This document shows, one piece after another, positions 1-64,000 of a DNA stretch of 64,000 nt (position 1 is the first letter of the stretch; each line of letters begins with the position of its first letter). The stretch spans positions 1 to 64,000 of the forward strand of contig JBDIWM010000001.1 in the NCBI GenBank assembly GCA_039638595.1. The letters are read 5' to 3'. A program made the translations under genes and the position numbers. Below the pieces are notes generated by a model, which was given only the letters and a program-made list of their open reading frames with translations, did not search any database and had not been told where the DNA came from. This stretch comes from Atribacterota bacterium. GTDB taxonomy: Bacteria; Atribacterota; Atribacteria; Atribacterales; Caldatribacteriaceae.

Positions 1-510
1 CCGGCTGTGCGCAACATCGCCCACAATGGCCATTCTCAGGCCTTCAAAACGGTGAAAAAAACGCTGAATCGTTAGCAAATCGAGTAGAGCCTGCGTGGGA
101 TGTTCCCGAAGTCCGTCTCCCGCGTTCACAATGTGAAAGGGAGAAAATTGCGCCAGATACTCAGGCACTCCACTTGCAGAATGACGCACCACCAGAACAT
201 CCGGCCTGAGGCTTCCCAGAGTGAGAACCGTGTCTCTCAAGCTCTCGCCCTTCCGAAGGCTACTCACCTCTATATCGACATTCACCACCTGCATTCCCAA
301 AAGTTTCCCAGCAATTTCAAAGGAAGTACGGGTCCTGGTACTCGGCTCAAAGAAAAGATTAACCAGGAGGTACCCTTGCAATGCTTCACAGTTTTTTGGA
401 GAATCCCCTAAAAACTCTCGAAAGCGACTCGCTTTTTGCAACAAATATGTAATGTCTTCCCTGCTCAAGTTCCTGATTCCCAAAAGATGGGCATGACACC
501 ACGTACTCAA
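1..510 (-). CDS. pyrB: Aspartate carbamoyltransferase catalytic chain (partial)
   Basis: Catalyses carbamoyl phosphate plus aspartate to carbamoyl-aspartate, the committed step of de novo pyrimidine synthesis in the cytoplasm. The reading frame runs off the left edge, so only about the first 170 residues are present. Family motifs are intact: FFEPSTRTRTSFE (carbamoyl phosphate loop), HPTQALLDL, and GDVAHSR at the edge. There is no ATG near the start. The best start is TTG at 508-510, with a G-rich ribosome site (AAGGGGGG) about eight bases upstream. The gene has its own promoter and a leader containing an attenuator-like hairpin (538-579). Identity is firm; the exact start is less so. Confidence 0.93.
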   Translation of the reverse strand, partial: MSTWCHAHLLGIRNLSREDITYLLQKASRFREFLGDSPKNCEALQGYLLVNLFFEPSTRTRTSFEIAGKLLGMQVVNVDIEVSSLRKGESLRDTVLTLGSLRPDVLVVRHSASGVPEYLAQFSPFHIVNAGDGLREHPTQALLDLLTIQRFFHRFEGLRMAIVGDVAHSR

Positions 511-537
511 GCCACAAGCCCCCCTTAAAGGTCCAAC

Positions 538-579
538 AAAAAAGTCCATCCTTCCCTCACTGGGAAAGATGGACTTTTT
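538..579 (-). promoter_or_regulatory. PyrR-like attenuator hairpin in the pyrB leader
   Basis: Read leftward, the leader folds into a long stem: AAAGUCCAUCUUUCCC pairs with GGGAAGGAUGGACUUU across a short AGUGA loop. A run of U follows, about 25-30 bases before the pyrB start. It therefore has the shape of an intrinsic terminator placed between promoter and gene. The top of the hairpin reads CCAGUGAGG, close to the CCNGNGAGG core of PyrR-binding loops in known pyr leaders. Attenuation by PyrR with uridine nucleotides is inferred; no pyrR lies in the window. A plain attenuator without PyrR is the alternative. Confidence 0.6.
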
Positions 580-629
580 GACCTCCAGAAATAGATCCGA
601 ATTCTCCCTCTCATACCGAACCCTGCATT

Positions 630-658
630 AGGATACCGGTAAATACGTCCTCTGTCAA
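630..658 (-). promoter_or_regulatory. Sigma-70 promoter of pyrB
   Basis: A leftward TTGACA at 653-658 and TATCCT at 630-635 are separated by exactly 17 bases. Transcription would start near 623, leaving a leader of about 110 bases that contains the attenuator hairpin. Confidence 0.7.
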
Positions 659-725
659 CTTTGAAAAGTCAGGAAAAAACAAATTTTACTTTCCTGCAGT
701 CTGGTCCTCCAGGTATTTCACCATC

Positions 726-1325
726 CTAACCCCCAAACCACACATCAATCAAACGGTGAGCCTCTTCCCGTACGTCCTGGCTCTCCAGAGGATTCTCTCC
801 TCTTTGGAGCGCTTCTTCGACCAGCTTTACTAGGGTTTTGCTAGGGATAAAATTAGGAATATCACGAAAATAAACCGATTGGGGATATAATCTGAAAGCA
901 GCTTCAAAGATCGCCACCTGGGCCGTGGAATAAGCATTGACGACGCCAGTTTCGTTGATCCTATCAGAACGGAGGTCCGAAATCCCTTTGGCAACCACCA
1001 CACCCTCCCGCTGGGCATAGAGAATACAGTGGGCGTTCACTACCCCCTGAATTTCATATACTCCAGAGCAATCCGCAAAACCCTCCATGCTGTCGCCCTC
1101 TTCACCCCCTACTATAATGCGGGCGAAGGGAAGTGGGTATTCTCCCCCTTGCCCTCCATTCCGACAAAAATCCGAAAAATACGGGAAGGGGAGGACAAGC
1201 TTTCCCCGAACTACCATTCCCTTTCCTCCGGAACGGTCCTGCCAGGAAAAAGGAGTACACCCTGAAAGGAAAATCAGGAAAATCAACATCAATATTTTCC
1301 GCAACAACGTTTTCACCCAGACCAA
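726..1325 (-). CDS. Hypothetical lipoprotein
   Basis: A 199-residue protein with a lipoprotein signal: a basic start, a leucine/isoleucine core and the lipobox LSGC near residue 22, so it is probably anchored to a membrane by a lipidated cysteine. After a glycine-rich linker, the middle part (about 38-105) alternates hydrophobic and polar residues and includes PLPFARIIVGG and DCSGVYEIQG. This resembles the small beta domains of surface proteins such as CarboxypepD_reg-like folds. The C-terminal 70 residues look helical. Nothing identifies a substrate or enzyme activity. It lies downstream of the peptidase lipoprotein at 1450-2094, separated by a hairpin. Confidence 0.7.
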   Translation of the reverse strand: MVWVKTLLRKILMLIFLIFLSGCTPFSWQDRSGGKGMVVRGKLVLPFPYFSDFCRNGGQGGEYPLPFARIIVGGEEGDSMEGFADCSGVYEIQGVVNAHCILYAQREGVVVAKGISDLRSDRINETGVVNAYSTAQVAIFEAAFRLYPQSVYFRDIPNFIPSKTLVKLVEEALQRGENPLESQDVREEAHRLIDVWFGG

Positions 1326-1423
1326 AGTTATTATTTTCCTTAAGTATAAACCAGAGCAGAAAACGAAACTATAGGAAAAATTTCCTAATCGCAGAAGTGG
1401 GAAGGACTAATTTTCACTAAATT

Positions 1424-1451
1424 GAGTAGGGTCAATCTCCTCCCCCTACTC
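1424..1451 (-). terminator. Hairpin at the end of the C39-like lipoprotein gene
   Basis: GAGTAGGG and CCCTACTC form an 8-pair stem that overlaps the stop codon of the upstream gene. Only a weak U-rich tail (AAUUU) follows, so termination may be partial. Confidence 0.45.
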
Positions 1452-2094
1452 AGTCAATGGTAACGTACCAATTATTTTGAGCCTGCCAGCAACTCAGAAA
1501 CTGCGAAAGAGGATACATATTGTTGGCCCCGCTTGTCTTTCCCGGGTCATGGACCACCACTGAATCGTTCGTAATCCCTACCACCAGCATGGCATGTTTG
1601 GCTCCACCAGGACTCATATTGGAAAAGACGGCCACGAGCACTGGCTTCCCTTCCTTAAGGAAAGACCGCAAAAGTTCGACGTTTCCCATCCCGATTCGAG
1701 CAGAAATACCCTGAAACTCGAGAAAAGAACGGATATAAAATACATTGGTAAAACCGCCGTTATAGTTATTGATGGGGAGACCAAACCGGGCGTTCAACCA
1801 CTCGTCAGCCGCCATAATATCCTGGGGAGTAGGTGTAGTCCCATAATAATAGGCCTTAATCATCACCGCCGAAGCAACCCCACAATTTCTGGTATTACTC
1901 CAATCCCCAGGAGGAACCTGAGGCAAAAAGGGAACATCAAGGAGAATGCGAGCGGTAGAATTCTCAACAAAACGAGCGGACACCCCACTATCTAGATCAG
2001 GACTGGAAGGTACTACCCCAAGCTGTGGCGCACAACCAGCAAGAAGCACAACTACAAATCCTACCACCATGAGACTGTACCATTTCTTCATCAC
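1450..2094 (-). CDS. C39-like cysteine peptidase lipoprotein
   Basis: A 214-residue lipoprotein (lipobox LLAGC near residue 21) carrying a papain-like fold of the peptidase C39 family. The catalytic Cys is in NCGVASAVMI (about residue 70). The His is in KHAMLVVGI and the following Asp in VVVHDPG, in the order expected for this family. These domains cleave or bind peptides outside the cytoplasm, but the substrate is unknown. The fold matches the PF13529 type rather than the fused bacteriocin exporters, because no ABC domain is present. Expression is probably set by the cyclic-di-GMP-I riboswitch at 2152-2242 and by a hairpin that covers its ribosome site. Confidence 0.82.
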   Translation of the reverse strand: MMKKWYSLMVVGFVVVLLAGCAPQLGVVPSSPDLDSGVSARFVENSTARILLDVPFLPQVPPGDWSNTRNCGVASAVMIKAYYYGTTPTPQDIMAADEWLNARFGLPINNYNGGFTNVFYIRSFLEFQGISARIGMGNVELLRSFLKEGKPVLVAVFSNMSPGGAKHAMLVVGITNDSVVVHDPGKTSGANNMYPLSQFLSCWQAQNNWYVTID

Positions 2095-2098
2095 GACA

Positions 2099-2119
2099 CC
2101 CCCTTCTTTCCGAAGAGGG
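2099..2119 (-). promoter_or_regulatory. Ribosome-site-sequestering hairpin
   Basis: Read leftward, CCCUCUUC pairs with GAAGGGGG around a GGAAA loop. The second arm is the ribosome binding site of the lipoprotein gene whose ATG is at 2092-2094. This is the likely expression platform of the upstream riboswitch, acting on translation. Confidence 0.5.
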
Positions 2120-2151
2120 GGAGGGGCGCTCCTGGCAAGTCCAAAAAAATA

Positions 2152-2242
2152 AGGAACTTGGCAGCCCGGCCACCATGGCTTTCCGCTTTAGGTCCGTAGC
2201 TTTGTGCCCTCCCCTTTCGGAGAGTTTACCCTTTCATTTCCT
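2152..2242 (-). promoter_or_regulatory. Cyclic-di-GMP-I (GEMM-I) riboswitch
   Basis: Read leftward, the element shows the conserved GEMM order. A closing helix pairs AGGAA (2238-2242) with UUCCU (2152-2156). Then come GGUAAAC, a stem capped by a GAAA-type tetraloop (CUCUCCGAAAGGGGAG), the joining segment CACAAAGCUACGG, CCUAAAG, and a second stem AUGGUGGCCGGGCUGCC containing the receptor of the GAAA loop. This matches the class I consensus closely. It lies 58 bases before a lipoprotein peptidase gene, a typical target class for this riboswitch. Whether ligand turns the gene on or off is not clear from sequence alone. Confidence 0.85.
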
Positions 2243-2314
2243 ATTTATGATTATCGACCGGGAAGGCAAAAACTTTAGAGGGTAGAAAGAAAAAATCCTG
2301 TAAAATTTTCAAAA

Positions 2315-3868
2315 TCACCTGAGAAAGAACCCAGTGTGAAACTGCTGATTTTTCCCTTCTTTCATTTTCTCATAGATCTTTGCAAACTCACGTTCTGTCT
2401 CCTCAAACGCCTTGAGGACGGTGGGATCAAAATGAGAGGGCATGGTCCGCCCGTCTCCCTGAAGGATGATCCGGCAAGCCGTCGCATGGTCAAACGCAGG
2501 TTTATAGGGCCTTCTGCTTCGCAGGGCATCATAATGGTCCACAATGTTGACGATTCTGGCTTCAATGGGTATTTCCTCCCCTTTCAATCCCTTGGGATAT
2601 CCACTCCCATCCCATCGTTCATGGTGAAAGAGAGCAATGTTTCGTGCTATTTTCAACTTGGCATGTTCGCCAATAATTACTGCCCCATAGATGGTGTGCT
2701 GCTTGACCTTTTCCCACTCCTCCGGAGTTAATTTTTCGGGCTTCTGGAAGATCTCTGGGGAAAGATGGATCTTTCCCACGTCGTGCAAAGCCGCCTGCAG
2801 TCGAATCCCGTTAATGAACCTTTCTTCCATTCCCAGCCACTTGGCGATAAGAGCACTGTATTCACCGACTCGCAAAATAGATTCCCCACATCCTCATCAT
2901 GGACCTCTGTTCCCCGGGCCAAAGCAAAAACGGTACATACAAAAGCTTCTTCAGTTTCTCTTATCTGCCCTGCGAGAGATTGAAAAAAGAGACACTGCAT
3001 TACCAGATGATCAAGAACCGATGCATCGTACTCTGAAACCGGCCTTCCATAGTTCAACGCCACCACCACCAGGTGGTGACTAAAATAGCCCACCATATTG
3101 GAAATCTTAATGTCATAAAGACTCAAACGCCCACGCAGAGCCATGACAAGGGAGTCTTCTTCCATATCCTGGTTATAGAAAAGAATCCTGGTTTCGGAAG
3201 GCAAGATGGGTAAATACCCAAGGTTAACAGGATTTCTCTCCACCTTATCAAAGGCAAAATGGTATTGATGCCACTGGCAGGCCCCCTTGCGGTCAGGAAT
3301 ACCAAGAAAAAGGAGTTCCGGTTTCTCTCGATCTTTCGCGTTTTTGCGCAATATTCTGGCTCACCAGAATGCGGTCCACATCTCCAATGAAATCAAATTC
3401 CACCGGCTTAAACGTCCGGATCAGGTTCTTACCAAAAGATGTAAGGTGCATAATGCCTGCATAGGCGGAATTGAGCTGGTCATTTAGAGCCTTGACACGC
3501 AAAAGCATCTTGATTCTCGCCAGCACCTCAGCTTTATCAAAAGGTTTGGAGAGGAAATCCTCTGCCCCAGCCTCAATGGCTCTGATACGCTCTTCTTTGG
3601 CCGTAAGAGAGGTAATCATCACCACAGGAATGTTCCGCAAAGATTTATCCTCTTTAATCTTTCGACACACTTCAAAACCATCCATCTCAGACATCATGAC
3701 ATCAAGAAGCACTACGTCAAAATGCTCTTCATTGAGCCGGAACAGTGCTTCTCTACCACTTTCAACCTTCACGATCTCATACCCCTGTGGTACCAGCAAC
3801 GCCTCAAGCAAAACAAGGTTCGAAGGTTCATCATCCACGCAGAGAATCCTGGGTTTGCCACTCGTCAT
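2315..3868 (-). pseudogene. Broken response regulator with HD-GYP phosphodiesterase domain
   Basis: The original product was an N-terminal receiver domain (CVDDEPSN, LLDVMMSEMDG, SKPF) followed by a linker and a C-terminal HD-GYP domain ([26 protein letters not shown]). Such proteins hydrolyse cyclic-di-GMP when phosphorylated. The frame is broken twice. Near 3340, the receiver frame (to 3293) must jump to a second frame that begins before 3351. Near 2885, inside a TTTT run, it must jump again to the frame ending at 2315. Each site needs one inserted or deleted base. Catalytic motifs survive in the last piece. Neighbouring signalling genes are also broken, which favours real decay over sequencing error. 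Confidence 0.82.
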
Positions 3869-3873
3869 CCCCC

Positions 3874-5249
3874 TTAGCTCCTTTCCCCCATAATTTTTTT
3901 GACGAGTTCCATCAATTCCCTAGTATGGATTGGTTTGGCCAAATAACCGTCCATTCCGGCACACACAATCTCTTCCCGCTCGCTTTTCATAGCAAAAGAG
4001 GTAACAGCGATAATTTTAATTCCCCGGGTAGAAGGATTATCTTTGAGAATTTTGATAACGGTCAGGGCGTCCATAGCCGGCATCTGGATGTCCATGAAAT
4101 ACACTCATAAATCATTCTATCTGGCTCAAGCGGTTTTTCAACCCCAAAAGAAGCTACCGCCTCGATCTCCTCTCCTTCCACACGATACATCACGCCTCAA
4201 TCCACGTATCCGCACCGGTTGAGATACGATAATACCTCAACACCCAGATCTTCCATGTGCTCAAAACCTTTGTTGAAAAGAGCCAGAAAGTCAGCGTATA
4301 TCCTTTCCGCCTTCTCTTTCCGTCGCAAAGCTTCAGCAAGCACTGTCCTCCGGTAAGCAAAAACCCATTGAGCAGGACCACGCACATAACAAAAAAATAA
4401 TATGCTGTCACGAAGAGGCCGCAGCGAGGCAAGGATAGCCCTCAGTGGTCGTTGAACGATCAATCCAAGCCCCGGTGTCTCCAGCAAACCATAAACAACT
4501 ACCACTTCTTCTTTCCTCAGAGGGTCATACATTATCTCTCTCTTTTCGCTTCGCCTTGCTTAATGCCGATAATCACGGGAAATTCCTCACCAAACACTCC
4601 CCCAGAGTGGTAAACCACATTCCTTTTTTATCGGTGATCACAATTATTTCCTCTGGGGAAACTTTTATTCTCGCCACCATCACTTCGAGGTAACTCTCCG
4701 GATACACCATGAGCAAAACAGCCGCATTATCTATTCCAACAGATTTCACAGGAGTCAGCACAAGTATGGTAGGGCTTCACCCGGCATCAGGGTAAAAAAG
4801 CCTGACAAAGGAGACCAGGTTTGCACAAATTTCCGAAACCAGACCTGGTGAGCTACATTACTTTCCGGAGGCACTCTCCCTCAGGATATTGTACCAAGAC
4901 ATTCCCTTCGGGAGACAAAACCAGAGCAGACTTGATTACCCCTGAAATGGTTACCAGATTTTCTAAATGCTTGGTAACCTCCTTCCAATCTGTTTCCACC
5001 AAGGAAACCCTCAAAGAAGGACGGGCAGCGTACGATTCTCCAAATTTCAGCACCTTTTCGAATTGTCCTGAAAAAGATTTAACCATGACCTGAAGATGAT
5101 TTTTTTCTCTCTGGAATGCATCCTTTTCCAGCATCCCTGTAAAAATAAACTGAACATAGAGGAGAAACAGTAAAAAGGGGAGGATACCGAAGAACACCTC
5201 TTTGAGGGCAATCCAGGAAAAAGATCGCTTTTCTCCTCGTAAATCTCAT
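3874..5249 (-). pseudogene. Remnant of a hybrid sensor histidine kinase with internal deletion
   Basis: Pieces appear in order. A start at 5247-5249 leads to a membrane segment (GILPFLLFLLYVQFIF) and an extracellular dCache-like sensor split over three frames (to about 4573). A sensor end with a second membrane segment (ETPGLGLIVQRPL, 4197-4532) follows, then a short GAF-like start (about 4110-4180). Next comes, abruptly, the second half of a receiver domain (MDIQMPAMDALTVI to 3874). The kinase core and the first half of the receiver are missing, so the gene carries an internal deletion as well as frameshifts and stops. Its last codons overlap the ribosome site of the response regulator gene. 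It cannot make a kinase. Confidence 0.75.
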
Positions 5250-5251
5250 CT

Positions 5252-6086
5252 CTACCCCATTTTCTGAAAAACCCTACTCCGGAGAATAACTTCCCCGTAC
5301 TCCGTCACCATATCTTTAGGCAAAACTTCTGTTTCTCCCAACACAAGATATCATTAGGGGAAAAGAGAGCGCGACGCGGTCCTAAACACCCTCCCCGCTA
5401 TCTCCCGCTTCAAATATATAATCACATTCCGACACAGGACCAGATGATAGTTCGAAAATACATCTTCTCTGGGAATCGTACCATTCGTAATATCATGATA
5501 TACAAAATGCACCATTTTCCTGATCCCTTCTGAAAGCACATACTTTTCTCCCTTTTGCCGGAAGTACTGATCAAGGTATACCTTTTTGGCTTCCCGCAGG
5601 GCCTTACCTTCGTACTCGGCTTTTCTGGGCTCCCCCAGAGCACCCAGGTCTACGTCAGTAGCAACAATCAATGGCTCCAAAATCGTGTTTTCCGGCATCA
5701 ACTCCCTTAGAAGAATAGCTACCAAATATGGCTCTTCCTCCTTCACCGTAACCAATACTCCACACCCTGATTTGTTTCCCTGTATACTGCTTGCAAAGCT
5801 CTGGCAAAACAATCTCTCCAAGCACTGCAAAGGTCAAAGATCCCCGGGAGAACTCGCTCACATTAATAACCAGCCACCGAAGAAGGACATCTATTTCCTC
5901 ATAATGTTCTGGGAGATAGTCAAGGTAGCACGAATAATCTTCAAACCCCAAAGCGTTAAGGCGGAACCGTATCCCGTGTAAAACGGTATCCTGACGGTAA
6001 AGAGTAAAGTCAATACTCCTTTTTTCCTTTAAATACGAATAAAAGACATCAAGAAGTTCCTCCAATTCGTCCCCCTCCGGAATCAT
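5252..6086 (-). pseudogene. Broken CheR-type protein-glutamate methyltransferase
   Basis: CheR methylates chemoreceptor glutamates using S-adenosylmethionine. The N-terminal helical domain (5780-6086) is followed by the SAM site, normally GEEPYSLA, here split. The frame reads GYGEG and then must shift by one base in a GGAGGAAG tract near 5775 to read EEPYLVAIL. ATDVDLGALGEP and NYHLVLCRNVIIYL (family-typical) follow. Two consecutive stop codons (TAA TGA, about 5353-5358) then interrupt the frame, after which YLVLGETEVLP, the usual C-terminal motif, continues in the same frame to 5252. Three lesions in one gene indicate a pseudogene. It heads the decayed signalling operon. Confidence 0.82.
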
Positions 6087-6225
6087 TATATCAGTTTATC
6101 GCCTCTCGGATTTAGAGTGGAACTGCCGGAACAATTATTAAACCTTCTTGAGGAAAATTCTCTGGGAATAAACCAGCCGAAAGTCAGTTTTCGTTAGTAG
6201 AACCATCATGCAGGGGAGGGGGAAA

Positions 6226-7290
6226 GTGCGGTGGGTTTTTGTCTTTCCAGGTTTGCTGCTTCTTGCCTTTTTTGTGGTCTTTCCCAGCATCGGCATCGAA
6301 GCTGCCACATACTGGCATTTTACCATTCAAGCCCAAGGAGATGATGGGGAAGAAGAATGGCTCTGGGTGACGTTGCGCGAGGTGTCCAAAAAAACCTACC
6401 ACGCCCAGATTCACCAGAAGGTTCTGAGCCTGGGTGGGAAAGGATTGAGTGGGGCTCGCCTCATCCAGGTTCGGTCTAAGGCCTGGCGTCAAGCCTATCG
6501 AACTGAGGAAAGTTTTTCCTGTGACACCTATCTTCCTAAATTTGGAAAGCACCTCAAATACTGGCAGGAAAGCTGGAGCAACTGGGTTTTTTGTCAGGGC
6601 CAGATTTTACCTCTCAGTGCCGAAGAAAAAACTCTCCACTTTTCACCCTATTTCGAACTCAGCCTTATGCGCGCTCGCGACGTCCAGAAAATACTCAACC
6701 GGGAGAGACGATTCCTCACCATCACAGAACTTCCGGGAGAGGAAGTGAAAGGAAAGTTTAATATCTATTCAATTGAGTACCTTGATCCGCTCGTCCACTA
6801 TGAGGATACCTGCCGTTCTAAAAAATGGGCAGAACACTATCGTCCAATTTTTCTACGCCTTGACCTTCACAGTGGATACCGGGAGATCGGAAAAGGCTTT
6901 GCCACCGTCGAAGTCCTTGACCATTTGATTCTCACCTATTCTCTGTACCGGTCTCATTCCCCGGAACACCGCTTCTTTGGAAAAAAAATTGCCAATTTCG
7001 GCAATATTCAGGAATTCTTCATTAGCCAGGAACTGGCTTTCGAGGAAGCACTGCTCGGTGAAGAAGAAACCGAAAGCGGTAATGAAACTATAGGCTTCCT
7101 TGAAGAAAATACAGAAACTGAGATAGACGAAGAAATCATGGTATTTACCGAAGAAGAAACCAGCGAAGAGGTGATGACATTCACCCCAGAAGAAATCGAT
7201 CTATCGCAGGAAGAAGGTGTGGAAGTAATCCAGCACCAGGGGGAAACCCCAGAAGATGTGATGGTCTTCACCGAAGAAGATACAAGATAA
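6226..7290 (+). CDS. Exported protein with acidic repeated C-terminus, function unknown
   Basis: About 354 residues, with an N-terminal signal sequence (VFPGLLLLAFFVVF, ending near SIGIEA). The start was set at GTG 6226, because GGGGAGG lies six bases before it; an in-frame ATG at 6208 has no ribosome site. The body (to about residue 265) contains scattered cysteines and tryptophans and no domain I recognise. The last 80 residues are strongly acidic with a degenerate repeat: EEIMVFTEEE, EEVMTFTPEE, EDVMVFTEED. It is intact between two stretches of broken genes. The gap on its left (6087-6225) separates it from divergent cheR; I see no clear promoter there. Confidence 0.65.
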   Translation: MRWVFVFPGLLLLAFFVVFPSIGIEAATYWHFTIQAQGDDGEEEWLWVTLREVSKKTYHAQIHQKVLSLGGKGLSGARLIQVRSKAWRQAYRTEESFSCDTYLPKFGKHLKYWQESWSNWVFCQGQILPLSAEEKTLHFSPYFELSLMRARDVQKILNRERRFLTITELPGEEVKGKFNIYSIEYLDPLVHYEDTCRSKKWAEHYRPIFLRLDLHSGYREIGKGFATVEVLDHLILTYSLYRSHSPEHRFFGKKIANFGNIQEFFISQELAFEEALLGEEETESGNETIGFLEENTETEIDEEIMVFTEEETSEEVMTFTPEEIDLSQEEGVEVIQHQGETPEDVMVFTEEDTR

Positions 7291-7422
7291 AATTCCACCT
7301 TTCTTTCACACAGCGCAATGAACCCGACCCCGAAATGATAGCACATTGTTATATTATTAACTATTTATAAAATACTATCCCTCTTTTATATATTTTTATC
7401 ACTCTCTCGGAGGAGGGATACC

Positions 7423-7918
7423 ATGAAACGTTTGAAACCCAATTTACCTCGAAAAATTTAGGAGTTCCCCGACGGCCAGCTCCGGCTGGTTAACTGGCGG
7501 GAAATACCACCCATGGAACTCAGCAACTGGGCCGGACTCCACGGTAAGATGGAAACCGAACTCATCGTGTGCAAGGAAACTACCGGTTCCAAAATGGTGG
7601 TGGTGGGTCGTTCGGTTTTCTTTCCCGGAGCCTATCATGATTCCCACTTTCATCTTTACGCCGAGAAAGTCCTTTACTGTCTTAGTGGCAAAGGCGTTGC
7701 CGGAAGTGGGGATAAAGAGTACCTTCTCACCCCTGGTGACGTCCAGTTCGCCGCGGTGGGGGAAACACACTGGCTTCGCAATCCCTTCTTGGAACCCCCT
7801 GGAATTTATCTGGATATACAGTGGCAATGGAGTGAACATGCCCAGTGAAAGTGGATACTGTGTTTCGGACCTCTTCAAAGAGGCCGAGGAAATCATCAGA
7901 AAAAAATCAGATTCCTGA
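7423..7918 (+). pseudogene. Broken cupin-domain protein
   Basis: A good ribosome site (GGAGGAGGG) precedes ATG 7423, but codon 13 is TAG (7459-7461). After it the frame continues with a cupin beta barrel (FFPGAYHDSHFHLYAEKVLY, GDVQFAAVGETHW). The C-terminus is in another frame: removing one C from the CCCCC run at 7795-7799 restores LEFIWIYSG and a natural end (to 7918). A shorter protein could restart at ATG 7513 and end at 7848, but it would lack the C-terminus. Cupins of this kind sit in sugar catabolic operons, and here it lies before a dehydrogenase gene and near a sugar importer. Confidence 0.75.
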
Positions 7919-7933
7919 ATAAGGAAGGATAAC

Positions 7934-8758
7934 ATGGAGAGCTTAGCACTGAAAGCTCAGAGCGTGCTTCGTCTTTTCTCTCTAGAAGGAAGGGTTGCCT
8001 TAGTGACTGGGGGTGGCAAAGGCCTTGGGGAAGCCATGGCCTACGCTCTTGCCGGGGCCGGGGTCCATGTAGCCGTCGCCGGGAAAACCCTTGCTAACGT
8101 AGAAAGAGTAGCTCGGGAGATCTCCGCCATGGGAAGGCATTCCCTGGCCGTCGAAGTTGAAGTAAGGGACAAACGACAGGTAGAAAAAATGGTGGCTCAG
8201 GTGGTGTAAGAATTTGGACGCCTTAACATCCTCATCAACAACGCCGGTTTTGCCGATGTACAAACCATTACTGAATTCCCCCTGGAACTGTGGGAGTACA
8301 TCATGGACGTTAACGCCAAAGGAACATTCCTCTGTGCTCAGGAAGCCGCCAAAGTAATGTTGAAGCAGAAAAAGGGGGAAATCATCAACATTTCTTCTTT
8401 GCAAGGTTCAGTGGGAAGACCCAAAGACCCCGCGTATGCCGCCAGCAAAGCAGCAGTCAATCTCATGACCATGTCTATGGCCTGTGAATGGGTAAAAGAG
8501 GGAATCTGTGTCAATGCCATTGCTCCCACCTGGTGCTGGACAGACCTTACTGTACCTCATCTGCAAAAAGAAAATTTCTACCAGGCCCTGCAAAAAAGAA
8601 TTCCCCAGGGAAGAGCTCGCAATCGTGAGGACCTTTTTGGCATAGTGGTTTTCCTGGCTTCCGATGCTTCAGATTTCATAAACGGAGCCATCATTCCTGT
8701 GGACGGAGGGGCCATCGCTTGCGACGGCTTCCCTGAAGTTGAAGACCCTGGAGAATAA
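7934..8758 (+). pseudogene. Short-chain dehydrogenase/reductase interrupted by one stop codon
   Basis: A complete NAD(P)-dependent SDR of about 274 residues in one frame, apart from TAA at 8207-8209. Family motifs are all present: TGGGKGLGEA (nucleotide binding, before the stop), NNAG, the serine in NISSLQG, YAASK (catalytic Tyr and Lys) and PVDGG near the end. The stop lies between VV and EFGRLNILINNAG, where families have a variable charged residue, so a single base change (for example from AAA, GAA or CAA) explains it. It is not TGA, so selenocysteine is excluded. Together with the cupin it looks like a recently lost sugar or sugar-acid oxidation step. Confidence 0.82.
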
Positions 8759-8763
8759 CTCTT

Positions 8764-8791
8764 TTGCCCCAGGCTCATCCACCTGGGGCAA
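8764..8791 (+). terminator. Intergenic hairpin between convergent SDR and sugar permease genes
   Basis: TTGCCCCAGG and CCTGGGGCAA form a perfect 10-pair stem with an 8-base loop. It lies between two converging genes; the short T-rich tail is on the rightward strand. Confidence 0.6.
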
Positions 8792-8803
8792 TTTCCAACC
8801 CTT

Positions 8804-9637
8804 TCATTCGCCGGCTGTGGTCAGGCGCATCCCTTCAATAAAGTACCGCTGCAACAGCGCAAAAAGGAGAATGGTGGGAACAGACGCCATAAGCGCTCCG
8901 GCCATAAGGCTGGGAATGTCGGTTCCCGAACCAGCCCGAAAACCCTGGAGCTGCGCGAGACCCACCATGATTGGCCGAACACCGGCAGAGCGGGTAAGGA
9001 CCATTCCAAACATGAGGTCGTTCCATATCCAGGTAAACTGGAAGAGAAACAGAACCGCAATGGCTGACCTGGAAAGCGGAAGATATATTTTCCAGTACAC
9101 TTTGAAGTTGGAACACCCGTCGAGCTTCGCTGCTTCCAGAACCTCTCCAGGCAAGGTCAAAAAATAGTTTCGGAAAATAAACGTGCAGAAAGGAATACAA
9201 ATAGCAATATAGAAAAGGCTCATGCCGAAAAAGGTATCATAAAGACCCGTGGAAATATACATCTTGAAAAGAGGAATGAGATAAATCTGAAAAGGGAAAA
9301 TGGTTCCACTCCAGATGATGAAAAACCAGCTGAAAGCACCTTTGACTTTCAATCTGGCAATACTGAAAGATGCCAAAGAAGAAAGGAATATGGCTCCCCA
9401 GGATCCCAAAAGGCCATAAATAAGGCTATTGATGAAATACCTTCCCAGTTTGGCCTGATTCCAAGCTTTCACCAGGTTAGGACCAAAAAAGTTCCGGGAG
9501 GGTAATTGCCAGAATTTTTGCGCTCCAAACTCCTGATTGCTCTTGAAGGCCAAAAGCAGGGTGGGCCAGATGGGAAGAATCCACAAAAATCCGAGCACAA
9601 CCATTATGGTATAGATAATGAGGTTCCTTGTTTTCAT
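8804..9637 (-). CDS. Sugar ABC transporter permease (MalG-like)
   Basis: One of two membrane subunits of a CUT1-type carbohydrate importer. The 277 residues contain about six membrane segments and the permease signature loop EAAKLDGCSNFKVYWKIYLPL (about residues 180-200), which contacts the ATPase. ATG 9637 has AGGAG upstream. It follows the MalF-like gene with a 12-base gap and ends the operon binding protein, MalF, MalG. No ATP-binding subunit lies nearby, so a shared MsmK/MalK-type ATPase encoded elsewhere is expected. The substrate cannot be read from sequence. Confidence 0.9.
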   Translation of the reverse strand: MKTRNLIIYTIMVVLGFLWILPIWPTLLLAFKSNQEFGAQKFWQLPSRNFFGPNLVKAWNQAKLGRYFINSLIYGLLGSWGAIFLSSLASFSIARLKVKGAFSWFFIIWSGTIFPFQIYLIPLFKMYISTGLYDTFFGMSLFYIAICIPFCTFIFRNYFLTLPGEVLEAAKLDGCSNFKVYWKIYLPLSRSAIAVLFLFQFTWIWNDLMFGMVLTRSAGVRPIMVGLAQLQGFRAGSGTDIPSLMAGALMASVPTILLFALLQRYFIEGMRLTTAGE

Positions 9638-9649
9638 AGTTCTATCTCC

Positions 9650-10513
9650 TCAATAGTGAACTTCCCGTTTGGTCACTTCCCGGACGTATATCCAGGAAAC
9701 AAAAAGAACCACCACCGAAAGAAAAATGGCAATGGCTGCTCCGTAACCCATGTGGAAAAGCACAAACGATTCCCGAAACATCGACACAGCCAGGGTTTCA
9801 GAAGAACGATATGGACCACCGTCCGTCATCACATAGATAATATCAAAGATATTGAACGAATTAATGAGACTCATTGCTACCACCACGGTGGTAATGGTTC
9901 GAAGCATAGGGAAAACTACGTAGCGAAATGTCTGCCACTCAGTGGCTCCGTCAATTTTGCAGGCTTCAACTGGTTCAGTGGGTATGGTCTGAAGGCCAAT
10001 AAGGAAAATGACCATATTCATCCCCACTGTTTTCCAGGTCCAAGCCCAGATCATGGCATAGGTATTCAGAGGCACTTCAGACAACCAGGAACGGCCTGGA
10101 AACCCTAAAAGACGTAACAGGGTATTGGCTACTCCAAGATCTGGAGAGTACATCCAAAGCCAGATGAGACCGGTTGTTACCGCAGAAATGGTAAGCGGAA
10201 TGTAGAAAAGAGACTTAAACAAATTGGCCAGACGGATGCGGTTGACGAAATACGCTACCAGAAGTCCCAGCAAGACAGAAAAAGCCAGAGTAAAGATAAC
10301 CCAGATAACGGTATTTCTGAGGGAAGTCAGAAAAACATGATCTCGAACAAACTGAAGATAATTACCAAAACCGATAAACTTGGGAATACCCAAACCATCC
10401 CATTTGGTAAAACTCACAACCACGGTATACCCAGCAGGGATCAAAAGAAAAATAACCACCATGGCCAGAGCCGGAAGAATAAAGAGATAACTGCTGAGCT
10501 TCTCTCCTACCAA
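9650..10513 (-). CDS. Sugar ABC transporter permease (MalF-like)
   Basis: Second membrane subunit of the importer, with six predicted membrane segments and the loop EACKIDGATEWQTFRYVVFP (about residues 195-215). I place the start at TTG 10513, because GGGAGGT lies six bases upstream. The ATG at 10531 abuts the hairpin and has no ribosome site. A perfect palindrome separates it from the binding-protein gene, which should lower its expression relative to that gene. Confidence 0.88.
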   Translation of the reverse strand: MVGEKLSSYLFILPALAMVVIFLLIPAGYTVVVSFTKWDGLGIPKFIGFGNYLQFVRDHVFLTSLRNTVIWVIFTLAFSVLLGLLVAYFVNRIRLANLFKSLFYIPLTISAVTTGLIWLWMYSPDLGVANTLLRLLGFPGRSWLSEVPLNTYAMIWAWTWKTVGMNMVIFLIGLQTIPTEPVEACKIDGATEWQTFRYVVFPMLRTITTVVVAMSLINSFNIFDIIYVMTDGGPYRSSETLAVSMFRESFVLFHMGYGAAIAIFLSVVVLFVSWIYVREVTKREVHY

Positions 10514-10530
10514 TTGTATACCTCCCAGCA

Positions 10531-10564
10531 TTGAAAAAGGGGGCTATATAGCCCCCTTTTTCAA
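10531..10564 (-). terminator. Perfect 34-base palindrome between binding protein and permeases
   Basis: The half site TTGAAAAAGGGGGCTAT is followed directly by its exact reverse complement. It includes the TGA stop of the binding-protein gene. The transcript would form a 14-15 pair GC-cored stem followed by UUUUU, acting as a partial terminator or as a 3' end protecting the binding-protein mRNA. Confidence 0.7.
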
Positions 10565-11808
10565 TGAGAACTCCAATACGTATCAGCAACCTTCTGCAAA
10601 TCTCCCAGGATTTGTTCCATTTTCCCTGGATTCAAAATGAATTCTGCAAACTTGTCGACCGCCTCCTCACAGATGTCAGTAGGGGTAGCTTCCCAGAAAC
10701 GGTTAATCAGACGATAATTTTCCTGCGCAACTTGCTTGACGATGTTCTGCATAGGTACTGAGAGGAAATCTGCCGAAGTTTTTTTATTCGCAGGAACAAA
10801 CCCCATGAGTTTACACCACTTGTACTGGGTCTCAGGACTCAACCACCAATCGGCAATCTGTAAAGCTTTTTCCTTACCGGGGGCATTTTTACCAAGAAGC
10901 ATGGGTGCTGCTTCATAAATAATGACCTTTCCCACCTTGGGATCAATGGAAGGAAGGATAAAAGCACCCACGTCTTTCCCAACCGTAAGTCCCATCTGAA
11001 TTAACTGACCCTCGTACCAGTTCCCAATCAAAATCATACCTGCTTTGCCCTGAGCCATAAGACGGGGATAATCGGCAAAAATGTCAGTAGCCGGATCCGA
11101 AAAGTACCCTTTTTCAATCATTTCCCTCCACAGGGTAAAAACCCTTTTGACTGGCTCATCGGTGTACTTTGCCTTACCCACCATGAGGTCAATGTACACA
11201 TCGGGGTTAGTCCGAATCATGAGGTCTTCAAAATAAATGAAAGTGGGCCATCTTCCCTGAACCGTGCTACCTAAGGGAACAATACCATTGGCCTTCAGGA
11301 CATCACAAATTTTGATGAATTCTTCCCAGGTTTTGGGTTCCTCCAACCCAAATTTCTGAAACACCGGAACACTGTAATACACAACCCAGTAAGCCAGGTT
11401 AGTGGGCACACCATAAACCTTTCCGTCGAATTCGAACGCATCCTTGAAGGCCAAATCGTACTCATCCCTGTGTTTTTCCCACAGAGCTGTCACATCTTCC
11501 ACAAGTCCGGTATCCACCAGCGGTTTCATACGAAAATCCGACCACCAGGTAAAAAGTTCCGGCGCCTTACCAGTTGGAAGAGCGGTCCTCACTGCAGACA
11601 TAAATACATCCGTAGTAGGAAAAGGAGTGGGCGTGAACGCGATTCCCAGTTCCTCAGCACAGATCCTGGCCATTTCGGTAAACAGGGTTTGCCAGTCAGG
11701 TGCACCTCCCTTATCGTGCATCAGAACAATTTCCTGTGCCCAGAGTTGAAACTGAAAAGCAAAAATACCCAGGAAAACCATAACCACCAACCAACAGAAT
11801 CTTTTCAT
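10561..11808 (-). CDS. Sugar ABC transporter substrate-binding protein
   Basis: A 415-residue solute-binding protein of the MalE/UgpB class (SBP_bac_1 fold) with a cleavable signal peptide (LVVMVFLGIFAFQFQLWA). Characteristic segments include GKVYGVPTNLAYWVVYYS, GLEEPKTWEEFIKICDVLKANG and GKAGMILIGNWYEGQL. It captures a sugar outside the cell for the two permeases. ATG 11808 has GAGGAGGG upstream. First gene of the operon; divergent from iorA with about 225 bases between. The nearby cupin and dehydrogenase remnants suggest the sugar was once oxidised by that pathway; this is inference. Confidence 0.92.
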   Translation of the reverse strand: MKRFCWLVVMVFLGIFAFQFQLWAQEIVLMHDKGGAPDWQTLFTEMARICAEELGIAFTPTPFPTTDVFMSAVRTALPTGKAPELFTWWSDFRMKPLVDTGLVEDVTALWEKHRDEYDLAFKDAFEFDGKVYGVPTNLAYWVVYYSVPVFQKFGLEEPKTWEEFIKICDVLKANGIVPLGSTVQGRWPTFIYFEDLMIRTNPDVYIDLMVGKAKYTDEPVKRVFTLWREMIEKGYFSDPATDIFADYPRLMAQGKAGMILIGNWYEGQLIQMGLTVGKDVGAFILPSIDPKVGKVIIYEAAPMLLGKNAPGKEKALQIADWWLSPETQYKWCKLMGFVPANKKTSADFLSVPMQNIVKQVAQENYRLINRFWEATPTDICEEAVDKFAEFILNPGKMEQILGDLQKVADTYWSSH

Positions 11809-11975
11809 AAAAATCCCTCCTCAAGCAGATTTTTGGAAAAGAACGCTTACAGTAATTACACAGAAAGCAAGGAATTCAATAAATAGCCTAAATAACTCTT
11901 AACGTAGAACCGCTGTCTTTCGCTCTCCATTCTTCTCAAAGACATTTTTGCTTGGGGTACTCGTCCAACGGGTAT

Positions 11976-12004
11976 TTGACTTTCTTCCTTTCTTCCCTTA
12001 CAAT
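11976..12004 (+). promoter_or_regulatory. Sigma-70 promoter of iorAB
   Basis: TTGACT (11976-11981) and TACAAT (11999-12004) with a 17-base spacer. Transcription would start near 12011, leaving only about 25 bases before the TTG start at 12036. Confidence 0.7.
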
Positions 12005-12035
12005 CCAGAAAAAAACCTGCGGGAGGTTACCATCT

Positions 12036-13775
12036 TTGGAACGAGAAAGAACCCAAAGAAAAATCATGCTCGGTAACGAAGCTTTTGCCCGGGGGGCTTA
12101 TGAAGGTGGCGTAGAAGTTGCGGCCGGTTACCCCGGAACACCGAGTACCGAGATTCTTGAATTCCTCAGCAAGTATTCCACCGTTCATTCCCGATGGTGT
12201 CCAAACGAGAAGGTTGCTTTTGAAGTCGCCGCTGGAGCTGCGATTGGAGGAAAAAGAGGACTGGCAACCATGAAACACGTGGGATTAAACGTCGCCAGCG
12301 ATGCCCTGATGACTCTGGCCTATACCGGGGTTAACGCCGGATTTGTTTGCATCGTAGCCGATGACCCAGGAATGCATTCTTCCCAAAATGAACAGGATTC
12401 CAGAAACTATGCTCTCTTTGCCAAGGTTCCCTACCTTGAACCGGCCAACAGCCAGGAAGCACTGCTTTTCGCCCGCCTGGCCTTTACCATCTCAGAAGAA
12501 TTCGATACTCCGGTGCTCATCCGTTCCACCACCCGGGTTTCACACAGTAGAAGTGTGGTAGAAATCGGAGAACGAGAAACAGTTCCGGTGCGACCATACC
12601 AAAAGTGTGCCCCAAAGTTTGTGATGATTCCGGCGTTTGCCCGCGAACGGCGAAAAGTTTTGGAAGAACGGCTACAGAAACTCCAGCAATGGGTCGAAGA
12701 AACTCCCCTCAATCAAGTAGAGCTTCGCGACCCATCTTTGGGAATCATCACGGGGGGAGTCCTCTACGACTACCTCCGGGAAATCGCTCCTTCGGTTTCC
12801 ATCCTCAAATTAGGGGTTGGCTACCCCTTACCAGTGCAAAAAATCCGGGAATTCGCTCAACAGGTTAAGCGACTTGTCATTCTTGAGGAACTGGACCCCA
12901 TCTGGGAAAGAGAACTCAAAGCGCTGGGAATACCGGTTGAGGGAAGAAATCTGTTTCCCGGTATTGGCGAGATTACACCTGATACCATCATCGAATGCCT
13001 GTTTCCGGAAAAGAAACGAGAATATGTGGAAGTGAACGAATATCTTCCCCGACCACCGGTCCTCTGTGCCGGTTGCCCACATCGCGGTGTCTTCAAGGTC
13101 CTGAAAGACCTGAGTGCCACCGTTTGTGGCGATATCGGTTGTTATACCTTAGGAACCTTGCCACCGCTTTCCTCCATGGATACCTGCATCTGCATGGGTG
13201 CCTCCATTTCTATGGCTGAGGGCATTAAACTCGCTCATCCTGAACGCCCAGTCGTGGCTGTGCTCGGTGATTCAACCTTTATTCATGCCGGTATTCCACC
13301 ACTGATTGATGTTGTATACAATAAAACCCCCATTGTGGTCCTCATTCTTGACAACGGCACCACGGCCATGACTGGTGGACAAGAACATCCTGCCACGGGG
13401 AAAACACTTTCTGGGGAAGATACTGTGCGCCTTGACTTTCCGGCTCTGGGACAAGCCATTGGGATTCCCCGGGTCGAACGGGTCAATGCCTACCACATCG
13501 AAAAATTACGTACCCTGCTTCAGGAAGCCTTTCTCGCTCAGCACCCCACCCTCCTCATTATCGAAGGACTATGTCAACTCAAAAAGAGAGAACGGCATAC
13601 CCCTTTTGCTGTGCAGGATACCTTCTGTCTTCACTGTGGCCTGTGCGTGAGCACTGGTTGTCCCGCCATCGAAAATGGAGATGTCATTCGCATCATTTTC
13701 GAGCGTTGTGCTGGATGCAGCATCTGTGCCCAACTTTGTCCCTTTGAAGCCATTAAAGAGGTACAAACGCCATGA
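12036..13775 (+). CDS. iorA: Indolepyruvate:ferredoxin oxidoreductase, alpha subunit
   Basis: Oxidises aryl 2-oxo acids (from Trp, Phe, Tyr transamination) to acyl-CoA, passing electrons to ferredoxin. A 579-residue product is obtained from TTG 12036, which has GGGAGG nine bases upstream and a promoter just before. Domains in order: pyruvate:ferredoxin oxidoreductase-like domain (GYPGTPSTEIL), core domain, thiamine diphosphate domain (CAGCPHRGVF, GDIGCYTLG, LGDSTFIHAG) and two C-terminal [4Fe-4S] clusters (CLHCGLCVSTGCP and CAGCSICAQLCP). Overlaps iorB by four bases (ATGA), so the two subunits are co-translated. Typical of anaerobic amino acid fermenters. Confidence 0.96.
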   Translation: MERERTQRKIMLGNEAFARGAYEGGVEVAAGYPGTPSTEILEFLSKYSTVHSRWCPNEKVAFEVAAGAAIGGKRGLATMKHVGLNVASDALMTLAYTGVNAGFVCIVADDPGMHSSQNEQDSRNYALFAKVPYLEPANSQEALLFARLAFTISEEFDTPVLIRSTTRVSHSRSVVEIGERETVPVRPYQKCAPKFVMIPAFARERRKVLEERLQKLQQWVEETPLNQVELRDPSLGIITGGVLYDYLREIAPSVSILKLGVGYPLPVQKIREFAQQVKRLVILEELDPIWERELKALGIPVEGRNLFPGIGEITPDTIIECLFPEKKREYVEVNEYLPRPPVLCAGCPHRGVFKVLKDLSATVCGDIGCYTLGTLPPLSSMDTCICMGASISMAEGIKLAHPERPVVAVLGDSTFIHAGIPPLIDVVYNKTPIVVLILDNGTTAMTGGQEHPATGKTLSGEDTVRLDFPALGQAIGIPRVERVNAYHIEKLRTLLQEAFLAQHPTLLIIEGLCQLKKRERHTPFAVQDTFCLHCGLCVSTGCPAIENGDVIRIIFERCAGCSICAQLCPFEAIKEVQTP

Positions 13776-14383
13776 AAGGGAGCATCATCCTTTGCGGAGT
13801 CGGAGGAATGGGAATTCTCAAAGCGAGCGAAATCATTGCTGAGGTCCTACTTCAGAGCGGATTCCTTGTAAGACAATCTGAAGTTCACGGAATGGCCCAG
13901 CGTGGTGGGAGCGTTGTGACTCATCTGCGTTTTGGAAAAGAGGCGTACGCTCCGCTCCTTTCAAAAGGCGAAGCAGACTTCATGCTTGCCTTTGAGGAAA
14001 TGGAAACTCTACGTTATCTCCAATACCTCAAAAAGGGTGGCATCGTTCTCCTCAACACCATCCGTATATGTCCACCGGGCATTGAAATGAAACAGTATCC
14101 TCAAGAAATCGCCAAAATACTTCAGACCCACGGATTTACCGTAATTCCTCTCAATGTTACCGAAATCAGCCTCCAGATTGGTGATATCCGTACCACCAAC
14201 ACGGTACTTTTGGGGGGACTGAGCGCGATCTTCCCGGTTAACGATTTATGTATTTGGAAAAAAGCGGTCGAGAAGATACTGGCTGGGAAAAATCTCTCCC
14301 AAAACCTCATTGCCTTTGAGGCGGGAAGACGGTACGTCGAATCTCTGCCATCCCCAATGGAATCGAAATTCCCATGGGCCTGA
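13772..14383 (+). CDS. iorB: Indolepyruvate:ferredoxin oxidoreductase, beta subunit
   Basis: The 203-residue gamma-type domain partner of IorA; together they form the alpha2-beta2 enzyme. The N-terminus has the glycine-rich GVGGMGILKASEI motif, and VHGMAQRGGSVVTHLRFG is diagnostic of the POR gamma-like domain. Size is usual for IorB. Start overlaps the iorA stop. Downstream is a 211-base gap to the MFS gene holding no gene I can support. Confidence 0.95.
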   Translation: MKGSIILCGVGGMGILKASEIIAEVLLQSGFLVRQSEVHGMAQRGGSVVTHLRFGKEAYAPLLSKGEADFMLAFEEMETLRYLQYLKKGGIVLLNTIRICPPGIEMKQYPQEIAKILQTHGFTVIPLNVTEISLQIGDIRTTNTVLLGGLSAIFPVNDLCIWKKAVEKILAGKNLSQNLIAFEAGRRYVESLPSPMESKFPWA

Positions 14384-14451
14384 ACATGGAAAAATATTCC
14401 AGCCGTGTTTCCCAAAGACCACAGAAACAAACTTTTGACGCGTGCACCACT

Positions 14452-14466
14452 CAAGGAAAATCCTTG
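14452..14466. promoter_or_regulatory. Short inverted repeat upstream of the MFS gene
   Basis: CAAGGA-AAA-TCCTTG lies in the 211-base gap (14384-14594) between iorB and the MFS carrier gene. It could be an operator, but no clear promoter hexamers flank it. Nothing else is visible in the gap. Confidence 0.3.
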
Positions 14467-14594
14467 TATTTCTTAGCTCCTTCCTTCCGTACACTCCGTA
14501 TCCCCAGCAACGACATCGCTCCGGCAATCCCCTATTTTCTCGCACTTACTGATCTTGGCTTATCCTGGACTATTCCCAAGGAGGACAATCAGCT

Positions 14595-15806
14595 GTGAAC
14601 AACATCCGCAAGGCCTGGACGGTGGTCATTGCCGGTTTCGGCGTCAACCTCACTTTAGGATTCCTCTACTCTTGGGGAGTCATCGCTTCAACACTTTCCG
14701 ACCAGCTAGGATGGAGTGCCTTTCAAACCCAAATTCCGTACATGGTGGCATCAATCCTGTTTGCCCTTTCCATGATCCCAGGGGGACGTATCCAAGACCG
14801 CAAAGGTCCCAGGATTCCACTCTGGCTCGCCAGTGCCCTGGCTGGAACGGGTTTCTTTCTGGCTTCACGTTTTTTAAGCGTTACTGGTTTAACACTCTTC
14901 TTCGGAATATTCTTTGGTCTGGCGATGGGTTTTGGGTATGCAGCGCCCACTCCTGCAGCGGTCAAATGGTTTCATCTCCAAAACCGGGGACTGATTTCTG
15001 GAATCGTAGTAAGTGGTTATGGCCTTGCTCCTATTTATATCGCACCCCTTTCTCACTTCTTACTTTCCCGTTATGGCATCGAAGGTACATTTATTATTTT
15101 CAGTCTCCTTCTTACCACTATCCTCTTTGTACTTTCGCTTCTCCTTACCAATCCTCCACCCTCTTTTTCTCCAGTACTTCTCTCTTTTGGTCGAAAAATA
15201 ATTCTCCCAACCACCAGGGATTACTCTGTAACCGAGATGATGCGTACCAAAACTTTCCTGAAACTGTGGGTTCTGTTCTTTCTGGGCACTTTTTCAGGAC
15301 TTTTGGTCATCGGTCAGATGTCCAAGATTGCTCAGGAAGTGGCGGGTATCGAACAGGGATTTCTTTCGGTCATGTTCTATGCCCTGGCCAATTTTCTGGG
15401 ACGCCTGAGCTGGGGTTCTCTTTCTGACCGCATTGGACGAATCAAATCACTACTCATTACATTTGCCATACAAGCCGGTATCTTTTTCGTCTTCGAAAAA
15501 ATGACCAATCCTACCCTACTACTCTTTGCGAAGTCTTGTGTCGGCTTTACTTTTGGTGGTATGCTGGCTCTCTTTCCAGCACTCTGTGCTGATTTCTTTG
15601 GTCTCAAAAACTTAGGGCTCAATTATGGAATCCTCTTTACAGCCTGGGGAGTCGGGGGTGTGATTGGCCCATTCATCGGAGGTTTCTCTCGCGACCTCAC
15701 GGGTAGCCACACCCTAAGTTTTCTCATTTCTGGATGCGCAAGCGTTTTGGGAATCATTGTAAGCATCTTTCTCCAAAGGTCTCAGCACCCAAAACAAGTT
15801 TTTTAA
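14595..15806 (+). CDS. MFS transporter of the oxalate/formate antiporter (OFA) family
   Basis: A 403-residue inner membrane carrier with twelve predicted helices. OFA-type features: GFLYSWGVIASTLSDQLGWS at the first helices, PGGRIQDRKGPRIP as the loop 2-3 signature, and a related loop SDRIGRIKSL in the second half. Family members exchange small mono- or dicarboxylates, often oxalate/formate or pyruvate-like acids. Start GTG 14595 has AAGGAGG upstream. Lying directly after iorAB, it may move an organic acid linked to amino acid fermentation, but the substrate is not fixed by sequence. Confidence 0.85.
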   Translation: MNNIRKAWTVVIAGFGVNLTLGFLYSWGVIASTLSDQLGWSAFQTQIPYMVASILFALSMIPGGRIQDRKGPRIPLWLASALAGTGFFLASRFLSVTGLTLFFGIFFGLAMGFGYAAPTPAAVKWFHLQNRGLISGIVVSGYGLAPIYIAPLSHFLLSRYGIEGTFIIFSLLLTTILFVLSLLLTNPPPSFSPVLLSFGRKIILPTTRDYSVTEMMRTKTFLKLWVLFFLGTFSGLLVIGQMSKIAQEVAGIEQGFLSVMFYALANFLGRLSWGSLSDRIGRIKSLLITFAIQAGIFFVFEKMTNPTLLLFAKSCVGFTFGGMLALFPALCADFFGLKNLGLNYGILFTAWGVGGVIGPFIGGFSRDLTGSHTLSFLISGCASVLGIIVSIFLQRSQHPKQVF

Positions 15807-15827
15807 GGGGAGGTGAGGGATCTGTCC

Positions 15828-17603
15828 TTGGCCGATTGGATAAAAAGGGTAAAGAAGAAATGGATTCTAACTGTGTTCTTGTTTACTGGAATGCTCTATG
15901 CATGGCAAAGCTTTGTTTTTGCGTCCTCTCCGATTCGGGGTGTATGGATCGATACGAAAAGCATTCCTTCAGCTCGCGAAGGTATTGCCAGTATGTTAGA
16001 GCGCCTCAAGGAAGCTCACTTCACTACAATTTTCCTGGAATCGTTTTACAATGGGAAGACTATTTACCCCTCCCAGTTTCTCGCCTCTCTGGGTTTTTCT
16101 CCGCAGATGGACGCCTTTGCTCAGTTTGGGATTGACCCTTTGCAAATCTTCCTTGAAGAGGCCCATAAAAGAGGGATCGAAGTTCATGCCTGGATGCATA
16201 TCTTTTACATCAGTCGCAACGAACCAGGAGAACTCCTGAGCCACTTTCCCCACTGGGCTGTGGTCGGCAAAGATGGAAAACCGGGCTACCAGAGCGGGAC
16301 GAACTTCCTCTACTGGTTATGTCCCTTAGAGAAAGAGGTACAGGATTTTTATCAGAAACTCTTAGAAGAGCTGGCTGAACGATATCCCCTTGATGGCATC
16401 CAGCTCGACTATTACCGTTTTCCAGAACCAACCCTTATCGACACCTGTTATGCTGAAAAACATCGCCGTGAATTCTTAAACCAATACGGCATTGATCCGA
16501 TCAGTATTGACCCCCTCGAGGATGGAAAGCTGTACCAGGCCTGGATCCAATTTCGGGCGGATCGTTTGACCGAATTTACCCGTACCCTCACCACAAACCT
16601 TAAAAAGAAACGTCCCCAGATACGCCTTTCCTGTGCCGTGAAACCCCTGGGATTTCCCATAGGGCGGTATCCTGGATCGTTACAGGATTGGCCTCGCTGG
16701 GCCAAGGAAAACCTTTTTGATTTCCTCGCACCCATGACTTACAGTTCCCGTCCGGCAGAATTCGAGGGAATGCTTCTCTGGACCCGGACCTTCGCTCCCC
16801 GTGCGCCAATTTTGGCGGGAGTCTGGACCGTAAACCTCCCCGCCTTCACCATCCTCGAAGTAATCGAACGAGCAGAACGGTATCCCTTATTCGGGCTTTC
16901 ACTCTTTGCCTGTCCTTACCTGACCAATGAAATCCTGAAAGCCTTATCCCAACGTGAACCACAAAAACACAAATCCCGGGCCATCCCTCCGGTTTCCTTT
17001 TACCGGGAAAATGTTCGTATCATCAAAGCCTTTTTCACGAAGGAACCCATTATCGTGGACGGAAAGCTGGACGAATTCACCTGGGAACAGGTGTCCTTCC
17101 AAAACCAATTTACTCTCCTTACTGGTGGTCCAAGCAAAAAGAAAACCGAAGTTGCCGTACAGTATGACGAAACCAAACTGTACTTTGCCATCCGGATGGA
17201 AAACTTTCCAGAGCGGTCACTCCGCTTTCGAAAAAGAGACGAACCGGTATTTTACGAAGACTCTGTCGAAATATATCTCGACCCCTTTGGGAACGAAGGA
17301 ATTTTTTACCAGTTGGCTGTAAACGCCCACGGAGGATTTTACGATTCCTTTTCTCTTACTGGACCATCATGGAACGGAAACTGGGAAATAGGTGTGGAAC
17401 GGGACGGAAGCACACTCGTTCTGGAAATCGCCATTCCTTTTGCCGAACTCAAGACCCAAAAACCACAACCAGGCACGACTTGGGGTATTAACTTTTATCG
17501 GAATGAACCACAGGATGGACTTTTCAGCGCTTTCTCACCTGTCCCAGGAGTCTACCCTGCAGCAACACTGTTGGGAAAACTACAGTTTGAAAATAACCCA
17601 TAA
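15828..17603 (+). CDS. Family-10-like glycoside hydrolase with C-terminal CBM9-like domain
   Basis: An exported protein of about 591 residues. After a signal sequence (WILTVFLFTGMLYAW) comes a GHL10 (DUF187, YngK-type) TIM barrel: IRGVWIDTKS, EVHAWMHIF, DGIQLDYYRFP and FDFLAPMTYSS mark strands carrying likely acid residues. From about residue 400 a carbohydrate-binding domain of the CBM9-like type begins (IIVDGKLDEFTWE, FYEDSVEIYLDP). Such proteins act on cell-wall or polysaccharide sugars outside the cell. TTG 15828 is preferred, as GGAGGTGA lies 11 bases before; GTG 15813 is possible. The stop codon lies within the candidate small RNA gene on the other strand. Confidence 0.85.
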   Translation: MADWIKRVKKKWILTVFLFTGMLYAWQSFVFASSPIRGVWIDTKSIPSAREGIASMLERLKEAHFTTIFLESFYNGKTIYPSQFLASLGFSPQMDAFAQFGIDPLQIFLEEAHKRGIEVHAWMHIFYISRNEPGELLSHFPHWAVVGKDGKPGYQSGTNFLYWLCPLEKEVQDFYQKLLEELAERYPLDGIQLDYYRFPEPTLIDTCYAEKHRREFLNQYGIDPISIDPLEDGKLYQAWIQFRADRLTEFTRTLTTNLKKKRPQIRLSCAVKPLGFPIGRYPGSLQDWPRWAKENLFDFLAPMTYSSRPAEFEGMLLWTRTFAPRAPILAGVWTVNLPAFTILEVIERAERYPLFGLSLFACPYLTNEILKALSQREPQKHKSRAIPPVSFYRENVRIIKAFFTKEPIIVDGKLDEFTWEQVSFQNQFTLLTGGPSKKKTEVAVQYDETKLYFAIRMENFPERSLRFRKRDEPVFYEDSVEIYLDPFGNEGIFYQLAVNAHGGFYDSFSLTGPSWNGNWEIGVERDGSTLVLEIAIPFAELKTQKPQPGTTWGINFYRNEPQDGLFSAFSPVPGVYPAATLLGKLQFENNP

Positions 17604-17697
17604 AACACCTATGGGGAGTTACCTCTAGCGGGAAGGTAACTCCCCATAGGTGCAAGGAGGGGATTTTCGCTATTAAGATGTTTCATTCAACTTCCAG
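17601..17697 (-). ncRNA. Candidate small RNA with C-rich ribosome-site-complementary motif
   Basis: A perfect-hexamer promoter (17704-17731) fires leftward into a stretch with no gene on that strand. Transcription from about 17697 gives roughly 95 bases: a 35-base A/U-rich 5' part, then CCCCUCCUUG (17653-17662). An 18-pair hairpin follows (arms 17635-17652 and 17606-17623, 11-base loop), with UUUU after it, a good intrinsic terminator. The CCUCCUU segment is unpaired in this model and is exactly complementary to Shine-Dalgarno sequences, as in C-rich motif small RNAs of Firmicutes. No known RNA family is recognised. Its 3' end overlaps the stop of the hydrolase gene on the opposite strand. 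Confidence 0.6.
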
Positions 17698-17703
17698 AAC
17701 TTT

Positions 17704-17731
17704 ATTATATAAAGGTTTTTTATTTTGTCAA
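17704..17731 (-). promoter_or_regulatory. Consensus sigma-70 promoter of the candidate small RNA
   Basis: TTGACA (17726-17731) and TATAAT (17704-17709), both perfect, with a 16-base A-rich spacer. It points away from the neighbouring leftward gene and toward the hairpin at 17606-17652. This is the best consensus promoter seen in the window. Confidence 0.75.
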
Positions 17732-17767
17732 GACTCCAATCAGAAATTTTATAAAAAATTTTGGAAA

Positions 17768-19675
17768 TCATTCCTCCACCTCTTCTCGAGCATCCTGGAG
17801 GAGTTTTTCAAGCTGTTCCACGGTAAGGTCGAGTTGAGTTTCATTATAGCAACTCGTTTCGCCACCGTTACAAACAAAATTCCGATAGTGAACCCGAAAC
17901 ACACCGGGAGCAACTTCCCGAGCGTTTTCGACTACTTCTACCCAGTAAACCTTATCATCGTAGCCAAACACTTCTCGAGCACGAACGGTTTCCTTCTCTG
18001 CCAGCCAGGTAAGGTACCGGGGATAGAAATTACGGAAGGCAGCAACAATTTTTGAATTATCTCCACCCGGGATCACGGATTCCCCCGGAGGCGTTACAGT
18101 CGTGTCATTATCATGAGTGACATCCGATGAAGGCGGTAAATCTTCATCCAGAGCTTCTGGCGATGAGTCACCGACGGTACTCTCCCCCAGGAATTCAAGC
18201 ATAGAACGAATACCGGCTTCAATCTCACCCAGATTGATCGCTCCCTCAAACGAGGATACTGGTACCACATCGCCATTCTGGAGGCGAACCAGGATTCGAT
18301 AGGAAACAAAGAAGCGACCATTTTCTACCGGCGTCCCAGCCTGAAGAATTTCAAAAGAGTAGGTATTTTGTGCCCCGTGGGACCGATCCCAATTCTCAAG
18401 TTCTTTTGCTTTTCTTGCCAGATATCGGGAAAGAACCGCTCGATACTGAGAAAGAATCTCGTCTTCCTGGGGTTTTTGATATCCTGTGGAAAATTCGGAA
18501 TCTTGAGACACTTCAGAAACTTCCACTTCCTGGGGCACGTCAGAAGTACCACTCTGGAGTTCTTTTTCTAAATACTGGATGGCTTCCTGAAAATCCTTGG
18601 GAGTTCCCTTGGTCTTATCCTCACTGAGCAAGACTTTCTCTCCAGCCTCGTTATATCCAAAGATTTTCCAACTCACCTCGTAGAGACCAGAGGCGATCTT
18701 CGCTGCTTCACCCACTTCGACAAAGAACGATTTCACTCCACTGGATCTGGCAATTTCAGCCTCGATATACTCCTTAAGGAGCTTGCGAAAAGAAGAAAAA
18801 AGTTGAGCTTCTTCTTCCGATACCGTTTCTGGCTTTAGTGAAGGAACAGGGGTAGGAGCAGTCGTAAGTTCTACTGGAGAAGGAGAGGGTAAATCCTCCG
18901 GTTGTGGGGAAGGAGAGGGCGCTACCAGACGGCGCTCAGCTTCCCGTTCTAGACGAACAAGATCTGAAGCGACACTCTGCCAGAGCGCTGCACCAACAGC
19001 AGTCTCTTCCCCGGCAAGGATCTCTCTCTGGAAACGGAGCTCCAGACTGCTCATCCAGAACTGATCGATCTGGGAACGGAGACGTCTTTCAAGTTTCTCT
19101 CCTAAAAGGTCTGCATTATACCCCTTTCGCTTGAGCAACTCCTGATACATCTTGTCCTGCACCAGGTAGTACCCATTCCATCCCATAACGGCCGATTCAA
19201 AAGCCGTATTTTTTGACTCCTCACTCGTATCTCCCCGTTTCCAGTCTATAAGGCGCATGGAACGATAACTCTGGTAAATGGATTCCTCAAACCGTGGAAT
19301 AACAGCGTAATCCCGGACCACCTCGAGGCTCGTTTGATAGATTTTCACGGCGGTGAGAAAAGTCTGCAGGGGACCAGGAAGAAGCACCGATTTCAGGTTA
19401 TCGACAAAACGGTCGAAAAGTTCCAACATCACATCATTATCCTGAGCCGTAGCAAAAAGATGCACCACCTTCACCGCAAAGGTTACTCGCTCTACGTTAT
19501 CAAAAAGAGATGGAGCCTCATCATAGATGAGTTCCAGAGTATCCTTGGCAAGGCCTGTCAATCGGGATGCTTCCTCAATCACGTCACCCCGCGAAACCTC
19601 ATCCAGGGCAAATCCATGCGACGCTACAAAAAAACAGAAAATAGACAGCAGGACTATCGCGAACCCCTTTTTCAC
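17768..19675 (-). CDS. Exported protein with three copies of an unknown domain
   Basis: A 635-residue exported protein (signal peptide VLLSIFCFFVASHGFA). Residues 25-235 are mostly helical. A Pro/Ser/Thr linker (about 250-285) then leads to three related domains of roughly 90 residues (about 290-375, 400-495 and 545-630). Each starts with a helix like FRKLLKEYIEAEIA / YRAVLSRYLARKA / FRNFYPRYLTWLAEKE, followed by a beta section (GLYEVSWKIFGYN / GRFFVSYRILVRL / GVFRVHYRNFVCN), and closes with a helix. Linkers between copies are acidic and Pro/Ser/Thr-rich. The third copy has two cysteines. GTG 19675 has AAGGAGG and its own promoter. Function unknown; a surface or periplasmic binding role is a guess. 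Confidence 0.75.
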   Translation of the reverse strand: MKKGFAIVLLSIFCFFVASHGFALDEVSRGDVIEEASRLTGLAKDTLELIYDEAPSLFDNVERVTFAVKVVHLFATAQDNDVMLELFDRFVDNLKSVLLPGPLQTFLTAVKIYQTSLEVVRDYAVIPRFEESIYQSYRSMRLIDWKRGDTSEESKNTAFESAVMGWNGYYLVQDKMYQELLKRKGYNADLLGEKLERRLRSQIDQFWMSSLELRFQREILAGEETAVGAALWQSVASDLVRLEREAERRLVAPSPSPQPEDLPSPSPVELTTAPTPVPSLKPETVSEEEAQLFSSFRKLLKEYIEAEIARSSGVKSFFVEVGEAAKIASGLYEVSWKIFGYNEAGEKVLLSEDKTKGTPKDFQEAIQYLEKELQSGTSDVPQEVEVSEVSQDSEFSTGYQKPQEDEILSQYRAVLSRYLARKAKELENWDRSHGAQNTYSFEILQAGTPVENGRFFVSYRILVRLQNGDVVPVSSFEGAINLGEIEAGIRSMLEFLGESTVGDSSPEALDEDLPPSSDVTHDNDTTVTPPGESVIPGGDNSKIVAAFRNFYPRYLTWLAEKETVRAREVFGYDDKVYWVEVVENAREVAPGVFRVHYRNFVCNGGETSCYNETQLDLTVEQLEKLLQDAREEVEE

Positions 19676-19699
19676 GGTAGGATTCCTCCTTTAGGGGGC

Positions 19700-19728
19700 A
19701 TTATCGCATTACCATCAGAGAATGTCAA
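19700..19728 (-). promoter_or_regulatory. Sigma-70 promoter of the triplicated-domain protein
   Basis: TTGACA (19723-19728) and GATAAT (19700-19705) with a 17-base spacer, about 25 bases before the GTG start. Confidence 0.65.
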
Positions 19729-19816
19729 CGAAATAGGTGCTCAGGGCATTTCAAAACTCTCCTCTGCGTTCATTTCATGTTCAGAGTAAATCTTGCCACC
19801 AGGACTAGAAGTGAGC

Positions 19817-19845
19817 TTTACTCAGGCCCATATAAACGATACAAT
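19817..19845 (+). promoter_or_regulatory. Promoter placing the photolyase start at the 5' end
   Basis: TTTACT (19817-19822) and TACAAT (19840-19845), spacer 17. The expected transcription start (19851-19853) coincides with the ATG at 19852, suggesting a leaderless message. Confidence 0.45.
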
Positions 19846-19851
19846 ATTCCC

Positions 19852-21207
19852 ATGATCCCGAGAGAACGCCTGAAAGAATTGAATTATAAACCCCTTCAAG
19901 AGGGGAGTTATGTCCTCTACTGGATGCAGGCAGCCCAAAGAGCGGAATGGAATCATGCTTTAGAGTACGCCATTCAAAAGGCCAATGAATTTCAGAGACC
20001 TCTCCTGGTGCTCTTTAATCTCACCGATCAATTTCCCGAAGCCAACGCCCGCCACTATCTCTTTCTCCTAGAAGGATTACAGGAAACCCAAAGAAAACTC
20101 GCTCAAAGAGGAATAAAAATGGTCACGTATTTAGGTAACCCGGTAGAAAACGTGGAGCGATTTTCTCAAAAGGCGATCCTCCTTGTTACCGACCGGGGGT
20201 ATCTCCGTATCCAGAGAGAATGGCGAGAAAAAGTGGCAAAAAGGGTAAATTGTCCTTTCTGGCAAGTTGAGACGGAGGCGATCGTTCCCGTCGAAGTGGT
20301 TTCCCCACGCGAGGAATATGGAGCATACACCATCCGTCCTAAAATTAAAAAACACCTCAATCGTTATCTCACGCCGCTTCAAGAAGAAACGGCTCATCTT
20401 TCTTCCCTCTTTTTACCGGTATTCCCGGGAGAACTTAATCTCTCAGACCCCGGGCAAATCCTTAAAGGTCTACGCATTGATAAAAACATTACACTCCTAC
20501 CCCGCCTTGGGGGTACAGACCGTGCCAAGGCAAAGCTTCGGGAATTTATTGCGAATCACCTTTCCGATTATCCCATCCGCCGCAACGACCCCTCTCAGGA
20601 TACTCTTTCAGCAATGAGCGCATACCTCCACTTTGGGCAAATTTCGCCTCTTTTTATCGCTCAAGAAGTCATTAATGCACCCGTGCTAGAAGAAGCAAAG
20701 GAAGTATACCTCGAAGAACTCATTGTCCGAAGAGAGTTGAGCATGAATTTTGTGTTTTACAATCCCCACTATGATTCTTTTCATGGTTTACCCAGCTGGG
20801 CAAAGGAAACCTTAAGAAAACATCAGCAAGATCCCAGAAAGGACCAATACGAACTCGAAGAATTCGAAAATGCTAGAACCCACGACCCTCTCTGGAATGC
20901 TGCCCAGAAAGAACTGGTCTACACAGGAAAAATCCATGGATACGTGCGGATGTACTGGGGAAAGAAAATCATAGAATGGAGTAGCAACCCGGAGGAAGCC
21001 TTCCAAATACTGGTTTATCTCAACAATAAGTACGCACTCGACGGACGGGACCCAAATAGCTTTGCCGGCATCGCCTGGTGCTTTGGAAAGCACGACCGGG
21101 CCTTTGGAGAGCGCCCCATTTTTGGAAAAGTGCGTTATATGGGGAAGGGAGAGCTACGCAAAAAATCGATTGAGGGCGCATACATTGAACGCATAGAGAG
21201 GATGTGA
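19852..21207 (+). CDS. phr: Class II deoxyribodipyrimidine photolyase
   Basis: Repairs cyclobutane pyrimidine dimers using light, with FAD as cofactor. The N-terminal domain begins with VLYWMQAAQRAEWNHALEYA, typical of class II enzymes. The C-terminal FAD domain includes SAYLHFGQISP, FVFYNPHYDSFHGLPSWA, NARTHDPLWNAAQKEL and GYVRMYWGKKIIEWS, with the family's conserved tryptophans. From ATG 19852 the product has 451 residues, close to the usual length; an upstream in-frame ATG at 19777 would add 25 unlike residues. No ribosome site precedes 19852, matching a leaderless start. The next gene overlaps its stop by four bases. Confidence 0.93.
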   Translation: MIPRERLKELNYKPLQEGSYVLYWMQAAQRAEWNHALEYAIQKANEFQRPLLVLFNLTDQFPEANARHYLFLLEGLQETQRKLAQRGIKMVTYLGNPVENVERFSQKAILLVTDRGYLRIQREWREKVAKRVNCPFWQVETEAIVPVEVVSPREEYGAYTIRPKIKKHLNRYLTPLQEETAHLSSLFLPVFPGELNLSDPGQILKGLRIDKNITLLPRLGGTDRAKAKLREFIANHLSDYPIRRNDPSQDTLSAMSAYLHFGQISPLFIAQEVINAPVLEEAKEVYLEELIVRRELSMNFVFYNPHYDSFHGLPSWAKETLRKHQQDPRKDQYELEEFENARTHDPLWNAAQKELVYTGKIHGYVRMYWGKKIIEWSSNPEEAFQILVYLNNKYALDGRDPNSFAGIAWCFGKHDRAFGERPIFGKVRYMGKGELRKKSIEGAYIERIERM

Positions 21208-22178
21208 AGCCCTTGAAACCAAAGATCGTCGTAAGCCGGTGTTTAGGGTTTGACCACTGCCGTTACGACGGGTCAATCATTCCCAGTCAGATTGTGGAAA
21301 GACTTCGAGAAGCGGTGGAATACATTCCTGTATGTCCAGAATTAGCCATAGGTCTGAGTGTACCACGGCAACCGGTGAGAATTGTGTCCGTCGACGGGGA
21401 ACGACGGTTAATCCAGGATAAAAGTGGCGAGGACCTTACCCTGAAGATGTCTGCCTTCATCGAATCCTTTTTTGAGGGAATCGATGTCCAGGGATTCATT
21501 CTGAAAGCCAAATCCCCATCCTGTGGCGTCAGAGACGTAAAAATTTATACCTCTCAAGGCACAGTCTTTGCTCGGGGAAGCGGCTTCTTTGCCCAGGAAG
21601 CACTAACCAGATATCCCCACCTGCCTGTAGAGACCGAAAAACGATTAGAAAATGTGGCGATTTACGAACATTTTCTACAGAAAACTTTCACTCTCCATGA
21701 GTTTTCTCAGGTTAAAGAGAGCCAAAGCATGAGGAGGTTGGTTAACTTCCACACCCGATATAAACTCTTTCTTCTGGCCCATCACCAGCGAGAAACGCAA
21801 CAAATGGGGAAAATCGTTGCCAACCCGGAGCAAAAGGACTTTGCAACGGTTATACGAGAATACGAAATCCATCTCCACCAGGCCTTAAAAAGAGCCATGA
21901 ACCGAAAACTAACCATAAACGTCCTTCACCATGTTCTGGGGTACTTCAAGGACAGGCTTACTTCTCGAGAAAAACAACTCTTCCTCCGGCTCCTGGAGCA
22001 GTTTCGCCAGGGAACCGTTCCTCTTGCTGCACTCACCGGTATTGCACAATCCTGGACAGTGCGTTTCGAAGAAGAGTACCTCACAAAACAGGCATTCTTC
22101 AATTCCTACCCGGAAAACCTTCGACCGCAAGTTGAAAACGACGTTTTCACCCAACGAGATTACTGGGAAGGGTCGTAA
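21204..22178 (+). CDS. DUF523 and DUF1722 domain protein (YbgA-like)
   Basis: A 324-residue cytoplasmic protein. Residues 8-150 match DUF523 (VVSRCLGFDHCRYDGS, CPELAIGLSVPR, SPSCGVRD), whose conserved cysteines suggest a metal or Fe-S site. Residues 190-310 match DUF1722 (FHTRYKLFLLAHHQ, NVLHHVLGYFKDRL), the domain of E. coli YbgA, which is encoded next to phr. The same arrangement here, with a four-base overlap with photolyase, suggests a shared role in DNA damage or its control. The activity is unknown; domain assignment is firm. Confidence 0.88.
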   Translation: MKPLKPKIVVSRCLGFDHCRYDGSIIPSQIVERLREAVEYIPVCPELAIGLSVPRQPVRIVSVDGERRLIQDKSGEDLTLKMSAFIESFFEGIDVQGFILKAKSPSCGVRDVKIYTSQGTVFARGSGFFAQEALTRYPHLPVETEKRLENVAIYEHFLQKTFTLHEFSQVKESQSMRRLVNFHTRYKLFLLAHHQRETQQMGKIVANPEQKDFATVIREYEIHLHQALKRAMNRKLTINVLHHVLGYFKDRLTSREKQLFLRLLEQFRQGTVPLAALTGIAQSWTVRFEEEYLTKQAFFNSYPENLRPQVENDVFTQRDYWEGS

Positions 22179-22191
22179 AAACCCTTCCCCT

Positions 22192-22902
22192 TCAAATTTT
22201 TTCGAATTGGTCTTTTCCCACTCCACAAATAGGACAAACCCAGTCTTCGGGAAGTTTTTCAAAAGGTGTTCCAGGTTGCACACCTGAATCAGGGTCCCCA
22301 AAACGTTCATCGTAGATGTAGCCACAGACTTTGCATCGATATCGTCCCACCGTCTCCGTGTTTTTCCCCTTTTTCTCCTGGTAGGTTGCTGCCGTGCGAG
22401 GAACTCTACCACCTTTAACGTCACGGTAGTATCCATAGGTCATGGGAACGAGCTCTGAGTTCAAAAATTCCGTTTCCACCACTTCGCCCAGGAAAAGCAC
22501 ATGGGTTCCGGCATCGAGTTTGGATATTACCTTTGCTTCTACATAGGCCACCACGTGTTCACTCAATACTGGAACACCGGTTTTTCCCAGAAAATATTTC
22601 ACCTGAGCAAATTTGTCGATATCTCGTCCGGTACGAAAACCAAAAAGTCCGATAAGCTGCAACGGGGTTTCTTTTTCGAGAACCGATACCGAAAAGAATC
22701 CACTCTCCTCAATGAGCGAAAGGGTCAAACTTTCTTTGTTGACACTGGCCACAACCTGGGGAGGAAAGGCGGTGACCTGGACTAAAGCGTTAATAATCAG
22801 ACCGTTCATTTTGCCCTCGTATGACGATGCCACCACGTACATCCCACAGTTTAACGCAAACAGAGCTTCCAGGTTCACCGAAATCACCTCGCCTTTTTCC
22901 AT
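22192..22902 (-). CDS. hrb: Flavin reductase-rubredoxin fusion (high molecular weight rubredoxin)
   Basis: A 236-residue fusion like Hrb of acetogens. Residues 1-160 form a flavin reductase-like FMN domain ([19 protein letters not shown]). The C-terminal 50 residues are a rubredoxin with both CxxCG pairs (CKVCGYIYD and [12 protein letters not shown]) holding one iron. In Moorella, Hrb passes electrons from NADH to a flavodiiron oxidase or nitric oxide reductase, so this is probably part of oxygen or NO defence. No flavodiiron gene is nearby. The start overlaps the kinase stop (TAATG), so it is last in the operon. Confidence 0.92.
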
Positions 22903-24440
22903 TACATATCAGCTAGTTTTTTCATAACTCCTTTGGTGTTTTCGTAAAGTTCCCGGAAAATAGCGTAATACCGGTCGTAAGCTTTTTTGCGTTCTGCATC
23001 AACCTTAATCACCGGCCGGAAGGTTACCCATTCTTTGATTTGTTCCGGCCGAGAGATAATGCCCGTTCCCAAGCCCACCAGGAACGCATCGCCAAAGGGT
23101 GCTTCTACATCTTTAGAAAGGCGTTTCATGTCAAATCCAGTAATATCAGCAAAAATCTGCACCCAGAAGGAAGAGCGAGCGACACCACCCACAATCCAGC
23201 ATTCTGGATTCAATTGCATTCCAGCTTTGATGGCCTCCTCCATATTATGGCGCAGAGCATAAGCGGCTGCCTCAAGCATTGCCTTATAGACGTGGGCCCT
23301 GGTATGGTACAGCGAAAGCCCCAGAATGGTCCCCCGAGCATCGGGATCCCAAATAGGCGAGCGCTCACCCATAAAGTACGGAAGAACGATCAGGCCTTCG
23401 CTTCCAGGAGGGATGTTCTGTGCCTGAAGTTCCAAAAGGGTATATGCCGGAATCTTCGTATTTTTCTCTACCTCCTTTTCATACATGCCAAATTGCTCCC
23501 GGAACCAGCGAGCCAGCGCCCCGGAAGTGGCACTTCCTCCAAAGGTGTAGATGAGCTCTATATCGTAGACCACGTAGGGGAAACTGACCAGGAAAGGCGT
23601 TAAATACTGACCCTGATGCACCGTTCCCCAGCACATGGAAGTTCCAGCCATAGCCACGTGTTCACCCATGCTCAAGACACCTGCAGCAAGCTGGGCCACC
23701 GGAGCGTCTACACCACCAGCAATAACTGGTGTTCCCTCAAGAAGACCTGTCTTCTCAGCAAATTGCCGATTGATTCTTCCTACGATATCGGAAGATTTGA
23801 AAATCGTATCGGGAAGCATCTTTCTGGGAATTCCCAGGATGTTACACATCTCATCTGACCAAGTTCGCTTCCGGATGTCAAAGACACCACCAATATTGCC
23901 CGCCGAAGAATAATCAGTCGCCAGAACCCCAGTCAAACGATGCACCACGTAATCTTTCGGAGTGACGAACTGGTAAATCTTTTCCCAGACCTCGGGCTCA
24001 TTATTTCGGATCCACATCATTTTCGTGAATCCATAGTAGGAATCCACATAATTGCCGGTAACACCAAAGATGGTCTCAAGAGGCACATTATCCTTCACCC
24101 ACTGGGTCTCTTTTCTTGCCCGGCGGTCCATCCAGATGAGGCAGGGCCGCAGGGGTTGTAAATCCTTGTCGACTGGCACTCCTGAACCACCATAGAGACC
24201 GCTGATGGCAATCCCAGCAATGTCTTTGGGGTTTACTTTGGACTTTTCAATACAGCAAGCCACTGTCTTTACTACAGCCTCAAGCCACACATCTGGCCAC
24301 TGTTCCGCCCAGGAAGGACGAGGGGTAATGACATCGTACTCCACAAACGCATCGGCAACAAATTCCCCCTTTTCGGTAACCATGACCGTTTTGGTTCCCT
24401 GCGTTCCAATATCTGTTCCCAAAAGGTACAAAGCTGCCAC
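22902..24440 (-). CDS. FGGY-family carbohydrate kinase
   Basis: A 512-residue sugar kinase of the xylulokinase/gluconokinase superfamily, which transfers phosphate from ATP to a sugar. FGGY features: N-terminal phosphate loop [35 protein letters not shown], and [15 protein letters not shown] near the signature. The specific sugar cannot be assigned, as it differs clearly from the xylB-like gene at 60992-62509. GTG 24440 is given; TTG 24431 fits the ribosome site (GGGGGTGG) better and matches usual family N-termini. It follows trpB2 with a 34-base gap and may belong to the same transcript. Confidence 0.88.
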
Positions 24441-24474
24441 CCCCTGTTTAAACTTTCCCCTATTGTATCACGCT

Positions 24475-25794
24475 TTATCCATTGTGGTTGATATCGGGAA
24501 GTTTCTGTGTGAGATAAAGTTCATATGCTCCGAGATCCAGGAATCCATGACCACTGCAGTTAAAAACGATGACTTTTTCTTCACCACTTGCAGCGCACTT
24601 TTTGGCTTCTTCAATCACGGCCTTCACCGCATGAGCCGTTTCCGGTGCCACCACCAATCCCTCAGTCCGAGCAAACGTTACCGCAGCCTCAAAAACCTCG
24701 TTCTGTTTGTACGCCTGAGCTTCCACAAGTCCCAGATCATAGAGAAGGCTCACGATAGGAGCCATTCCATGATAACGCAATCCTCCAGCATGAATGGCAG
24801 GAGGAATAAAGTCGTGACCCAGAGTATGCATCTTAAGAAGTGGAGTATTTTTCGCCACGTCACCATAATCGTATTCGTATCGCCCACGAAGGAGTGAAGA
24901 GCAGGCCGTGGGTTCTACGGCGATTGCCCGGAAGGTTTTTTCACCCAGGAGCTTATCGCGCATGAAAGGAAGCACTATACCACCAAAGTTACTGCCTCCA
25001 CCCACACACCCAACCACGATATCCGGATAGTTCTCGCCTACCTTTTCTAACTGGAGCTTGGCTTCTTCCCCAATAACAGTCTGGTGAAGGAGCACATGAT
25101 TGAGGACACTCCCCAGGCTGTACTTGGAGTGGGGGGTCGTCACCGCGTCTTCGATAGCTTCACTGATGGCGATACCAAGGCTTCCCAAAGACTGTGGATC
25201 CTTTGCCAGAATGTCTCGCCCTGCTTTGGTTCGCTCACTCGGACTGGGATATACCTCTGCTCCCCAGGTATGCATCAAAACCCGTCGGTACGGTTTCTGT
25301 TCATAGCTCACTCGTACCATGTACACGGTACACTCCAAACCAAAAAACTGACAGGCCATCGCTAAAGCTGACCCCCACTGGCCAGCTCCAGTTTCGGTGG
25401 TTAACCTTTTCGTACCATCTTCCTTGTTATAATACGCCTGGGCCACAGCGGTATTTGGCTTATGACTTCCAGCAGGGCTTGCCCCCTCGTACTTGTAATA
25501 GATACGAGCCGGTGTCTTGAGAAAAGCTTCCAGTTTTCGCGCTCGAACTAACGGTGTGGGTCTCCACAAACGATAAATATCAAGAACCTCTCCAGGGATA
25601 TCAATATAACGGTTGGTGCTCACTTCCTGCTCGATAAGGCTTTTGGGAAAAATTGGTTCGAGGTCCTGAAGTTTCACCGGTTGCATGGTAGCAGGGTGAA
25701 GAGGTGGGTCAAGTGGTCGAGGTAAATCAGCAAGCACATTGTACCAAACAGTGGGCATTTCCTTTTCACTCAGAATAATTCGACCTTCTTCCAT
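24475..25794 (-). CDS. trpB2: Tryptophan synthase beta chain, TrpB2 type
   Basis: A PLP enzyme that joins indole (or an indole donor) with serine to give tryptophan. The 439-residue length and N-terminal extension ([12 protein letters not shown]) are typical of TrpB2 rather than TrpB1. The PLP lysine lies in GSHKPNTA, the active-site acid loop is [12 protein letters not shown], and the phosphate loop is [10 protein letters not shown]. No trpA is nearby, as is common for TrpB2, which can act alone to salvage indole. It sits behind a tryptophan importer and a Trp T-box, so the operon responds to uncharged tRNA-Trp. Confidence 0.95.
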
Positions 25795-25814
25795 TTCTCT
25801 TTCCTCCTTTCTTA

Positions 25815-26612
25815 TTAAGAGAGTAAAGCTCGATCATTCGTAAACGCCTTATGTCTACGAATGGTAAACTGTTCCAGCAGTTCCTGAATGGTCATTTTTT
25901 TTCTCTCTTCCCCGACCACGTCCAGAACCACTTCTCCTTCATCCATCATCAGAGTACGGTTCCCAAAAGAAAGCGCATCCTGAAGATTGTGCGTCACCAT
26001 AAGAGTGGTCAAACGGCTCTCATGCACCAGTTTGGTAGTCAGTTCCATAATGACCTCCCCAGTTTTAGGATCGAGGTTGGCGGTATGTTCATCAAGGAGT
26101 AAAATTTTGGGCTGACTCAAAGTCGCCATAAGAAGAGCCAGGGCCTGCCTCTGCCCTCCGGACAGAAGTCCTACCCGATCCTTTAACCGCCTCTCCAGAC
26201 CAAGACCAATTTCAGAGAGTTTTGCCCTGAACACTTCTCGCATACGTTCATTGAGTGCCATACGGATTCCCTTACTTCTCCCCTTAAGGTAGGCAATGGC
26301 CAGGTTTTCCTCAATGGTTAAGGAAGGAGCTGTCCCCTGAAAGGTATTCTGGAAAACTCGCCCCAGGTAAACCGCTCGCCGATGGGGAGGGAGATGGGTG
26401 ACATCAACACCGTCAATGGCGATTTTCCCCTCATCGGGAAAATACGTACCACTGATTAAATTGAGTAGAGTCGTCTTCCCTGCTCCGTTACTCCCCACAA
26501 TCGTTACGAACTCGCCATCCTGCACTTCGAGACTTAAATTTCGAATGGCCCAGCGCTCATCCGGAGAATTACGGAAGAAAAATTTATTGACCCCATTAAC
26601 CCTGAGCATCAT
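25815..26612 (-). CDS. trpZ: Tryptophan-type ABC transporter ATP-binding protein
   Basis: A 265-residue ABC ATPase. Walker A is [11 protein letters not shown], the signature is [16 protein letters not shown], Walker B is [13 protein letters not shown], and the switch His is in VTHN. The [13 protein letters not shown]-like region and the partner genes (ABC_sub_bind protein plus BPD-type permease) match the TrpXYZ importer class. It overlaps the permease gene by four bases and precedes trpB2 by 20. The symbol rests on the T-box and trpB2 context, since the substrate is not readable from an ATPase. Confidence 0.85.
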
Positions 26613-27508
26613 CCTGCCCTCCCCAATTTTTCCTTCAAAACCGGGAACGAAAGAATGAGGATAACCAGAATGCCCGTAAAGAGCTTCAAATCATAGGGTT
26701 TAAAGCCAATACTATACCCCCAGTTCAGCGCTATGGCCGTCGCCATACGATAAACGACCGCACCCAAGACAACCTGTAAGGTCATTACAAAAATCGTTTT
26801 TCCCCGCAAGAGCACTTCCCCCACAATGACCGAGGCAAGCCCAGAAATCACCATCCCGATACCCATGTTGACATCGACAAAACCCTGGTACTGAGCAAAC
26901 ATGGCTCCCGAAAGCGCCACCAAAGCGTTGGAAAGAGCAATCCCTACCAGTTTCATCCGGTTAGGGTCTATTCCCTGAGTTTCAACCAAGGTTTCATTAT
27001 CACCGGTTGCTCGAATGGAAAGACCAATCTCGGTCTGCAGAAAAAAATCGACGATAACCTTCAAAAAGGTGAGGAGAAGTAATAAGAAAATGAAGCGAAG
27101 ATAGACTTCAGGAACGGAAGGGAACGCATCACGCAAAATCACAAAGATAGTCCGATGTCCCAGATTTTCAGAAAGGGACACATTGGGTCTTCCCATCACT
27201 CGAAGGTTCACAGAATAAAGACAAATCATGGTGAGGATACCCGAAAGTAAGGCCGGAATCCGGGAAAATGTGTGCAAAACGCCAGTCAAAAGACCAGCCA
27301 GAGCTCCCAAAAGAAGCGCACACAATACACCCACCAGAGGCCCGTATCCTCGATACATCATCAGCGCAAAGACTGCTGCACCCAGAGGATAACTCCCATC
27401 AACGGTAAGATCTGGAAAATTGAGACAACGAAAAGTGATAAAAACCCCTAAAGCCAGGATACCAAAAAGTAAACCTTCCTGAGCACCGTAAAGGAAAAAA
27501 TCCCGGAT
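26609..27508 (-). CDS. trpY: Tryptophan-type ABC transporter permease with no standard start codon
   Basis: A membrane permease with about eight helices. An ATG-started reading begins only at 27361, which would remove the conserved N-terminus. The same frame extends upstream through EGLLFGILALGVFITFRCL and NFPDLTVDGSYPLGAAVF, strongly conserved in this family, to a TAG just before a ribosome site. There is no ATG, GTG or TTG in that extension. AUC at 27506-27508 lies eight bases after GGGAGG and gives the usual family length (299 residues). AUA at 27512-27514 is closer to the site. So translation probably uses a rare start codon, or the start has been lost by mutation. Confidence 0.78.
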   Translation of the reverse strand: MRDFFLYGAQEGLLFGILALGVFITFRCLNFPDLTVDGSYPLGAAVFALMMYRGYGPLVGVLCALLLGALAGLLTGVLHTFSRIPALLSGILTMICLYSVNLRVMGRPNVSLSENLGHRTIFVILRDAFPSVPEVYLRFIFLLLLLTFLKVIVDFFLQTEIGLSIRATGDNETLVETQGIDPNRMKLVGIALSNALVALSGAMFAQYQGFVDVNMGIGMVISGLASVIVGEVLLRGKTIFVMTLQVVLGAVVYRMATAIALNWGYSIGFKPYDLKLFTGILVILILSFPVLKEKLGRAG

Positions 27509-27563
27509 TTTTATAACCTCCCTCTATGTGGAGGAGGAGATTCCTCTCCTCCTCCACCTTTTC

Positions 27564-28571
27564 CTATAGAAAACTGAGTGTCACTTCTACCTCTTTAGTT
27601 TTCATGTCCTCTACAAACCGGTTTAGGATACCTTTCATCGTTTCAACGTCAAGTCCCAAATTTGCAAGAACCTTGGTATTAACCAGAAGAGTCAGTTTTT
27701 TGGCAAATTCCACCGGAATATCACCTGGTTTCTCGCCCTTTAAAATCCGAGCCACGATATCAGCGGTTTGCCGCCCATGGAGATAGTAGTCGAATCCCAA
27801 CCCACACAGGGCTCCTTTTTCGACCGTGGTCGGATCGGCCAGAATTAAAGGAATCTTATTATCCAAACACACCTTGGTGACCACATCCATGGCGCTAACC
27901 ACGGTATTGTCAGTAGAAACATAGATTGCATCGACTTTTCCAACCAGGGACTGCGCTGCCATAGCCACATCAGCGGTGCTTGTGACCGTTGCTTCCAGAA
28001 GCTCGAGGTCATTTTCCTGACAGGCCTCCTTGGCTAGTTCATTGGTCACCACCGAATTGACCTCACCTGAATTGTAGAGGGTCCCCACCCTTTTAGCCTT
28101 TGGGAAAAGGAATTTGATAAGGTAAATTTGTCGGTCCACCGGAGTCATATCCGAAATCCCAGTGACATTTCCCCCAGGTTTTTCCAAATCCTTCACCAGT
28201 CCAGCCGCCACCGGATCAGTCACTGCACTGAAAATAACGGGAATTTCCTTTGTGGCATTGGCTGCTGCTTGTGAAGTGGGTGTGGCAATAGAAACAATGA
28301 GGTTTACTCTTGCCGCAACAAATTTTTGTGCAATGGTGTTGGCCGTGGCTACGTCTCCCTGAGCAGACTGAGCATCATAAAAAATATTTTCGCCCTCCAC
28401 ATATCCGTAGACTTCCTTTAGGGCATCTTTAAGTCCATCTCGAACCGCATTCAGTGCTGGGTGGTCCACAATCTGCATAATACCAATCTTGACCTTTTCC
28501 GCTGTCCCACCTGGAGCAGCTATCCATAGCAACACTGACACAATAAGGAACACTATCCCAAGCCTTTTCAT
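27564..28571 (-). CDS. trpX: ABC transporter substrate-binding protein, TrpX type
   Basis: A 335-residue exported binding protein (signal sequence VFLIVSVLLWIAAPGGTA) of the ABC_sub_bind family (PF04392). Family hallmarks are VKIGIMQIVDHPALNAVRDG, VNLIVSIATPTSQAAANAT, IPVIFSAVTDPVAAGLV and FDYYLHGRQTADIV. Proteins of this family bind aromatic amino acids when found with a Trp T-box. ATG 28571 has AAGGAGG upstream and is the first gene after the T-box terminator. It heads the operon trpX-trpY-trpZ-trpB2. Confidence 0.9.
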   Translation of the reverse strand: MKRLGIVFLIVSVLLWIAAPGGTAEKVKIGIMQIVDHPALNAVRDGLKDALKEVYGYVEGENIFYDAQSAQGDVATANTIAQKFVAARVNLIVSIATPTSQAAANATKEIPVIFSAVTDPVAAGLVKDLEKPGGNVTGISDMTPVDRQIYLIKFLFPKAKRVGTLYNSGEVNSVVTNELAKEACQENDLELLEATVTSTADVAMAAQSLVGKVDAIYVSTDNTVVSAMDVVTKVCLDNKIPLILADPTTVEKGALCGLGFDYYLHGRQTADIVARILKGEKPGDIPVEFAKKLTLLVNTKVLANLGLDVETMKGILNRFVEDMKTKEVEVTLSFL

Positions 28572-28598
28572 GTTCTTCGCCTCCTTTATTGTCCGAAT

Positions 28599-28846
28599 AA
28601 AAAACCCCTCGCCCCAGGGGCGAGGGGTAAACCCGCGGTGCCACCCTTCTTGAGTTCACTACTCCACTCTTTTCCGCTATCGGGGAATCCGGTTGAGCCT
28701 ACTTGGGCTTTCGACCCACTCCTCCAAGACCCATTCATTCCCACCCACAGCACCGGGCTCCCACCTTTCCCCAGCTCTCTTGCGCCTGGTATAGGAACTA
28801 CTTATTCTCTTCCTCGGTTTCTCTGTATTTGACTTTAAAAATAACT
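28599..28846 (-). promoter_or_regulatory. T-box riboswitch, specifier UGG (tryptophan)
   Basis: Leftward leader with all parts of a T-box. The T-box sequence AGGGTGGCACCGCG is at 28634-28647. Next is a terminator of 11 G/C-rich pairs (28605-28627) followed by six U. The Stem I distal elements AGAGAGCUGGGG and GGUGGGAGCC are present, as is AGUA of the specifier loop. Opposite the AGUA strand, just above a helix CCGAGG/UCUUGG, stands UGG (28731-28733) in GAAUGGG, the expected place for the specifier codon. Uncharged tRNA-Trp should bind and prevent termination, turning on tryptophan uptake and TrpB2. This fits the downstream genes exactly. Confidence 0.92.
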
Positions 28847-28852
28847 ATAATA

Positions 28853-28880
28853 ATTATAGCGACAAACAAAAAGAAGTAAA
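28853..28880 (-). promoter_or_regulatory. Promoter of the T-box operon
   Basis: TTTACT (28875-28880) and TATAAT (28853-28858) with a 16-base spacer. The -10 lies in an A/T palindrome that also offers TATAAT rightward (28846-28851) for the divergent ogt gene, so the two promoters overlap. Confidence 0.65.
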
Positions 28881-28887
28881 GACTCCT

Positions 28888-29397
28888 GTGAATAAGAAAC
28901 TCCACTTCCGATGGATCGAAACGCCTTTTGGAACAAGTATCGTGAGCTGGCAAAACGATAAACTGGTTTCTTTCACGTTACCGAGAAAGAAACGAGAAAC
29001 CGCACTTTTGCATTTTACCCAGCAGTGCCGGTTCCTTTCAGTATTCCCCCACGAAGAAAAAAATGACCCTTTCAAACTTGAAGAACCCATCCAGAAGTAC
29101 TTCGAGGGCCAGATTGTCTCATTCTTGCCGTACCCTTTTTTGCTGGACTTCTACCCCCCCTTCACCAGAAAAGTCCTTGAAGAAACTGCACTCATTCCTT
29201 ACGGAACCACCAGAACCTACGGGGAAATTGCTCGTGCTGTCGGCACTCCCCGCGCCTGTCGTGCCGTCGGACAATCCTTGGATAAAAACCTTTTACCTCT
29301 TTTCATTCCCTGTCACAGAGTAATTGCTCAAAACTCCCTAGGGGGATTCGGAGAAGGACTCCACATGAAAGTCCTTCTCCTCTCTATCGAGCTCTAA
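28888..29397 (+). CDS. ogt: Methylated-DNA-protein-cysteine methyltransferase
   Basis: A 169-residue suicide repair protein that moves methyl groups from O6-methylguanine to its own cysteine. The active site IPCHRVI is intact. The helix-turn-helix residues TYGEIARAVG and RAVGQSLDKNLLPLFIPCHRV, and the C-terminal GGFGEG, match the family. GTG 28888 is the first in-frame start after the promoter; its ribosome site is weak. Its last 60 bases overlap the 3' end of ribU on the other strand. Confidence 0.93.
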   Translation: MNKKLHFRWIETPFGTSIVSWQNDKLVSFTLPRKKRETALLHFTQQCRFLSVFPHEEKNDPFKLEEPIQKYFEGQIVSFLPYPFLLDFYPPFTRKVLEETALIPYGTTRTYGEIARAVGTPRACRAVGQSLDKNLLPLFIPCHRVIAQNSLGGFGEGLHMKVLLLSIEL

Positions 29398-29952
29398 AAC
29401 TTCACTTCGCACTTTAGCAACTAAGGAACTTTCAAGAAAAACACTCATTCTTTTGTAGAGAAAAAACGTCATGGCTCCATTAATAGTACCTTTTAAAAGA
29501 TTAAATGGAATAATAGCTGGAAGAAGCATTCCCCATACCACACTTCTTGGTACCCCGAGGTAAATCGGTGTCACCACCAGATTGGCAAAAACCATGATCG
29601 TCGTCATTACAAGAGGCGCTACGATTAAACCCAAAACAGCTCCCTGAGCTGTCTTCTGTTTTCTATAGAGCCATCCTGCCAGAAAGACGTAACTCCCGGT
29701 AGCCAGAAAATGCATGAGAACTCCCCATGGACCGCCCTCTCCCGTAATCACCGCAAAAAGCGTGGCCACCACAGCCGTCAACATCACTCCCAACCCCGGG
29801 CCAAACTTGAAACTGGCTATAAGAATCGGCACATCTCCCGGATCATAGAGCAAAAAGGGAGCTTGGGGAATCAGTGGAAAATGGACCAAAAGACTCAAAA
29901 CCAGCGATAACCCTCCCAGCATTCCTGCATAGATAAAACGTTTCTCCTTCAT
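29338..29952 (-). CDS. ribU: Riboflavin ECF transporter substrate-specific component
   Basis: A 204-residue S component with about six membrane helices. LVHFPLIPQAPFLLYDPGDVPILIA matches the riboflavin-binding RibU family, including the DPGDVP loop. It captures riboflavin and needs the shared ECF module (EcfA, EcfA', EcfT), which is not in the window. It stands alone behind an FMN riboswitch with terminator, which confirms the substrate. ATG 29952 has AAAGGAG 12 bases upstream. The charged tail after residue 175 overlaps ogt on the other strand. Confidence 0.93.
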   Translation of the reverse strand: MKEKRFIYAGMLGGLSLVLSLLVHFPLIPQAPFLLYDPGDVPILIASFKFGPGLGVMLTAVVATLFAVITGEGGPWGVLMHFLATGSYVFLAGWLYRKQKTAQGAVLGLIVAPLVMTTIMVFANLVVTPIYLGVPRSVVWGMLLPAIIPFNLLKGTINGAMTFFLYKRMSVFLESSLVAKVRSEVLELDREEKDFHVESFSESP

Positions 29953-29987
29953 TGCACCATCATTCTCCTTTCGCTCCTCTTCAGGAC

Positions 29988-30020
29988 AAAAAGGCCCTGA
30001 AAGCTTACGCCTTCAGGGCC
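29988..30020 (-). terminator. Riboswitch terminator before ribU
   Basis: GGCCCTGAA and TTCAGGGCC form a stem followed by UUUUU. This is the expression platform of the FMN riboswitch: with FMN bound the hairpin forms and stops transcription before ribU. Confidence 0.85.
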
Positions 30021-30035
30021 TTAATAACCACTCTC

Positions 30036-30168
30036 ACTTCTTCTCCCTTCCGGACTGTACCGTCGGCTCCGGACTCTCACCGGATCAACAATCCTAAAAG
30101 ATTGCTCGCGGGCTTGGAGTTTACGCTCCTTACCGCCGGTCGGGAATTTCACCCTGCCCTGAAGAAGT
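30036..30168 (-). promoter_or_regulatory. FMN riboswitch (RFN element)
   Basis: Leftward RNA with nearly every conserved block. The closing helix is ACUUCUUC/GAAGAAGU. Then come AGGGCAGGGUGAAAUUCCCGACCGG (positions 30136-30160), GGCGGUAAGGAG, AGCCCGCGA, GAUCCGGUGAGAGUCCGGAGCCGACGG (one continuous conserved block, about 30062-30088) and AGUCCGGAAGGGAGA. It senses FMN to control ribU. Confidence 0.97.
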
Positions 30169-30187
30169 ATTATTTCAACTCACAGGA

Positions 30188-30216
30188 ATTGTAAAAGAGG
30201 GAGGAAAAATTGTCAA
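30188..30216 (-). promoter_or_regulatory. Promoter of the FMN riboswitch and ribU
   Basis: TTGACA (30211-30216) and TACAAT (30188-30193), spacer exactly 17 bases. Transcription starts near 30181, a dozen bases before the aptamer. Confidence 0.8.
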
Positions 30217-30318
30217 CAGTCAGAGAGTCAATTTCAACCCATTATCACCGCAGTTCCCTTATTTTCTAAATGGAATTCCCACACGCCCCTATTCACAGGC
30301 TGGAAAAACAAAGGCTTG

Positions 30319-30339
30319 AAAAAAGAAGGCACCCCTTCT
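30319..30339 (-). terminator. Second leftward terminator after the 30478 lipoprotein gene
   Basis: AGAAGG-GGUG-CCUUCU stem followed by UUUUU. It lies about 85 bases beyond the first terminator, so it is either a back-up or the end of an unrecognised short transcript. The remaining sequence between 30217 and 30478 shows no gene. Confidence 0.5.
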
Positions 30340-30412
30340 CTTGGTTAAGCCAGAACATCTGAGCCTCAGTTCTCCCAACTTCTAGATCGTTTCTCCTTCG
30401 TATGGCCGAGCG

Positions 30413-30437
30413 AAAATAAAAAGGCTCAACTTGAGCC
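30413..30437 (-). terminator. Terminator of the 30478 lipoprotein gene
   Basis: GGCUCAA-G-UUGAGCC stem followed by UUUUUAUUUU, 41 bases after the stop codon. Confidence 0.7.
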
Positions 30438-30477
30438 GAAATCCAAAGTCGATGACCATCAAATCAAGCCAAATTCA

Positions 30478-30897
30478 TCATTCTGGTAATAAGGTGACGT
30501 CCTCCATATCGATGAAAATCGTAGGAACACACTCTGGAACATCACAAGAAATTTCCACCACCTTCCCCAAAACCTCCAGGCGAACACAGCGGGTAAAGTG
30601 AGCCTCGTAATACCCATTGAGCATTTCCCGCAAGGTTTCAGTCCCAGTCGGGAACTCCAGTGGCACGGTGAGATTGCTTTGTCGGAGCAATACATCGCAA
30701 TCCCTGGGATACACCGCATTAGGAATTGTAGGACAGGTAAAATCAAGGCATCCAATAATTCGAACTCGTTCACCCACATGGGAAGGTAAATCAACCACGG
30801 TAACAAAGGGAACTTCTCCTTGGTGTTCGCACCCTGATGCCACCGCCGTCAATACAAGTGAAATGAATACTACAAGTATCCCGCTTGACCAGCGCAT
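30478..30897 (-). CDS. Small lipoprotein, function unknown
   Basis: A 139-residue lipoprotein. ATG 30897 was chosen because GGGGGGTGA precedes it and a lipoprotein signal follows directly (ILVVFISLVLTAVASGC). The mature part has a beta-rich look (VVDLPSHVGERVRIIGCLDF) with seven or so cysteines in pairs, suggesting disulfides. VGERVRIIGCL resembles OB-fold-like tRNA-anticodon-type domains of secreted proteins, but this is weak. A TATAAT box is at 30919-30924. No operon partner; probably a surface protein. Confidence 0.65.
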   Translation of the reverse strand: MRWSSGILVVFISLVLTAVASGCEHQGEVPFVTVVDLPSHVGERVRIIGCLDFTCPTIPNAVYPRDCDVLLRQSNLTVPLEFPTGTETLREMLNGYYEAHFTRCVRLEVLGKVVEISCDVPECVPTIFIDMEDVTLLPE

Positions 30898-30918
30898 TGT
30901 CTCACCCCCCTTTGAAAA

Positions 30919-30924
30919 ATTATA
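30919..30924 (-). promoter_or_regulatory. -10 box of the 30478 lipoprotein gene
   Basis: A perfect TATAAT lies 22 bases before the ATG. No good -35 is seen at the right distance. Confidence 0.45.
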
Positions 30925-31107
30925 ACGCAAAAGGAAAACAACTTTTACTACCAAGATGACTGACAGATTCTGAAAAAATCTTACGTAAAAAGTTTCTCCT
31001 CTTACTTTTATGTATCTTACAAAAACCCCTACAGAAGCACTGAATGACTTTGTTTCCGCCACACCTCTATGGGAATCACAGGGTCCTCCACTCTACTATG
31101 GCACAAC

Positions 31108-31212
31108 TCACCTCCTTTTACCGTCGTTAAAATTTACAGAACCTGCTTCTTGGTCTCTGCCATTTCTCCACATCGACCATTTAGAACCATCATGTTCAAG
31201 TCTTACAAACAT
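31108..31212 (-). other. Possible 34-residue frame ending in an orphan ribosome site
   Basis: In the 350-base stretch between two lipoprotein genes (30898-31248) a frame from ATG 31212 encodes 34 residues (starting MFVRLEHDGSK). It stops at TGA inside AAAGGAGGTGA, a full-consensus ribosome site. After that site a 25-residue frame (TTG 31106 to TAG 31029) follows. Neither peptide resembles anything I know. The strong ribosome site without a gene is the only solid observation. Confidence 0.25.
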
Positions 31213-31248
31213 CCTTCAACGCAAAAAATCAGCTATGAAAGTGCGTCT

Positions 31249-31668
31249 TTAGAAGTACACTCGATTGGACAGCACCCGAATCATTTGGCCACCAAGACGA
31301 CCTTCCAAAATAACCTCCATCCACCGAATATAAACCCAGAGATTGCCAATAGACACCACGTCCCTCACCGAACGGACTTCGCCAGAGTAGAATGGACGAC
31401 TATCGAAGGAAACGGTCATCTTTTCCGAGTACTCCACACAATCTCCACCCCATTCACATATTTGCGCCTTGAGTTCAACGCTTTGGGGATAAAAAGTTGA
31501 CGAAGAATAATTAGCCACCGTAAACTCAATCAGGGCTGTGTAAATGGTGCGATCCAAAACCCGAAAAGTCACCACCACTCCACTCGAACTAGAGGGGATC
31601 GTAGCTCCACAACCACTCAAAAGCAACGCTACAATTAACAACACGCTGACCAGCCAATAATTTTTCAT
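31249..31668 (-). CDS. Small lipoprotein, function unknown
   Basis: A 139-residue lipoprotein with signal LLIVALLLSGCGA. After the lipobox and a serine-rich spacer comes a single beta domain (VVVTFRVLDRTIYTALIEFTVANYSSSTFYP), which looks like an immunoglobulin-like or FxLYD-type fold with a WGGDCVEY loop. ATG 31668 has GGGGG at good distance. The upstream tandem repeat is in frame with it and would add 16 residues if an earlier ATG were used, but these would precede the signal peptide. Same length as the lipoprotein at 30478-30897, though I see no clear sequence similarity. Confidence 0.65.
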   Translation of the reverse strand: MKNYWLVSVLLIVALLLSGCGATIPSSSSGVVVTFRVLDRTIYTALIEFTVANYSSSTFYPQSVELKAQICEWGGDCVEYSEKMTVSFDSRPFYSGEVRSVRDVVSIGNLWVYIRWMEVILEGRLGGQMIRVLSNRVYF

Positions 31669-31682
31669 GCTGTTTACCCCCT

Positions 31683-31718
31683 TTTTTATGTACCCCATTA
31701 TTTTTATGTACCCCATTA
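31683..31718. repeat. Tandem 18-base duplication upstream of a lipoprotein gene
   Basis: Two exact adjacent copies of TTTTTATGTACCCCATTA. On the gene strand each copy contains ATGGGGTACATAAAAA. The right-hand copy overlaps a TATAAT (-10-like) sequence just beyond it. Confidence 0.8.
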
Positions 31719-31852
31719 TAAAAAAGAAGAGTGTCAGAAGCGGGCACCGACAGAAGAAACAAAGATTTTGAGGAAAAACTTTTCCGGCAGGAATAATGTT
31801 TTCTTGACTCCGGTTTGAAACGAAAAATAACACAAGGAAAGGAGTAAACCCT

Positions 31853-32075
31853 ATGCCTACTTACGAATACCGTTGTAGCGATTGTGGACATACCATGGAA
31901 GTGCGGGCTTCAATTGCAGAAAGGGAAAAAAGGGCTTAATCTCAATCGTCCACAATGTGGAAGCACCAATGTAAAACAGGTCTTAAGCGGATTCCTTTTG
32001 GGATGTTCCCTAAAAAACAGTAATCCCAAAAGCCATGGCGGGGGTTTTCCTGCTGTTCGTAACCCAGTGCCCTAG
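31853..32075 (+). pseudogene. Broken FmdB-type zinc ribbon protein
   Basis: FmdB-family proteins are about 70-residue putative regulators beginning MPTYEYRC with a CxxC...CxxC zinc site. Here ATG 31853 (AAGGAAAGGAG upstream) gives MPTYEYRCSDCGH and then a stop at codon 29. Dropping one A from the AAAAAA run near 31930 continues into NRPQCGSTNVKQVLSGF, the rest of the domain. One zinc cysteine is also replaced (RPQCGS instead of CPxCGS). The two lesions together argue for a pseudogene rather than programmed slippage. Confidence 0.7.
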
Positions 32076-32250
32076 AAGTCTTTAAAGAGGACTTCTGGGG
32101 CGACTTCGAATTGGGTAAGGGCATTTGTACCGTTTACAAGCCATTCAGGGGTAACCTCAGCGATGTCCTTGCGTTTTCTCCACTCAAAACCGGCTGACTC
32201 TCTCTAATAATATCAAAGCCCCCACTATGGAACCAGTACGCGTTAACGGT
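32072..32250 (-). pseudogene. Possible remnant of an unknown gene
   Basis: Leftward sequence after the PH-like gene reads VNAYWFHSGGFDII in one frame. After a one- or two-base shift it reads GFEWRKRKDIAEVTPEWLV and NALTQFEVAPEVLFKDF, then a stop at 32072. These look like coding sequence but belong to no family I know. It is directly in frame with the end of the upstream gene, separated by TAG. Confidence 0.3.
32074..32096 (+). terminator. Hairpin after the broken FmdB gene
   Basis: AGAAGTC and GACTTCT form a 7-pair stem with a 9-base loop at the stop codon. No T-run follows, so it is a weak terminator at best. Confidence 0.3.
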
Positions 32251-32601
32251 CTAATCTTGGAGCGATGTTTCGCTGTGATGAGGAATCTCCCTCCTTTTAT
32301 TCTTATCGATGAGCTGTATCAATCGATCCCTTTTCCAGACAACAAACTTGTAATCTTCACCAGACTTAGTTCGAACCAGTAACCCATTGGGAAAAATTCC
32401 CAGGGTCGTTCTTTTCTTTACCTCCATGACCTCGTCCAAGGAAATTTCCAGCACTGCACGTTGCACGTTCAAAGCGTGAGGCTCAAAAACAATACGCTGG
32501 TTTGTGATTTTCATTCTTCCACCAACAGCTTCAATACCGCGAAAGAGATTCGCCGCTACATCGGCAAGAACCTGTTCACCGGGCTTTAAAGCCAAAGCCA
32601 T
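32251..32601 (-). CDS. PH/GRAM-like domain protein
   Basis: A 116-residue soluble protein with the shape of a bacterial GRAM/PH-like domain: LKPGEQVLADVAANLFRG, then GGRMKITNQRIVFEPH (the usual turn and strand) and EVMEVKKRTTLGIFPNGLLVRTKSGEDYKFVV. Such domains bind lipids or proteins near membranes. ATG 32601 has GGAAGGTGG upstream; an in-frame start at 32634 would add an unlike N-terminus. It lies downstream of csm5, beyond a hairpin at 32644-32666, so it is probably not part of the CRISPR operon. Specific role unknown. Confidence 0.7.
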   Translation of the reverse strand: MALALKPGEQVLADVAANLFRGIEAVGGRMKITNQRIVFEPHALNVQRAVLEISLDEVMEVKKRTTLGIFPNGLLVRTKSGEDYKFVVWKRDRLIQLIDKNKRREIPHHSETSLQD

Positions 32602-32643
32602 GTACGACCACCTTCCCCTTTTTTCTGTATGCACTTGTATTTA

Positions 32644-32666
32644 GGGGTAAAGAAACCTTTTACCCC
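32644..32666 (-). terminator. Hairpin downstream of the csm operon
   Basis: GGGGTAAA and TTTACCCC form an 8-pair stem about 117 bases after the csm5 stop. The tail (UAAAUAC) is poor. Sequence between csm5 and the hairpin shows no supported gene. Confidence 0.4.
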
Positions 32667-32782
32667 AGGATGTATTCCCTCCACGGTACCAGCCACTCTT
32701 CGACCCATACCGAACTCCAAAACTAGTAATACCGAATGATGCGGCTAACAAAGAGAAATATCGAAGCACATCACTTCTTTCC

Positions 32783-33844
32783 CTATCTCGGTTTCGTGAC
32801 CACAAACCACCCCAGAGGAATTTGCTCTTGTTCTCCACCAACTACAAAACGGGTCGAGGGAAAAGAATCATTAAGGAGCACCCGCCGGTTTCCTTTAAAA
32901 AGAATCTGTAGTTGGTCACGAGAGAGGAAATAGCCCACGGAATTGAAAAAATACGTCTTACCGAAACCCAGGCGAAAGAAAACTCGATCTCGAAGTTTTG
33001 GCCTCACCTTTTGATAAAACTGGAGAAGATTCCCATAGTTTGGCAAATGCTTAAGAATTTCAATCTCTTTTTCGAGGACCGTCGCACTGTAATCGCGTAT
33101 GGTTTCAAGGATTTTCTGTTCACCATGCTGGAAAAACTCTTTCCAGAAATCGGGAAAGACAGCTCTCCGAAACTGGGAATCAATCCGAAGTGTAAAAGAG
33201 AATTCGGCTTTCGCCGGAATGGTGAGAACCAGAGCAGGAATTGGATTCGCTTTGGTAACCCTTTTTAACTCGTAAACCTTCAACCGCTCAACCGGAAAGA
33301 AACTTGAATCTGAAACTCGCACGAAACGCAGTGCATCCTGGAATATATCTTTACGATTGTTTCGAAAAATGTTTTCCCCGGTATAGGCACCTTGAAACCT
33401 TCCGCGGCCTTCAGTACCGGTAGAGAACACCTCCTCTAATTTGGCAACCCCTTTCTCCCGTAAATAGGCAAAAAGAAGGGCCGAACGAATCATCCCCTTC
33501 AGGGAACTTCCAGGAAGATAAGCACCTTGAGAGGAAACCACCGGAAAGTAGAGTTGCCGGGAACGGTCTTTGAGATTCAGGGAACACAAGGCAACCGAAA
33601 AACCAGTAACTGCCTCTAAGGGGATGTTGTAATCCCGTAAGAAAGTCCTGATATTTTGACTTTCTCGCAGAGTGGTTTGGGTAAAATCCCGCAACATCAC
33701 TTCACTGTCACGAAAAATGTCTTTCAGCTTCGCTTTGTCGACAAACCAGACCTTATCGTCTTCAATCACAAAGTCGAGTAATGGAGAAAGAGTTTCGCCA
33801 CTCCGAATACAAACCGGGGTAAAAGTTTTGACTGTTATTTCCAT
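32783..33844 (-). CDS. csm5: Type III-A CRISPR RAMP protein Csm5
   Basis: A 353-residue subunit of the Csm effector complex, located at the end of the crRNA backbone and involved in crRNA maturation. It starts with the RAMP strand MEITVKTFTPVCIRSGETLSPLLDFVIED typical of Csm5 (given as residues 1-29) and has the glycine-rich LPGSSLKGMIRSALLFAYL. The length is usual. The gene overlaps csm4 by ten bases and is the last cas gene in the operon. Assignment rests on motif order and position. Confidence 0.9.
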   Translation of the reverse strand: MEITVKTFTPVCIRSGETLSPLLDFVIEDDKVWFVDKAKLKDIFRDSEVMLRDFTQTTLRESQNIRTFLRDYNIPLEAVTGFSVALCSLNLKDRSRQLYFPVVSSQGAYLPGSSLKGMIRSALLFAYLREKGVAKLEEVFSTGTEGRGRFQGAYTGENIFRNNRKDIFQDALRFVRVSDSSFFPVERLKVYELKRVTKANPIPALVLTIPAKAEFSFTLRIDSQFRRAVFPDFWKEFFQHGEQKILETIRDYSATVLEKEIEILKHLPNYGNLLQFYQKVRPKLRDRVFFRLGFGKTYFFNSVGYFLSRDQLQILFKGNRRVLLNDSFPSTRFVVGGEQEQIPLGWFVVTKPR

Positions 33845-34839
33845 ACCATCTCCCCCTTGCCCGAAAATGCATAACCTAACGCTTTCCCATAAGATATGAT
33901 CGGCTGTTCGGCGAAAGGCGAAACGTCCATGTTTTCTCCCACAAACGGAAAACGCACCAGCGACCCTTCCGCAATTTTATAATGGGTACGTTTCTGGAAC
34001 CCTAAGGGTTCACCTCGAAAAACGAACCCTCCACGTTTCACAAGGTCGTACGCCAAAAGTGCATCAATTTCACTCCTTCTTGGTTTTGCCACAGAAAAAA
34101 GCACCATGTATTCACCATTTTGGGGAATATCCAGTGTGTCTACCTCAAACCAGTCAAAACTTCCTTTACCCTGGAAACGCTCCCCTCCCAGCCCCTCTTC
34201 AACGAAAAGACGAAGGATTGCAGTCATCTCAAACCGACAATCTCCATAGAGAAAAAAAAGAAAAGGCTGAGCACCAGGTTCAGAAACCATCCAGATATCT
34301 TCCTCAAAATACAGATTCTGAGAACGATTGTTTGTCCGATCGAGTACCACGTGTGGTTCAAGAAGTTTCGCCACCTTGATGGTTTCTCTACCAAGCCAGA
34401 TCGCTTCTTCATGGGTAATCACATACTGCGTTCCCCACAGCAAAAACGGAGAAGATACATCGGAAAAACTGACTGCAAAGGCATGAGTTTCGAAATCAAA
34501 AGTCTTAACGAGTTTTTGAAACGCATCCCAAGAAGCAAAACGAACCTTTTTTACCTTTTTACGCAGAGAAACTGGTGTCGAGAAAATCACTGATAGCGGC
34601 ACCGGAAAGAACAGGACATCTTTTCCCTCCTGGCGAATCCCGGGGAAAACCGAAGAAACCCAAAGTTCACTGAGAAATTCTGGAAGCATTTCCTCTCCAT
34701 AGAGGAGAAGGAAAGCATTTACCAGAGCCGAAAAGAGAGTATCTGAATGGGGAAAAAGGTCGCTGCGGTCAAGACTTCCCAAACCCGAGTGCCAGCGAAG
34801 AGGAAAACGCGAAAAAAGCTTGACCACCGTAAAGGTCAT
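33835..34839 (-). CDS. csm4: Type III-A CRISPR RAMP protein Csm4
   Basis: A 334-residue Cas5-group RAMP that caps the 5' tag of the crRNA and contacts Cas10. Typical features are VVKLFSRFPLRWHSGLGSL with SDTLFSALVNAFLLLYG near the start (Csm4 signature), and a glycine-rich EGLGGERFQGKGSFDW in the second half. The C-terminal AEQPIISYGKALGYAF matches the family. It overlaps csm3 by one base and csm5 by ten, showing coupled translation. Confidence 0.92.
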   Translation of the reverse strand: MTFTVVKLFSRFPLRWHSGLGSLDRSDLFPHSDTLFSALVNAFLLLYGEEMLPEFLSELWVSSVFPGIRQEGKDVLFFPVPLSVIFSTPVSLRKKVKKVRFASWDAFQKLVKTFDFETHAFAVSFSDVSSPFLLWGTQYVITHEEAIWLGRETIKVAKLLEPHVVLDRTNNRSQNLYFEEDIWMVSEPGAQPFLFFLYGDCRFEMTAILRLFVEEGLGGERFQGKGSFDWFEVDTLDIPQNGEYMVLFSVAKPRRSEIDALLAYDLVKRGGFVFRGEPLGFQKRTHYKIAEGSLVRFPFVGENMDVSPFAEQPIISYGKALGYAFSGKGEMVWK

Positions 34840-35603
34840 CAGGACCCCTCCATTTCCTGGAAAAAACTTTGAACCTTTCCGTAAAGCATCTCTAAAGAAA
34901 TTTCTGAAAGCGTCTTTCCGTTCATTATTGGGTGTTCTTCATTTTTCTCCTGATAGTCTTTTTTACTTTTGGCATTCACCTGAAGGTTCCAGAAAATTAC
35001 CTGTCCGTACCCTCGGCTCCCACTTCCTCCCAGATAGTCATCCTCCAGAAGGCGCAACCCTTCAACGAGGTATTTGGCCAAGTCGGCAATATGGTCATCC
35101 TGGTAGAAATTTACCATCATTTTTAGAAAAAACCGCGCTCCTGCTGGAATCCGTTCCATGAACCGGGGATGCTGAGCAGTCCCCTTCAAACGGTCGATGA
35201 TGTTCTCGGCTTTTTCCTCAGTGTAGGTGAAATCTTCCTCAAAAGGAAAGCGAAAGGTTTTTCGGTAATGGTCTTCGTTGAGGAAAGCGTCTCGAATATA
35301 TAGCCGAGTCAAAGTTTTACTATCCGAAGAGTGACTTCCGAAAAGCTGGCAAATAAAGCATTCTCCGCACCCACACGGTTCTCCTTCTTTTTTGGCTTTT
35401 CGTACCCCATATTTCCTCTCCAAAAGACAACGAACCTTCCCTTTGAGCGACGAAGCTGGAATATAAGGTATACCTTGCAAGGTTTTGATTACCGGATTAT
35501 CCATGCCCCCAATCTCCATGCTATCCCGGGCTCCTCCAATGTGGAGACCAGTACGGACTTCAATTTCTCCATGCAGAAATACCTTTCCCAAAAATAGCTT
35601 CAT
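34839..35603 (-). CDS. csm3: Type III-A CRISPR RAMP nuclease Csm3
   Basis: A 254-residue Cas7-group backbone subunit that binds crRNA and cuts target RNA every six bases. LHIGGARDSMEIGGMDNPV holds the catalytic aspartate (residue 35), corresponding to Asp33 of studied Csm3 proteins. IPYIPASSLKGKVRCLLE is the glycine-serine RAMP loop, and SGSRGYGQV lies near the end. A cysteine cluster CGCGECFIC suggests a zinc site. The target-RNA-cutting residue is intact, so the complex should be active. Confidence 0.95.
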   Translation of the reverse strand: MKLFLGKVFLHGEIEVRTGLHIGGARDSMEIGGMDNPVIKTLQGIPYIPASSLKGKVRCLLERKYGVRKAKKEGEPCGCGECFICQLFGSHSSDSKTLTRLYIRDAFLNEDHYRKTFRFPFEEDFTYTEEKAENIIDRLKGTAQHPRFMERIPAGARFFLKMMVNFYQDDHIADLAKYLVEGLRLLEDDYLGGSGSRGYGQVIFWNLQVNAKSKKDYQEKNEEHPIMNGKTLSEISLEMLYGKVQSFFQEMEGS

Positions 35604-35616
35604 CGTTTTTCACCCC

Positions 35617-36066
35617 CTACATCTCTCTTGTACTATAAAACTTATGGTAAGCGACCAGAGCCTCAGCAAATTTCCGAATATTCTGTAACGCCCTTTCATC
35701 GCCCGCCTGATTAACGCTTTCAGCAAAAATCACATAGAGCCTACCCAGATTGTCCTTTTTCTTCTTCTGTTCCTCTTTTCCCACCATGTAGGCGAGCTTA
35801 GGTAACCCCAGCAACAGATCTGAGAGCTTTTCGGCATTCCGGATCACTTCGTATACTTTCCGCATGCGAGTCGGATTGATTTCTTGATGATCCTGGACAA
35901 ATTGCTTCAAACGTTCGTTAAATTCCTTAAACTCGCTTGGCTCCATCTGTTCAAAGCGCAGTATCCGTTCCACAAAATCATCTCCAAGCTCCCTTTTGAC
36001 CTTTTGCAACCATTTATTCTCCAGTGGTTCCTGAAAAGATGACCCTTTGCGGTTCATTTCCATCAT
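35617..36066 (-). CDS. csm2: Type III-A CRISPR small subunit Csm2
   Basis: A 149-residue alpha-helical small subunit that forms the minor filament along the crRNA. Helices such as FKEFNERLKQFVQDHQEI and RMRKVYEVIRNAEKLSDLLL (two stretches) match Csm2. Start ATG 36066, whose ribosome site AAGGAGG lies within the end of cas10. It sits between cas10 and csm3 in the normal gene order. The sequence family is variable; position supports the call. Confidence 0.9.
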   Translation of the reverse strand: MMEMNRKGSSFQEPLENKWLQKVKRELGDDFVERILRFEQMEPSEFKEFNERLKQFVQDHQEINPTRMRKVYEVIRNAEKLSDLLLGLPKLAYMVGKEEQKKKKDNLGRLYVIFAESVNQAGDERALQNIRKFAEALVAYHKFYSTREM

Positions 36067-36068
36067 TT

Positions 36069-38450
36069 TTAATCCTCCTTTTTTACTCGCGTCGCCATCG
36101 CCGCCAGTCGGTTTGCCACCAAAACCAATCTAGGGTTTCGAATTTCCTCTCTTTGCAAAACATTTCCCAGAAGGATTCCCTCCATCCGCTCCGCAATTTC
36201 CTTATGGTCCCGCAAAAAGTAGAGAAAACGCCAAACTCTTGGAAAGCGTAAAACACCCTTTAGAGAATCGTTAAGGATGACTTGAAACCCATACAGAGAC
36301 CGTTCAATTTTTTGAAAAATCGCCCGAGGTACATCTTTGGCAAGAACTCGTTTTTCCAAATCTTGATATATTTCGAAAGCCCCGGCATACTCCCTCCAGC
36401 TCAAAACCTCCTCAAAGATACCCACCTTGTCTTTCTTTATCCAGTCTTCGTTACCTTTATCTTGCGGATAATAGGTGCTCTTCGCCTCTTCCAGAGCTTC
36501 TTCCACCATCTGGGCAGCCCGGATAGCGGGAAACTTTGGGGGGACGAAGGACAAACCACCCGAAAGGGTGAGATACTGTGAAGAGCCGGTAAATTTTGCA
36601 AATTCCTGATGGATTTCCTCGGCAAGCTTCACCACCTCCTTCCATCCCCCAATCACAAAAAGATCGTCACCCCCGGCAAATACAGGGTAGAAAAATTTCT
36701 TCTCTACCCGTTCCCGTATCAAAAGAACCAGGTACACCCCGAAGAAGAGCTCCAGACGTCGGCTGAAAGCCCGATAAAAGGAAAGCGCTGAAGCGCGTTC
36801 CCGACCCTTCTTGGCAAGGGTGGAAAAAATTGCTCCCAGGTTATCAACGTCCATCTTCAAATACCCCAAAGCGGGGTCTCCATGTTGATCCTGAACAGAC
36901 GTTTCAGAAATATTTTCAAAGGTCGCATCGGGTAAGCGAAAACTCCCTGGGAGAAATCCATCCGCTAAGCAGCCTTTCCCGATATCCAGGTTGACGTCCC
37001 CCAGCGTATATATCCGCCCCGACGACGAAACTTCGCTACCGAATGCAATCCGAAAACCAAAACCCTGGAACATCTCCCAAACCGTCTGCGGAAAACGCGC
37101 CAAAGGTTTGATTTCCTCCTCTATAAGGTACTGAGCTTTTTTCAGTGTATCGGTAAACTCCACAAACGAAGCACAAGCTGGACAAAGAGAATCCCATTCT
37201 CTTTTCCTCCCACATCGCTTACATCCTTCTCCTTCCCGAATGACCACCTTTTCCGAAGAAAAGCACCATTGGAAGAGGGTCTCTTCACCTAACTCCAAAA
37301 ACTTTTGCCTTTTACGGGTCTCAATGCGCTCTTGGAGACGACTCCGCACCCCCATGAACTCAAAGAGTTCGGCCAGGGAAACTGGTACCCATTCCATGGC
37401 TAAATACAGTTCACTTTGATGGAAATGGAAGAAAAGCGAACAAACTCTTTTCCGGATTTCCGTAAGAATCGACTCTTCACAAAAGGGCAACAAAACCTCA
37501 GCATTGCCACCTCCAAGATAGATAACACAAGCCGAGGAAAGCTTTAATTCCCTCAGAAGATACTTCACCACATATCGCATAAGCAGGTCCAGATATACTG
37601 AGCGACCTTTGATCATTCGCACAGCTTGATCCGAGGGGACAGTAAAAATGAATTTTTGAATACCAGATAAATCCCCCCTCCATAGCCAAAAAAGACGCTT
37701 CTGCATGGAAACGTGATCATTCCTTCCCTCTAAAATAGACTCACGGAGCATTTTCACCTCTCCTTCACTCAGAATCCCATTTTGGACGTCACGATAGAGA
37801 ATCTGAGCAAGACCGGCCACCAGACGTAAGTGGTCGAAAAGAGAAATGTCACCCTCGTAAGAACCAGTCTGCGCTGGCACAGCTGAAAGGTACACCTCTG
37901 CAAGACTCAACAATTGTTCAAAATCCTTAACCAAACGGAGTCGCTCCAAAAAACCCCTGTAAAGGCTTCGATACGCCTCGCGTCCTCGTCGAACTTTGTC
38001 CTTGGGTTGCGGAATGAGATTTTTTGCAGTCATCGCTTCCAGCGAGAAGAAAAGTCTTTCCGCTTTTTCATCAACCCAGGTCACCGGAGAAACCAGATTT
38101 TCGTCAAAATACTGCTCCCCAGAACGTTCCTCTTTTTTCTGCCGTTCTGCCGACTGAATCCAGTCTGCTAGCTGGATGAGATACCCCACAAGGTTTTCTG
38201 GCTCATGATGCACGAGCACAGTCCGTTCCATCTCTTCACTGCATTGAGCTTTCACGTAACTTCCTTGCAGGTCATACCCATCGAACAGGATGCTTTCTCG
38301 AACCGCACGCACAAACTGGGCAGAGTGCTTAGCATGGGCATAGGTTCCCTCTCTAGCAAGATCTGGCGCTAAAGTCAATTCTCGGGAACGCTCCAAAAGC
38401 TTTCCCAAATCATGCATAAACGCCGCAAACAAGACCTGTTCTTCGGTCAT
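36069..38450 (-). CDS. cas10: Type III-A CRISPR large subunit Cas10/Csm1
   Basis: The 793-residue signature protein of type III systems. On target RNA binding it makes cyclic oligoadenylates from ATP and may cut single-stranded DNA. The N-terminal HD nuclease motif is present (FMHDLGKLLERS, residues 11-22, with a second His in HHEPENL). A four-cysteine zinc site CKRCG...CPAC lies near residues 408-428. The palm cyclase motif AGGDDLFVI lies near residues 590-598 with both aspartates. Both activities should therefore be available, in keeping with two cyclic-oligoadenylate effectors encoded just upstream. It begins 18 bases after the CARF-RelE gene. Confidence 0.97.
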   Translation of the reverse strand: MTEEQVLFAAFMHDLGKLLERSRELTLAPDLAREGTYAHAKHSAQFVRAVRESILFDGYDLQGSYVKAQCSEEMERTVLVHHEPENLVGYLIQLADWIQSAERQKKEERSGEQYFDENLVSPVTWVDEKAERLFFSLEAMTAKNLIPQPKDKVRRGREAYRSLYRGFLERLRLVKDFEQLLSLAEVYLSAVPAQTGSYEGDISLFDHLRLVAGLAQILYRDVQNGILSEGEVKMLRESILEGRNDHVSMQKRLFWLWRGDLSGIQKFIFTVPSDQAVRMIKGRSVYLDLLMRYVVKYLLRELKLSSACVIYLGGGNAEVLLPFCEESILTEIRKRVCSLFFHFHQSELYLAMEWVPVSLAELFEFMGVRSRLQERIETRKRQKFLELGEETLFQWCFSSEKVVIREGEGCKRCGRKREWDSLCPACASFVEFTDTLKKAQYLIEEEIKPLARFPQTVWEMFQGFGFRIAFGSEVSSSGRIYTLGDVNLDIGKGCLADGFLPGSFRLPDATFENISETSVQDQHGDPALGYLKMDVDNLGAIFSTLAKKGRERASALSFYRAFSRRLELFFGVYLVLLIRERVEKKFFYPVFAGGDDLFVIGGWKEVVKLAEEIHQEFAKFTGSSQYLTLSGGLSFVPPKFPAIRAAQMVEEALEEAKSTYYPQDKGNEDWIKKDKVGIFEEVLSWREYAGAFEIYQDLEKRVLAKDVPRAIFQKIERSLYGFQVILNDSLKGVLRFPRVWRFLYFLRDHKEIAERMEGILLGNVLQREEIRNPRLVLVANRLAAMATRVKKED

Positions 38451-38468
38451 ACTGTTTCTTTCACCTCC

Positions 38469-39506
38469 TCAATCCTCCACAAAAGGAACGAAATCGTCCT
38501 TGTCTTTGCAACGGATTTTCTGTTGCAACAACGTCTCATAACTTCGGTCACTGTGACGAACCAGGGCACAAATCCATAGAGTTTCGTCCTTCTCGCAGAA
38601 CAATATTCGCTCATCCTGGTGTCCCTGAGGGTAGACAAAGCAAGGAGAACTTTTCAAAACTTTAATCTGAGAACGACGCACTTCCGGTAGCTTTATCTTT
38701 CGGATGATACTTTTTATCCGCTCTTTGACAGCGGAATCTGCCTTCAAAAACCATTGTTGAGCGTTTTTGGAGAGAAAAACGGGCATCGAAGCGGCCACCT
38801 GGAGTTTTTCTCGATACGCCCGAAAAACTGCTTCCCCTGCCGGAGAAAGCAACACAAAGTTGTCTTCTTCCTCAAGCATCGAAGCAATACTCTCCGGTAT
38901 AGTAGGGAAAAACCTTCTGACCTCCTGTTTGGAACGGAGTTCTTCTGAAACAAAACGCAGAAAATCCTCGTGCTCAGCGATCACTGCGTAATTCCAATCT
39001 ACAGGGAGTACAGGCATTTTCACCACTTCCTGAAACATTTCATGGATGTACCACACCGGAACATTGAACAATAATCCGACCAGAGTGGCATAGACTCCTT
39101 CAGCCTTAAACCCTCCAGTGGCGTTGATGATTACTTCCCGCTTATGTATCGTTCTCTCCCTTTCGATGAGGTCAGCCAATTTTCCCACCAACGACCGCAA
39201 ACCCCGCAAACGAAAGTGCGCCTCCCGATAAGAAAGGTAACGGATGCAATCAACAATCGTTTCATATCCATTCTGAGCATAGTGTTGTGCCAGAACCCCA
39301 GCACAGAGTTTTCCTTCTTCGGTATCAGAATGGAGAAAAATAAGTCGATCCCCTTCCTGAAGGAGACGACTCAGGGCATTGGTCTCGGCACATGCTTTTC
39401 GCGGATCCGCCGTATTTACAAAGGTCAAAAGCGTTACAAAATTGAGTGATGACTTTTCAAAAGATCTCAAAAGTGAAGTACCGACAGTGCTTATAACCGT
39501 TCTCAT
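38469..39506 (-). CDS. CARF-RelE ribonuclease effector (Cami1-like)
   Basis: A 345-residue fusion. Residues 1-190 form a CARF domain of the APE2256/TIGR02619 type (MRTVISTVGTSLL and the ligand-site segment INATGGFKAEGVYATLVG). Such domains bind cyclic oligoadenylate. Residues from about 250 look like a RelE toxin fold: SAVKERIKSIIRKI, then YPQGHQDERILFCEKDETLW and ICALVRHSDRSYE. CARF-RelE proteins known as Cami1 cut mRNA on the ribosome when activated. ATG 39506 overlaps the stop of the upstream csm6-like gene (ATGA), so the two effectors are made together. The RelE part is assigned by pattern, not by catalytic residues. Confidence 0.8.
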   Translation of the reverse strand: MRTVISTVGTSLLRSFEKSSLNFVTLLTFVNTADPRKACAETNALSRLLQEGDRLIFLHSDTEEGKLCAGVLAQHYAQNGYETIVDCIRYLSYREAHFRLRGLRSLVGKLADLIERERTIHKREVIINATGGFKAEGVYATLVGLLFNVPVWYIHEMFQEVVKMPVLPVDWNYAVIAEHEDFLRFVSEELRSKQEVRRFFPTIPESIASMLEEEDNFVLLSPAGEAVFRAYREKLQVAASMPVFLSKNAQQWFLKADSAVKERIKSIIRKIKLPEVRRSQIKVLKSSPCFVYPQGHQDERILFCEKDETLWICALVRHSDRSYETLLQQKIRCKDKDDFVPFVED

Positions 39507-40720
39507 GGGGACTGCAGTTCCTGTAGGATTTCTCCATGCGAAGGAAACTTTCCATCCTGACACAGGGTATCCAGAGAACCGACAACCACCACGGCATAGG
39601 CGTATACCTTTTCCCGTAATCTCTTATACATCACCTCCGTAACCGGCTCGATGCCGTGTGCCAAAACGGATTGGTTCCGGATGCGAAGCAAGTCCTGAAG
39701 TTCATGGTCGTCAAAAAACTGTATCCCCAGAGGCTCATTCAAATCCCGCAACAGTTCAAAACTTCGAAAAAGTGGAAGTTGCACGACTCCCTTATCGTTC
39801 CGAAACCCTTCATATTTCTGACGTACTCCTTCAGGAAGTTTTTCCAAGTCCACACCAGAAGAATCAATGCCTTTCCCTTTTAAAATAGTCTGTGCGATAC
39901 CTTCCATAACACGGTACAATCTCGCCACAGCATCATCAAACCGACCCTCATCTTTTCGTCTCTCAGCGTTATTCAAAAGGTCCGCGAGCCGGCACTGATC
40001 ACTTTCAGGAAACTTTCCACCGCGCAATTTTCCCAAAAACCTCTTATTCCGAGGTGGCAAACCTTCTACATCTTTGGGTTCACACTTTCCATGGTCAAAA
40101 AGGTCCCAGTAATGGTAAAAGCGGACGACTGGTTTCCACAATGCTACAAAATTTTGTAATCTTTGCAAAGCACTTCTTTTGCGAATTTGCTCCAAAATGG
40201 CATAACACCCCACAAAATCGTATCGGTCAAAGAGGGTAAAGAGGAAACGCTTTTGGTCTTCCAACCAATAATCAACCAGAGACTGTTCCGAAATGCGTTC
40301 GGTGCCACTTACCACACGTCCACTTTCTCTTTCTCCAGAAACATACGTCACCGTATCGACTCCTCCGAAACACGCCGCCATCACCGCTCCTGCGCTCATA
40401 ATTTTGGTCCCTGAAGTACAATCTAAAAAAACTTCCGCACACGAATCCGATTGTCGAATTTCCTCAATAAGCCGATGGACCACTCCAAATACCCTATCCA
40501 GCGACTCTTTTGCCTCACCCTTCAACCAGATGGTCTTTTCTTCCCTGGGGACTAATCTGAGGTCTTCATCATTCCTCAACTCAGGAATGGTCTTTTGTTC
40601 GCTTTCCTCTGTAACCAGATAATACACGCGGTTCGGACGCAATTGCCTGATCACATGGGCAATCCCATGCGCAACGCCGTTACCAACTCCCACGGTGATA
40701 ACGAGATGTCGCATATCCAC
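39503..40720 (-). CDS. csm6: Csm6-like CARF-HEPN ribonuclease (TIGR02710 family)
   Basis: A 405-residue effector. The N-terminal CARF domain has GVGNGVAHGIAHVIRQLRP and the ligand loop LDCTSGTKIMSAGAVMAACF (about 102-122). A helical middle leads to a HEPN domain with the catalytic pattern RNQSVLAH (R-X6-H, near residue 348). Cyclic oligoadenylate from Cas10 should turn on non-specific RNA cleavage. The family is Csm6-like rather than a close match to streptococcal Csm6. First annotated effector of the operon; a small frame (40774-40893) lies just before it. Confidence 0.9.
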   Translation of the reverse strand: MDMRHLVITVGVGNGVAHGIAHVIRQLRPNRVYYLVTEESEQKTIPELRNDEDLRLVPREEKTIWLKGEAKESLDRVFGVVHRLIEEIRQSDSCAEVFLDCTSGTKIMSAGAVMAACFGGVDTVTYVSGERESGRVVSGTERISEQSLVDYWLEDQKRFLFTLFDRYDFVGCYAILEQIRKRSALQRLQNFVALWKPVVRFYHYWDLFDHGKCEPKDVEGLPPRNKRFLGKLRGGKFPESDQCRLADLLNNAERRKDEGRFDDAVARLYRVMEGIAQTILKGKGIDSSGVDLEKLPEGVRQKYEGFRNDKGVVQLPLFRSFELLRDLNEPLGIQFFDDHELQDLLRIRNQSVLAHGIEPVTEVMYKRLREKVYAYAVVVVGSLDTLCQDGKFPSHGEILQELQSP

Positions 40721-40773
40721 CCACCCCCTCCTATCAAGGCAAACCAGGCTTCACCATAAATTCTATCCTGGTT

Positions 40774-40893
40774 TTAGTCCTCCTTCAAGATACTGTAAAC
40801 CAAGGATAAATGAGAGAAAGCCTTGTAAAACTCCACATCGTAATAACCTTCCCTCGATAACCAAAATTGTCTTTCATCCTCTTTGCCAAGCAT
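40774..40893 (-). CDS. Small 39-residue protein leading the csm operon
   Basis: ATG 40893 to TAA 40774 gives a 39-residue, charged and aromatic-rich peptide (starts MLGKEDERQFW, ends LVYSILKED). An AAGG-type ribosome site with GGGA lies upstream. The composition looks like real protein (balanced charges, F/Y/W-rich), unlike shadow frames here. It lies 54 bases before the csm6-like gene on the same strand. No relative is recognised. It could be a regulator, a toxin-antitoxin partner, or the tail of a lost gene. Confidence 0.35.
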   Translation of the reverse strand: MLGKEDERQFWLSREGYYDVEFYKAFSHLSLVYSILKED

Positions 40894-40952
40894 CACAGAT
40901 TGTCCCGACCTTACAGATTTGATCCTTTTTTAGCACTGTTGTACCATAGAAG

Positions 40953-40971
40953 AGTGTCAGTAGTTGACACT
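40953..40971. promoter_or_regulatory. Operator-like inverted repeat upstream of the csm operon
   Basis: AGTGTCA-GTAGT-TGACACT, a perfect 7-base inverted repeat with 5-base spacer, in the 275-base gap between the epimerase stop and csm6. Spacing of the half sites suits a dimeric repressor. Clear leftward promoter hexamers were not found. Confidence 0.4.
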
Positions 40972-40995
40972 TTCGATGAAAGAGAGAAAAATTTT

Positions 40996-41949
40996 TTACC
41001 TCATATGGAGTACCCCCATTTGAATCAGGTCATAAAAGGCTTCCATTACTGCTCCCTCTGGAGTATATCGTGGAATAAAATGAAGCATTTCCTTGGCCTT
41101 TTCCATCGACACACAGCATCCCTGGCGAACGTGCATCGCAGCTTCTTCCGGATACCCAAACTGCTTATGATACTCTTCCAAGGACATCGTTCGTACCCGT
41201 AACGGTTTGCCCACCAAAGCAAAAAGGAATTCTGCCAACCCCAAAAAGGTCATGGCGTATTTCCCACCACAATTAAACACTTCTCCGACAGACTTTCGAG
41301 GATTTTCCAGCGCAGCGAAAAAAAGTTCAGACACATCTTGGGGATGAACGTGGTGCAGAGTACCAACTCCCCCATCAAGGAGAACAATTTCCTCCCCATC
41401 GCAAATCCTCTGTAAAGTTTCCACATTGTGGTCACCAAAAGGAGTCACGAACGATTTCCCCGGACCAGTAATATGGGTTGGCCGAATAATAGTCGTACAA
41501 ACCTTTTCTCTGGCGGTAATGAGAATATCCTCAATTTGCACTTTTTTGTGGGCATACTCATTCTCCGGAACTCTCGGAGCCTCTTCGCAAGTTGGTACAG
41601 TCTTCGTTTTCCCGTATACCCAGGCGGTGGTACACATCAGAAGGTGCGTTTCCGATCCCGAAAGAGCTTCCACCAAGATTTTTGCACTATCCGGCTCAAA
41701 GGCAATCAGGTCAATAACGGCATCAGGTGCCAGAGAACGGATGTGTTCAGCAAACATTCCTTTCTTCTCTTCTTCCGCCCTCTCGCCCCGTATGAATTCC
41801 ACCTTCTCCCACAAAGGGTGTTTTGGATATGGCTTTGTTGTTCCTTTTGAAAAAACCACCACTTCATATCCTGCAGTCAAAAGCCTTGGTACAAGGTAAC
41901 TCCCAATATGGCCTGTTCCCCCAATGACCAAAACTCTTCTTTTACGCAA
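40996..41949 (-). CDS. NAD-dependent epimerase/dehydratase family protein
   Basis: A 317-residue extended short-chain dehydrogenase with an N-terminal NAD site VIGGTGHIGSYLVPRL. Unusually, the YxxxK pair is replaced by a related EYAHKKVQIEDIL segment (Tyr and Lys present). TIIRPTHITGPG and VHPQDVSELFFAAL match atypical SDRs that act on nucleotide sugars or as reductases. It lies between csm6 and cas6 but has no link to CRISPR function, so it probably interrupts the locus. Start ATG 41949 has AAAGGAGG upstream. Substrate unknown. Confidence 0.85.
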   Translation of the reverse strand: MRKRRVLVIGGTGHIGSYLVPRLLTAGYEVVVFSKGTTKPYPKHPLWEKVEFIRGERAEEEKKGMFAEHIRSLAPDAVIDLIAFEPDSAKILVEALSGSETHLLMCTTAWVYGKTKTVPTCEEAPRVPENEYAHKKVQIEDILITAREKVCTTIIRPTHITGPGKSFVTPFGDHNVETLQRICDGEEIVLLDGGVGTLHHVHPQDVSELFFAALENPRKSVGEVFNCGGKYAMTFLGLAEFLFALVGKPLRVRTMSLEEYHKQFGYPEEAAMHVRQGCCVSMEKAKEMLHFIPRYTPEGAVMEAFYDLIQMGVLHMR

Positions 41950-42440
41950 CGTTTTCCCTCCTTTCTCCTAAGCTATCTTTAGCATACTGTAAAATTATCA
42001 CGATTCGAAGCGCAAGAACACCGAACAATCCAAAATTATCAAGGTGATAGGGATCAACTTTTCTTTTTCTTCTCTGAAGAAATCAAAAATTGGGTAAGGG
42101 AGCAAAACACGCTGTTCATTTCAGGCAGAACAATGTTCAATTTTTCTTCCAAGCTGGCGAATTTCTTTGCCAGCGGTGTTTCCCAAAATTGTTCCAATAC
42201 GTCGAGAAAAAATGCCAGAAAGATTCAGTCAACGAGATTAACCAACGGAAAAGGCCAAAATCTTTCGAAATATTACCTCGGTGCTTCTTACGGTCAATAA
42301 TCGTTGTCCCAGAGTTATCACGGAACGTCTCAACACCCCCGCTTGATCGTACAACGACCAAGATAGGTTCCTTCCCTTGAACCTCCTGAACATGTGAAAG
42401 AGAAAAAATCCCCTGAAAAACGTTCTGAGAAATGGCTTCG
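41950..42440 (-). other. Gene-free stretch with decayed coding remnants
   Basis: Between cas6 and the epimerase gene, 490 bases hold no complete gene. Two short frames look partly coding. One is ILVVVRSSGGVETF followed by NSGTTIIDRKKHRG (about 42240-42400). In another frame, FLDVLEQFWETPLAKKF and SLEEKLNIVLPEMNSVF follow (about 42080-42190). A degraded gene of unknown family is likely. No CRISPR repeats are seen. Confidence 0.35.
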
Positions 42441-43229
42441 TTATTTTTTGGGGGTATCTCCATCGGGTAATGGTTCCCACGTTTCCCACATACCAAACCC
42501 AGCAGAATTTTTACTTCCTAAACCGGTCCAGTATGTCACCGCAATGAGTTCCGAATCACCCTCCACACGGAATACCCCCGTCCATGACGCAATAGGAGTT
42601 CCTTTAAAAAGAACTACTACCCGGTTGCGCTCCTCAGAAAATCGAAATGGTTCAAAGGAAAAGGAAAGGTTTTCAGCGCTTTTTCCGGTGACCAAAAAAT
42701 ATTTCTTCCGAGCATTTTCCACTAGTAAACGGTTAAACTCCCTCTCTCGAGGACTAAGGAAGTGCATTACCCGTTTGTCCTCTTCTACATCCGTCCTGTA
42801 CACCGTCACAGGCGAGAGAAACCGCAATATTAAGGAAGATGACCACCTCGGTTCCGGCATAACCTGGACCTCTGCAAGAAAAACTTGTTGCTCCAAAAGT
42901 GCAATAGACTTCCGCAGAAACGCTTCTCGCAGAAGATTCTCTAAAATTTCCTCCCGGGGCGTAGCAAAAAAGAAGGAAACTTTTCTTGGAAAACAAAGCA
43001 TCCTCCGACCATCTCTTTCCACCGGTTGGCCCCGTTCCAACAATCGAGAAAAGGTAAAAAGTTTAAAACGCCTCTTTTCGTAAAGGAATCCTTTTTCGTG
43101 GAGATTTTTCGCCAATGCTTCAGGAAGTATTCGATAAATGAGTGCTTGCACAAGATGATTATAATGTAAAGGGAGAAGTAGCTCTTGCGCCTTTTCTGCC
43201 ATGAACGTTAAGCGTACTCGCACTACCAT
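42441..43229 (-). CDS. cas6: CRISPR-associated endoribonuclease Cas6
   Basis: A 262-residue RAMP nuclease that cuts repeat RNA to make crRNAs. The N-terminal HYNHLVQALIYRILP carries the usual His-containing helix. The C-terminal glycine-rich loop GLGSKNSAGFGMWE is diagnostic. Start at ATG 43229 with GAAGGTGG nearby. It is divergent from the MATE exporter and separated from the csm genes by about 1.7 kb. Since no array is in the window, it must process repeats transcribed elsewhere. Confidence 0.92.
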   Translation of the reverse strand: MVVRVRLTFMAEKAQELLLPLHYNHLVQALIYRILPEALAKNLHEKGFLYEKRRFKLFTFSRLLERGQPVERDGRRMLCFPRKVSFFFATPREEILENLLREAFLRKSIALLEQQVFLAEVQVMPEPRWSSSLILRFLSPVTVYRTDVEEDKRVMHFLSPREREFNRLLVENARKKYFLVTGKSAENLSFSFEPFRFSEERNRVVVLFKGTPIASWTGVFRVEGDSELIAVTYWTGLGSKNSAGFGMWETWEPLPDGDTPKK

Positions 43230-43300
43230 CCACCTTCTTTTTTCTGCCGTAGCCTATTTTCCCTCTTGATCGATCACTGATTCACCAAGGTAAGATACAT

Positions 43301-43335
43301 TGACCATTGATTTTCGACCGATTGGTCATTATAAT
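43301..43335 (+). promoter_or_regulatory. MATE gene promoter with overlapping palindromic operator
   Basis: TTGATT (43307-43312) and TATAAT (43330-43335), spacer 17. Inside the spacer lies the palindrome GACCGATTGGTC (43316-43327). A matching half TGACCA at 43301-43306 mirrors TGGTCA at 43323-43328. Position and form suit a TetR- or MarR-type repressor blocking polymerase. No such regulator gene lies in the window. Confidence 0.6.
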
Positions 43336-43363
43336 ACCAAAAGTTGAAAAAGGAGAAAAGAAA

Positions 43364-44791
43364 ATGAAGCGTTATCGGACTGACTTCACCGTCGGAAGCA
43401 TCCCCCGCCATTTAGTTACCTTTGCTATACCCATGCTGATTGGAAATCTCCTGCAGACCTTCTATAACACTGTGGACAGTATCTGGGTCGGACGATTTTT
43501 GGGTCCCGGGGCTCTGGCAGCAGTATCGGTGAGTTTCCCTGTGCTTTTCCTATTCGTCGCCCTTGCCATGGGCCTTGGAATCGGAAACAACGTTATGGTA
43601 GCCCAGTACTTAGGAGCCCGTAGAGAAGAGGAGGTTGCCAGGACCATCACCAATGCCCTGACCGTATTCACCATCATCGGTATTGCCACCATGTTTGTGG
43701 GGCTTGCTTTTCATAAGCCTTTACTGCAATTAATCAAAACGCCGCCTGAAATTCTGACTCTTGCTTCTTCTTATCTCACCATTTTCCTTTTTGGGCTTCC
43801 CTTCCTTTTTCTATATAACGCCATCAACACCATTTTCCAAGGAATGGGGAACTCAAGAACCCCCCTGACACTTCTCATCTATGCCACCATCCTCAACGTG
43901 ATTCTAGATCCCATTATGATTCTGGGCATCGGACCATTTCCTCAAATGGGTGTTGCTGGAGCAGCATTAGCCACCACCATCGCCCAGGGCTTTTCAGGAC
44001 TTCTGGGACTCTTCTTTCTAAAACGCACTGGCTTTGTGCGATTCCAGAGAGGATTTTTTTTCTCACGAAAACTCTCCGGAACCATGTTTAAACTGGGACT
44101 TCCGGCTGGAGCACAGCAAACTGTTTTATCTTTAGGCTTTTTAATGATGAGTTCCATCGTGAATAGCTTCGGAAAGAACGTAATTGCAGCCTTTGGGGTG
44201 GGTAGTCGGGTGGACCAATTTGCGTTCCTACCAGCCATGACTTTCAGTCTGGTAATTTCTTCGGTGGCTGGACAGAACTTAGGTGCGCTCGACTTTCAGC
44301 GAGCCAGAGAAGTTGCCAGGTGGGGAGCCATCATTTCCTCCCTTTTCGCCGTGGTAATCACCACGGTTATCTTTTTCATCACCACTTCCATCGTCCAAAT
44401 TTTTACTACTGACCTCGAGGTGACACGGCTTGGCATCGAGTACTTACGCATTGTCAGCTTTTCCTATTTACCCTTAGCCCTCATGTTTGCCTATAACGGG
44501 TTTCTCCGTGGGGCAGGAGACACGTTTCAGACCATGCTCAACACGGTTCTCACCCTCTGGGGCGTCCGCATTCCTCTGGCCAAAGTGTTTTCAACAATGC
44601 CAAACTTGGCTGAGCGGGGAATCTGGATCAGCCAGATTATTGGACCAACTGTGGGGTTTTTGATTGCATACTTTTACTACCTGAGCGGACGGTGGGAAAA
44701 CAAAATTTTGACCCATCCACAACAAAAATCAAAGGAATTTGAACAGAATACTCGCCAAATCGTTACGATGAACACCGAAAATAGCCATTAA
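43364..44791 (+). CDS. MATE family efflux transporter
   Basis: A 475-residue inner membrane exporter with twelve helices, moving drugs or metabolites out in exchange for Na+ or H+. Typical segments are FAIPMLIGNLLQTFYNTVDSIWVG (given here as 24 positions near residues 18-41), GNNVMVAQYLGA and a repeat of the motif in the second half (GLPAGAQQTVLSLGF). ATG 43364 has AAGGAG upstream; earlier in-frame codons overlap the promoter. A regulated promoter precedes it. Its stop abuts the cobQ stop from the other strand. Confidence 0.92.
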   Translation: MKRYRTDFTVGSIPRHLVTFAIPMLIGNLLQTFYNTVDSIWVGRFLGPGALAAVSVSFPVLFLFVALAMGLGIGNNVMVAQYLGARREEEVARTITNALTVFTIIGIATMFVGLAFHKPLLQLIKTPPEILTLASSYLTIFLFGLPFLFLYNAINTIFQGMGNSRTPLTLLIYATILNVILDPIMILGIGPFPQMGVAGAALATTIAQGFSGLLGLFFLKRTGFVRFQRGFFFSRKLSGTMFKLGLPAGAQQTVLSLGFLMMSSIVNSFGKNVIAAFGVGSRVDQFAFLPAMTFSLVISSVAGQNLGALDFQRAREVARWGAIISSLFAVVITTVIFFITTSIVQIFTTDLEVTRLGIEYLRIVSFSYLPLALMFAYNGFLRGAGDTFQTMLNTVLTLWGVRIPLAKVFSTMPNLAERGIWISQIIGPTVGFLIAYFYYLSGRWENKILTHPQQKSKEFEQNTRQIVTMNTENSH

Positions 44792-46264
44792 TTAATAACC
44801 AAGCACATTTTGTAACGCCTGAAAATCAAGGTTTAACTTAAGAAATTCAGCAAGCACATCGAGTTCCTGACTCACCTTTTCTTCCCAGGACGGACCACCG
44901 TAAAGAACTGGAGATAATCCTTTCTTTTTGCGCAGAAAATTGAGAAAGCTTCGTCGAAAATCACTATGGTCAAAGAGTCCATGGCAGTAAGTCCCAAATA
45001 CCTGTCGATTGTGGATTACGCCTTCCTGTTCACCAGAGTCAAGGAGAAAAAAAGGGGGATACGACCTCAGCACCATGGTTCGTCCATGGTGGATTTCATA
45101 TCCCCTCATCCTCGCTTTGACATCGTCATCCCAGAACCCCTTGACCTGACGTAACACCTTTTCCGGACGGAGTTCAGTCACCGCATTAAGAAGGGATAAC
45201 CCCTGAACCTCATCTTTCGATGATTCCAAGTGCCAGGGGTCCCGAACCACCATACCCAGCATCTGAAAACCACCGCAGACACCAAGAACCACTCCACCCC
45301 GAGCCAGGTACCCCTGCAGGCGATTCCGAAAACCGCACTCATGCAGGACGACCAAATCCTCCATGGTATTCTTAGTCCCGGGTATAATCAGTAAATCCAA
45401 AGCCGTCAAATCTCCGTGGGGTGAAACGAAAAGAAGAGTGACATCCTCTTCCAGAAGCAAAGGCTGAAAATCACTGGTATTTGCCATGTGGGGAAGGTGC
45501 AGCACCCCAACCGTGACCTCACGATACCCTTGACGCGGTTTTTGCAATTTAAGATTGAAACTGTCTTCGTCATCGAGAATAAATTCACGATAAGGAATTA
45601 CCCCAAAGGTGGGAACACCGGTCAAAAACTCCAGTTTTTCAATCCCTCTCTGTAAAACATTTTTCTCGCCGTGGAGTTTATTAATGACAAAACCTCTAAG
45701 GAGGGCCTTCTCTTCGTCTGTACAAAGAGCCCAAGTGCCATAGAGTGAAGCAAAGACGCCGCCACGCTCGATATCTCCCACAAGAATCACTGGACACCGA
45801 AAACGGAGGGCAAAACCCATGTTGGCGAGGTCCTGTTCTTTGAGGTTGAGTTCTGCTGGACTTCCCATTCCTTCCACCACGACCAGGTCAAACGCGCGAC
45901 GCAACGATTCAAAACTCTCATTGATAACCTTTTCCAGAAACGGTCTCTCAGAGGAAAGGGAAAACGGGGGAATCGTCCGCCAAACTTTCCCTCGAATCAC
46001 CACCTGAATGGCCCCACCCTGGGGTTTCAGAAGCACCGGGTTCATGCAAGAATCGGGTTCAATCCCACAGGCCAGAGCCTGGAGAATTTGAGCTCGAGCC
46101 ATTTCCTCTCCATTCTTGGTCACCCCAGAATTCAAGGACATATTCTCAGCTTTAAACGGAGCTACCCGGAAGCCCTTTCGGGTAAAATACCGGGCAATTC
46201 CTGCCACAAGAAGGCTTTTACCCACCCCAGAAGCTGTTCCCTGAATCATCAACGTTTTACCCAT
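44792..46264 (-). CDS. cobQ: Cobyric acid synthase
   Basis: Amidates four side-chain carboxylates of adenosylcobyrinic diamide during vitamin B12 synthesis, using glutamine and ATP. The N-terminal dethiobiotin-synthetase-like part has P-loop GTASGVGKS and LLKPQGGAIQVVIRG. The C-terminal glutamine amidotransferase part has the nucleophile GVCGGFQMLG and the His in GTYCHGLFDH. About 490 residues, the usual length. ATG 46264 overlaps the upstream MFS gene by eight bases and has GAGGG before it. No other B12 genes are in the window, so they are encoded elsewhere or the cell salvages precursors. Confidence 0.95.
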   Translation of the reverse strand: MGKTLMIQGTASGVGKSLLVAGIARYFTRKGFRVAPFKAENMSLNSGVTKNGEEMARAQILQALACGIEPDSCMNPVLLKPQGGAIQVVIRGKVWRTIPPFSLSSERPFLEKVINESFESLRRAFDLVVVEGMGSPAELNLKEQDLANMGFALRFRCPVILVGDIERGGVFASLYGTWALCTDEEKALLRGFVINKLHGEKNVLQRGIEKLEFLTGVPTFGVIPYREFILDDEDSFNLKLQKPRQGYREVTVGVLHLPHMANTSDFQPLLLEEDVTLLFVSPHGDLTALDLLIIPGTKNTMEDLVVLHECGFRNRLQGYLARGGVVLGVCGGFQMLGMVVRDPWHLESSKDEVQGLSLLNAVTELRPEKVLRQVKGFWDDDVKARMRGYEIHHGRTMVLRSYPPFFLLDSGEQEGVIHNRQVFGTYCHGLFDHSDFRRSFLNFLRKKKGLSPVLYGGPSWEEKVSQELDVLAEFLKLNLDFQALQNVLGY

Positions 46265-47486
46265 CGAAAACCCTCGGTTCACGAACCCCCAAGAGTAACC
46301 ACAGGAAACCAGCTACGTTAACACCCAATGCCACCCAAAAAACAGCAGTGTAACCGAAAAAATCAGCAATTTTGCCCCCTAAAAGAGGAGAAAGAAAAGC
46401 CGGGAAACCAGAGAAAAAACTTCCCCAGCCGAGGTACGTGCTGCGTTTCCCCGGAGGAGCAAAATCAAGAAGAATGGCCATACCTCCAATTGAAATGGCG
46501 CTCGCATTGAAACCCAAAAAGGAAAAAGCTACGAAAAAGAACCAGATATTCTGCGCAAAGAGCGCGAAAAGATTACTGACCACCATGGTGACCGCTCCAA
46601 TGAGGAGAACCACTTTGTGGCCCTTTTTGTCTCCCAATGGACCCCAGAAAAAATTACTCAAAGCTTGGGAAACCAGAAGAACCGCATTGTAACGAGCCAC
46701 CAACGCATCGGGAATATGAAAATGAGAGAGGAGATACACGGTGTAGAAAGACCCTCCCATCACCCCCAGGGCGATGAGGATGCGAGCTACGAGAAACTGG
46801 GAAAAATTACGGTCTTCCCGAAGCATGGTAAAGAGAGATCGAAGATATCCCGAAGAAGAGGGATGAACCGCTGCTTTTTCTTCCCTGGTGAGAGCAAGCA
46901 AAACATAGGAAATCACCATGGCCACTGAAGAAAATAGAAAACAGTACCCAAAGTTGTACGCAAAAGGGTAAACGAGGAAGAGGCGTTCGGCGATACGCGA
47001 GCCCCAGATACTCATCAGAGCTCCTATACCATTGCCAAAGGCAAAATATAGACCCCAACGTCCAGGATGGATCACTTTGCCAATCATCTCAATCCAGATG
47101 GGACCAAGAAAACCCATGGCGAAGGTCGAAATCCCTAAGAAGGCAAAAATCAGATTCAGAGCAAAGAGAGGACTGGAAGAAGCGAAGAAAAAACAGGTGA
47201 TGGCCATCCCCAGATAGGGAAGGCGCTCAAATAGTGTGGCCTTCAGAATAAAAGGGAGTTTTCGTTCTAGACGCTCAGAAACCTTTGCTCCCCACAGTGC
47301 TGGTAAAGACCAACCAAGATACGCAATGGCCGGGATCAGACCAATCTCCACATTTGACGCCCCAAGTTTTTGAGCCAAAAGGGGAAGGAGCGTGGTGATC
47401 GAACCAAAGGACATCGCCAGGGAAAAGAAAGCATAATCAAGGGAATCGACTATAAAATTCCAGATATAGTCACGCCGCGAAAGCAT
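46257..47486 (-). CDS. MFS transporter, function unknown
   Basis: A 409-residue carrier with about twelve helices. MFS features: WGAKVSERLERKLPF (loop 2-3 region) and GPLGDKKGHKVVLLIG in the second half. It resembles uncharacterised MFS proteins of anaerobes. It lies between uvrD and cobQ and overlaps cobQ by eight bases. Transport of a cobamide precursor is a tempting idea, but it rests only on this coupling. Confidence 0.82.
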   Translation of the reverse strand: MLSRRDYIWNFIVDSLDYAFFSLAMSFGSITTLLPLLAQKLGASNVEIGLIPAIAYLGWSLPALWGAKVSERLERKLPFILKATLFERLPYLGMAITCFFFASSSPLFALNLIFAFLGISTFAMGFLGPIWIEMIGKVIHPGRWGLYFAFGNGIGALMSIWGSRIAERLFLVYPFAYNFGYCFLFSSVAMVISYVLLALTREEKAAVHPSSSGYLRSLFTMLREDRNFSQFLVARILIALGVMGGSFYTVYLLSHFHIPDALVARYNAVLLVSQALSNFFWGPLGDKKGHKVVLLIGAVTMVVSNLFALFAQNIWFFFVAFSFLGFNASAISIGGMAILLDFAPPGKRSTYLGWGSFFSGFPAFLSPLLGGKIADFFGYTAVFWVALGVNVAGFLWLLLGVREPRVFDG

Positions 47487-47491
47487 CGGTT

Positions 47492-49441
47492 CTACCGTTC
47501 CTTATAAAGGATATATTTGTGGTAACACGAAACATCAAGTTCTTGGATAAAACGAGAGGGTTTGCGCAAGGTTGAGCGGTTGGTAAACCCTGGTGCAAAA
47601 ATAGGATAGGTGAGAAAAAGAAAATCCTTGGCTCGAGTACAGGCAACATAAAAAAGCCGGCGTTCTTCCTCCATATTTTCATGCTTCCCAATATTAGGCG
47701 AAGAAGGAAATCCACCCTCACACAGCCAGATGACAAAAACGCATGGCCATTCCAGACCCTTTGCCTGATGGACAGTTGAAAGTGTTAACCTTTCATCAGG
47801 CACGCTTCCCATGACTACTGTTTCTCCTTCCATATTTCCCACCAGCACTAGCTCATTCAAAAACTTCTCCAAAGCATCATAGCGCAGGGCAAACGTAGCC
47901 AGCTCTTCGATGTCCTGGATGCGGTCATAGGCATTCACGTAATGGCTTTGAAGATGGGTTTCGTATCCCCCTTTTAGAATAGCCTGGATGGCCGAAGCTG
48001 GGGAAGAATCCAATTTTTCCAATTCCTGAAGAAGAGCGAGGAGAGAATGGTATCCTTCCGAAGCTGAGCTCGGTACGAGCTTCTGAGCTTCCGTTTCACT
48101 GAGTCGACCAATGGGGTCAGGGGAATCCTGAATCACCTGCCAGATTTTTTCAGCCGTTACCTTACCGATGCCGGGATAGAGTTTGAGCACCCGTTTCCAA
48201 GCAACTTCATCCAGAGGATTCACCACAATTTTCAAATAGGCCACCACGTCTTTGATGTGCGCCTGCTCAAAGAACCGTATCCCAGAGCGAATTTCAAAGG
48301 GGATGTTTCTCCGGGTGAGCTCCAGCTGGAGCTCCATACTCTGGTAATGCGCCCTGTACAGCACCGCGATGTCATTGAGTGAGTATCCTTGATCGCGTAA
48401 ATCCAGAATCTTCGAAGCCACAAAATCGGCCTGTTCTAGAACATCATGGGTGGGAACCACGACGGGCTTTTCTCCATTTTCTCGAACAGGGCGAAGTTCC
48501 TTGGGAAACTGCCGGACATTATGCCGAATAACCTGATTTGCCAAGCGGAGGATACTCTTCGTGCTGCGGTAATTGGTTTCCAGCTTATAAATCTGACAAT
48601 CGGGGTACCGTTCAGGAAAACGGATAATATTTTCAAAATTTGCTCCCCGAAAGGAATAGATACTCTGGGCATCATCCCCCACCACTAATAGGTTACGATT
48701 CACCTCAGCAAGGGCATCGACGATTTCGGCCTGAATACGGTTCGTATCCTGGTACTCGTCGACCAGGATGTGCCGGAATATTCTTCCATAATAACGCCGA
48801 GTATCAGTTTCGTCACGGAAAAGCAACCACACATAAAAGAGAAGGTCATCATAATCCATAACGTTGAGCGCCCGTTTCCGATCCTGGTAGAGCGCCGCAA
48901 GGCGAGCAATCTGTCCAGCCCATTCCAGGAAATGGGGATGGTATTCCTCTAAGATATGCTCAATTGAACGGAACGTATTCCGACTCAGAGTAATAACGTT
49001 TAAAAGAACCTCAGGCTTGGGGAAACGTTTCTCTTTGGTATTGATGTTCAATCCCTCAACACAAATTTCCAGAAAGTCTTTCTGGTCTTCACGGTCAAGG
49101 ATGGTATAACCAGGACTATATCCAATTTTTTGCGCTTCCCGACGCAGAATGAGGTTACAAATATGGTGAAAGGTCCCACCCCAGAGACTTCTCGTTTCCA
49201 TTCCCAGCAGGAATTCCACCCGGTGAAGCATTTCTCGGGCTGCCTTGTTGGTAAACGTGGCTAGGAGAATGGACTGGGGAGATACGCCATTTTCCAAAAG
49301 CCAGGCTACCCGGTAAGTAATGGTACGAGTCTTACCACTTCCTGCACCAGCAATAACTAAGCTTGGTCCTCCCGGCGAAAAGACCACTTTTTGTTGTTCT
49401 TCGTTCAATTCTCTCTCATAATCAATGTGAAAAGTGCGCAA
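47492..49441 (-). CDS. UvrD/PcrA-family ATP-dependent DNA helicase
   Basis: A 649-residue superfamily 1A 3'-5' helicase used in repair and replication. Motifs in order: Q-motif LNEEQQKVV, Walker A AGAGSGKTRTITYRV, ATFTNKAAREM (Ia), VDEYQDTNRIQAE (II), GDDAQSIYSFRGA (III), LETNYRST (IV), TVHQAKGLEWPCVFV (V) and EERRLFYVACTRAKD (VI). It is shorter than E. coli UvrD by about 70 residues, lacking the C-terminal Tudor-like extension. Start ATG 49441. It belongs to a tightly spaced leftward operon with hsp33 upstream (12-base gap) and the MFS gene downstream (5 bases). Confidence 0.93.
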   Translation of the reverse strand: MRTFHIDYERELNEEQQKVVFSPGGPSLVIAGAGSGKTRTITYRVAWLLENGVSPQSILLATFTNKAAREMLHRVEFLLGMETRSLWGGTFHHICNLILRREAQKIGYSPGYTILDREDQKDFLEICVEGLNINTKEKRFPKPEVLLNVITLSRNTFRSIEHILEEYHPHFLEWAGQIARLAALYQDRKRALNVMDYDDLLFYVWLLFRDETDTRRYYGRIFRHILVDEYQDTNRIQAEIVDALAEVNRNLLVVGDDAQSIYSFRGANFENIIRFPERYPDCQIYKLETNYRSTKSILRLANQVIRHNVRQFPKELRPVRENGEKPVVVPTHDVLEQADFVASKILDLRDQGYSLNDIAVLYRAHYQSMELQLELTRRNIPFEIRSGIRFFEQAHIKDVVAYLKIVVNPLDEVAWKRVLKLYPGIGKVTAEKIWQVIQDSPDPIGRLSETEAQKLVPSSASEGYHSLLALLQELEKLDSSPASAIQAILKGGYETHLQSHYVNAYDRIQDIEELATFALRYDALEKFLNELVLVGNMEGETVVMGSVPDERLTLSTVHQAKGLEWPCVFVIWLCEGGFPSSPNIGKHENMEEERRLFYVACTRAKDFLFLTYPIFAPGFTNRSTLRKPSRFIQELDVSCYHKYILYKER

Positions 49442-49453
49442 TTTCTTAACCTC

Positions 49454-50341
49454 CTACTCGGCTTCTTCCAATAAAGATTTCAGTTCTTCTCTGGTAAAGA
49501 GATAAACCTGGTTACAAAAAGCACACCGCACTTCGCCCAAACCCTCTCTCTGGAGCAATCCCTGGATTTCCTCTTTTCCCAAAAGAAGAAGCACGTGTTT
49601 TGCCCGCTCCATGGAGCAAGAACAGCGGTAAAGAAGAGGACTCTTCCCTACGAGCCGGTAGGAGAGACCCCACAAAAGTTCAGCCAAAAGATCCTCCGGG
49701 CTTTTCCCTCCAAAGAACTCTAAACTCACCGGTTGCAACTGGAGAACATTTTGCTCGAGCTTCTTCACGACTCCCTCATCGGTTCCCGAAGGAGTGTGAA
49801 CCATAAAACCACCAGCTGAAAGGACTTCTCCCTGAGTTCCCACATAAACACCAGCACTACAGGCCGTGGGCAGTTGTTCTGAAAGCGTGAAATAATAGGC
49901 CAGGTCATAGGCAATTCCTCCCCGAGGCATTTCCACGCTTCCCACCCAGGGTTTTCCAAAACCGAGATCCCGAACCACGATGAGCTGCGACCCTTCCCCT
50001 ACCGCCGTCTCGACGTTCAATTTTCCATCTTCTCGGGATGGTACAATCAAAAGAGGCTGGGAGACGTACCCTCGTACTTCACCTTTCCAGTTACCCTGAA
50101 CGAAAATTCCCCGGAGGGGCCCTCGGCAGCAAATCTGTAATGAAACTCGCTGACCCTCCGATAAAACCACACCCATAATTCCCACCAGGGTAAGAGCCCT
50201 CCCCAGCGCAGCGGTGGCCACAGGACTTGTCCCATGAAGCCTTCGAGCCGCCTCCACAAGATGTTTCGACGACGCCACATAGACCGTCACCGGTGTACCT
50301 TCAACTACAGCCCGCAGGACATAATCCCTGTATTTTTCCAT
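49454..50341 (-). CDS. hslO: Redox-regulated chaperone Hsp33
   Basis: A 295-residue cytoplasmic holdase turned on by oxidation. The C-terminal zinc switch is complete: CSCS (about residues 241-244) and CAFC (about 272-275), and oxidation releases zinc and unfolds the linker. The N-terminal domain shows VRAVVEGT-like start, TSPVATAALGRAL and QPVSLEFFGGKSPEDLL. Usual length. It fits the oxygen-stress theme of an anaerobe that also has the rubredoxin fusion. It lies two bases from the upstream membrane protein gene. Confidence 0.95.
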   Translation of the reverse strand: MEKYRDYVLRAVVEGTPVTVYVASSKHLVEAARRLHGTSPVATAALGRALTLVGIMGVVLSEGQRVSLQICCRGPLRGIFVQGNWKGEVRGYVSQPLLIVPSREDGKLNVETAVGEGSQLIVVRDLGFGKPWVGSVEMPRGGIAYDLAYYFTLSEQLPTACSAGVYVGTQGEVLSAGGFMVHTPSGTDEGVVKKLEQNVLQLQPVSLEFFGGKSPEDLLAELLWGLSYRLVGKSPLLYRCSCSMERAKHVLLLLGKEEIQGLLQREGLGEVRCAFCNQVYLFTREELKSLLEEAE

Positions 50342-50941
50342 CTATTCACACTCCCGAAGTGCATAGAGTACAACCACTAATACCAGAAACAAAAAAACCA
50401 TAAAAGGTGGTTCCACCCAAAACAATGTCCTCAAACCACTTTGAATCATAAGCTTTAAGTACCCTGTCATCAAAAGAGCGCTCCCCAAAAGAGCACTGAA
50501 AAGGTGTAAAAAATACCGGTAAAGAGTAAGAATTCCGCAAACCAACGCTACCAGAAACCATATCCTGATAGGAACGCGGACCAGAAATCTGATCAGTTCT
50601 ACCTCTTTAGAAATGAATAAGAGTAAGGAGAAAAAGTTTACCATAATCCAGCACCCCAGGAAAAATTGCCCCAGTTTTTCGGCCTGGCGCCAGAACGTTA
50701 CTAGCAGCGCTACCCCCAGCGCTGCAATAGCCAGCCATTCCGCCTTACCACGGATTCTTTCTCCCACTCCAAAGAAAAGTACAAGAAAGGAGGCCGAGAA
50801 GAAAAAAAACTTACGCCAGCACCAGCTCAAAACACCAATACTGACACCCAAAGCTACATACCCAGCCAGAGCTAAAAAGAAGGAACGCTGTTCCAAAATC
50901 GTTAACCACCGGTCAAGAAACACGTTATAAACCTCCTTCAA
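50342..50941 (-). CDS. Membrane protein, function unknown
   Basis: A 199-residue protein with about six hydrophobic segments (for example FFLALAGYVALGVSIGVLSW and WLAIAALGVALLVTFW) and few charged residues between them. No family is recognised. It overlaps the end of the uridine phosphorylase gene by 17 bases and is followed directly by hsp33, so it is translated with them. It may be a small transporter or a structural membrane protein; nothing in sequence decides. Confidence 0.7.
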   Translation of the reverse strand: MKEVYNVFLDRWLTILEQRSFFLALAGYVALGVSIGVLSWCWRKFFFFSASFLVLFFGVGERIRGKAEWLAIAALGVALLVTFWRQAEKLGQFFLGCWIMVNFFSLLLFISKEVELIRFLVRVPIRIWFLVALVCGILTLYRYFLHLFSALLGSALLMTGYLKLMIQSGLRTLFWVEPPFMVFLFLVLVVVLYALRECE

Positions 50942-51695
50942 GAATCCGCTCTGCAGTGAGCCTTGCCACTTGGGCCAATTTCCATTCCACTTCTTCCATC
51001 GCTTCCAAAGAAACCTGTTCGTTTTGTACTCGGTTTACCAGAACTCCACAGATTGCTCCAGCCCGAAGGCCAAAGACCCGGGTCATGGTAAAAAGCGTCG
51101 CCACTTCCATCTCATAATTCAGAATCCCTAACTTTTGCCATTCCTTGAAACTCCCTTGTAAATCCCTCAACACATAACCGGTAAAGGTGTCGTACCGTTC
51201 CTGACCAGGATAAAAAGTAGCCGAAGAACAAGTGACACCTATATGATACCGGTATCCCAAATCTTCACAAGCATTTTTCAAATACCGGACCAGCTCGAAA
51301 TCAGCACAAGCCGGATAGGCAATTGGTGCATAGTGTTCTGAAACCCCATCCATGCGCACCGCCCCTTCACTGACGATGAGATCCCCTACAGAAATATGTT
51401 CTTGAATGGCACCACAGGTTCCAACCCGCAAAAATACTTTTACCCCCAGTCGTGCAAGCTCCTCCACCATAATACTCAGCGAAGCACCCCCAATTCCAGA
51501 AGAAACCACCAGAACCTTACCCTTTCTTCCCGAAACGAGAACACTCTTAAACTCCCGGTGGAAAGCCAACACCTGAAAAGGACCAATTGCAGAGGCAATC
51601 TTCTCACATCGTTCTGGATCTCCAGGAGTGATAACCAGGGTAACTCCCCCAAAGTCTTCCTCACGTAGAGCCAAATGATAGGCATAATAACTCAT
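50925..51695 (-). CDS. udp: Uridine/purine nucleoside phosphorylase
   Basis: A 256-residue PNP_UDP_1 family enzyme cleaving nucleosides with phosphate to base and ribose-1-phosphate. TPGDPERCEKIA near the start binds phosphate. GIGGASLSIMVEELARLGVK and RVGTCGAIQ are conserved, as are the active-site EMEVATLFTM and VNRVQNEQ near the end. Closest in pattern to uridine phosphorylase. Divergent from a uridine-kinase-type gene at 51750, so uridine salvage is suggested by both neighbours. First gene of a leftward operon reaching cobQ. Confidence 0.9.
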   Translation of the reverse strand: MSYYAYHLALREEDFGGVTLVITPGDPERCEKIASAIGPFQVLAFHREFKSVLVSGRKGKVLVVSSGIGGASLSIMVEELARLGVKVFLRVGTCGAIQEHISVGDLIVSEGAVRMDGVSEHYAPIAYPACADFELVRYLKNACEDLGYRYHIGVTCSSATFYPGQERYDTFTGYVLRDLQGSFKEWQKLGILNYEMEVATLFTMTRVFGLRAGAICGVLVNRVQNEQVSLEAMEEVEWKLAQVARLTAERILEGGL

Positions 51696-51749
51696 ATTCT
51701 CTTCACCTCACATCTATTTTCGAGTACAATGAGAAAAAGTGAAAGGGGG

Positions 51750-53390
51750 ATGCGTATCGAAAAAACCTGGATTTTGACCCTCAAGGATGGACAGCATATC
51801 AAGGTTCAACATGGTGAGAGCCTTGGGAAGGTAGTGCGTAGTCTTTTCCCTGAATCGTACCGAACTATTTTCTCGGCCCAGCTCAACGGAGAAATTGTCG
51901 ACCTCAATACCCTGGTAGACCGAGAGGGAAGAGTGGTTTTTTTTGATTTTACCCATCCCGAGGGGCGAAGGACGTACTTGCGAACACTTCTTTTTGTTCT
52001 GAGCTTCGCCATTCACATCCTTTTTCCCGAAACTCGACTCAAGGTCCTCCATTCCATTGGCGACGGGGTGTTTTGCCGGTTAGAGGAAAAAGAGGACCTT
52101 TCACCCGAGGATTTAGAGCGCATCGAGCAAAAAATGAAGGAAATCATCATGGCCGATCTCCCACTTTTGCGGGAAACCGTAACCTGGGAACAAGCTAACG
52201 CCATCTATGAACACCAAAAACGTCAAGACGTCACTCAACTCCTTAAATACTGGAGAACTCCTTTCATTACCCTCTATCGGTTAGAAACATTCTATGACCA
52301 TTACCAGGGACCTCTCTGTCCTTCAACGGGTTACCTTAAAAACTTTGGATTTGTCTTGGTCCCTCCCGGATTTATCCTCCAAATTCCTAACCCCCAAGAA
52401 CCGGAACGTCTTCCCCCATATGCCTTTCGACCCAAGCTTTTCCACACCTTTCAAGAAGCCTCTCAGTGGGGGAAAATTCTCAATATCGAAAACCTGGGAG
52501 AACTGAATCAGGCCATTGCTCGAGGAGAGGGGAAAGAAATCATCTCCATCGCCGAAGCCCTCCATGAAAAAAAGATTGCCCAGATTGCCGACCTCATCAC
52601 CCAAAGAAAAGGAGCGATACACCTTGTACTCATCGCTGGACCTTCTTCATCGGGGAAAACTACTTTCTCGCGCCGCCTCTATACGCAATTGCGGGTCAAC
52701 GGTTGGAAACCGCTCACCATCTCTCTTGACGATTACTTCCGGTCTCGCTATGACTTTAAGGAAGAAACCGATAATTACGAAGCCCCAGAAGCCCTGGACC
52801 TTGAACTTTTTGAACAGCAGATTCAGGCACTCATCCAGGGCGAGGAAGTGGAAATCCCTCGCTATAATTTCATCACTGGCTCTCGAGAACCAAAAGGGCA
52901 GAAGAGCAAACTCGAACGAGACGGTGTCATCCTGGTGGAAGGACTCCACGCTCTGAATCCCAAGCTTACCCGACATATCCCTTCAGAACAGAAGTTTAAA
53001 ATCTATGTCAGTGCCATCACCCAGCTCAACATAGACGACCATAATCGCATCTCCACAACCGACTGTCGCTTTATTCGCCGGATGGTCCGGGATAGCCAGT
53101 TCCGGGGAAGTAACGCTGAAAGCGTCTTTAATGTCTGGAAAGCGGTACGAGAAGGAGAAGAAAAATACATTTTCCCGTATCAGGAAGAAGCCGATGTCAT
53201 GTTTAATTCTTCACTCCTTTATGAGCTCTGCGTTCTCAGGCAATACGCCGAACCACTGCTTCGTGCTATTACTCCTGATAATTCGGTTTACCTTGAAGCA
53301 TACCGCCTCTACGCTTTTCTCAATCATTTTATGCTCTTAAATCCTTCTTTTGTTCCCTCTAACTCTATCCTGCGCGAATTCATCGGCTGA
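51750..53390 (+). CDS. Uridine kinase-like protein with TGS and ThrRS-type domains
   Basis: A 546-residue fusion. An N-terminal TGS domain (about 1-65) and a region like the second additional domain of threonyl-tRNA synthetase (about 65-200) precede a phosphoribulokinase/uridine kinase domain. That domain has Walker A AGPSSSGKTTFSRRL near residue 293 and DDYFRS after it, with VEGLHALNP further on. This domain order is known in anaerobes and Thermotoga-like bacteria. It probably phosphorylates uridine or a related nucleoside; what the TGS part adds is unknown. ATG 51750 lies near a likely TACAAT -10 (51725-51730), making the leader very short. Divergent from udp and convergent with the nuclease gene (11-base overlap). 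Confidence 0.9.
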   Translation: MRIEKTWILTLKDGQHIKVQHGESLGKVVRSLFPESYRTIFSAQLNGEIVDLNTLVDREGRVVFFDFTHPEGRRTYLRTLLFVLSFAIHILFPETRLKVLHSIGDGVFCRLEEKEDLSPEDLERIEQKMKEIIMADLPLLRETVTWEQANAIYEHQKRQDVTQLLKYWRTPFITLYRLETFYDHYQGPLCPSTGYLKNFGFVLVPPGFILQIPNPQEPERLPPYAFRPKLFHTFQEASQWGKILNIENLGELNQAIARGEGKEIISIAEALHEKKIAQIADLITQRKGAIHLVLIAGPSSSGKTTFSRRLYTQLRVNGWKPLTISLDDYFRSRYDFKEETDNYEAPEALDLELFEQQIQALIQGEEVEIPRYNFITGSREPKGQKSKLERDGVILVEGLHALNPKLTRHIPSEQKFKIYVSAITQLNIDDHNRISTTDCRFIRRMVRDSQFRGSNAESVFNVWKAVREGEEKYIFPYQEEADVMFNSSLLYELCVLRQYAEPLLRAITPDNSVYLEAYRLYAFLNHFMLLNPSFVPSNSILREFIG

Positions 53391-54921
53391 GGGTTTTAGT
53401 CTTCGCTTCTTCGACCAGGATAAGTGCAGAGCGAAGGAGGATCAAAGCCTTTTCGTCAAGAATCACTTGGTCACCTTTGAGACTCTGAAGTTCCCGCTCA
53501 ATTGCGCTCACGAGGTTCTCCCGTTGAACTGGGGGTAAAGTTTCAGTGGTCAATGCTTTCTTTCGCAAATCCAAAGCATCGCCAAACTGGGGGACATAGA
53601 CATCATTCCCTTTTTCGGCAAGCGCCCGGGCAAAACCTTCGGCAATCGAGCTCTCTCCATGGGTCACAAGAAAGGTTGGGTGATTCTTGAAATGGCCCGC
53701 CCATCGGAGGAGGTCTTCTCGATCTGCATGAGCCGAAAATCCGTTGATGGTAGAAATCCCTGCCTGTACTGCGATTTCTTCACCCATAATGCGCAGCCGG
53801 CGTGCACCGTTCACAATCATTCTCCCCAGAGTCCCCTGAGCCTGAAAACCAACAAAAATGACCCTGGTTGACTCCCGGTAAAGACTATGCTTGAGATGGT
53901 GCACAATCCGTCCTCCCGTACACATTCCGCTTCCCGCAATGACAATAGCCCTTGGTATTTCATTTAACGCTCTCGACTCGGCGGACGTCATCACATACTG
54001 CAAATCCGAAAAGGTAAAGGGATTTTCATTACTCAGGTTAAATCGTTGCATCTCTCCGGCAAGGAGATGACGATACTTCAGGTAAATATCAGTCACCTTG
54101 GTCCCCATAGGACTGTCAAAAAACACCGGACAGTCAAAATGAATTTTATTTTTCAAGAGAAACAGCTCATAGAGAATTCTTTGGGCCCGATCCACGACAA
54201 AGGAGGGAATTAGAATTTTCCCCCCACCACGTAACGCTTGCTTTACCACTTCTTCAAATTCTTGCCTGGTATCAGCCAAACTCCGATGGCGGCGATCCCC
54301 ATAGGTGGACTCAATCACTACAAAATCGGCTTCTTCGATGACGGGCGGAGAACCCTCCATCACGCTCGAAAAAGGACCAAGGTCTCCGGAGAAAACCACC
54401 TTGGTTCCTTCAGCCCACACCTCAATGGTTGCCGCCCCCAGAATATGCGCTGCATTTCGGAAAACGAATTCGACCCCATCCTGGATGCGTAATTCATCAT
54501 AGGCAACCGGCTCAAAAAGATCCATCGCCCCCATTACATCGTCTTCGTTGAAAAGGGGAGTAACTTCAGGTTTTCCAGCACGGGCATTTTTCCGATTGAG
54601 CCGTTCTGCTTCTTCCTGCATCAGCTTCACGGTATCAAGCCATAGAATTTCGCAAAGTTCGATGGTCGGCGCTGTCGCATAAATTTTGCCCCGAAAACCC
54701 CGTTTGAAAAGAAAAGGAATTCGACCAGAGTGGTCAAGATGGGCATGGGTCAGGAGAAGAAAACGGATTTCACCCGGGGCAAATGGAAAGGGCTGATAAT
54801 TCCTTTCTTCCTCTTTACCCTGGAACATGCCACAGTCAACCAGAAATTTCCACTTCTCCGTAGTTACAAGATAGCAGGAACCAGTAACTCCTTGAGCAGC
54901 ACCCCAAAAGGTAATTTGCAT
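53380..54921 (-). CDS. Metallo-beta-lactamase/beta-CASP RNase-like protein
   Basis: A 513-residue zinc nuclease of the YsgA/CPSF-type beta-CASP group. The metal site is LTHAHLDHSGRIP with the later His in HILGAATIEV and Asp in FSGDLGP. The beta-CASP motifs lie in IPSFVVDRAQRILYEL and IAGSGMCTGGRIVHHL, and INGFSAHADREDLL with VTHGE completes the RMMBL region. Probably processes RNA ends. The first gene is at the 3' end of a long leftward run; galU lies three bases upstream. Confidence 0.92.
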   Translation of the reverse strand: MQITFWGAAQGVTGSCYLVTTEKWKFLVDCGMFQGKEEERNYQPFPFAPGEIRFLLLTHAHLDHSGRIPFLFKRGFRGKIYATAPTIELCEILWLDTVKLMQEEAERLNRKNARAGKPEVTPLFNEDDVMGAMDLFEPVAYDELRIQDGVEFVFRNAAHILGAATIEVWAEGTKVVFSGDLGPFSSVMEGSPPVIEEADFVVIESTYGDRRHRSLADTRQEFEEVVKQALRGGGKILIPSFVVDRAQRILYELFLLKNKIHFDCPVFFDSPMGTKVTDIYLKYRHLLAGEMQRFNLSNENPFTFSDLQYVMTSAESRALNEIPRAIVIAGSGMCTGGRIVHHLKHSLYRESTRVIFVGFQAQGTLGRMIVNGARRLRIMGEEIAVQAGISTINGFSAHADREDLLRWAGHFKNHPTFLVTHGESSIAEGFARALAEKGNDVYVPQFGDALDLRKKALTTETLPPVQRENLVSAIERELQSLKGDQVILDEKALILLRSALILVEEAKTKTLSR

Positions 54922-54924
54922 CCC

Positions 54925-55809
54925 CTATCGCTTCCTCCCCTCTTCCAAGAGTTCTTGCAAAAATTGCCACAGCGATGGAGCAAATTCTTCCCGTTGAAGC
55001 GCAAGGGCAATGTTGGCTTTCAAATAACTGATTTTATCTCCAACTCCAAAGTGTTTCCCAGAAAAACAGTAGGCATACATCCGTTCTCGGGGGAGAAGAC
55101 TTTTCAACGCATCGGTGAGCTGAATCTCACCCCCTTTTCCAGGATTTACCTTGGATATTGCCTCAAAAACAGAGGGATTAAGGAGATACCGCCCCACGAT
55201 AGCCAGATTCGAAGGTGCTTCTTCAACGGAAGGCTTCTCTACTAGATCTTCCACAAGGTAGAGCGACGAAGCCACTTCTTTCCCTTTAATGATTCCCCAC
55301 TGCGAAACATCTTCGCGAGGAACCGGCATCGCGGCAAGATATATAGCCGGCTCCTGAACATAAAATTCAAGCATCTGCAAAAGACATGGCACCGGCGAAA
55401 GCACAATGTCATCAGCAAGAAACACGGCAAAATTTTCCTCGCCTACGAATCGTCGAGCCTGCAACAAAGCGTCTCCCAGACCCCGGGGCCGCTTTTGCCG
55501 TACGTAGAAAATATCCACTGCTTCTACAATACGGCGAATTTCCTCCAAAAGCTTTTCCCGCCCCTTATTTTGTAATTCATTCTCGAGCTCCACTGCGTAA
55601 TCAAAATAGTCTTCAATAGCTCGTTTCCCCCGACCGGTCACAAAAAGAATACTCTCAATCCCTGAAGCAACCGCTTCTTCCACCACGTACTGTACCGCAG
55701 GCCGGTCAACCAGGGGTAACATTTCTTTGGGTTGAGTTTTGGTTACCGGAAGTAATCTCGTCCCAAAACCAGCTACCGGGATAACTGCCTTGGTAATTCG
55801 GCCCCGCAT
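54925..55809 (-). CDS. galU: UTP-glucose-1-phosphate uridylyltransferase
   Basis: Makes UDP-glucose from UTP and glucose-1-phosphate for surface polysaccharides. About 294 residues. The nucleotide loop VIPVAGFGTRLLPVTKTQPKEML (positions 6-28) and FVTGRGKRAIEDYFD are diagnostic, as is EKPSVEEAPSNLAIVGRYLL. ATG 55809 has AAAGGAG upstream and removes an unlike 14-residue extension. The start lies 37 bases inside the DUF5317 gene, so translation is coupled. Confidence 0.95.
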   Translation of the reverse strand: MRGRITKAVIPVAGFGTRLLPVTKTQPKEMLPLVDRPAVQYVVEEAVASGIESILFVTGRGKRAIEDYFDYAVELENELQNKGREKLLEEIRRIVEAVDIFYVRQKRPRGLGDALLQARRFVGEENFAVFLADDIVLSPVPCLLQMLEFYVQEPAIYLAAMPVPREDVSQWGIIKGKEVASSLYLVEDLVEKPSVEEAPSNLAIVGRYLLNPSVFEAISKVNPGKGGEIQLTDALKSLLPRERMYAYCFSGKHFGVGDKISYLKANIALALQREEFAPSLWQFLQELLEEGRKR

Positions 55810-56345
55810 ATCTTTTTCTCCTTTCTTCCCAGATAATAAATCAAAAACCACAACACCCCTAATCCCAAAAGATAATCTCCGATACTCACCACAAAAAATT
55901 TTCGAAAAAGGAGCGAAAAATAAGGGAGAACATCGGCCAGAAAAGAGAGACGGGTGGAGAGACCGATGGCCACGTAATCCGGATAAAAGCCTTTTTCCAA
56001 ATTCCGGATGAGGTCCGTTAGGCCGAGCCAGCGCGCCACCGTAGTACTCACAGGCATCTTCCCTCCGTTTGCCGCCATCACCAGAACATTAGCCAGTGCT
56101 CCCAGGGTAAGACAAGGCATCCCAGAAAGCTTCAAGTTGAAGAGCGTCCCCACAAAAACCACCAACATACTGAAAAGATGAAAAAGAGAAGCATAAGGAA
56201 GAGGCAAAAGGAGAAAAATAAACTTAGCCACCATTCCCAGAAGAATAATCCATGTACAGGAAAAACGAGTGCGGGAGAGGTTTCCCAATCGTCCCCCTCG
56301 TAACCACCCAATCAGTAAACCAATAATGAGAAAATCAGCCAGCAT
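55773..56345 (-). CDS. DUF5317 membrane protein
   Basis: A 190-residue membrane protein with about five helices. LIGWLRGGRLGNLSRTRF at the start and MAANGGKMPVS in the middle match DUF5317, a family often next to HD-GYP or GGDEF genes in Firmicutes-like bacteria. No activity is known. It overlaps the HD-GYP gene upstream by 11 bases and galU downstream by 37, so the three are coupled, perhaps around surface polysaccharide control. Confidence 0.82.
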   Translation of the reverse strand: MLADFLIIGLLIGWLRGGRLGNLSRTRFSCTWIILLGMVAKFIFLLLPLPYASLFHLFSMLVVFVGTLFNLKLSGMPCLTLGALANVLVMAANGGKMPVSTTVARWLGLTDLIRNLEKGFYPDYVAIGLSTRLSFLADVLPYFSLLFRKFFVVSIGDYLLGLGVLWFLIYYLGRKEKKICGAELPRQLSR

Positions 56346-57606
56346 TCGGCGGCCACCCCTTTTCTTGAATCACCACTCGCAAAACCGAAAAGATTTCCTC
56401 AGAAAAATGACCTTCCTCTTCATTTTCCATAATTCGGAATGCTTCATCCACCGTATACGCTTTTCGATATGGCCTTTCCGAAGTTAAGGCGTCAAAGACA
56501 TCCGCCACCGCTACAATCTTCGCTTCTAAAGGAATTTCATGACCCGCCTTTCCATAGGGATAACCGCGACCATCACACCTTTCATGGTGCGAGAGAACAA
56601 TTTCAGCCACACCTTTCAAGAAATCCACCCCTCCGACAATCCGGTGCCCAATGACCGGATGCTCCTTGATAACCTGATATTCGTCAGGGCTCAAACGACC
56701 ATTCTTCCCCAAAATGGCATCAGCAACCCCAATTTTGCCCACATCGTGAAGAATCGCGGCGTACTCCAGCATCTCTTTCCTTCTTTCTGAAAGGTTCATT
56801 GAGTTTGCAATCCAGATAGATAGCTGGGCCACTCGAGACGAATGACCTCGAGTATAAGGGTCCTTGGCGTCCACTGCCGCGGTGAGTGCTCGCAGAAGCT
56901 CTAAGTGCATTTTCTTGGTATCCACAAAAAGCTTGAAAGAATATCGCGCCACCATCAGAGGAAAGAAAAAGAGCGCCATACCCACAAAACCCACGTTAAC
57001 ATAGGCAAAATAAAGCAAAAGCGACAGGGGAAACAGAGCAAAGTACTGGATGAGAATACCGTTGATATCCTTCTTCCATATAGCTCGAAAGGGAACCCCG
57101 CTCTGGAGCGAAACCACCCCCAGGACTAAGGAAGCATTGCATAAAAAGAACACAAAAATAGAAGTCACAATGGCCAGGTAAAAGTGATGGCTTTTCCACA
57201 CAAATTCGTAAATATAGCCTCCAAAAAATTGGAAAACCAAACCAGAAAGAAAAGTGGAAATGGCAAACTGTGCGGCATTAAAAAACCCCCGATACCATTT
57301 CTCAAAAGCCGTTGCTCCAAAGATTCCCGAAAACGCCACCACGGCGGCCAGAAAGGGCGAAGAGAGGAGAACACTGGCATACACCAGAGCAAAACTCACC
57401 GAAATTGCCGTTCGTCCATCGGGAAAATAAACTGGCACCAGTTCGGCAAGGAGCGTAGAAATCGAAAAAGTCATCAAAATTAACCAGGTCCCGGGGGTGA
57501 GAGAGAGATGAGTGAGAGAATAACCGAAAATAATACAACCAACTACCGAAACACCAGTGATATAGAAATAGAGCTTCGCGCTTCTTGATACCTTTCTCCC
57601 ATCCAT
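56335..57606 (-). CDS. Membrane-bound HD-GYP cyclic-di-GMP phosphodiesterase
   Basis: About 423 residues. The N-terminal 220 residues hold seven or so membrane helices forming a sensor-like region. A DAKDPYTRGHSSRVAQLS segment then opens an HD-GYP domain: AAILHDVGKIGV (HD), HHERCDGRGYPYG (HHExxDGxGYP) and VADVFDALTSERPYR. All metal and signature residues are intact, unlike the broken HD-GYP gene at 2315-3868. It should lower cyclic-di-GMP, the ligand of the riboswitch at 2152-2242. ATG 57606 follows GAGG closely. It heads the coupled set with DUF5317 and galU. Confidence 0.92.
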   Translation of the reverse strand: MDGRKVSRSAKLYFYITGVSVVGCIIFGYSLTHLSLTPGTWLILMTFSISTLLAELVPVYFPDGRTAISVSFALVYASVLLSSPFLAAVVAFSGIFGATAFEKWYRGFFNAAQFAISTFLSGLVFQFFGGYIYEFVWKSHHFYLAIVTSIFVFFLCNASLVLGVVSLQSGVPFRAIWKKDINGILIQYFALFPLSLLLYFAYVNVGFVGMALFFFPLMVARYSFKLFVDTKKMHLELLRALTAAVDAKDPYTRGHSSRVAQLSIWIANSMNLSERRKEMLEYAAILHDVGKIGVADAILGKNGRLSPDEYQVIKEHPVIGHRIVGGVDFLKGVAEIVLSHHERCDGRGYPYGKAGHEIPLEAKIVAVADVFDALTSERPYRKAYTVDEAFRIMENEEEGHFSEEIFSVLRVVIQEKGWPPNAG

Positions 57607-57655
57607 TTTCCTCAACAGGGTGAGCCAGGTTTTTCGGCGTTACATGAACGATACG

Positions 57656-57736
57656 CTAACCGCGCCAGGTAAACCCAGCACCGCTAGCAAGCACAATTGC
57701 CAGCAAACCAAGAAGGATACTAATAACCTTCGCCAT
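57656..57736 (-). CDS. Small 26-residue single-helix membrane peptide
   Basis: ATG 57736 to TAG 57656, with a strong GGAGGG ribosome site eight to ten bases upstream. The product is one hydrophobic helix (VISILLGLLAIVLASGA) with a short basic start and an aromatic end (FTWRG). It fills the gap between the unknown protein at 57817 and the HD-GYP gene on the same strand. Size and ribosome site support a real small membrane protein; no family is recognised. Confidence 0.5.
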   Translation of the reverse strand: MAKVISILLGLLAIVLASGAGFTWRG

Positions 57737-57816
57737 TGTTACAAACCCTCCTTCGTTTTGTTCTCATCTCCTTCCGCTTCACGGAGATGGCAACTCGCTT
57801 CGCTCAATCCAACCAT

Positions 57817-58485
57817 TTATCCCAACTCACCCTGTTCTCCTTCCAGATATTCCTGATAGAAACTCAACTTGCGATTAACAGCATCAAGGGTTGCCCGAGC
57901 AACGGCTTCGTAAGCATCATCGCGCACCAGAGCTGACCCAACCAGCATTTCACCACTTTTTCTGATCCCCTGATAGTCCACGAAAACCAGGGCAACCTCG
58001 ATATCGCCCAAATGATGTAATGAAACCCCATAGACTGAAAAAATCCCGTTGCCCACCATCTGATTGATACAGTTTACCGTGGCATGAGCAATAAGAATGT
58101 TTTGGTTTTTGGTGTGAAGCGACCCTTCACTACCTGTACCACAATAAATTCGATCCCGAAGTTTGACTTCAACTTCCACTTTCACTTCTTCCAGGTTTTT
58201 TTTCCAGCTTAAACCAAACAGCACTGGACGCAAGAAAACCTTTTCTTCGGGTTCTTCTCCTACATCAAAGGTTACCACACTCACCTTTTTATGATCCACA
58301 GAAAGATTAAATTTCGCTTTCAACAGGGTTTCGATATCTCGAACAAGGAGTTTAGGGGGTTTAGTTGGACGGGAAAGGACGTGAATTTCTTCAATAGTGT
58401 GCTCACCCACTACCCGTGCCTGCAAAACTCCTTCGATACACTCGATCGCTTTTTCTATCCCTTTCAGATCAAGGTTTGTGGGCAT
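57817..58485 (-). CDS. Hypothetical cytoplasmic protein
   Basis: A 222-residue protein with no signal or membrane segment. The N-terminal part (1-85) looks like a small alpha-beta domain (GIEKAIECIEGVLQARVVGE). The C-terminal part (about 120-215) has alternating strands and a long helix (DDAYEAVARATLDAVNRKLS). This resembles the hypothetical proteins encoded next to hpf in Firmicutes-like anaerobes. No catalytic motif is seen. It lies 11 bases after hpf, in the same operon. Confidence 0.72.
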   Translation of the reverse strand: MPTNLDLKGIEKAIECIEGVLQARVVGEHTIEEIHVLSRPTKPPKLLVRDIETLLKAKFNLSVDHKKVSVVTFDVGEEPEEKVFLRPVLFGLSWKKNLEEVKVEVEVKLRDRIYCGTGSEGSLHTKNQNILIAHATVNCINQMVGNGIFSVYGVSLHHLGDIEVALVFVDYQGIRKSGEMLVGSALVRDDAYEAVARATLDAVNRKLSFYQEYLEGEQGELG

Positions 58486-58496
58486 ATCAGCAACCT

Positions 58497-59039
58497 CTAA
58501 TAAACCGGATCAATAAGGCCATAGTTCCCATCTTCTCTGCGGTATATCACCTGAACTTTATCGTTATCAAGGTTTTTAAACACAAAAAAAGTGTGCCCCA
58601 GAAGTTCCATTTGCAAAATGGCATCTTCCATACTCATGGGGCGAAGCACAAATTCTTTCACTCTGACAATCTGTTCTGGAGTCTTTTCTGAAATCCCAGA
58701 TTCACTGCCCAGCAATGTTTCCACAGCAACCAGTTCTTCCTTTTTCAACACTCCCCTTCGCTCTAAGCGCTCTTTGTATCGCTTGACCTGCCGTTCCAAT
58801 TTATCCATCACTCCATCGAAAGCAGAACGCCATTCCGGTCCCAGTTCTTCACCCCGGATGGTGATTCCACTGGCAGCAAGTGTCACTTCTACTTTAACTC
58901 GTCCTCGCTCTACCCGAAAATTTACTGTGGCATCCAGAAGACGATTAAAAAAACGTTCAAGTTTAGCCAGCTTCTTGGCAACGTAATCCTGAACAGACTG
59001 ATTGATCTCGATATTTTTTCCTCGAACAACGACTTCCAT
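58497..59039 (-). CDS. hpf: Ribosome hibernation promoting factor, long form
   Basis: A 180-residue long HPF that pairs ribosomes into inactive 100S dimers. Residues 1-100 form the S30AE domain (VVRGKNIEINQSVQDYVAKK, basic RYKERLERRG following). Residues 125-180 form the C-terminal dimerisation domain (IVRVKEFVLRPMSMEDAILQMELLGH region, FVFKNLDNDKVQVIYRR). Length is usual. Expected in stationary phase or stress. It is followed by the hypothetical gene at 57817; fruK lies 26 bases upstream. Confidence 0.95.
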   Translation of the reverse strand: MEVVVRGKNIEINQSVQDYVAKKLAKLERFFNRLLDATVNFRVERGRVKVEVTLAASGITIRGEELGPEWRSAFDGVMDKLERQVKRYKERLERRGVLKKEELVAVETLLGSESGISEKTPEQIVRVKEFVLRPMSMEDAILQMELLGHTFFVFKNLDNDKVQVIYRREDGNYGLIDPVY

Positions 59040-59064
59040 GACTCCTCCCCCCTTTCCACTATTT

Positions 59065-59997
59065 TTACAATGCTTCTAAAACTACCAGTTCTTCTAATCT
59101 GTGGGCCTCTTCAACATCGAACACCCCGGCACCTGGACACAGAGTATTGGCTAACCCACAGGCGGTAGCAAAAGAAATGGCTTTCTCAACCGTGTTTCCC
59201 CGATTCAGCTTTTCGATCAGCACTCCCACCAGGGTATCTCCAGAACCGATCAAGTATTCTCCCCGCACCTTTTGAGCCAGCGAGACTTTCCATAACCGTT
59301 CTTTAAATCCCACCACAAGACCTCTGGGACCATCAGAAAGAACCACTAGCTCTACCCCCTGGTCACGAAACACCTCCACTGCCCGAAGCTTATCTTCAAA
59401 ACTCTGGATCGGGAAACCCAGAACGCCTTCAGCCTCTTTCACATTAGGTTTTACCATAAAAGGAGAAAATTTTAAAGCCCTGCGCAGGAATTCCCCCGAA
59501 GAATCAACCACGCTTCTGGCTCTCTTACGGTGAGAGAGCGCCACAACCTGAGCGTAAAAATCCACCCGTAATCCCATCGGTAAGGATCCGGAAAGGATGA
59601 GGTAATCACCATCTTTGACCTGATCGTCCAGAAACCGCCACAAATTCACGGCCTGAGAGAGGGACACCAGCGGACCGGGCTCGTTCACAACCGTATGCCT
59701 CTTTTTATCTCGCTCGTGAATTACAGTGGTAATTCGGGTTTCACCTCCTGCTTCCCAGGACACAAACGCTAAACCCTCTTCGCACAACCCTCTTTCAATT
59801 TTCTTCCCAATAAAACCTCCTAAAAAAAGGAGCAACCTCGAATTCCCTCCCACACTTTGGATGGCCCTAGCTACGTTAACACCCTTACCGGCCACAACCT
59901 CATAGACTTTTTCTACCCGATTGACTTCATCGAGCTCTAAGTGGTCCATGACCAGCATACGATCCAGGGCAGGATTAAGACACAGGACATGAATCAT
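59065..59997 (-). CDS. 1-phosphofructokinase-type PfkB kinase
   Basis: A 310-residue ribokinase-fold kinase. CLNPALDRMLVMDHL at the start and VVAGKGVNVARAIQSVGG are typical of 1-phosphofructokinase and tagatose-6-phosphate kinase. GSGDTLVGVLIE near residue 250 is the PfkB anion-hole motif with the catalytic Asp. It phosphorylates a sugar phosphate; which one is not certain. It overlaps the fructokinase gene by four bases, so both act in one pathway, possibly on fructose. Confidence 0.88.
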   Translation of the reverse strand: MIHVLCLNPALDRMLVMDHLELDEVNRVEKVYEVVAGKGVNVARAIQSVGGNSRLLLFLGGFIGKKIERGLCEEGLAFVSWEAGGETRITTVIHERDKKRHTVVNEPGPLVSLSQAVNLWRFLDDQVKDGDYLILSGSLPMGLRVDFYAQVVALSHRKRARSVVDSSGEFLRRALKFSPFMVKPNVKEAEGVLGFPIQSFEDKLRAVEVFRDQGVELVVLSDGPRGLVVGFKERLWKVSLAQKVRGEYLIGSGDTLVGVLIEKLNRGNTVEKAISFATACGLANTLCPGAGVFDVEEAHRLEELVVLEAL

Positions 59998-60977
59998 TGA
60001 GGATTTCCTTCCAAAAAGATTTCCACTTCTTCTTGAGTGGGAAGAGCCGGAATGGCACCCTTTTTGGTCGTGGTCAGCGCTCCTACGGCATTGGCCCTCA
60101 AAGCAGCATGATGAAAAGCATCTTCAGGAATGGCCTTTCCTTCCCGTAAATCTTTCCAGAACATATAAAGAGAACTCAAAAGCCCTGCTACAAAACCATC
60201 CCCGGCCCCAGTCGTATCCACAACATTCACCGTAAAGCCATTTACCCTGATCTTCATCTTTCCCTGTAAAAGAAGACAACCGCCCTTCCCCAGCGTAATC
60301 GCAATCAGAGTCTGGGGAAACTTTTTTACCAGAAAATCGAGGGCGTCTTCAAGAGAAGCTTGACCAGCCAGAAACATTGCTTCCTCCTCGTTGACCTTAA
60401 GAATATGCGCTTTTTCAGCCCCCTGAAGCATTCGAAAACGAGCTTCTTCCAGATTTCTCCACAGCGCCGGACGAAGATTTGGATCAAAAGAGATTAAACA
60501 ACCGTATTTTTCCGCTAAAGAGAGGGCTCTTAAGGTAGCACTGCATGCCGGTTCATGGGTCATAGTAATAGAACCAAAATGAAAAACTCCCCCTTTCCGG
60601 AATCCTTCCTCTTCAATATCACTTTGATCCAAAAGCATGTCCGCACCAGGATCACGGTAAAAGACAAAATCCCGTTCCCCTTCTTTAGTGAGCGAAACAA
60701 AAGCAAGAGTTGTTTTTGCTTTCTCGGTGGAGCTGAGGAAACGAGTATCAACACCATTCTTCACCAGAGTATCTCGTAAAAATTCCCCAAAAGCATCTCG
60801 ACCCACTTTTCCAACAAAGTATGTTTCGATACCTAATTTTGCCAAACCCACAGCCACATTCGCCGGCGCACCTCCAGGAGCTTTTTCAAATCCTGGAGCA
60901 TCCTTTAACGTAACCCCACTCATGGTGGAAACAAAGTCGATGAGGAGTTCCCCTAAACAAATAGCCCTTTTTTCCAC
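59994..60977 (-). CDS. Fructokinase-like PfkB carbohydrate kinase
   Basis: A 327-residue PfkB family kinase of the fructokinase (ScrK) type. CLGELLIDFV at the start, GGAPANVAVGLAKLG (substrate binding) and DTTGAGDGFVAGLL near residue 250 with the catalytic Asp are all present. FDPNLRPALW is typical of fructokinases. Likely converts fructose to fructose-6-phosphate. Start ATG 60977; next to xylB (15-base gap). Confidence 0.9.
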   Translation of the reverse strand: MEKRAICLGELLIDFVSTMSGVTLKDAPGFEKAPGGAPANVAVGLAKLGIETYFVGKVGRDAFGEFLRDTLVKNGVDTRFLSSTEKAKTTLAFVSLTKEGERDFVFYRDPGADMLLDQSDIEEEGFRKGGVFHFGSITMTHEPACSATLRALSLAEKYGCLISFDPNLRPALWRNLEEARFRMLQGAEKAHILKVNEEEAMFLAGQASLEDALDFLVKKFPQTLIAITLGKGGCLLLQGKMKIRVNGFTVNVVDTTGAGDGFVAGLLSSLYMFWKDLREGKAIPEDAFHHAALRANAVGALTTTKKGAIPALPTQEEVEIFLEGNPQ

Positions 60978-60991
60978 AGCACCTCACTCCT

Positions 60992-62509
60992 CTATATCAC
61001 CCTGCGGTAAAAGCCCCGGAGCGCTGGGTAAAGATCCCGATAAACTCCATAGATATGCTCATAGAGTTTCACCCACTCCGGATCAGGTTCAATCTGCTCT
61101 ACCACCTTTACTGCCTTCTGACAGGCCTCTTCAACCGATCGAAAGACCCGATTTCCAACCCCGGCAAGAAGCGCCGCCCCAAAAGCTGGTCCTTCATCCA
61201 CAAGAAGGAGAGACAACGGTACCTTGTACACCGCAGCTTGAATCCTCCTCCATAGAGCACTCCTGGCTCCACCACCTATGGCCCTTACCTCCCGAACCGG
61301 GATTCCCATCTCAGCGATGATTTCAAAGGAATCACGCATCCCAAAGGTAACCCCCTCCATCACCGCACGCACTAGTTCGTTTTTACGATGTTTTAACGTA
61401 ACCCCAAAAAACACTCCCCGCGCATAAGGGTCAGCATGAGGAGTCCGCTCTCCAGTGAGATAAGGCAAAAATATTAAACCCTCCGCACCAGGGAGGGATT
61501 TTTCAGCCTCCTGGGAAAGTAAATCATATGAATCAACACCAAGGATTGAAGCCAGGTTCTTTTCTTCCAGACCCAGGGCATCCCGGAACCAGCGCAGAGA
61601 CCCACCAGCAGAGAGCATAACACCCATAACATGCCACTTACCAGGCACTGCATGACAGAACGTATGTACCCTACCCTTCATGTCGACTTTGACTTCAGCA
61701 CTAAAAGCAAATACCACGCCAGAAGTGCCTAGACTGGCCGAAACCAGACCATCCGTAACAATGCCGGTACCAATAGCCCCAGCCGCATTGTCACCACCAC
61801 CAGCGACAACCGCTACTTTCTCCCGGAAACCAAATTGACGGACAATCTCTGGCTTGAGATACCCGGTGACTTCAGGAGACTCGAAGGAAGCAGGAAACCA
61901 GGACATCTTATATCCTAAAGCAGTAACAAGCTCTTCTGACCATCGTCGTTGAGGCACATCGAAAAGGGAGGTCCCAGAAGCATCAGAAACATCAGTCGCA
62001 AAATCCCCGGTGAGGCAGAAACGGATATAATCCTTGGGCAGGAGAACTTTATCAATCTTCTGGTAAACGTCCGGTTCGTTATTTTTTACCCATTGGATTT
62101 TGGGAGCCGTAAACCCAGCCAGAACTGGATTACAGTTAATTCGCATAATGCGCTCGAAACCAACAATTTCGGTAATCTGCTGACACTCCAGGGCTGTCCG
62201 CTGGTCACACCAGAGTATCGCTGGGCGCAGGACTTTTCCATCCTTATCGAGAAACACCGACCCATGCATCTGTCCGGTAAGACCAACACCAGTGACCGCT
62301 TTTGGATTTATTCCAGAAGAAGCGAAAGCCTTCTCCATGGCTTTCTGGGTTCCCTGCCACCAGGAAAGCGGATCTTGTTCTGCCCAGTTGGGTCGAGGCG
62401 TATAGAGGGGATACTCTTCCACACCTCTTCCCACGAGCGCTCCTTCCTCGTTAACCAGGACCACCTTACATCCAGTCGTCCCGACATCAATACCCAGAAA
62501 GTATTCCAT
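60992..62509 (-). CDS. xylB: Xylulokinase
   Basis: A 505-residue FGGY kinase that phosphorylates D-xylulose. GIDVGTTGCKVVLVNEEG at the start, TGQMHGSVFLDKDGKVLRPA, WCDQRTA and the signature GGGDNAAGAIGTGIV all match XylB. FLPYLTGERTPHADPYARG is typical. It is more clearly a xylulokinase than the FGGY gene at 22902-24440. In an operon with fructokinase and 1-phosphofructokinase-like genes, it feeds pentose and ketose sugars into glycolysis. Confidence 0.92.
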   Translation of the reverse strand: MEYFLGIDVGTTGCKVVLVNEEGALVGRGVEEYPLYTPRPNWAEQDPLSWWQGTQKAMEKAFASSGINPKAVTGVGLTGQMHGSVFLDKDGKVLRPAILWCDQRTALECQQITEIVGFERIMRINCNPVLAGFTAPKIQWVKNNEPDVYQKIDKVLLPKDYIRFCLTGDFATDVSDASGTSLFDVPQRRWSEELVTALGYKMSWFPASFESPEVTGYLKPEIVRQFGFREKVAVVAGGGDNAAGAIGTGIVTDGLVSASLGTSGVVFAFSAEVKVDMKGRVHTFCHAVPGKWHVMGVMLSAGGSLRWFRDALGLEEKNLASILGVDSYDLLSQEAEKSLPGAEGLIFLPYLTGERTPHADPYARGVFFGVTLKHRKNELVRAVMEGVTFGMRDSFEIIAEMGIPVREVRAIGGGARSALWRRIQAAVYKVPLSLLLVDEGPAFGAALLAGVGNRVFRSVEEACQKAVKVVEQIEPDPEWVKLYEHIYGVYRDLYPALRGFYRRVI

Positions 62510-62522
62510 CTCTATCCCCCCT

Positions 62523-63767
62523 TTAAAGAATTAAAGCAAATGGTTCCTCAAGGAGCGATTTCAAGTACTGCATGAATTGCGCTGCCACAGCACCGTCAAC
62601 GAGGCGGTGATCACAGGAAAGTGTCAACTCCATAAGGGAGGCAATCACCACTTCGTCATTCCTAACCACCGGCTTTTTCTTAATGGTCCCGCAGGCTAGA
62701 ATCGCCGATTCGGGAGGATTAATGATGGCTGTGAATGAATCTGTTCCAAACATACCCAGATTGGAAATGGTGAAAGTTCCACCAGAAACCTCTTCCGGAA
62801 CAAGTTTTCCATTTTTTGCCTTCTCCGCCAGAGCATGGAGTTCCTGAGCAATCTGGGCTAAACCCTTGAGGTTTGCGTTTTTCACCACCGGCACCACCAA
62901 TCCTTCTTCCAGGGCCACGGCCACACCAATGTTCACTTCCGAATTGAAGACAATCTCCTCCTCGATAAGGTACGCATTCAAAAGGGGATATTTCTCCAAG
63001 GCTTTGGCCACCATCTTTACCAAAAGATCCGTATAGGAAAGGCGAAGGCCGATTTGCTTTTCAATGATGGGCAAGAGCCTTTCCCGAACCCGAATGAGTT
63101 CATCCACCAGTATTTCCTGCCGTACAAAGAAATGGGGCTTGGTCTGGAAACTCTCTGTTAACCTCTGAGCGATGATTTTTCGCATCCGCGAAAGCGGCAC
63201 CCTCTCCTGAGAACCTAAAACCACCGGCGTTTTTTCCATCGATGGAATGGGTATTTCTTTTTCAACTGGGGGTTTTGTCACAGTTTCTTTCTGAAGCTTT
63301 TTCACTCTTTCCACATCTTCTTTTACAATTCGACCACCCGGACCAGTGCCTTCCACCCGGGAAAGATCAACCCCATATTCTGCAGCCAAGCGCCGGGCTA
63401 AAGGCGAAACCTTAATACGCTCCTCTTTCTCCTCGGAAACAATTTCTGCCTTTTGCTCTCCCTCCTGCTGCGTGCTTTCCTCAGATACACCGACTGCCTC
63501 TTCTACAACCTCTTCATTAACGGTTTCTCCCGGTTCACCAATGTAGGCCACCGTTTGGGTAATGGGAACCGTGGCTCCATCAGGGTAAAGAATTTTCAGA
63601 ACCACTCCCGAAGCCGGAGATTCAACTTCCATATTCACTTTATCGGTGGCCACTTCGAAAAGAATATCACCTCGCTCTACCTGATCTCCCTCCTTGACCA
63701 GCCACCGATTGATAACACCTTCTTCCATGGTCAAACCCAACTTTGGCATGATTACCTTTTTAGCCAT
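62523..63767 (-). CDS. 2-oxo acid dehydrogenase E2 (dihydrolipoamide acyltransferase)
   Basis: About 414 residues. The N-terminal lipoyl domain carries the lipoyl lysine at residue 43 (EVATDKVNME). A Glu-rich linker and an E3-binding domain (KVSPLARRLAAEYGVDL, then GTGPGGRIVKEDV) lead to the catalytic domain with HRLVDGA near the end. It belongs to a pyruvate or acetoin dehydrogenase complex; the AcoX-like neighbour upstream favours acetoin. ATG 63767 overlaps the upstream gene by eight bases and has AAAGGGG before it; GTG 63776 has no space for a ribosome site. E1 genes should lie just outside the window. Confidence 0.93.
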   Translation of the reverse strand: MAKKVIMPKLGLTMEEGVINRWLVKEGDQVERGDILFEVATDKVNMEVESPASGVVLKILYPDGATVPITQTVAYIGEPGETVNEEVVEEAVGVSEESTQQEGEQKAEIVSEEKEERIKVSPLARRLAAEYGVDLSRVEGTGPGGRIVKEDVERVKKLQKETVTKPPVEKEIPIPSMEKTPVVLGSQERVPLSRMRKIIAQRLTESFQTKPHFFVRQEILVDELIRVRERLLPIIEKQIGLRLSYTDLLVKMVAKALEKYPLLNAYLIEEEIVFNSEVNIGVAVALEEGLVVPVVKNANLKGLAQIAQELHALAEKAKNGKLVPEEVSGGTFTISNLGMFGTDSFTAIINPPESAILACGTIKKKPVVRNDEVVIASLMELTLSCDHRLVDGAVAAQFMQYLKSLLEEPFALIL

Positions 63768-64000
63768 CGTATACACCCCTTTCCCGCGTCAAACTCATAA
63801 TCCTCTCGATGTTTGCTCTGAGAGGTCCATTTTCTTCAAGAACCACCTTCCATGTCTCTCCCTCTCGTACCGGCAACTCTCTTTCCCCATCCAGAGCCAG
63901 AATCCCCCTGTCAGCTTTAAGAACAATTTCACTTCCCATTTGCAGGAAATCAAAACCCCTTACCGATACTTCCTTCACCAACCCCGGAGCAAGAGGAACT
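63760..64000 (-). CDS. AcoX-like ATP-NAD kinase family protein (partial)
   Basis: C-terminal 79 or so residues; the frame runs off the right edge. The visible part starts within VPLAPGLVKEV and includes VLKADRGILALDGERELPV, the IALDGERE-type segment near the end of AcoX and ATP-NAD kinase-like proteins. Coupled to the E2 gene by an eight-base overlap, as in acetoin catabolic operons. Activity of AcoX proteins is not well known. Confidence 0.75.
   Translation of the reverse strand, partial: VPLAPGLVKEVSVRGFDFLQMGSEIVLKADRGILALDGERELPVREGETWKVVLEENGPLRANIERIMSLTRERGVYDG

Follow-up and report, generated by a model that had tools for sequence, protein, structure and literature searches.

The minus-strand stretch that ends at position 17602 of the window (the whole 64,000-nucleotide stretch of Atribacterota DNA analysed here) is very probably a true gene for a small regulatory RNA about 95 bases long. 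Comparison with related genomes makes us almost certain that it represents a real family of sRNA genes. We found what is expected of a trans-encoded sRNA: its own promoter, an intrinsic terminator, a conserved single-stranded seed and a free-standing gene. The earlier note had proposed a candidate small RNA at this place, and the conserved promoter, the invariant C-rich segment, the covarying terminator and the existence of paralogues bear this out.

The window copy (type A) is preceded by a sigma-70-type promoter, TTGACA-16-TATAAT (17704..17731, minus strand), with TTGACA at 17731-17726, a 16-nt spacer and TATAAT at 17709-17704. It matches the consensus at 12/12 positions, as the earlier note had stated of a perfect leftward promoter, and is the sole 12/12 site within the 20 kb scanned. 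Reading of the sequence 5' of the −35 box revealed an A/T-rich stretch (17732..17767, minus strand), which may belong to the promoter in the manner of an UP element; many homologues have similar A/T tracts ahead of their −35 box. We infer a start near 17696, 7-9 nt past TATAAT at a partly conserved GGA, and an end at the UUUU run, giving a predicted sRNA at 17602..17696 (minus strand) of ~95 nt, the length given in the earlier note. About 40 nt downstream of TATAAT lies the seed, UCCCCUCCUUGCA (17651..17663, minus strand), which includes CCCCTCCTTG at 17662-17653 and contains CCUCCUU, an anti-Shine-Dalgarno (SD) core. In predicted folds the first 10-11 nt of the seed are largely unpaired, so that the exposed C-rich motif described earlier is indeed present as unpaired UCCCCUCCUUG with its CCUCCUU core ahead of the hairpin.

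The intrinsic terminator hairpin and its UUUU tail occupy 17602..17653 (minus strand). The UUUU run stood as described, but not the 18 pairs: the stem (17652-17606, followed by TTTT) has 20 pairs by scan and 21 when a closing G-U is counted (20-21 bp). Its folding energy was −41.1 kcal/mol (z=−6.8), and none of 200 shuffles was equally good. A covariance model matched the window copy at 17599-17672 with 77.8 bits (E=6e-15). The convergent gene on the plus strand (15813..17603), outside the sRNA, is glycosyl-hydrolase-like (GHL10) with a CBM9 domain; the hairpin, which is situated 3' of this gene, does not suit it as a terminator, in agreement with the earlier reading, since rightward CAAGGAGG follows and there is no T-run. 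On the minus strand, which had been thought to carry no gene, a 635-aa ORF without a Pfam match (17768..19675), likewise outside the sRNA, stops 36 nt short of the −35 box. This ORF has its own promoter-like site at 19728-19700, and the sRNA hairpin probably ends its transcription as well. Its product begins signal-peptide-like. Elsewhere in the window, Rfam models matched a c-di-GMP-I riboswitch (2156-2239), a T-box leader (28613-28823) and an FMN riboswitch (30034-30170), all on the minus strand.

By DNA search of the window's own genome and 40 relatives (41 genomes), the element proved present across the whole family and also in further families of the order, and several genomes carry it away from the hydrolase gene. 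The loci have a common layout, in which a strong promoter is followed by a variable 5' part, then by UCCCCUCCUUGCA, the hairpin and a U-run; because this whole arrangement is kept across the order, its occurrence in the window is not due to chance. Promoters matching 11-12/12 positions with an exact TATAAT were present at 32/37 distinct loci, compared with 0.6% of shuffled upstream regions. They precede type A and most type B copies; such a promoter is lacking at the type C loci of genus g8 and, when a stricter pattern is applied, at second copies in genera g6 and g9. The 13 bases of the seed were the same in 32/32 distinct copies from several families in a search allowing one substitution. 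All seed columns were also invariant in an alignment of 33 sequences (A1), an invariance that is partly built in because these sequences were picked by their seed motif. A model search that did not require the seed added only two copies with a changed seed. Degenerate seeds occur only in two type B copies of genus g4 (CCUCCUUACA or CCUUCUUACA), where the type B seed is decaying. The hairpin covaries, with changes on both sides at 14/21 pairs and 94.8% of cells paired, and its covariation score was 0.562 vs 0.225 for shuffles and ≤0.189 when the partner strand was slid. In the relatives compared, covariance search included, both of the features named in the earlier note, promoter and C-rich motif, were thus conserved.

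In most genomes type A and type B occur side by side as one copy each, and one genus has a third, giving two to three copies per genome. Type A, with the flank GAAAAUCCCC, adjoins the hydrolase gene in family f1 and lies elsewhere in f4 and f3; within the window's family the hydrolase is its neighbour in most genomes, the exceptions being G014 and G016. Type B, with the flank UCUUUCCCC, is located in three families between a pair of M16 peptidase genes (the domain was established in the window's own genome only) and tRNA-Pro(UGG), upstream of the tRNA. In f1 and f4, type B has a second anti-SD motif, GCACCUCCU; the own-genome copy (G000, contig C29:14346-14412, plus strand; locus L052/L066) has an extra GCACCUCCUU motif. 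Type C is the third copy in genus g8 of f3 and lies behind a gene that reads as sugar-kinase-like from its sequence. Its loci L073, L074, L075, L076, L102 and L201 have no recognisable sigma-70 consensus. Upstream of some type C copies there is a common block resembling GAAACTTTTT-N-GGTTTTGCATAATAT, which may be another type of promoter. Since the copies occupy different neighbourhoods, the element does not belong in cis to any single gene. We also considered a repeat element and rejected it: the window's own genome has just one full copy, the only other match there is the palindrome itself, and type B is a diverged paralogue.

The covariance model, built from the 33-sequence alignment, gave matches with E<1e-9 in 23/25 genomes of the order; the remaining two, G006 and G021, had none, and both are incomplete assemblies. 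In 25 other genomes of the phylum there was no convincing match (0/25; best E=0.019). A strict sequence pattern, which would miss diverged relatives, had 29 matches among 84,980 species genomes, all in Atribacteria/Caldatribacterium and two metagenome-assembled genomes (MAGs; G002, G003) of the window's family. As far as we searched, the family thus appears confined to one order of Atribacterota. Spread by viruses was rejected, as viral contigs contained no match to the sRNA. None of the window copy, type B, type A from f3 and type C reached the gathering score of any of the 4227 families of Rfam 15, in keeping with the earlier note, which had recognised no known family, and at E up to 10 only sub-threshold matches appeared. 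The best of these, RT-6, falls on the opposite strand, over the A/T-rich promoter and not over the RNA. In the literature library searched, no relevant work on small or noncoding RNAs of Atribacteria or Caldatribacterium came up; a transcriptome of the Atribacteria isolate RT761 has been published (PMC7736352).

How might this RNA act? C-rich motifs of LhrC, RsaE and FsrA bind SD or other G-rich sites near starts (PMC4132741), in RoxS and FsrA such a motif covers the SD (PMC8216469), and sX13 represses mRNAs with G-rich motifs near their starts independently of Hfq (PMC3771888). We read the new RNA as an SD-blocking sRNA, like LhrC, RoxS/FsrA and sX13, because of its architecture and its single-stranded anti-SD core. 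It would be transcribed from the strong sigma-70 promoter and terminated at the covarying hairpin; the single-stranded UCCCCUCCUUGCA immediately ahead of the hairpin would pair with the G-rich SDs (AGGAGGGG) of several mRNAs, and this pairing would block ribosome loading. A gene for Hfq (PF17209) was found in 0/25 genomes of the order, while known Hfq carriers used as positive controls were detected; the sRNA would therefore act without Hfq. Pairing with SDs is a reasonably probable mechanism, and we hold with moderate confidence the full statement that type A is a stand-alone sRNA whose seed blocks G-rich SDs of several mRNAs independently of Hfq. The trans-acting repressor of the earlier note is the preferred mechanism and a plausible one. 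Its other proposal, competition with the 16S tail, is a mere restatement without separate support, because the RNA, being of the same sense as the 16S tail, would pair with those very mRNA sites.

Targets were sought in 464 kb of the window's own genome with simple start calls, together with pattern searches. Across 25 genomes, SDs of the form GGAGGGGA ahead of ATG occurred at 194 sites vs 82 for the reversed pattern, and many GGAGGGGA sites have ORFs after them; such SDs are a real class in the genomes of the order. AGGAGGGG served as SD of only one gene in a sample of 467 genes of the own genome, and the exact complement of the full seed, GCAAGGAGGGG, was present there at the two sRNA loci only. 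The N-termini encoded behind GGAGGGGA, in a set of ORFs partly hand-picked from the listed sites, were signal-peptide-like in 19/38 cases; within the same order the figure for GGAGGTGA was 11/37 (p=0.10), and for genomes of family f7 that lack the sRNA it was 4/18 (p=0.08). The difference was gone when two matched strong SDs were compared (12/19 vs 11/20, p=0.75), and in the own genome general SD strength explains the association. In the own-genome sample, genes for secreted or membrane-anchored proteins had stronger SDs than other genes (p=2e-5). Because secreted-protein genes in these genomes have strong SDs, we claim no specific regulon, and a regulon of envelope or secreted proteins was rejected.

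The chief alternative is a conserved sRNA whose invariant segment interacts not with mRNA ribosome-binding sites but with, for example, an RNA-binding protein, the ribosome or another RNA for which it acts as a sponge. We regard this as possible, though rather unlikely. The identity of the 13-nt seed in copies from several families fits it, as conservation seems tighter than SD pairing alone would need. So do the results on targets: pairing of the seed with the start regions of the 467 genes was no better than that of the reversed seed, and no orthologous or conserved target set emerged among the ORFs behind candidate SD sites in genomes of the order. The lack of Hfq, the usual helper of sRNAs, points the same way. 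On the other hand, a perfect anti-SD core in single-stranded RNA is the typical layout of an SD-blocking sRNA, and with a target prediction as weak as one from a partial genome and simple start calls, missing enrichment is weak evidence. Also rather unlikely is a global control of translation dosage, in which two or three strongly transcribed anti-SD sRNAs with an identical core, near-universal in this deep bacterial order and including a tRNA-Pro-linked copy that in several families has a second anti-SD motif, would vie for strong SDs with the 16S tail or would bind another partner.

Explanations that do without an sRNA fared far worse. The hairpin could be only a terminator, for the upstream minus-strand gene or for both convergent genes, combined with a chance promoter and C-rich stretch. 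Its position between convergent genes would suit this role, and we saw no other strong terminator between the 635-aa gene and the hairpin. However, promoter, seed and hairpin are kept together at unrelated loci (that in f1, those in f4 and f3, and that of type B at tRNA-Pro), and an invariant 13-nt seed would be superfluous for a terminator; we consider this explanation very improbable. Type B precedes a tRNA gene on its own strand, which would be compatible with a 5' leader or riboswitch-like attenuator of a downstream gene. Type A, however, has no same-strand gene downstream, the hydrolase gene being antisense to it; downstream genes vary between copies, and we saw neither a conserved antiterminator alternative nor an Rfam cis-element match at the locus, so that a leader, too, is highly unlikely. 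Copies at other loci led us to reject a hydrolase leader or a merely shared terminator. Least credible of all is an mRNA for a small protein: an ATG near 17686 of the window opens a short frame through the seed, but in the same-genus relative L003 this frame hits a stop after six codons and is not conserved, and the hairpin and 5' part differ in length by single bases between copies.

Returning to the SD-blocking sRNA, as far as our tools tell the family is previously undescribed and would belong with the C-rich, SD-directed sRNAs. It resembles the LhrC family of Listeria (with RsaE/RoxS and FsrA of Firmicutes) in size (LhrC, 111-114 nt; PMC4132741), in having several copies per genome and in its single-stranded UCCC-type motif, LhrC likewise having a C-rich motif that covers the SD. 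Unlike LhrC, the Atribacterota sRNA has no Rfam match, occurs in another phylum and lacks a conserved upstream stem-loop; its seed is the longer, invariant UCCCCUCCUUGCA, joined directly to the terminator stem, and its promoters are of housekeeping type, not those of a known stress regulator, in genomes with no Hfq gene. The rhizobial SmelA075/SmelA099 also form a conserved sRNA family with a repeated anti-SD motif (PMC3927594), but there the motif (CCUCCUCCC) is displayed in three or four hairpin loops, whereas in Atribacterota it is linear and lies 5' of one hairpin. With sX13 of Xanthomonas the shared feature is Hfq-independent action of C-rich motifs on G-rich motifs near starts (PMC3771888); sX13 differs in presenting them as apical loops on three stems and in belonging to another phylum, and we saw no sequence relation.

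Taken together, our data describe a clear family that spans the order and includes paralogues; its promoters are exceptionally strong and its anti-SD seed is invariant, in bacteria that have no Hfq. The family could readily be proposed as a new Rfam entry, and it allows Hfq-free control of SDs to be tested in a phylum that is otherwise little studied and includes a cultured member.
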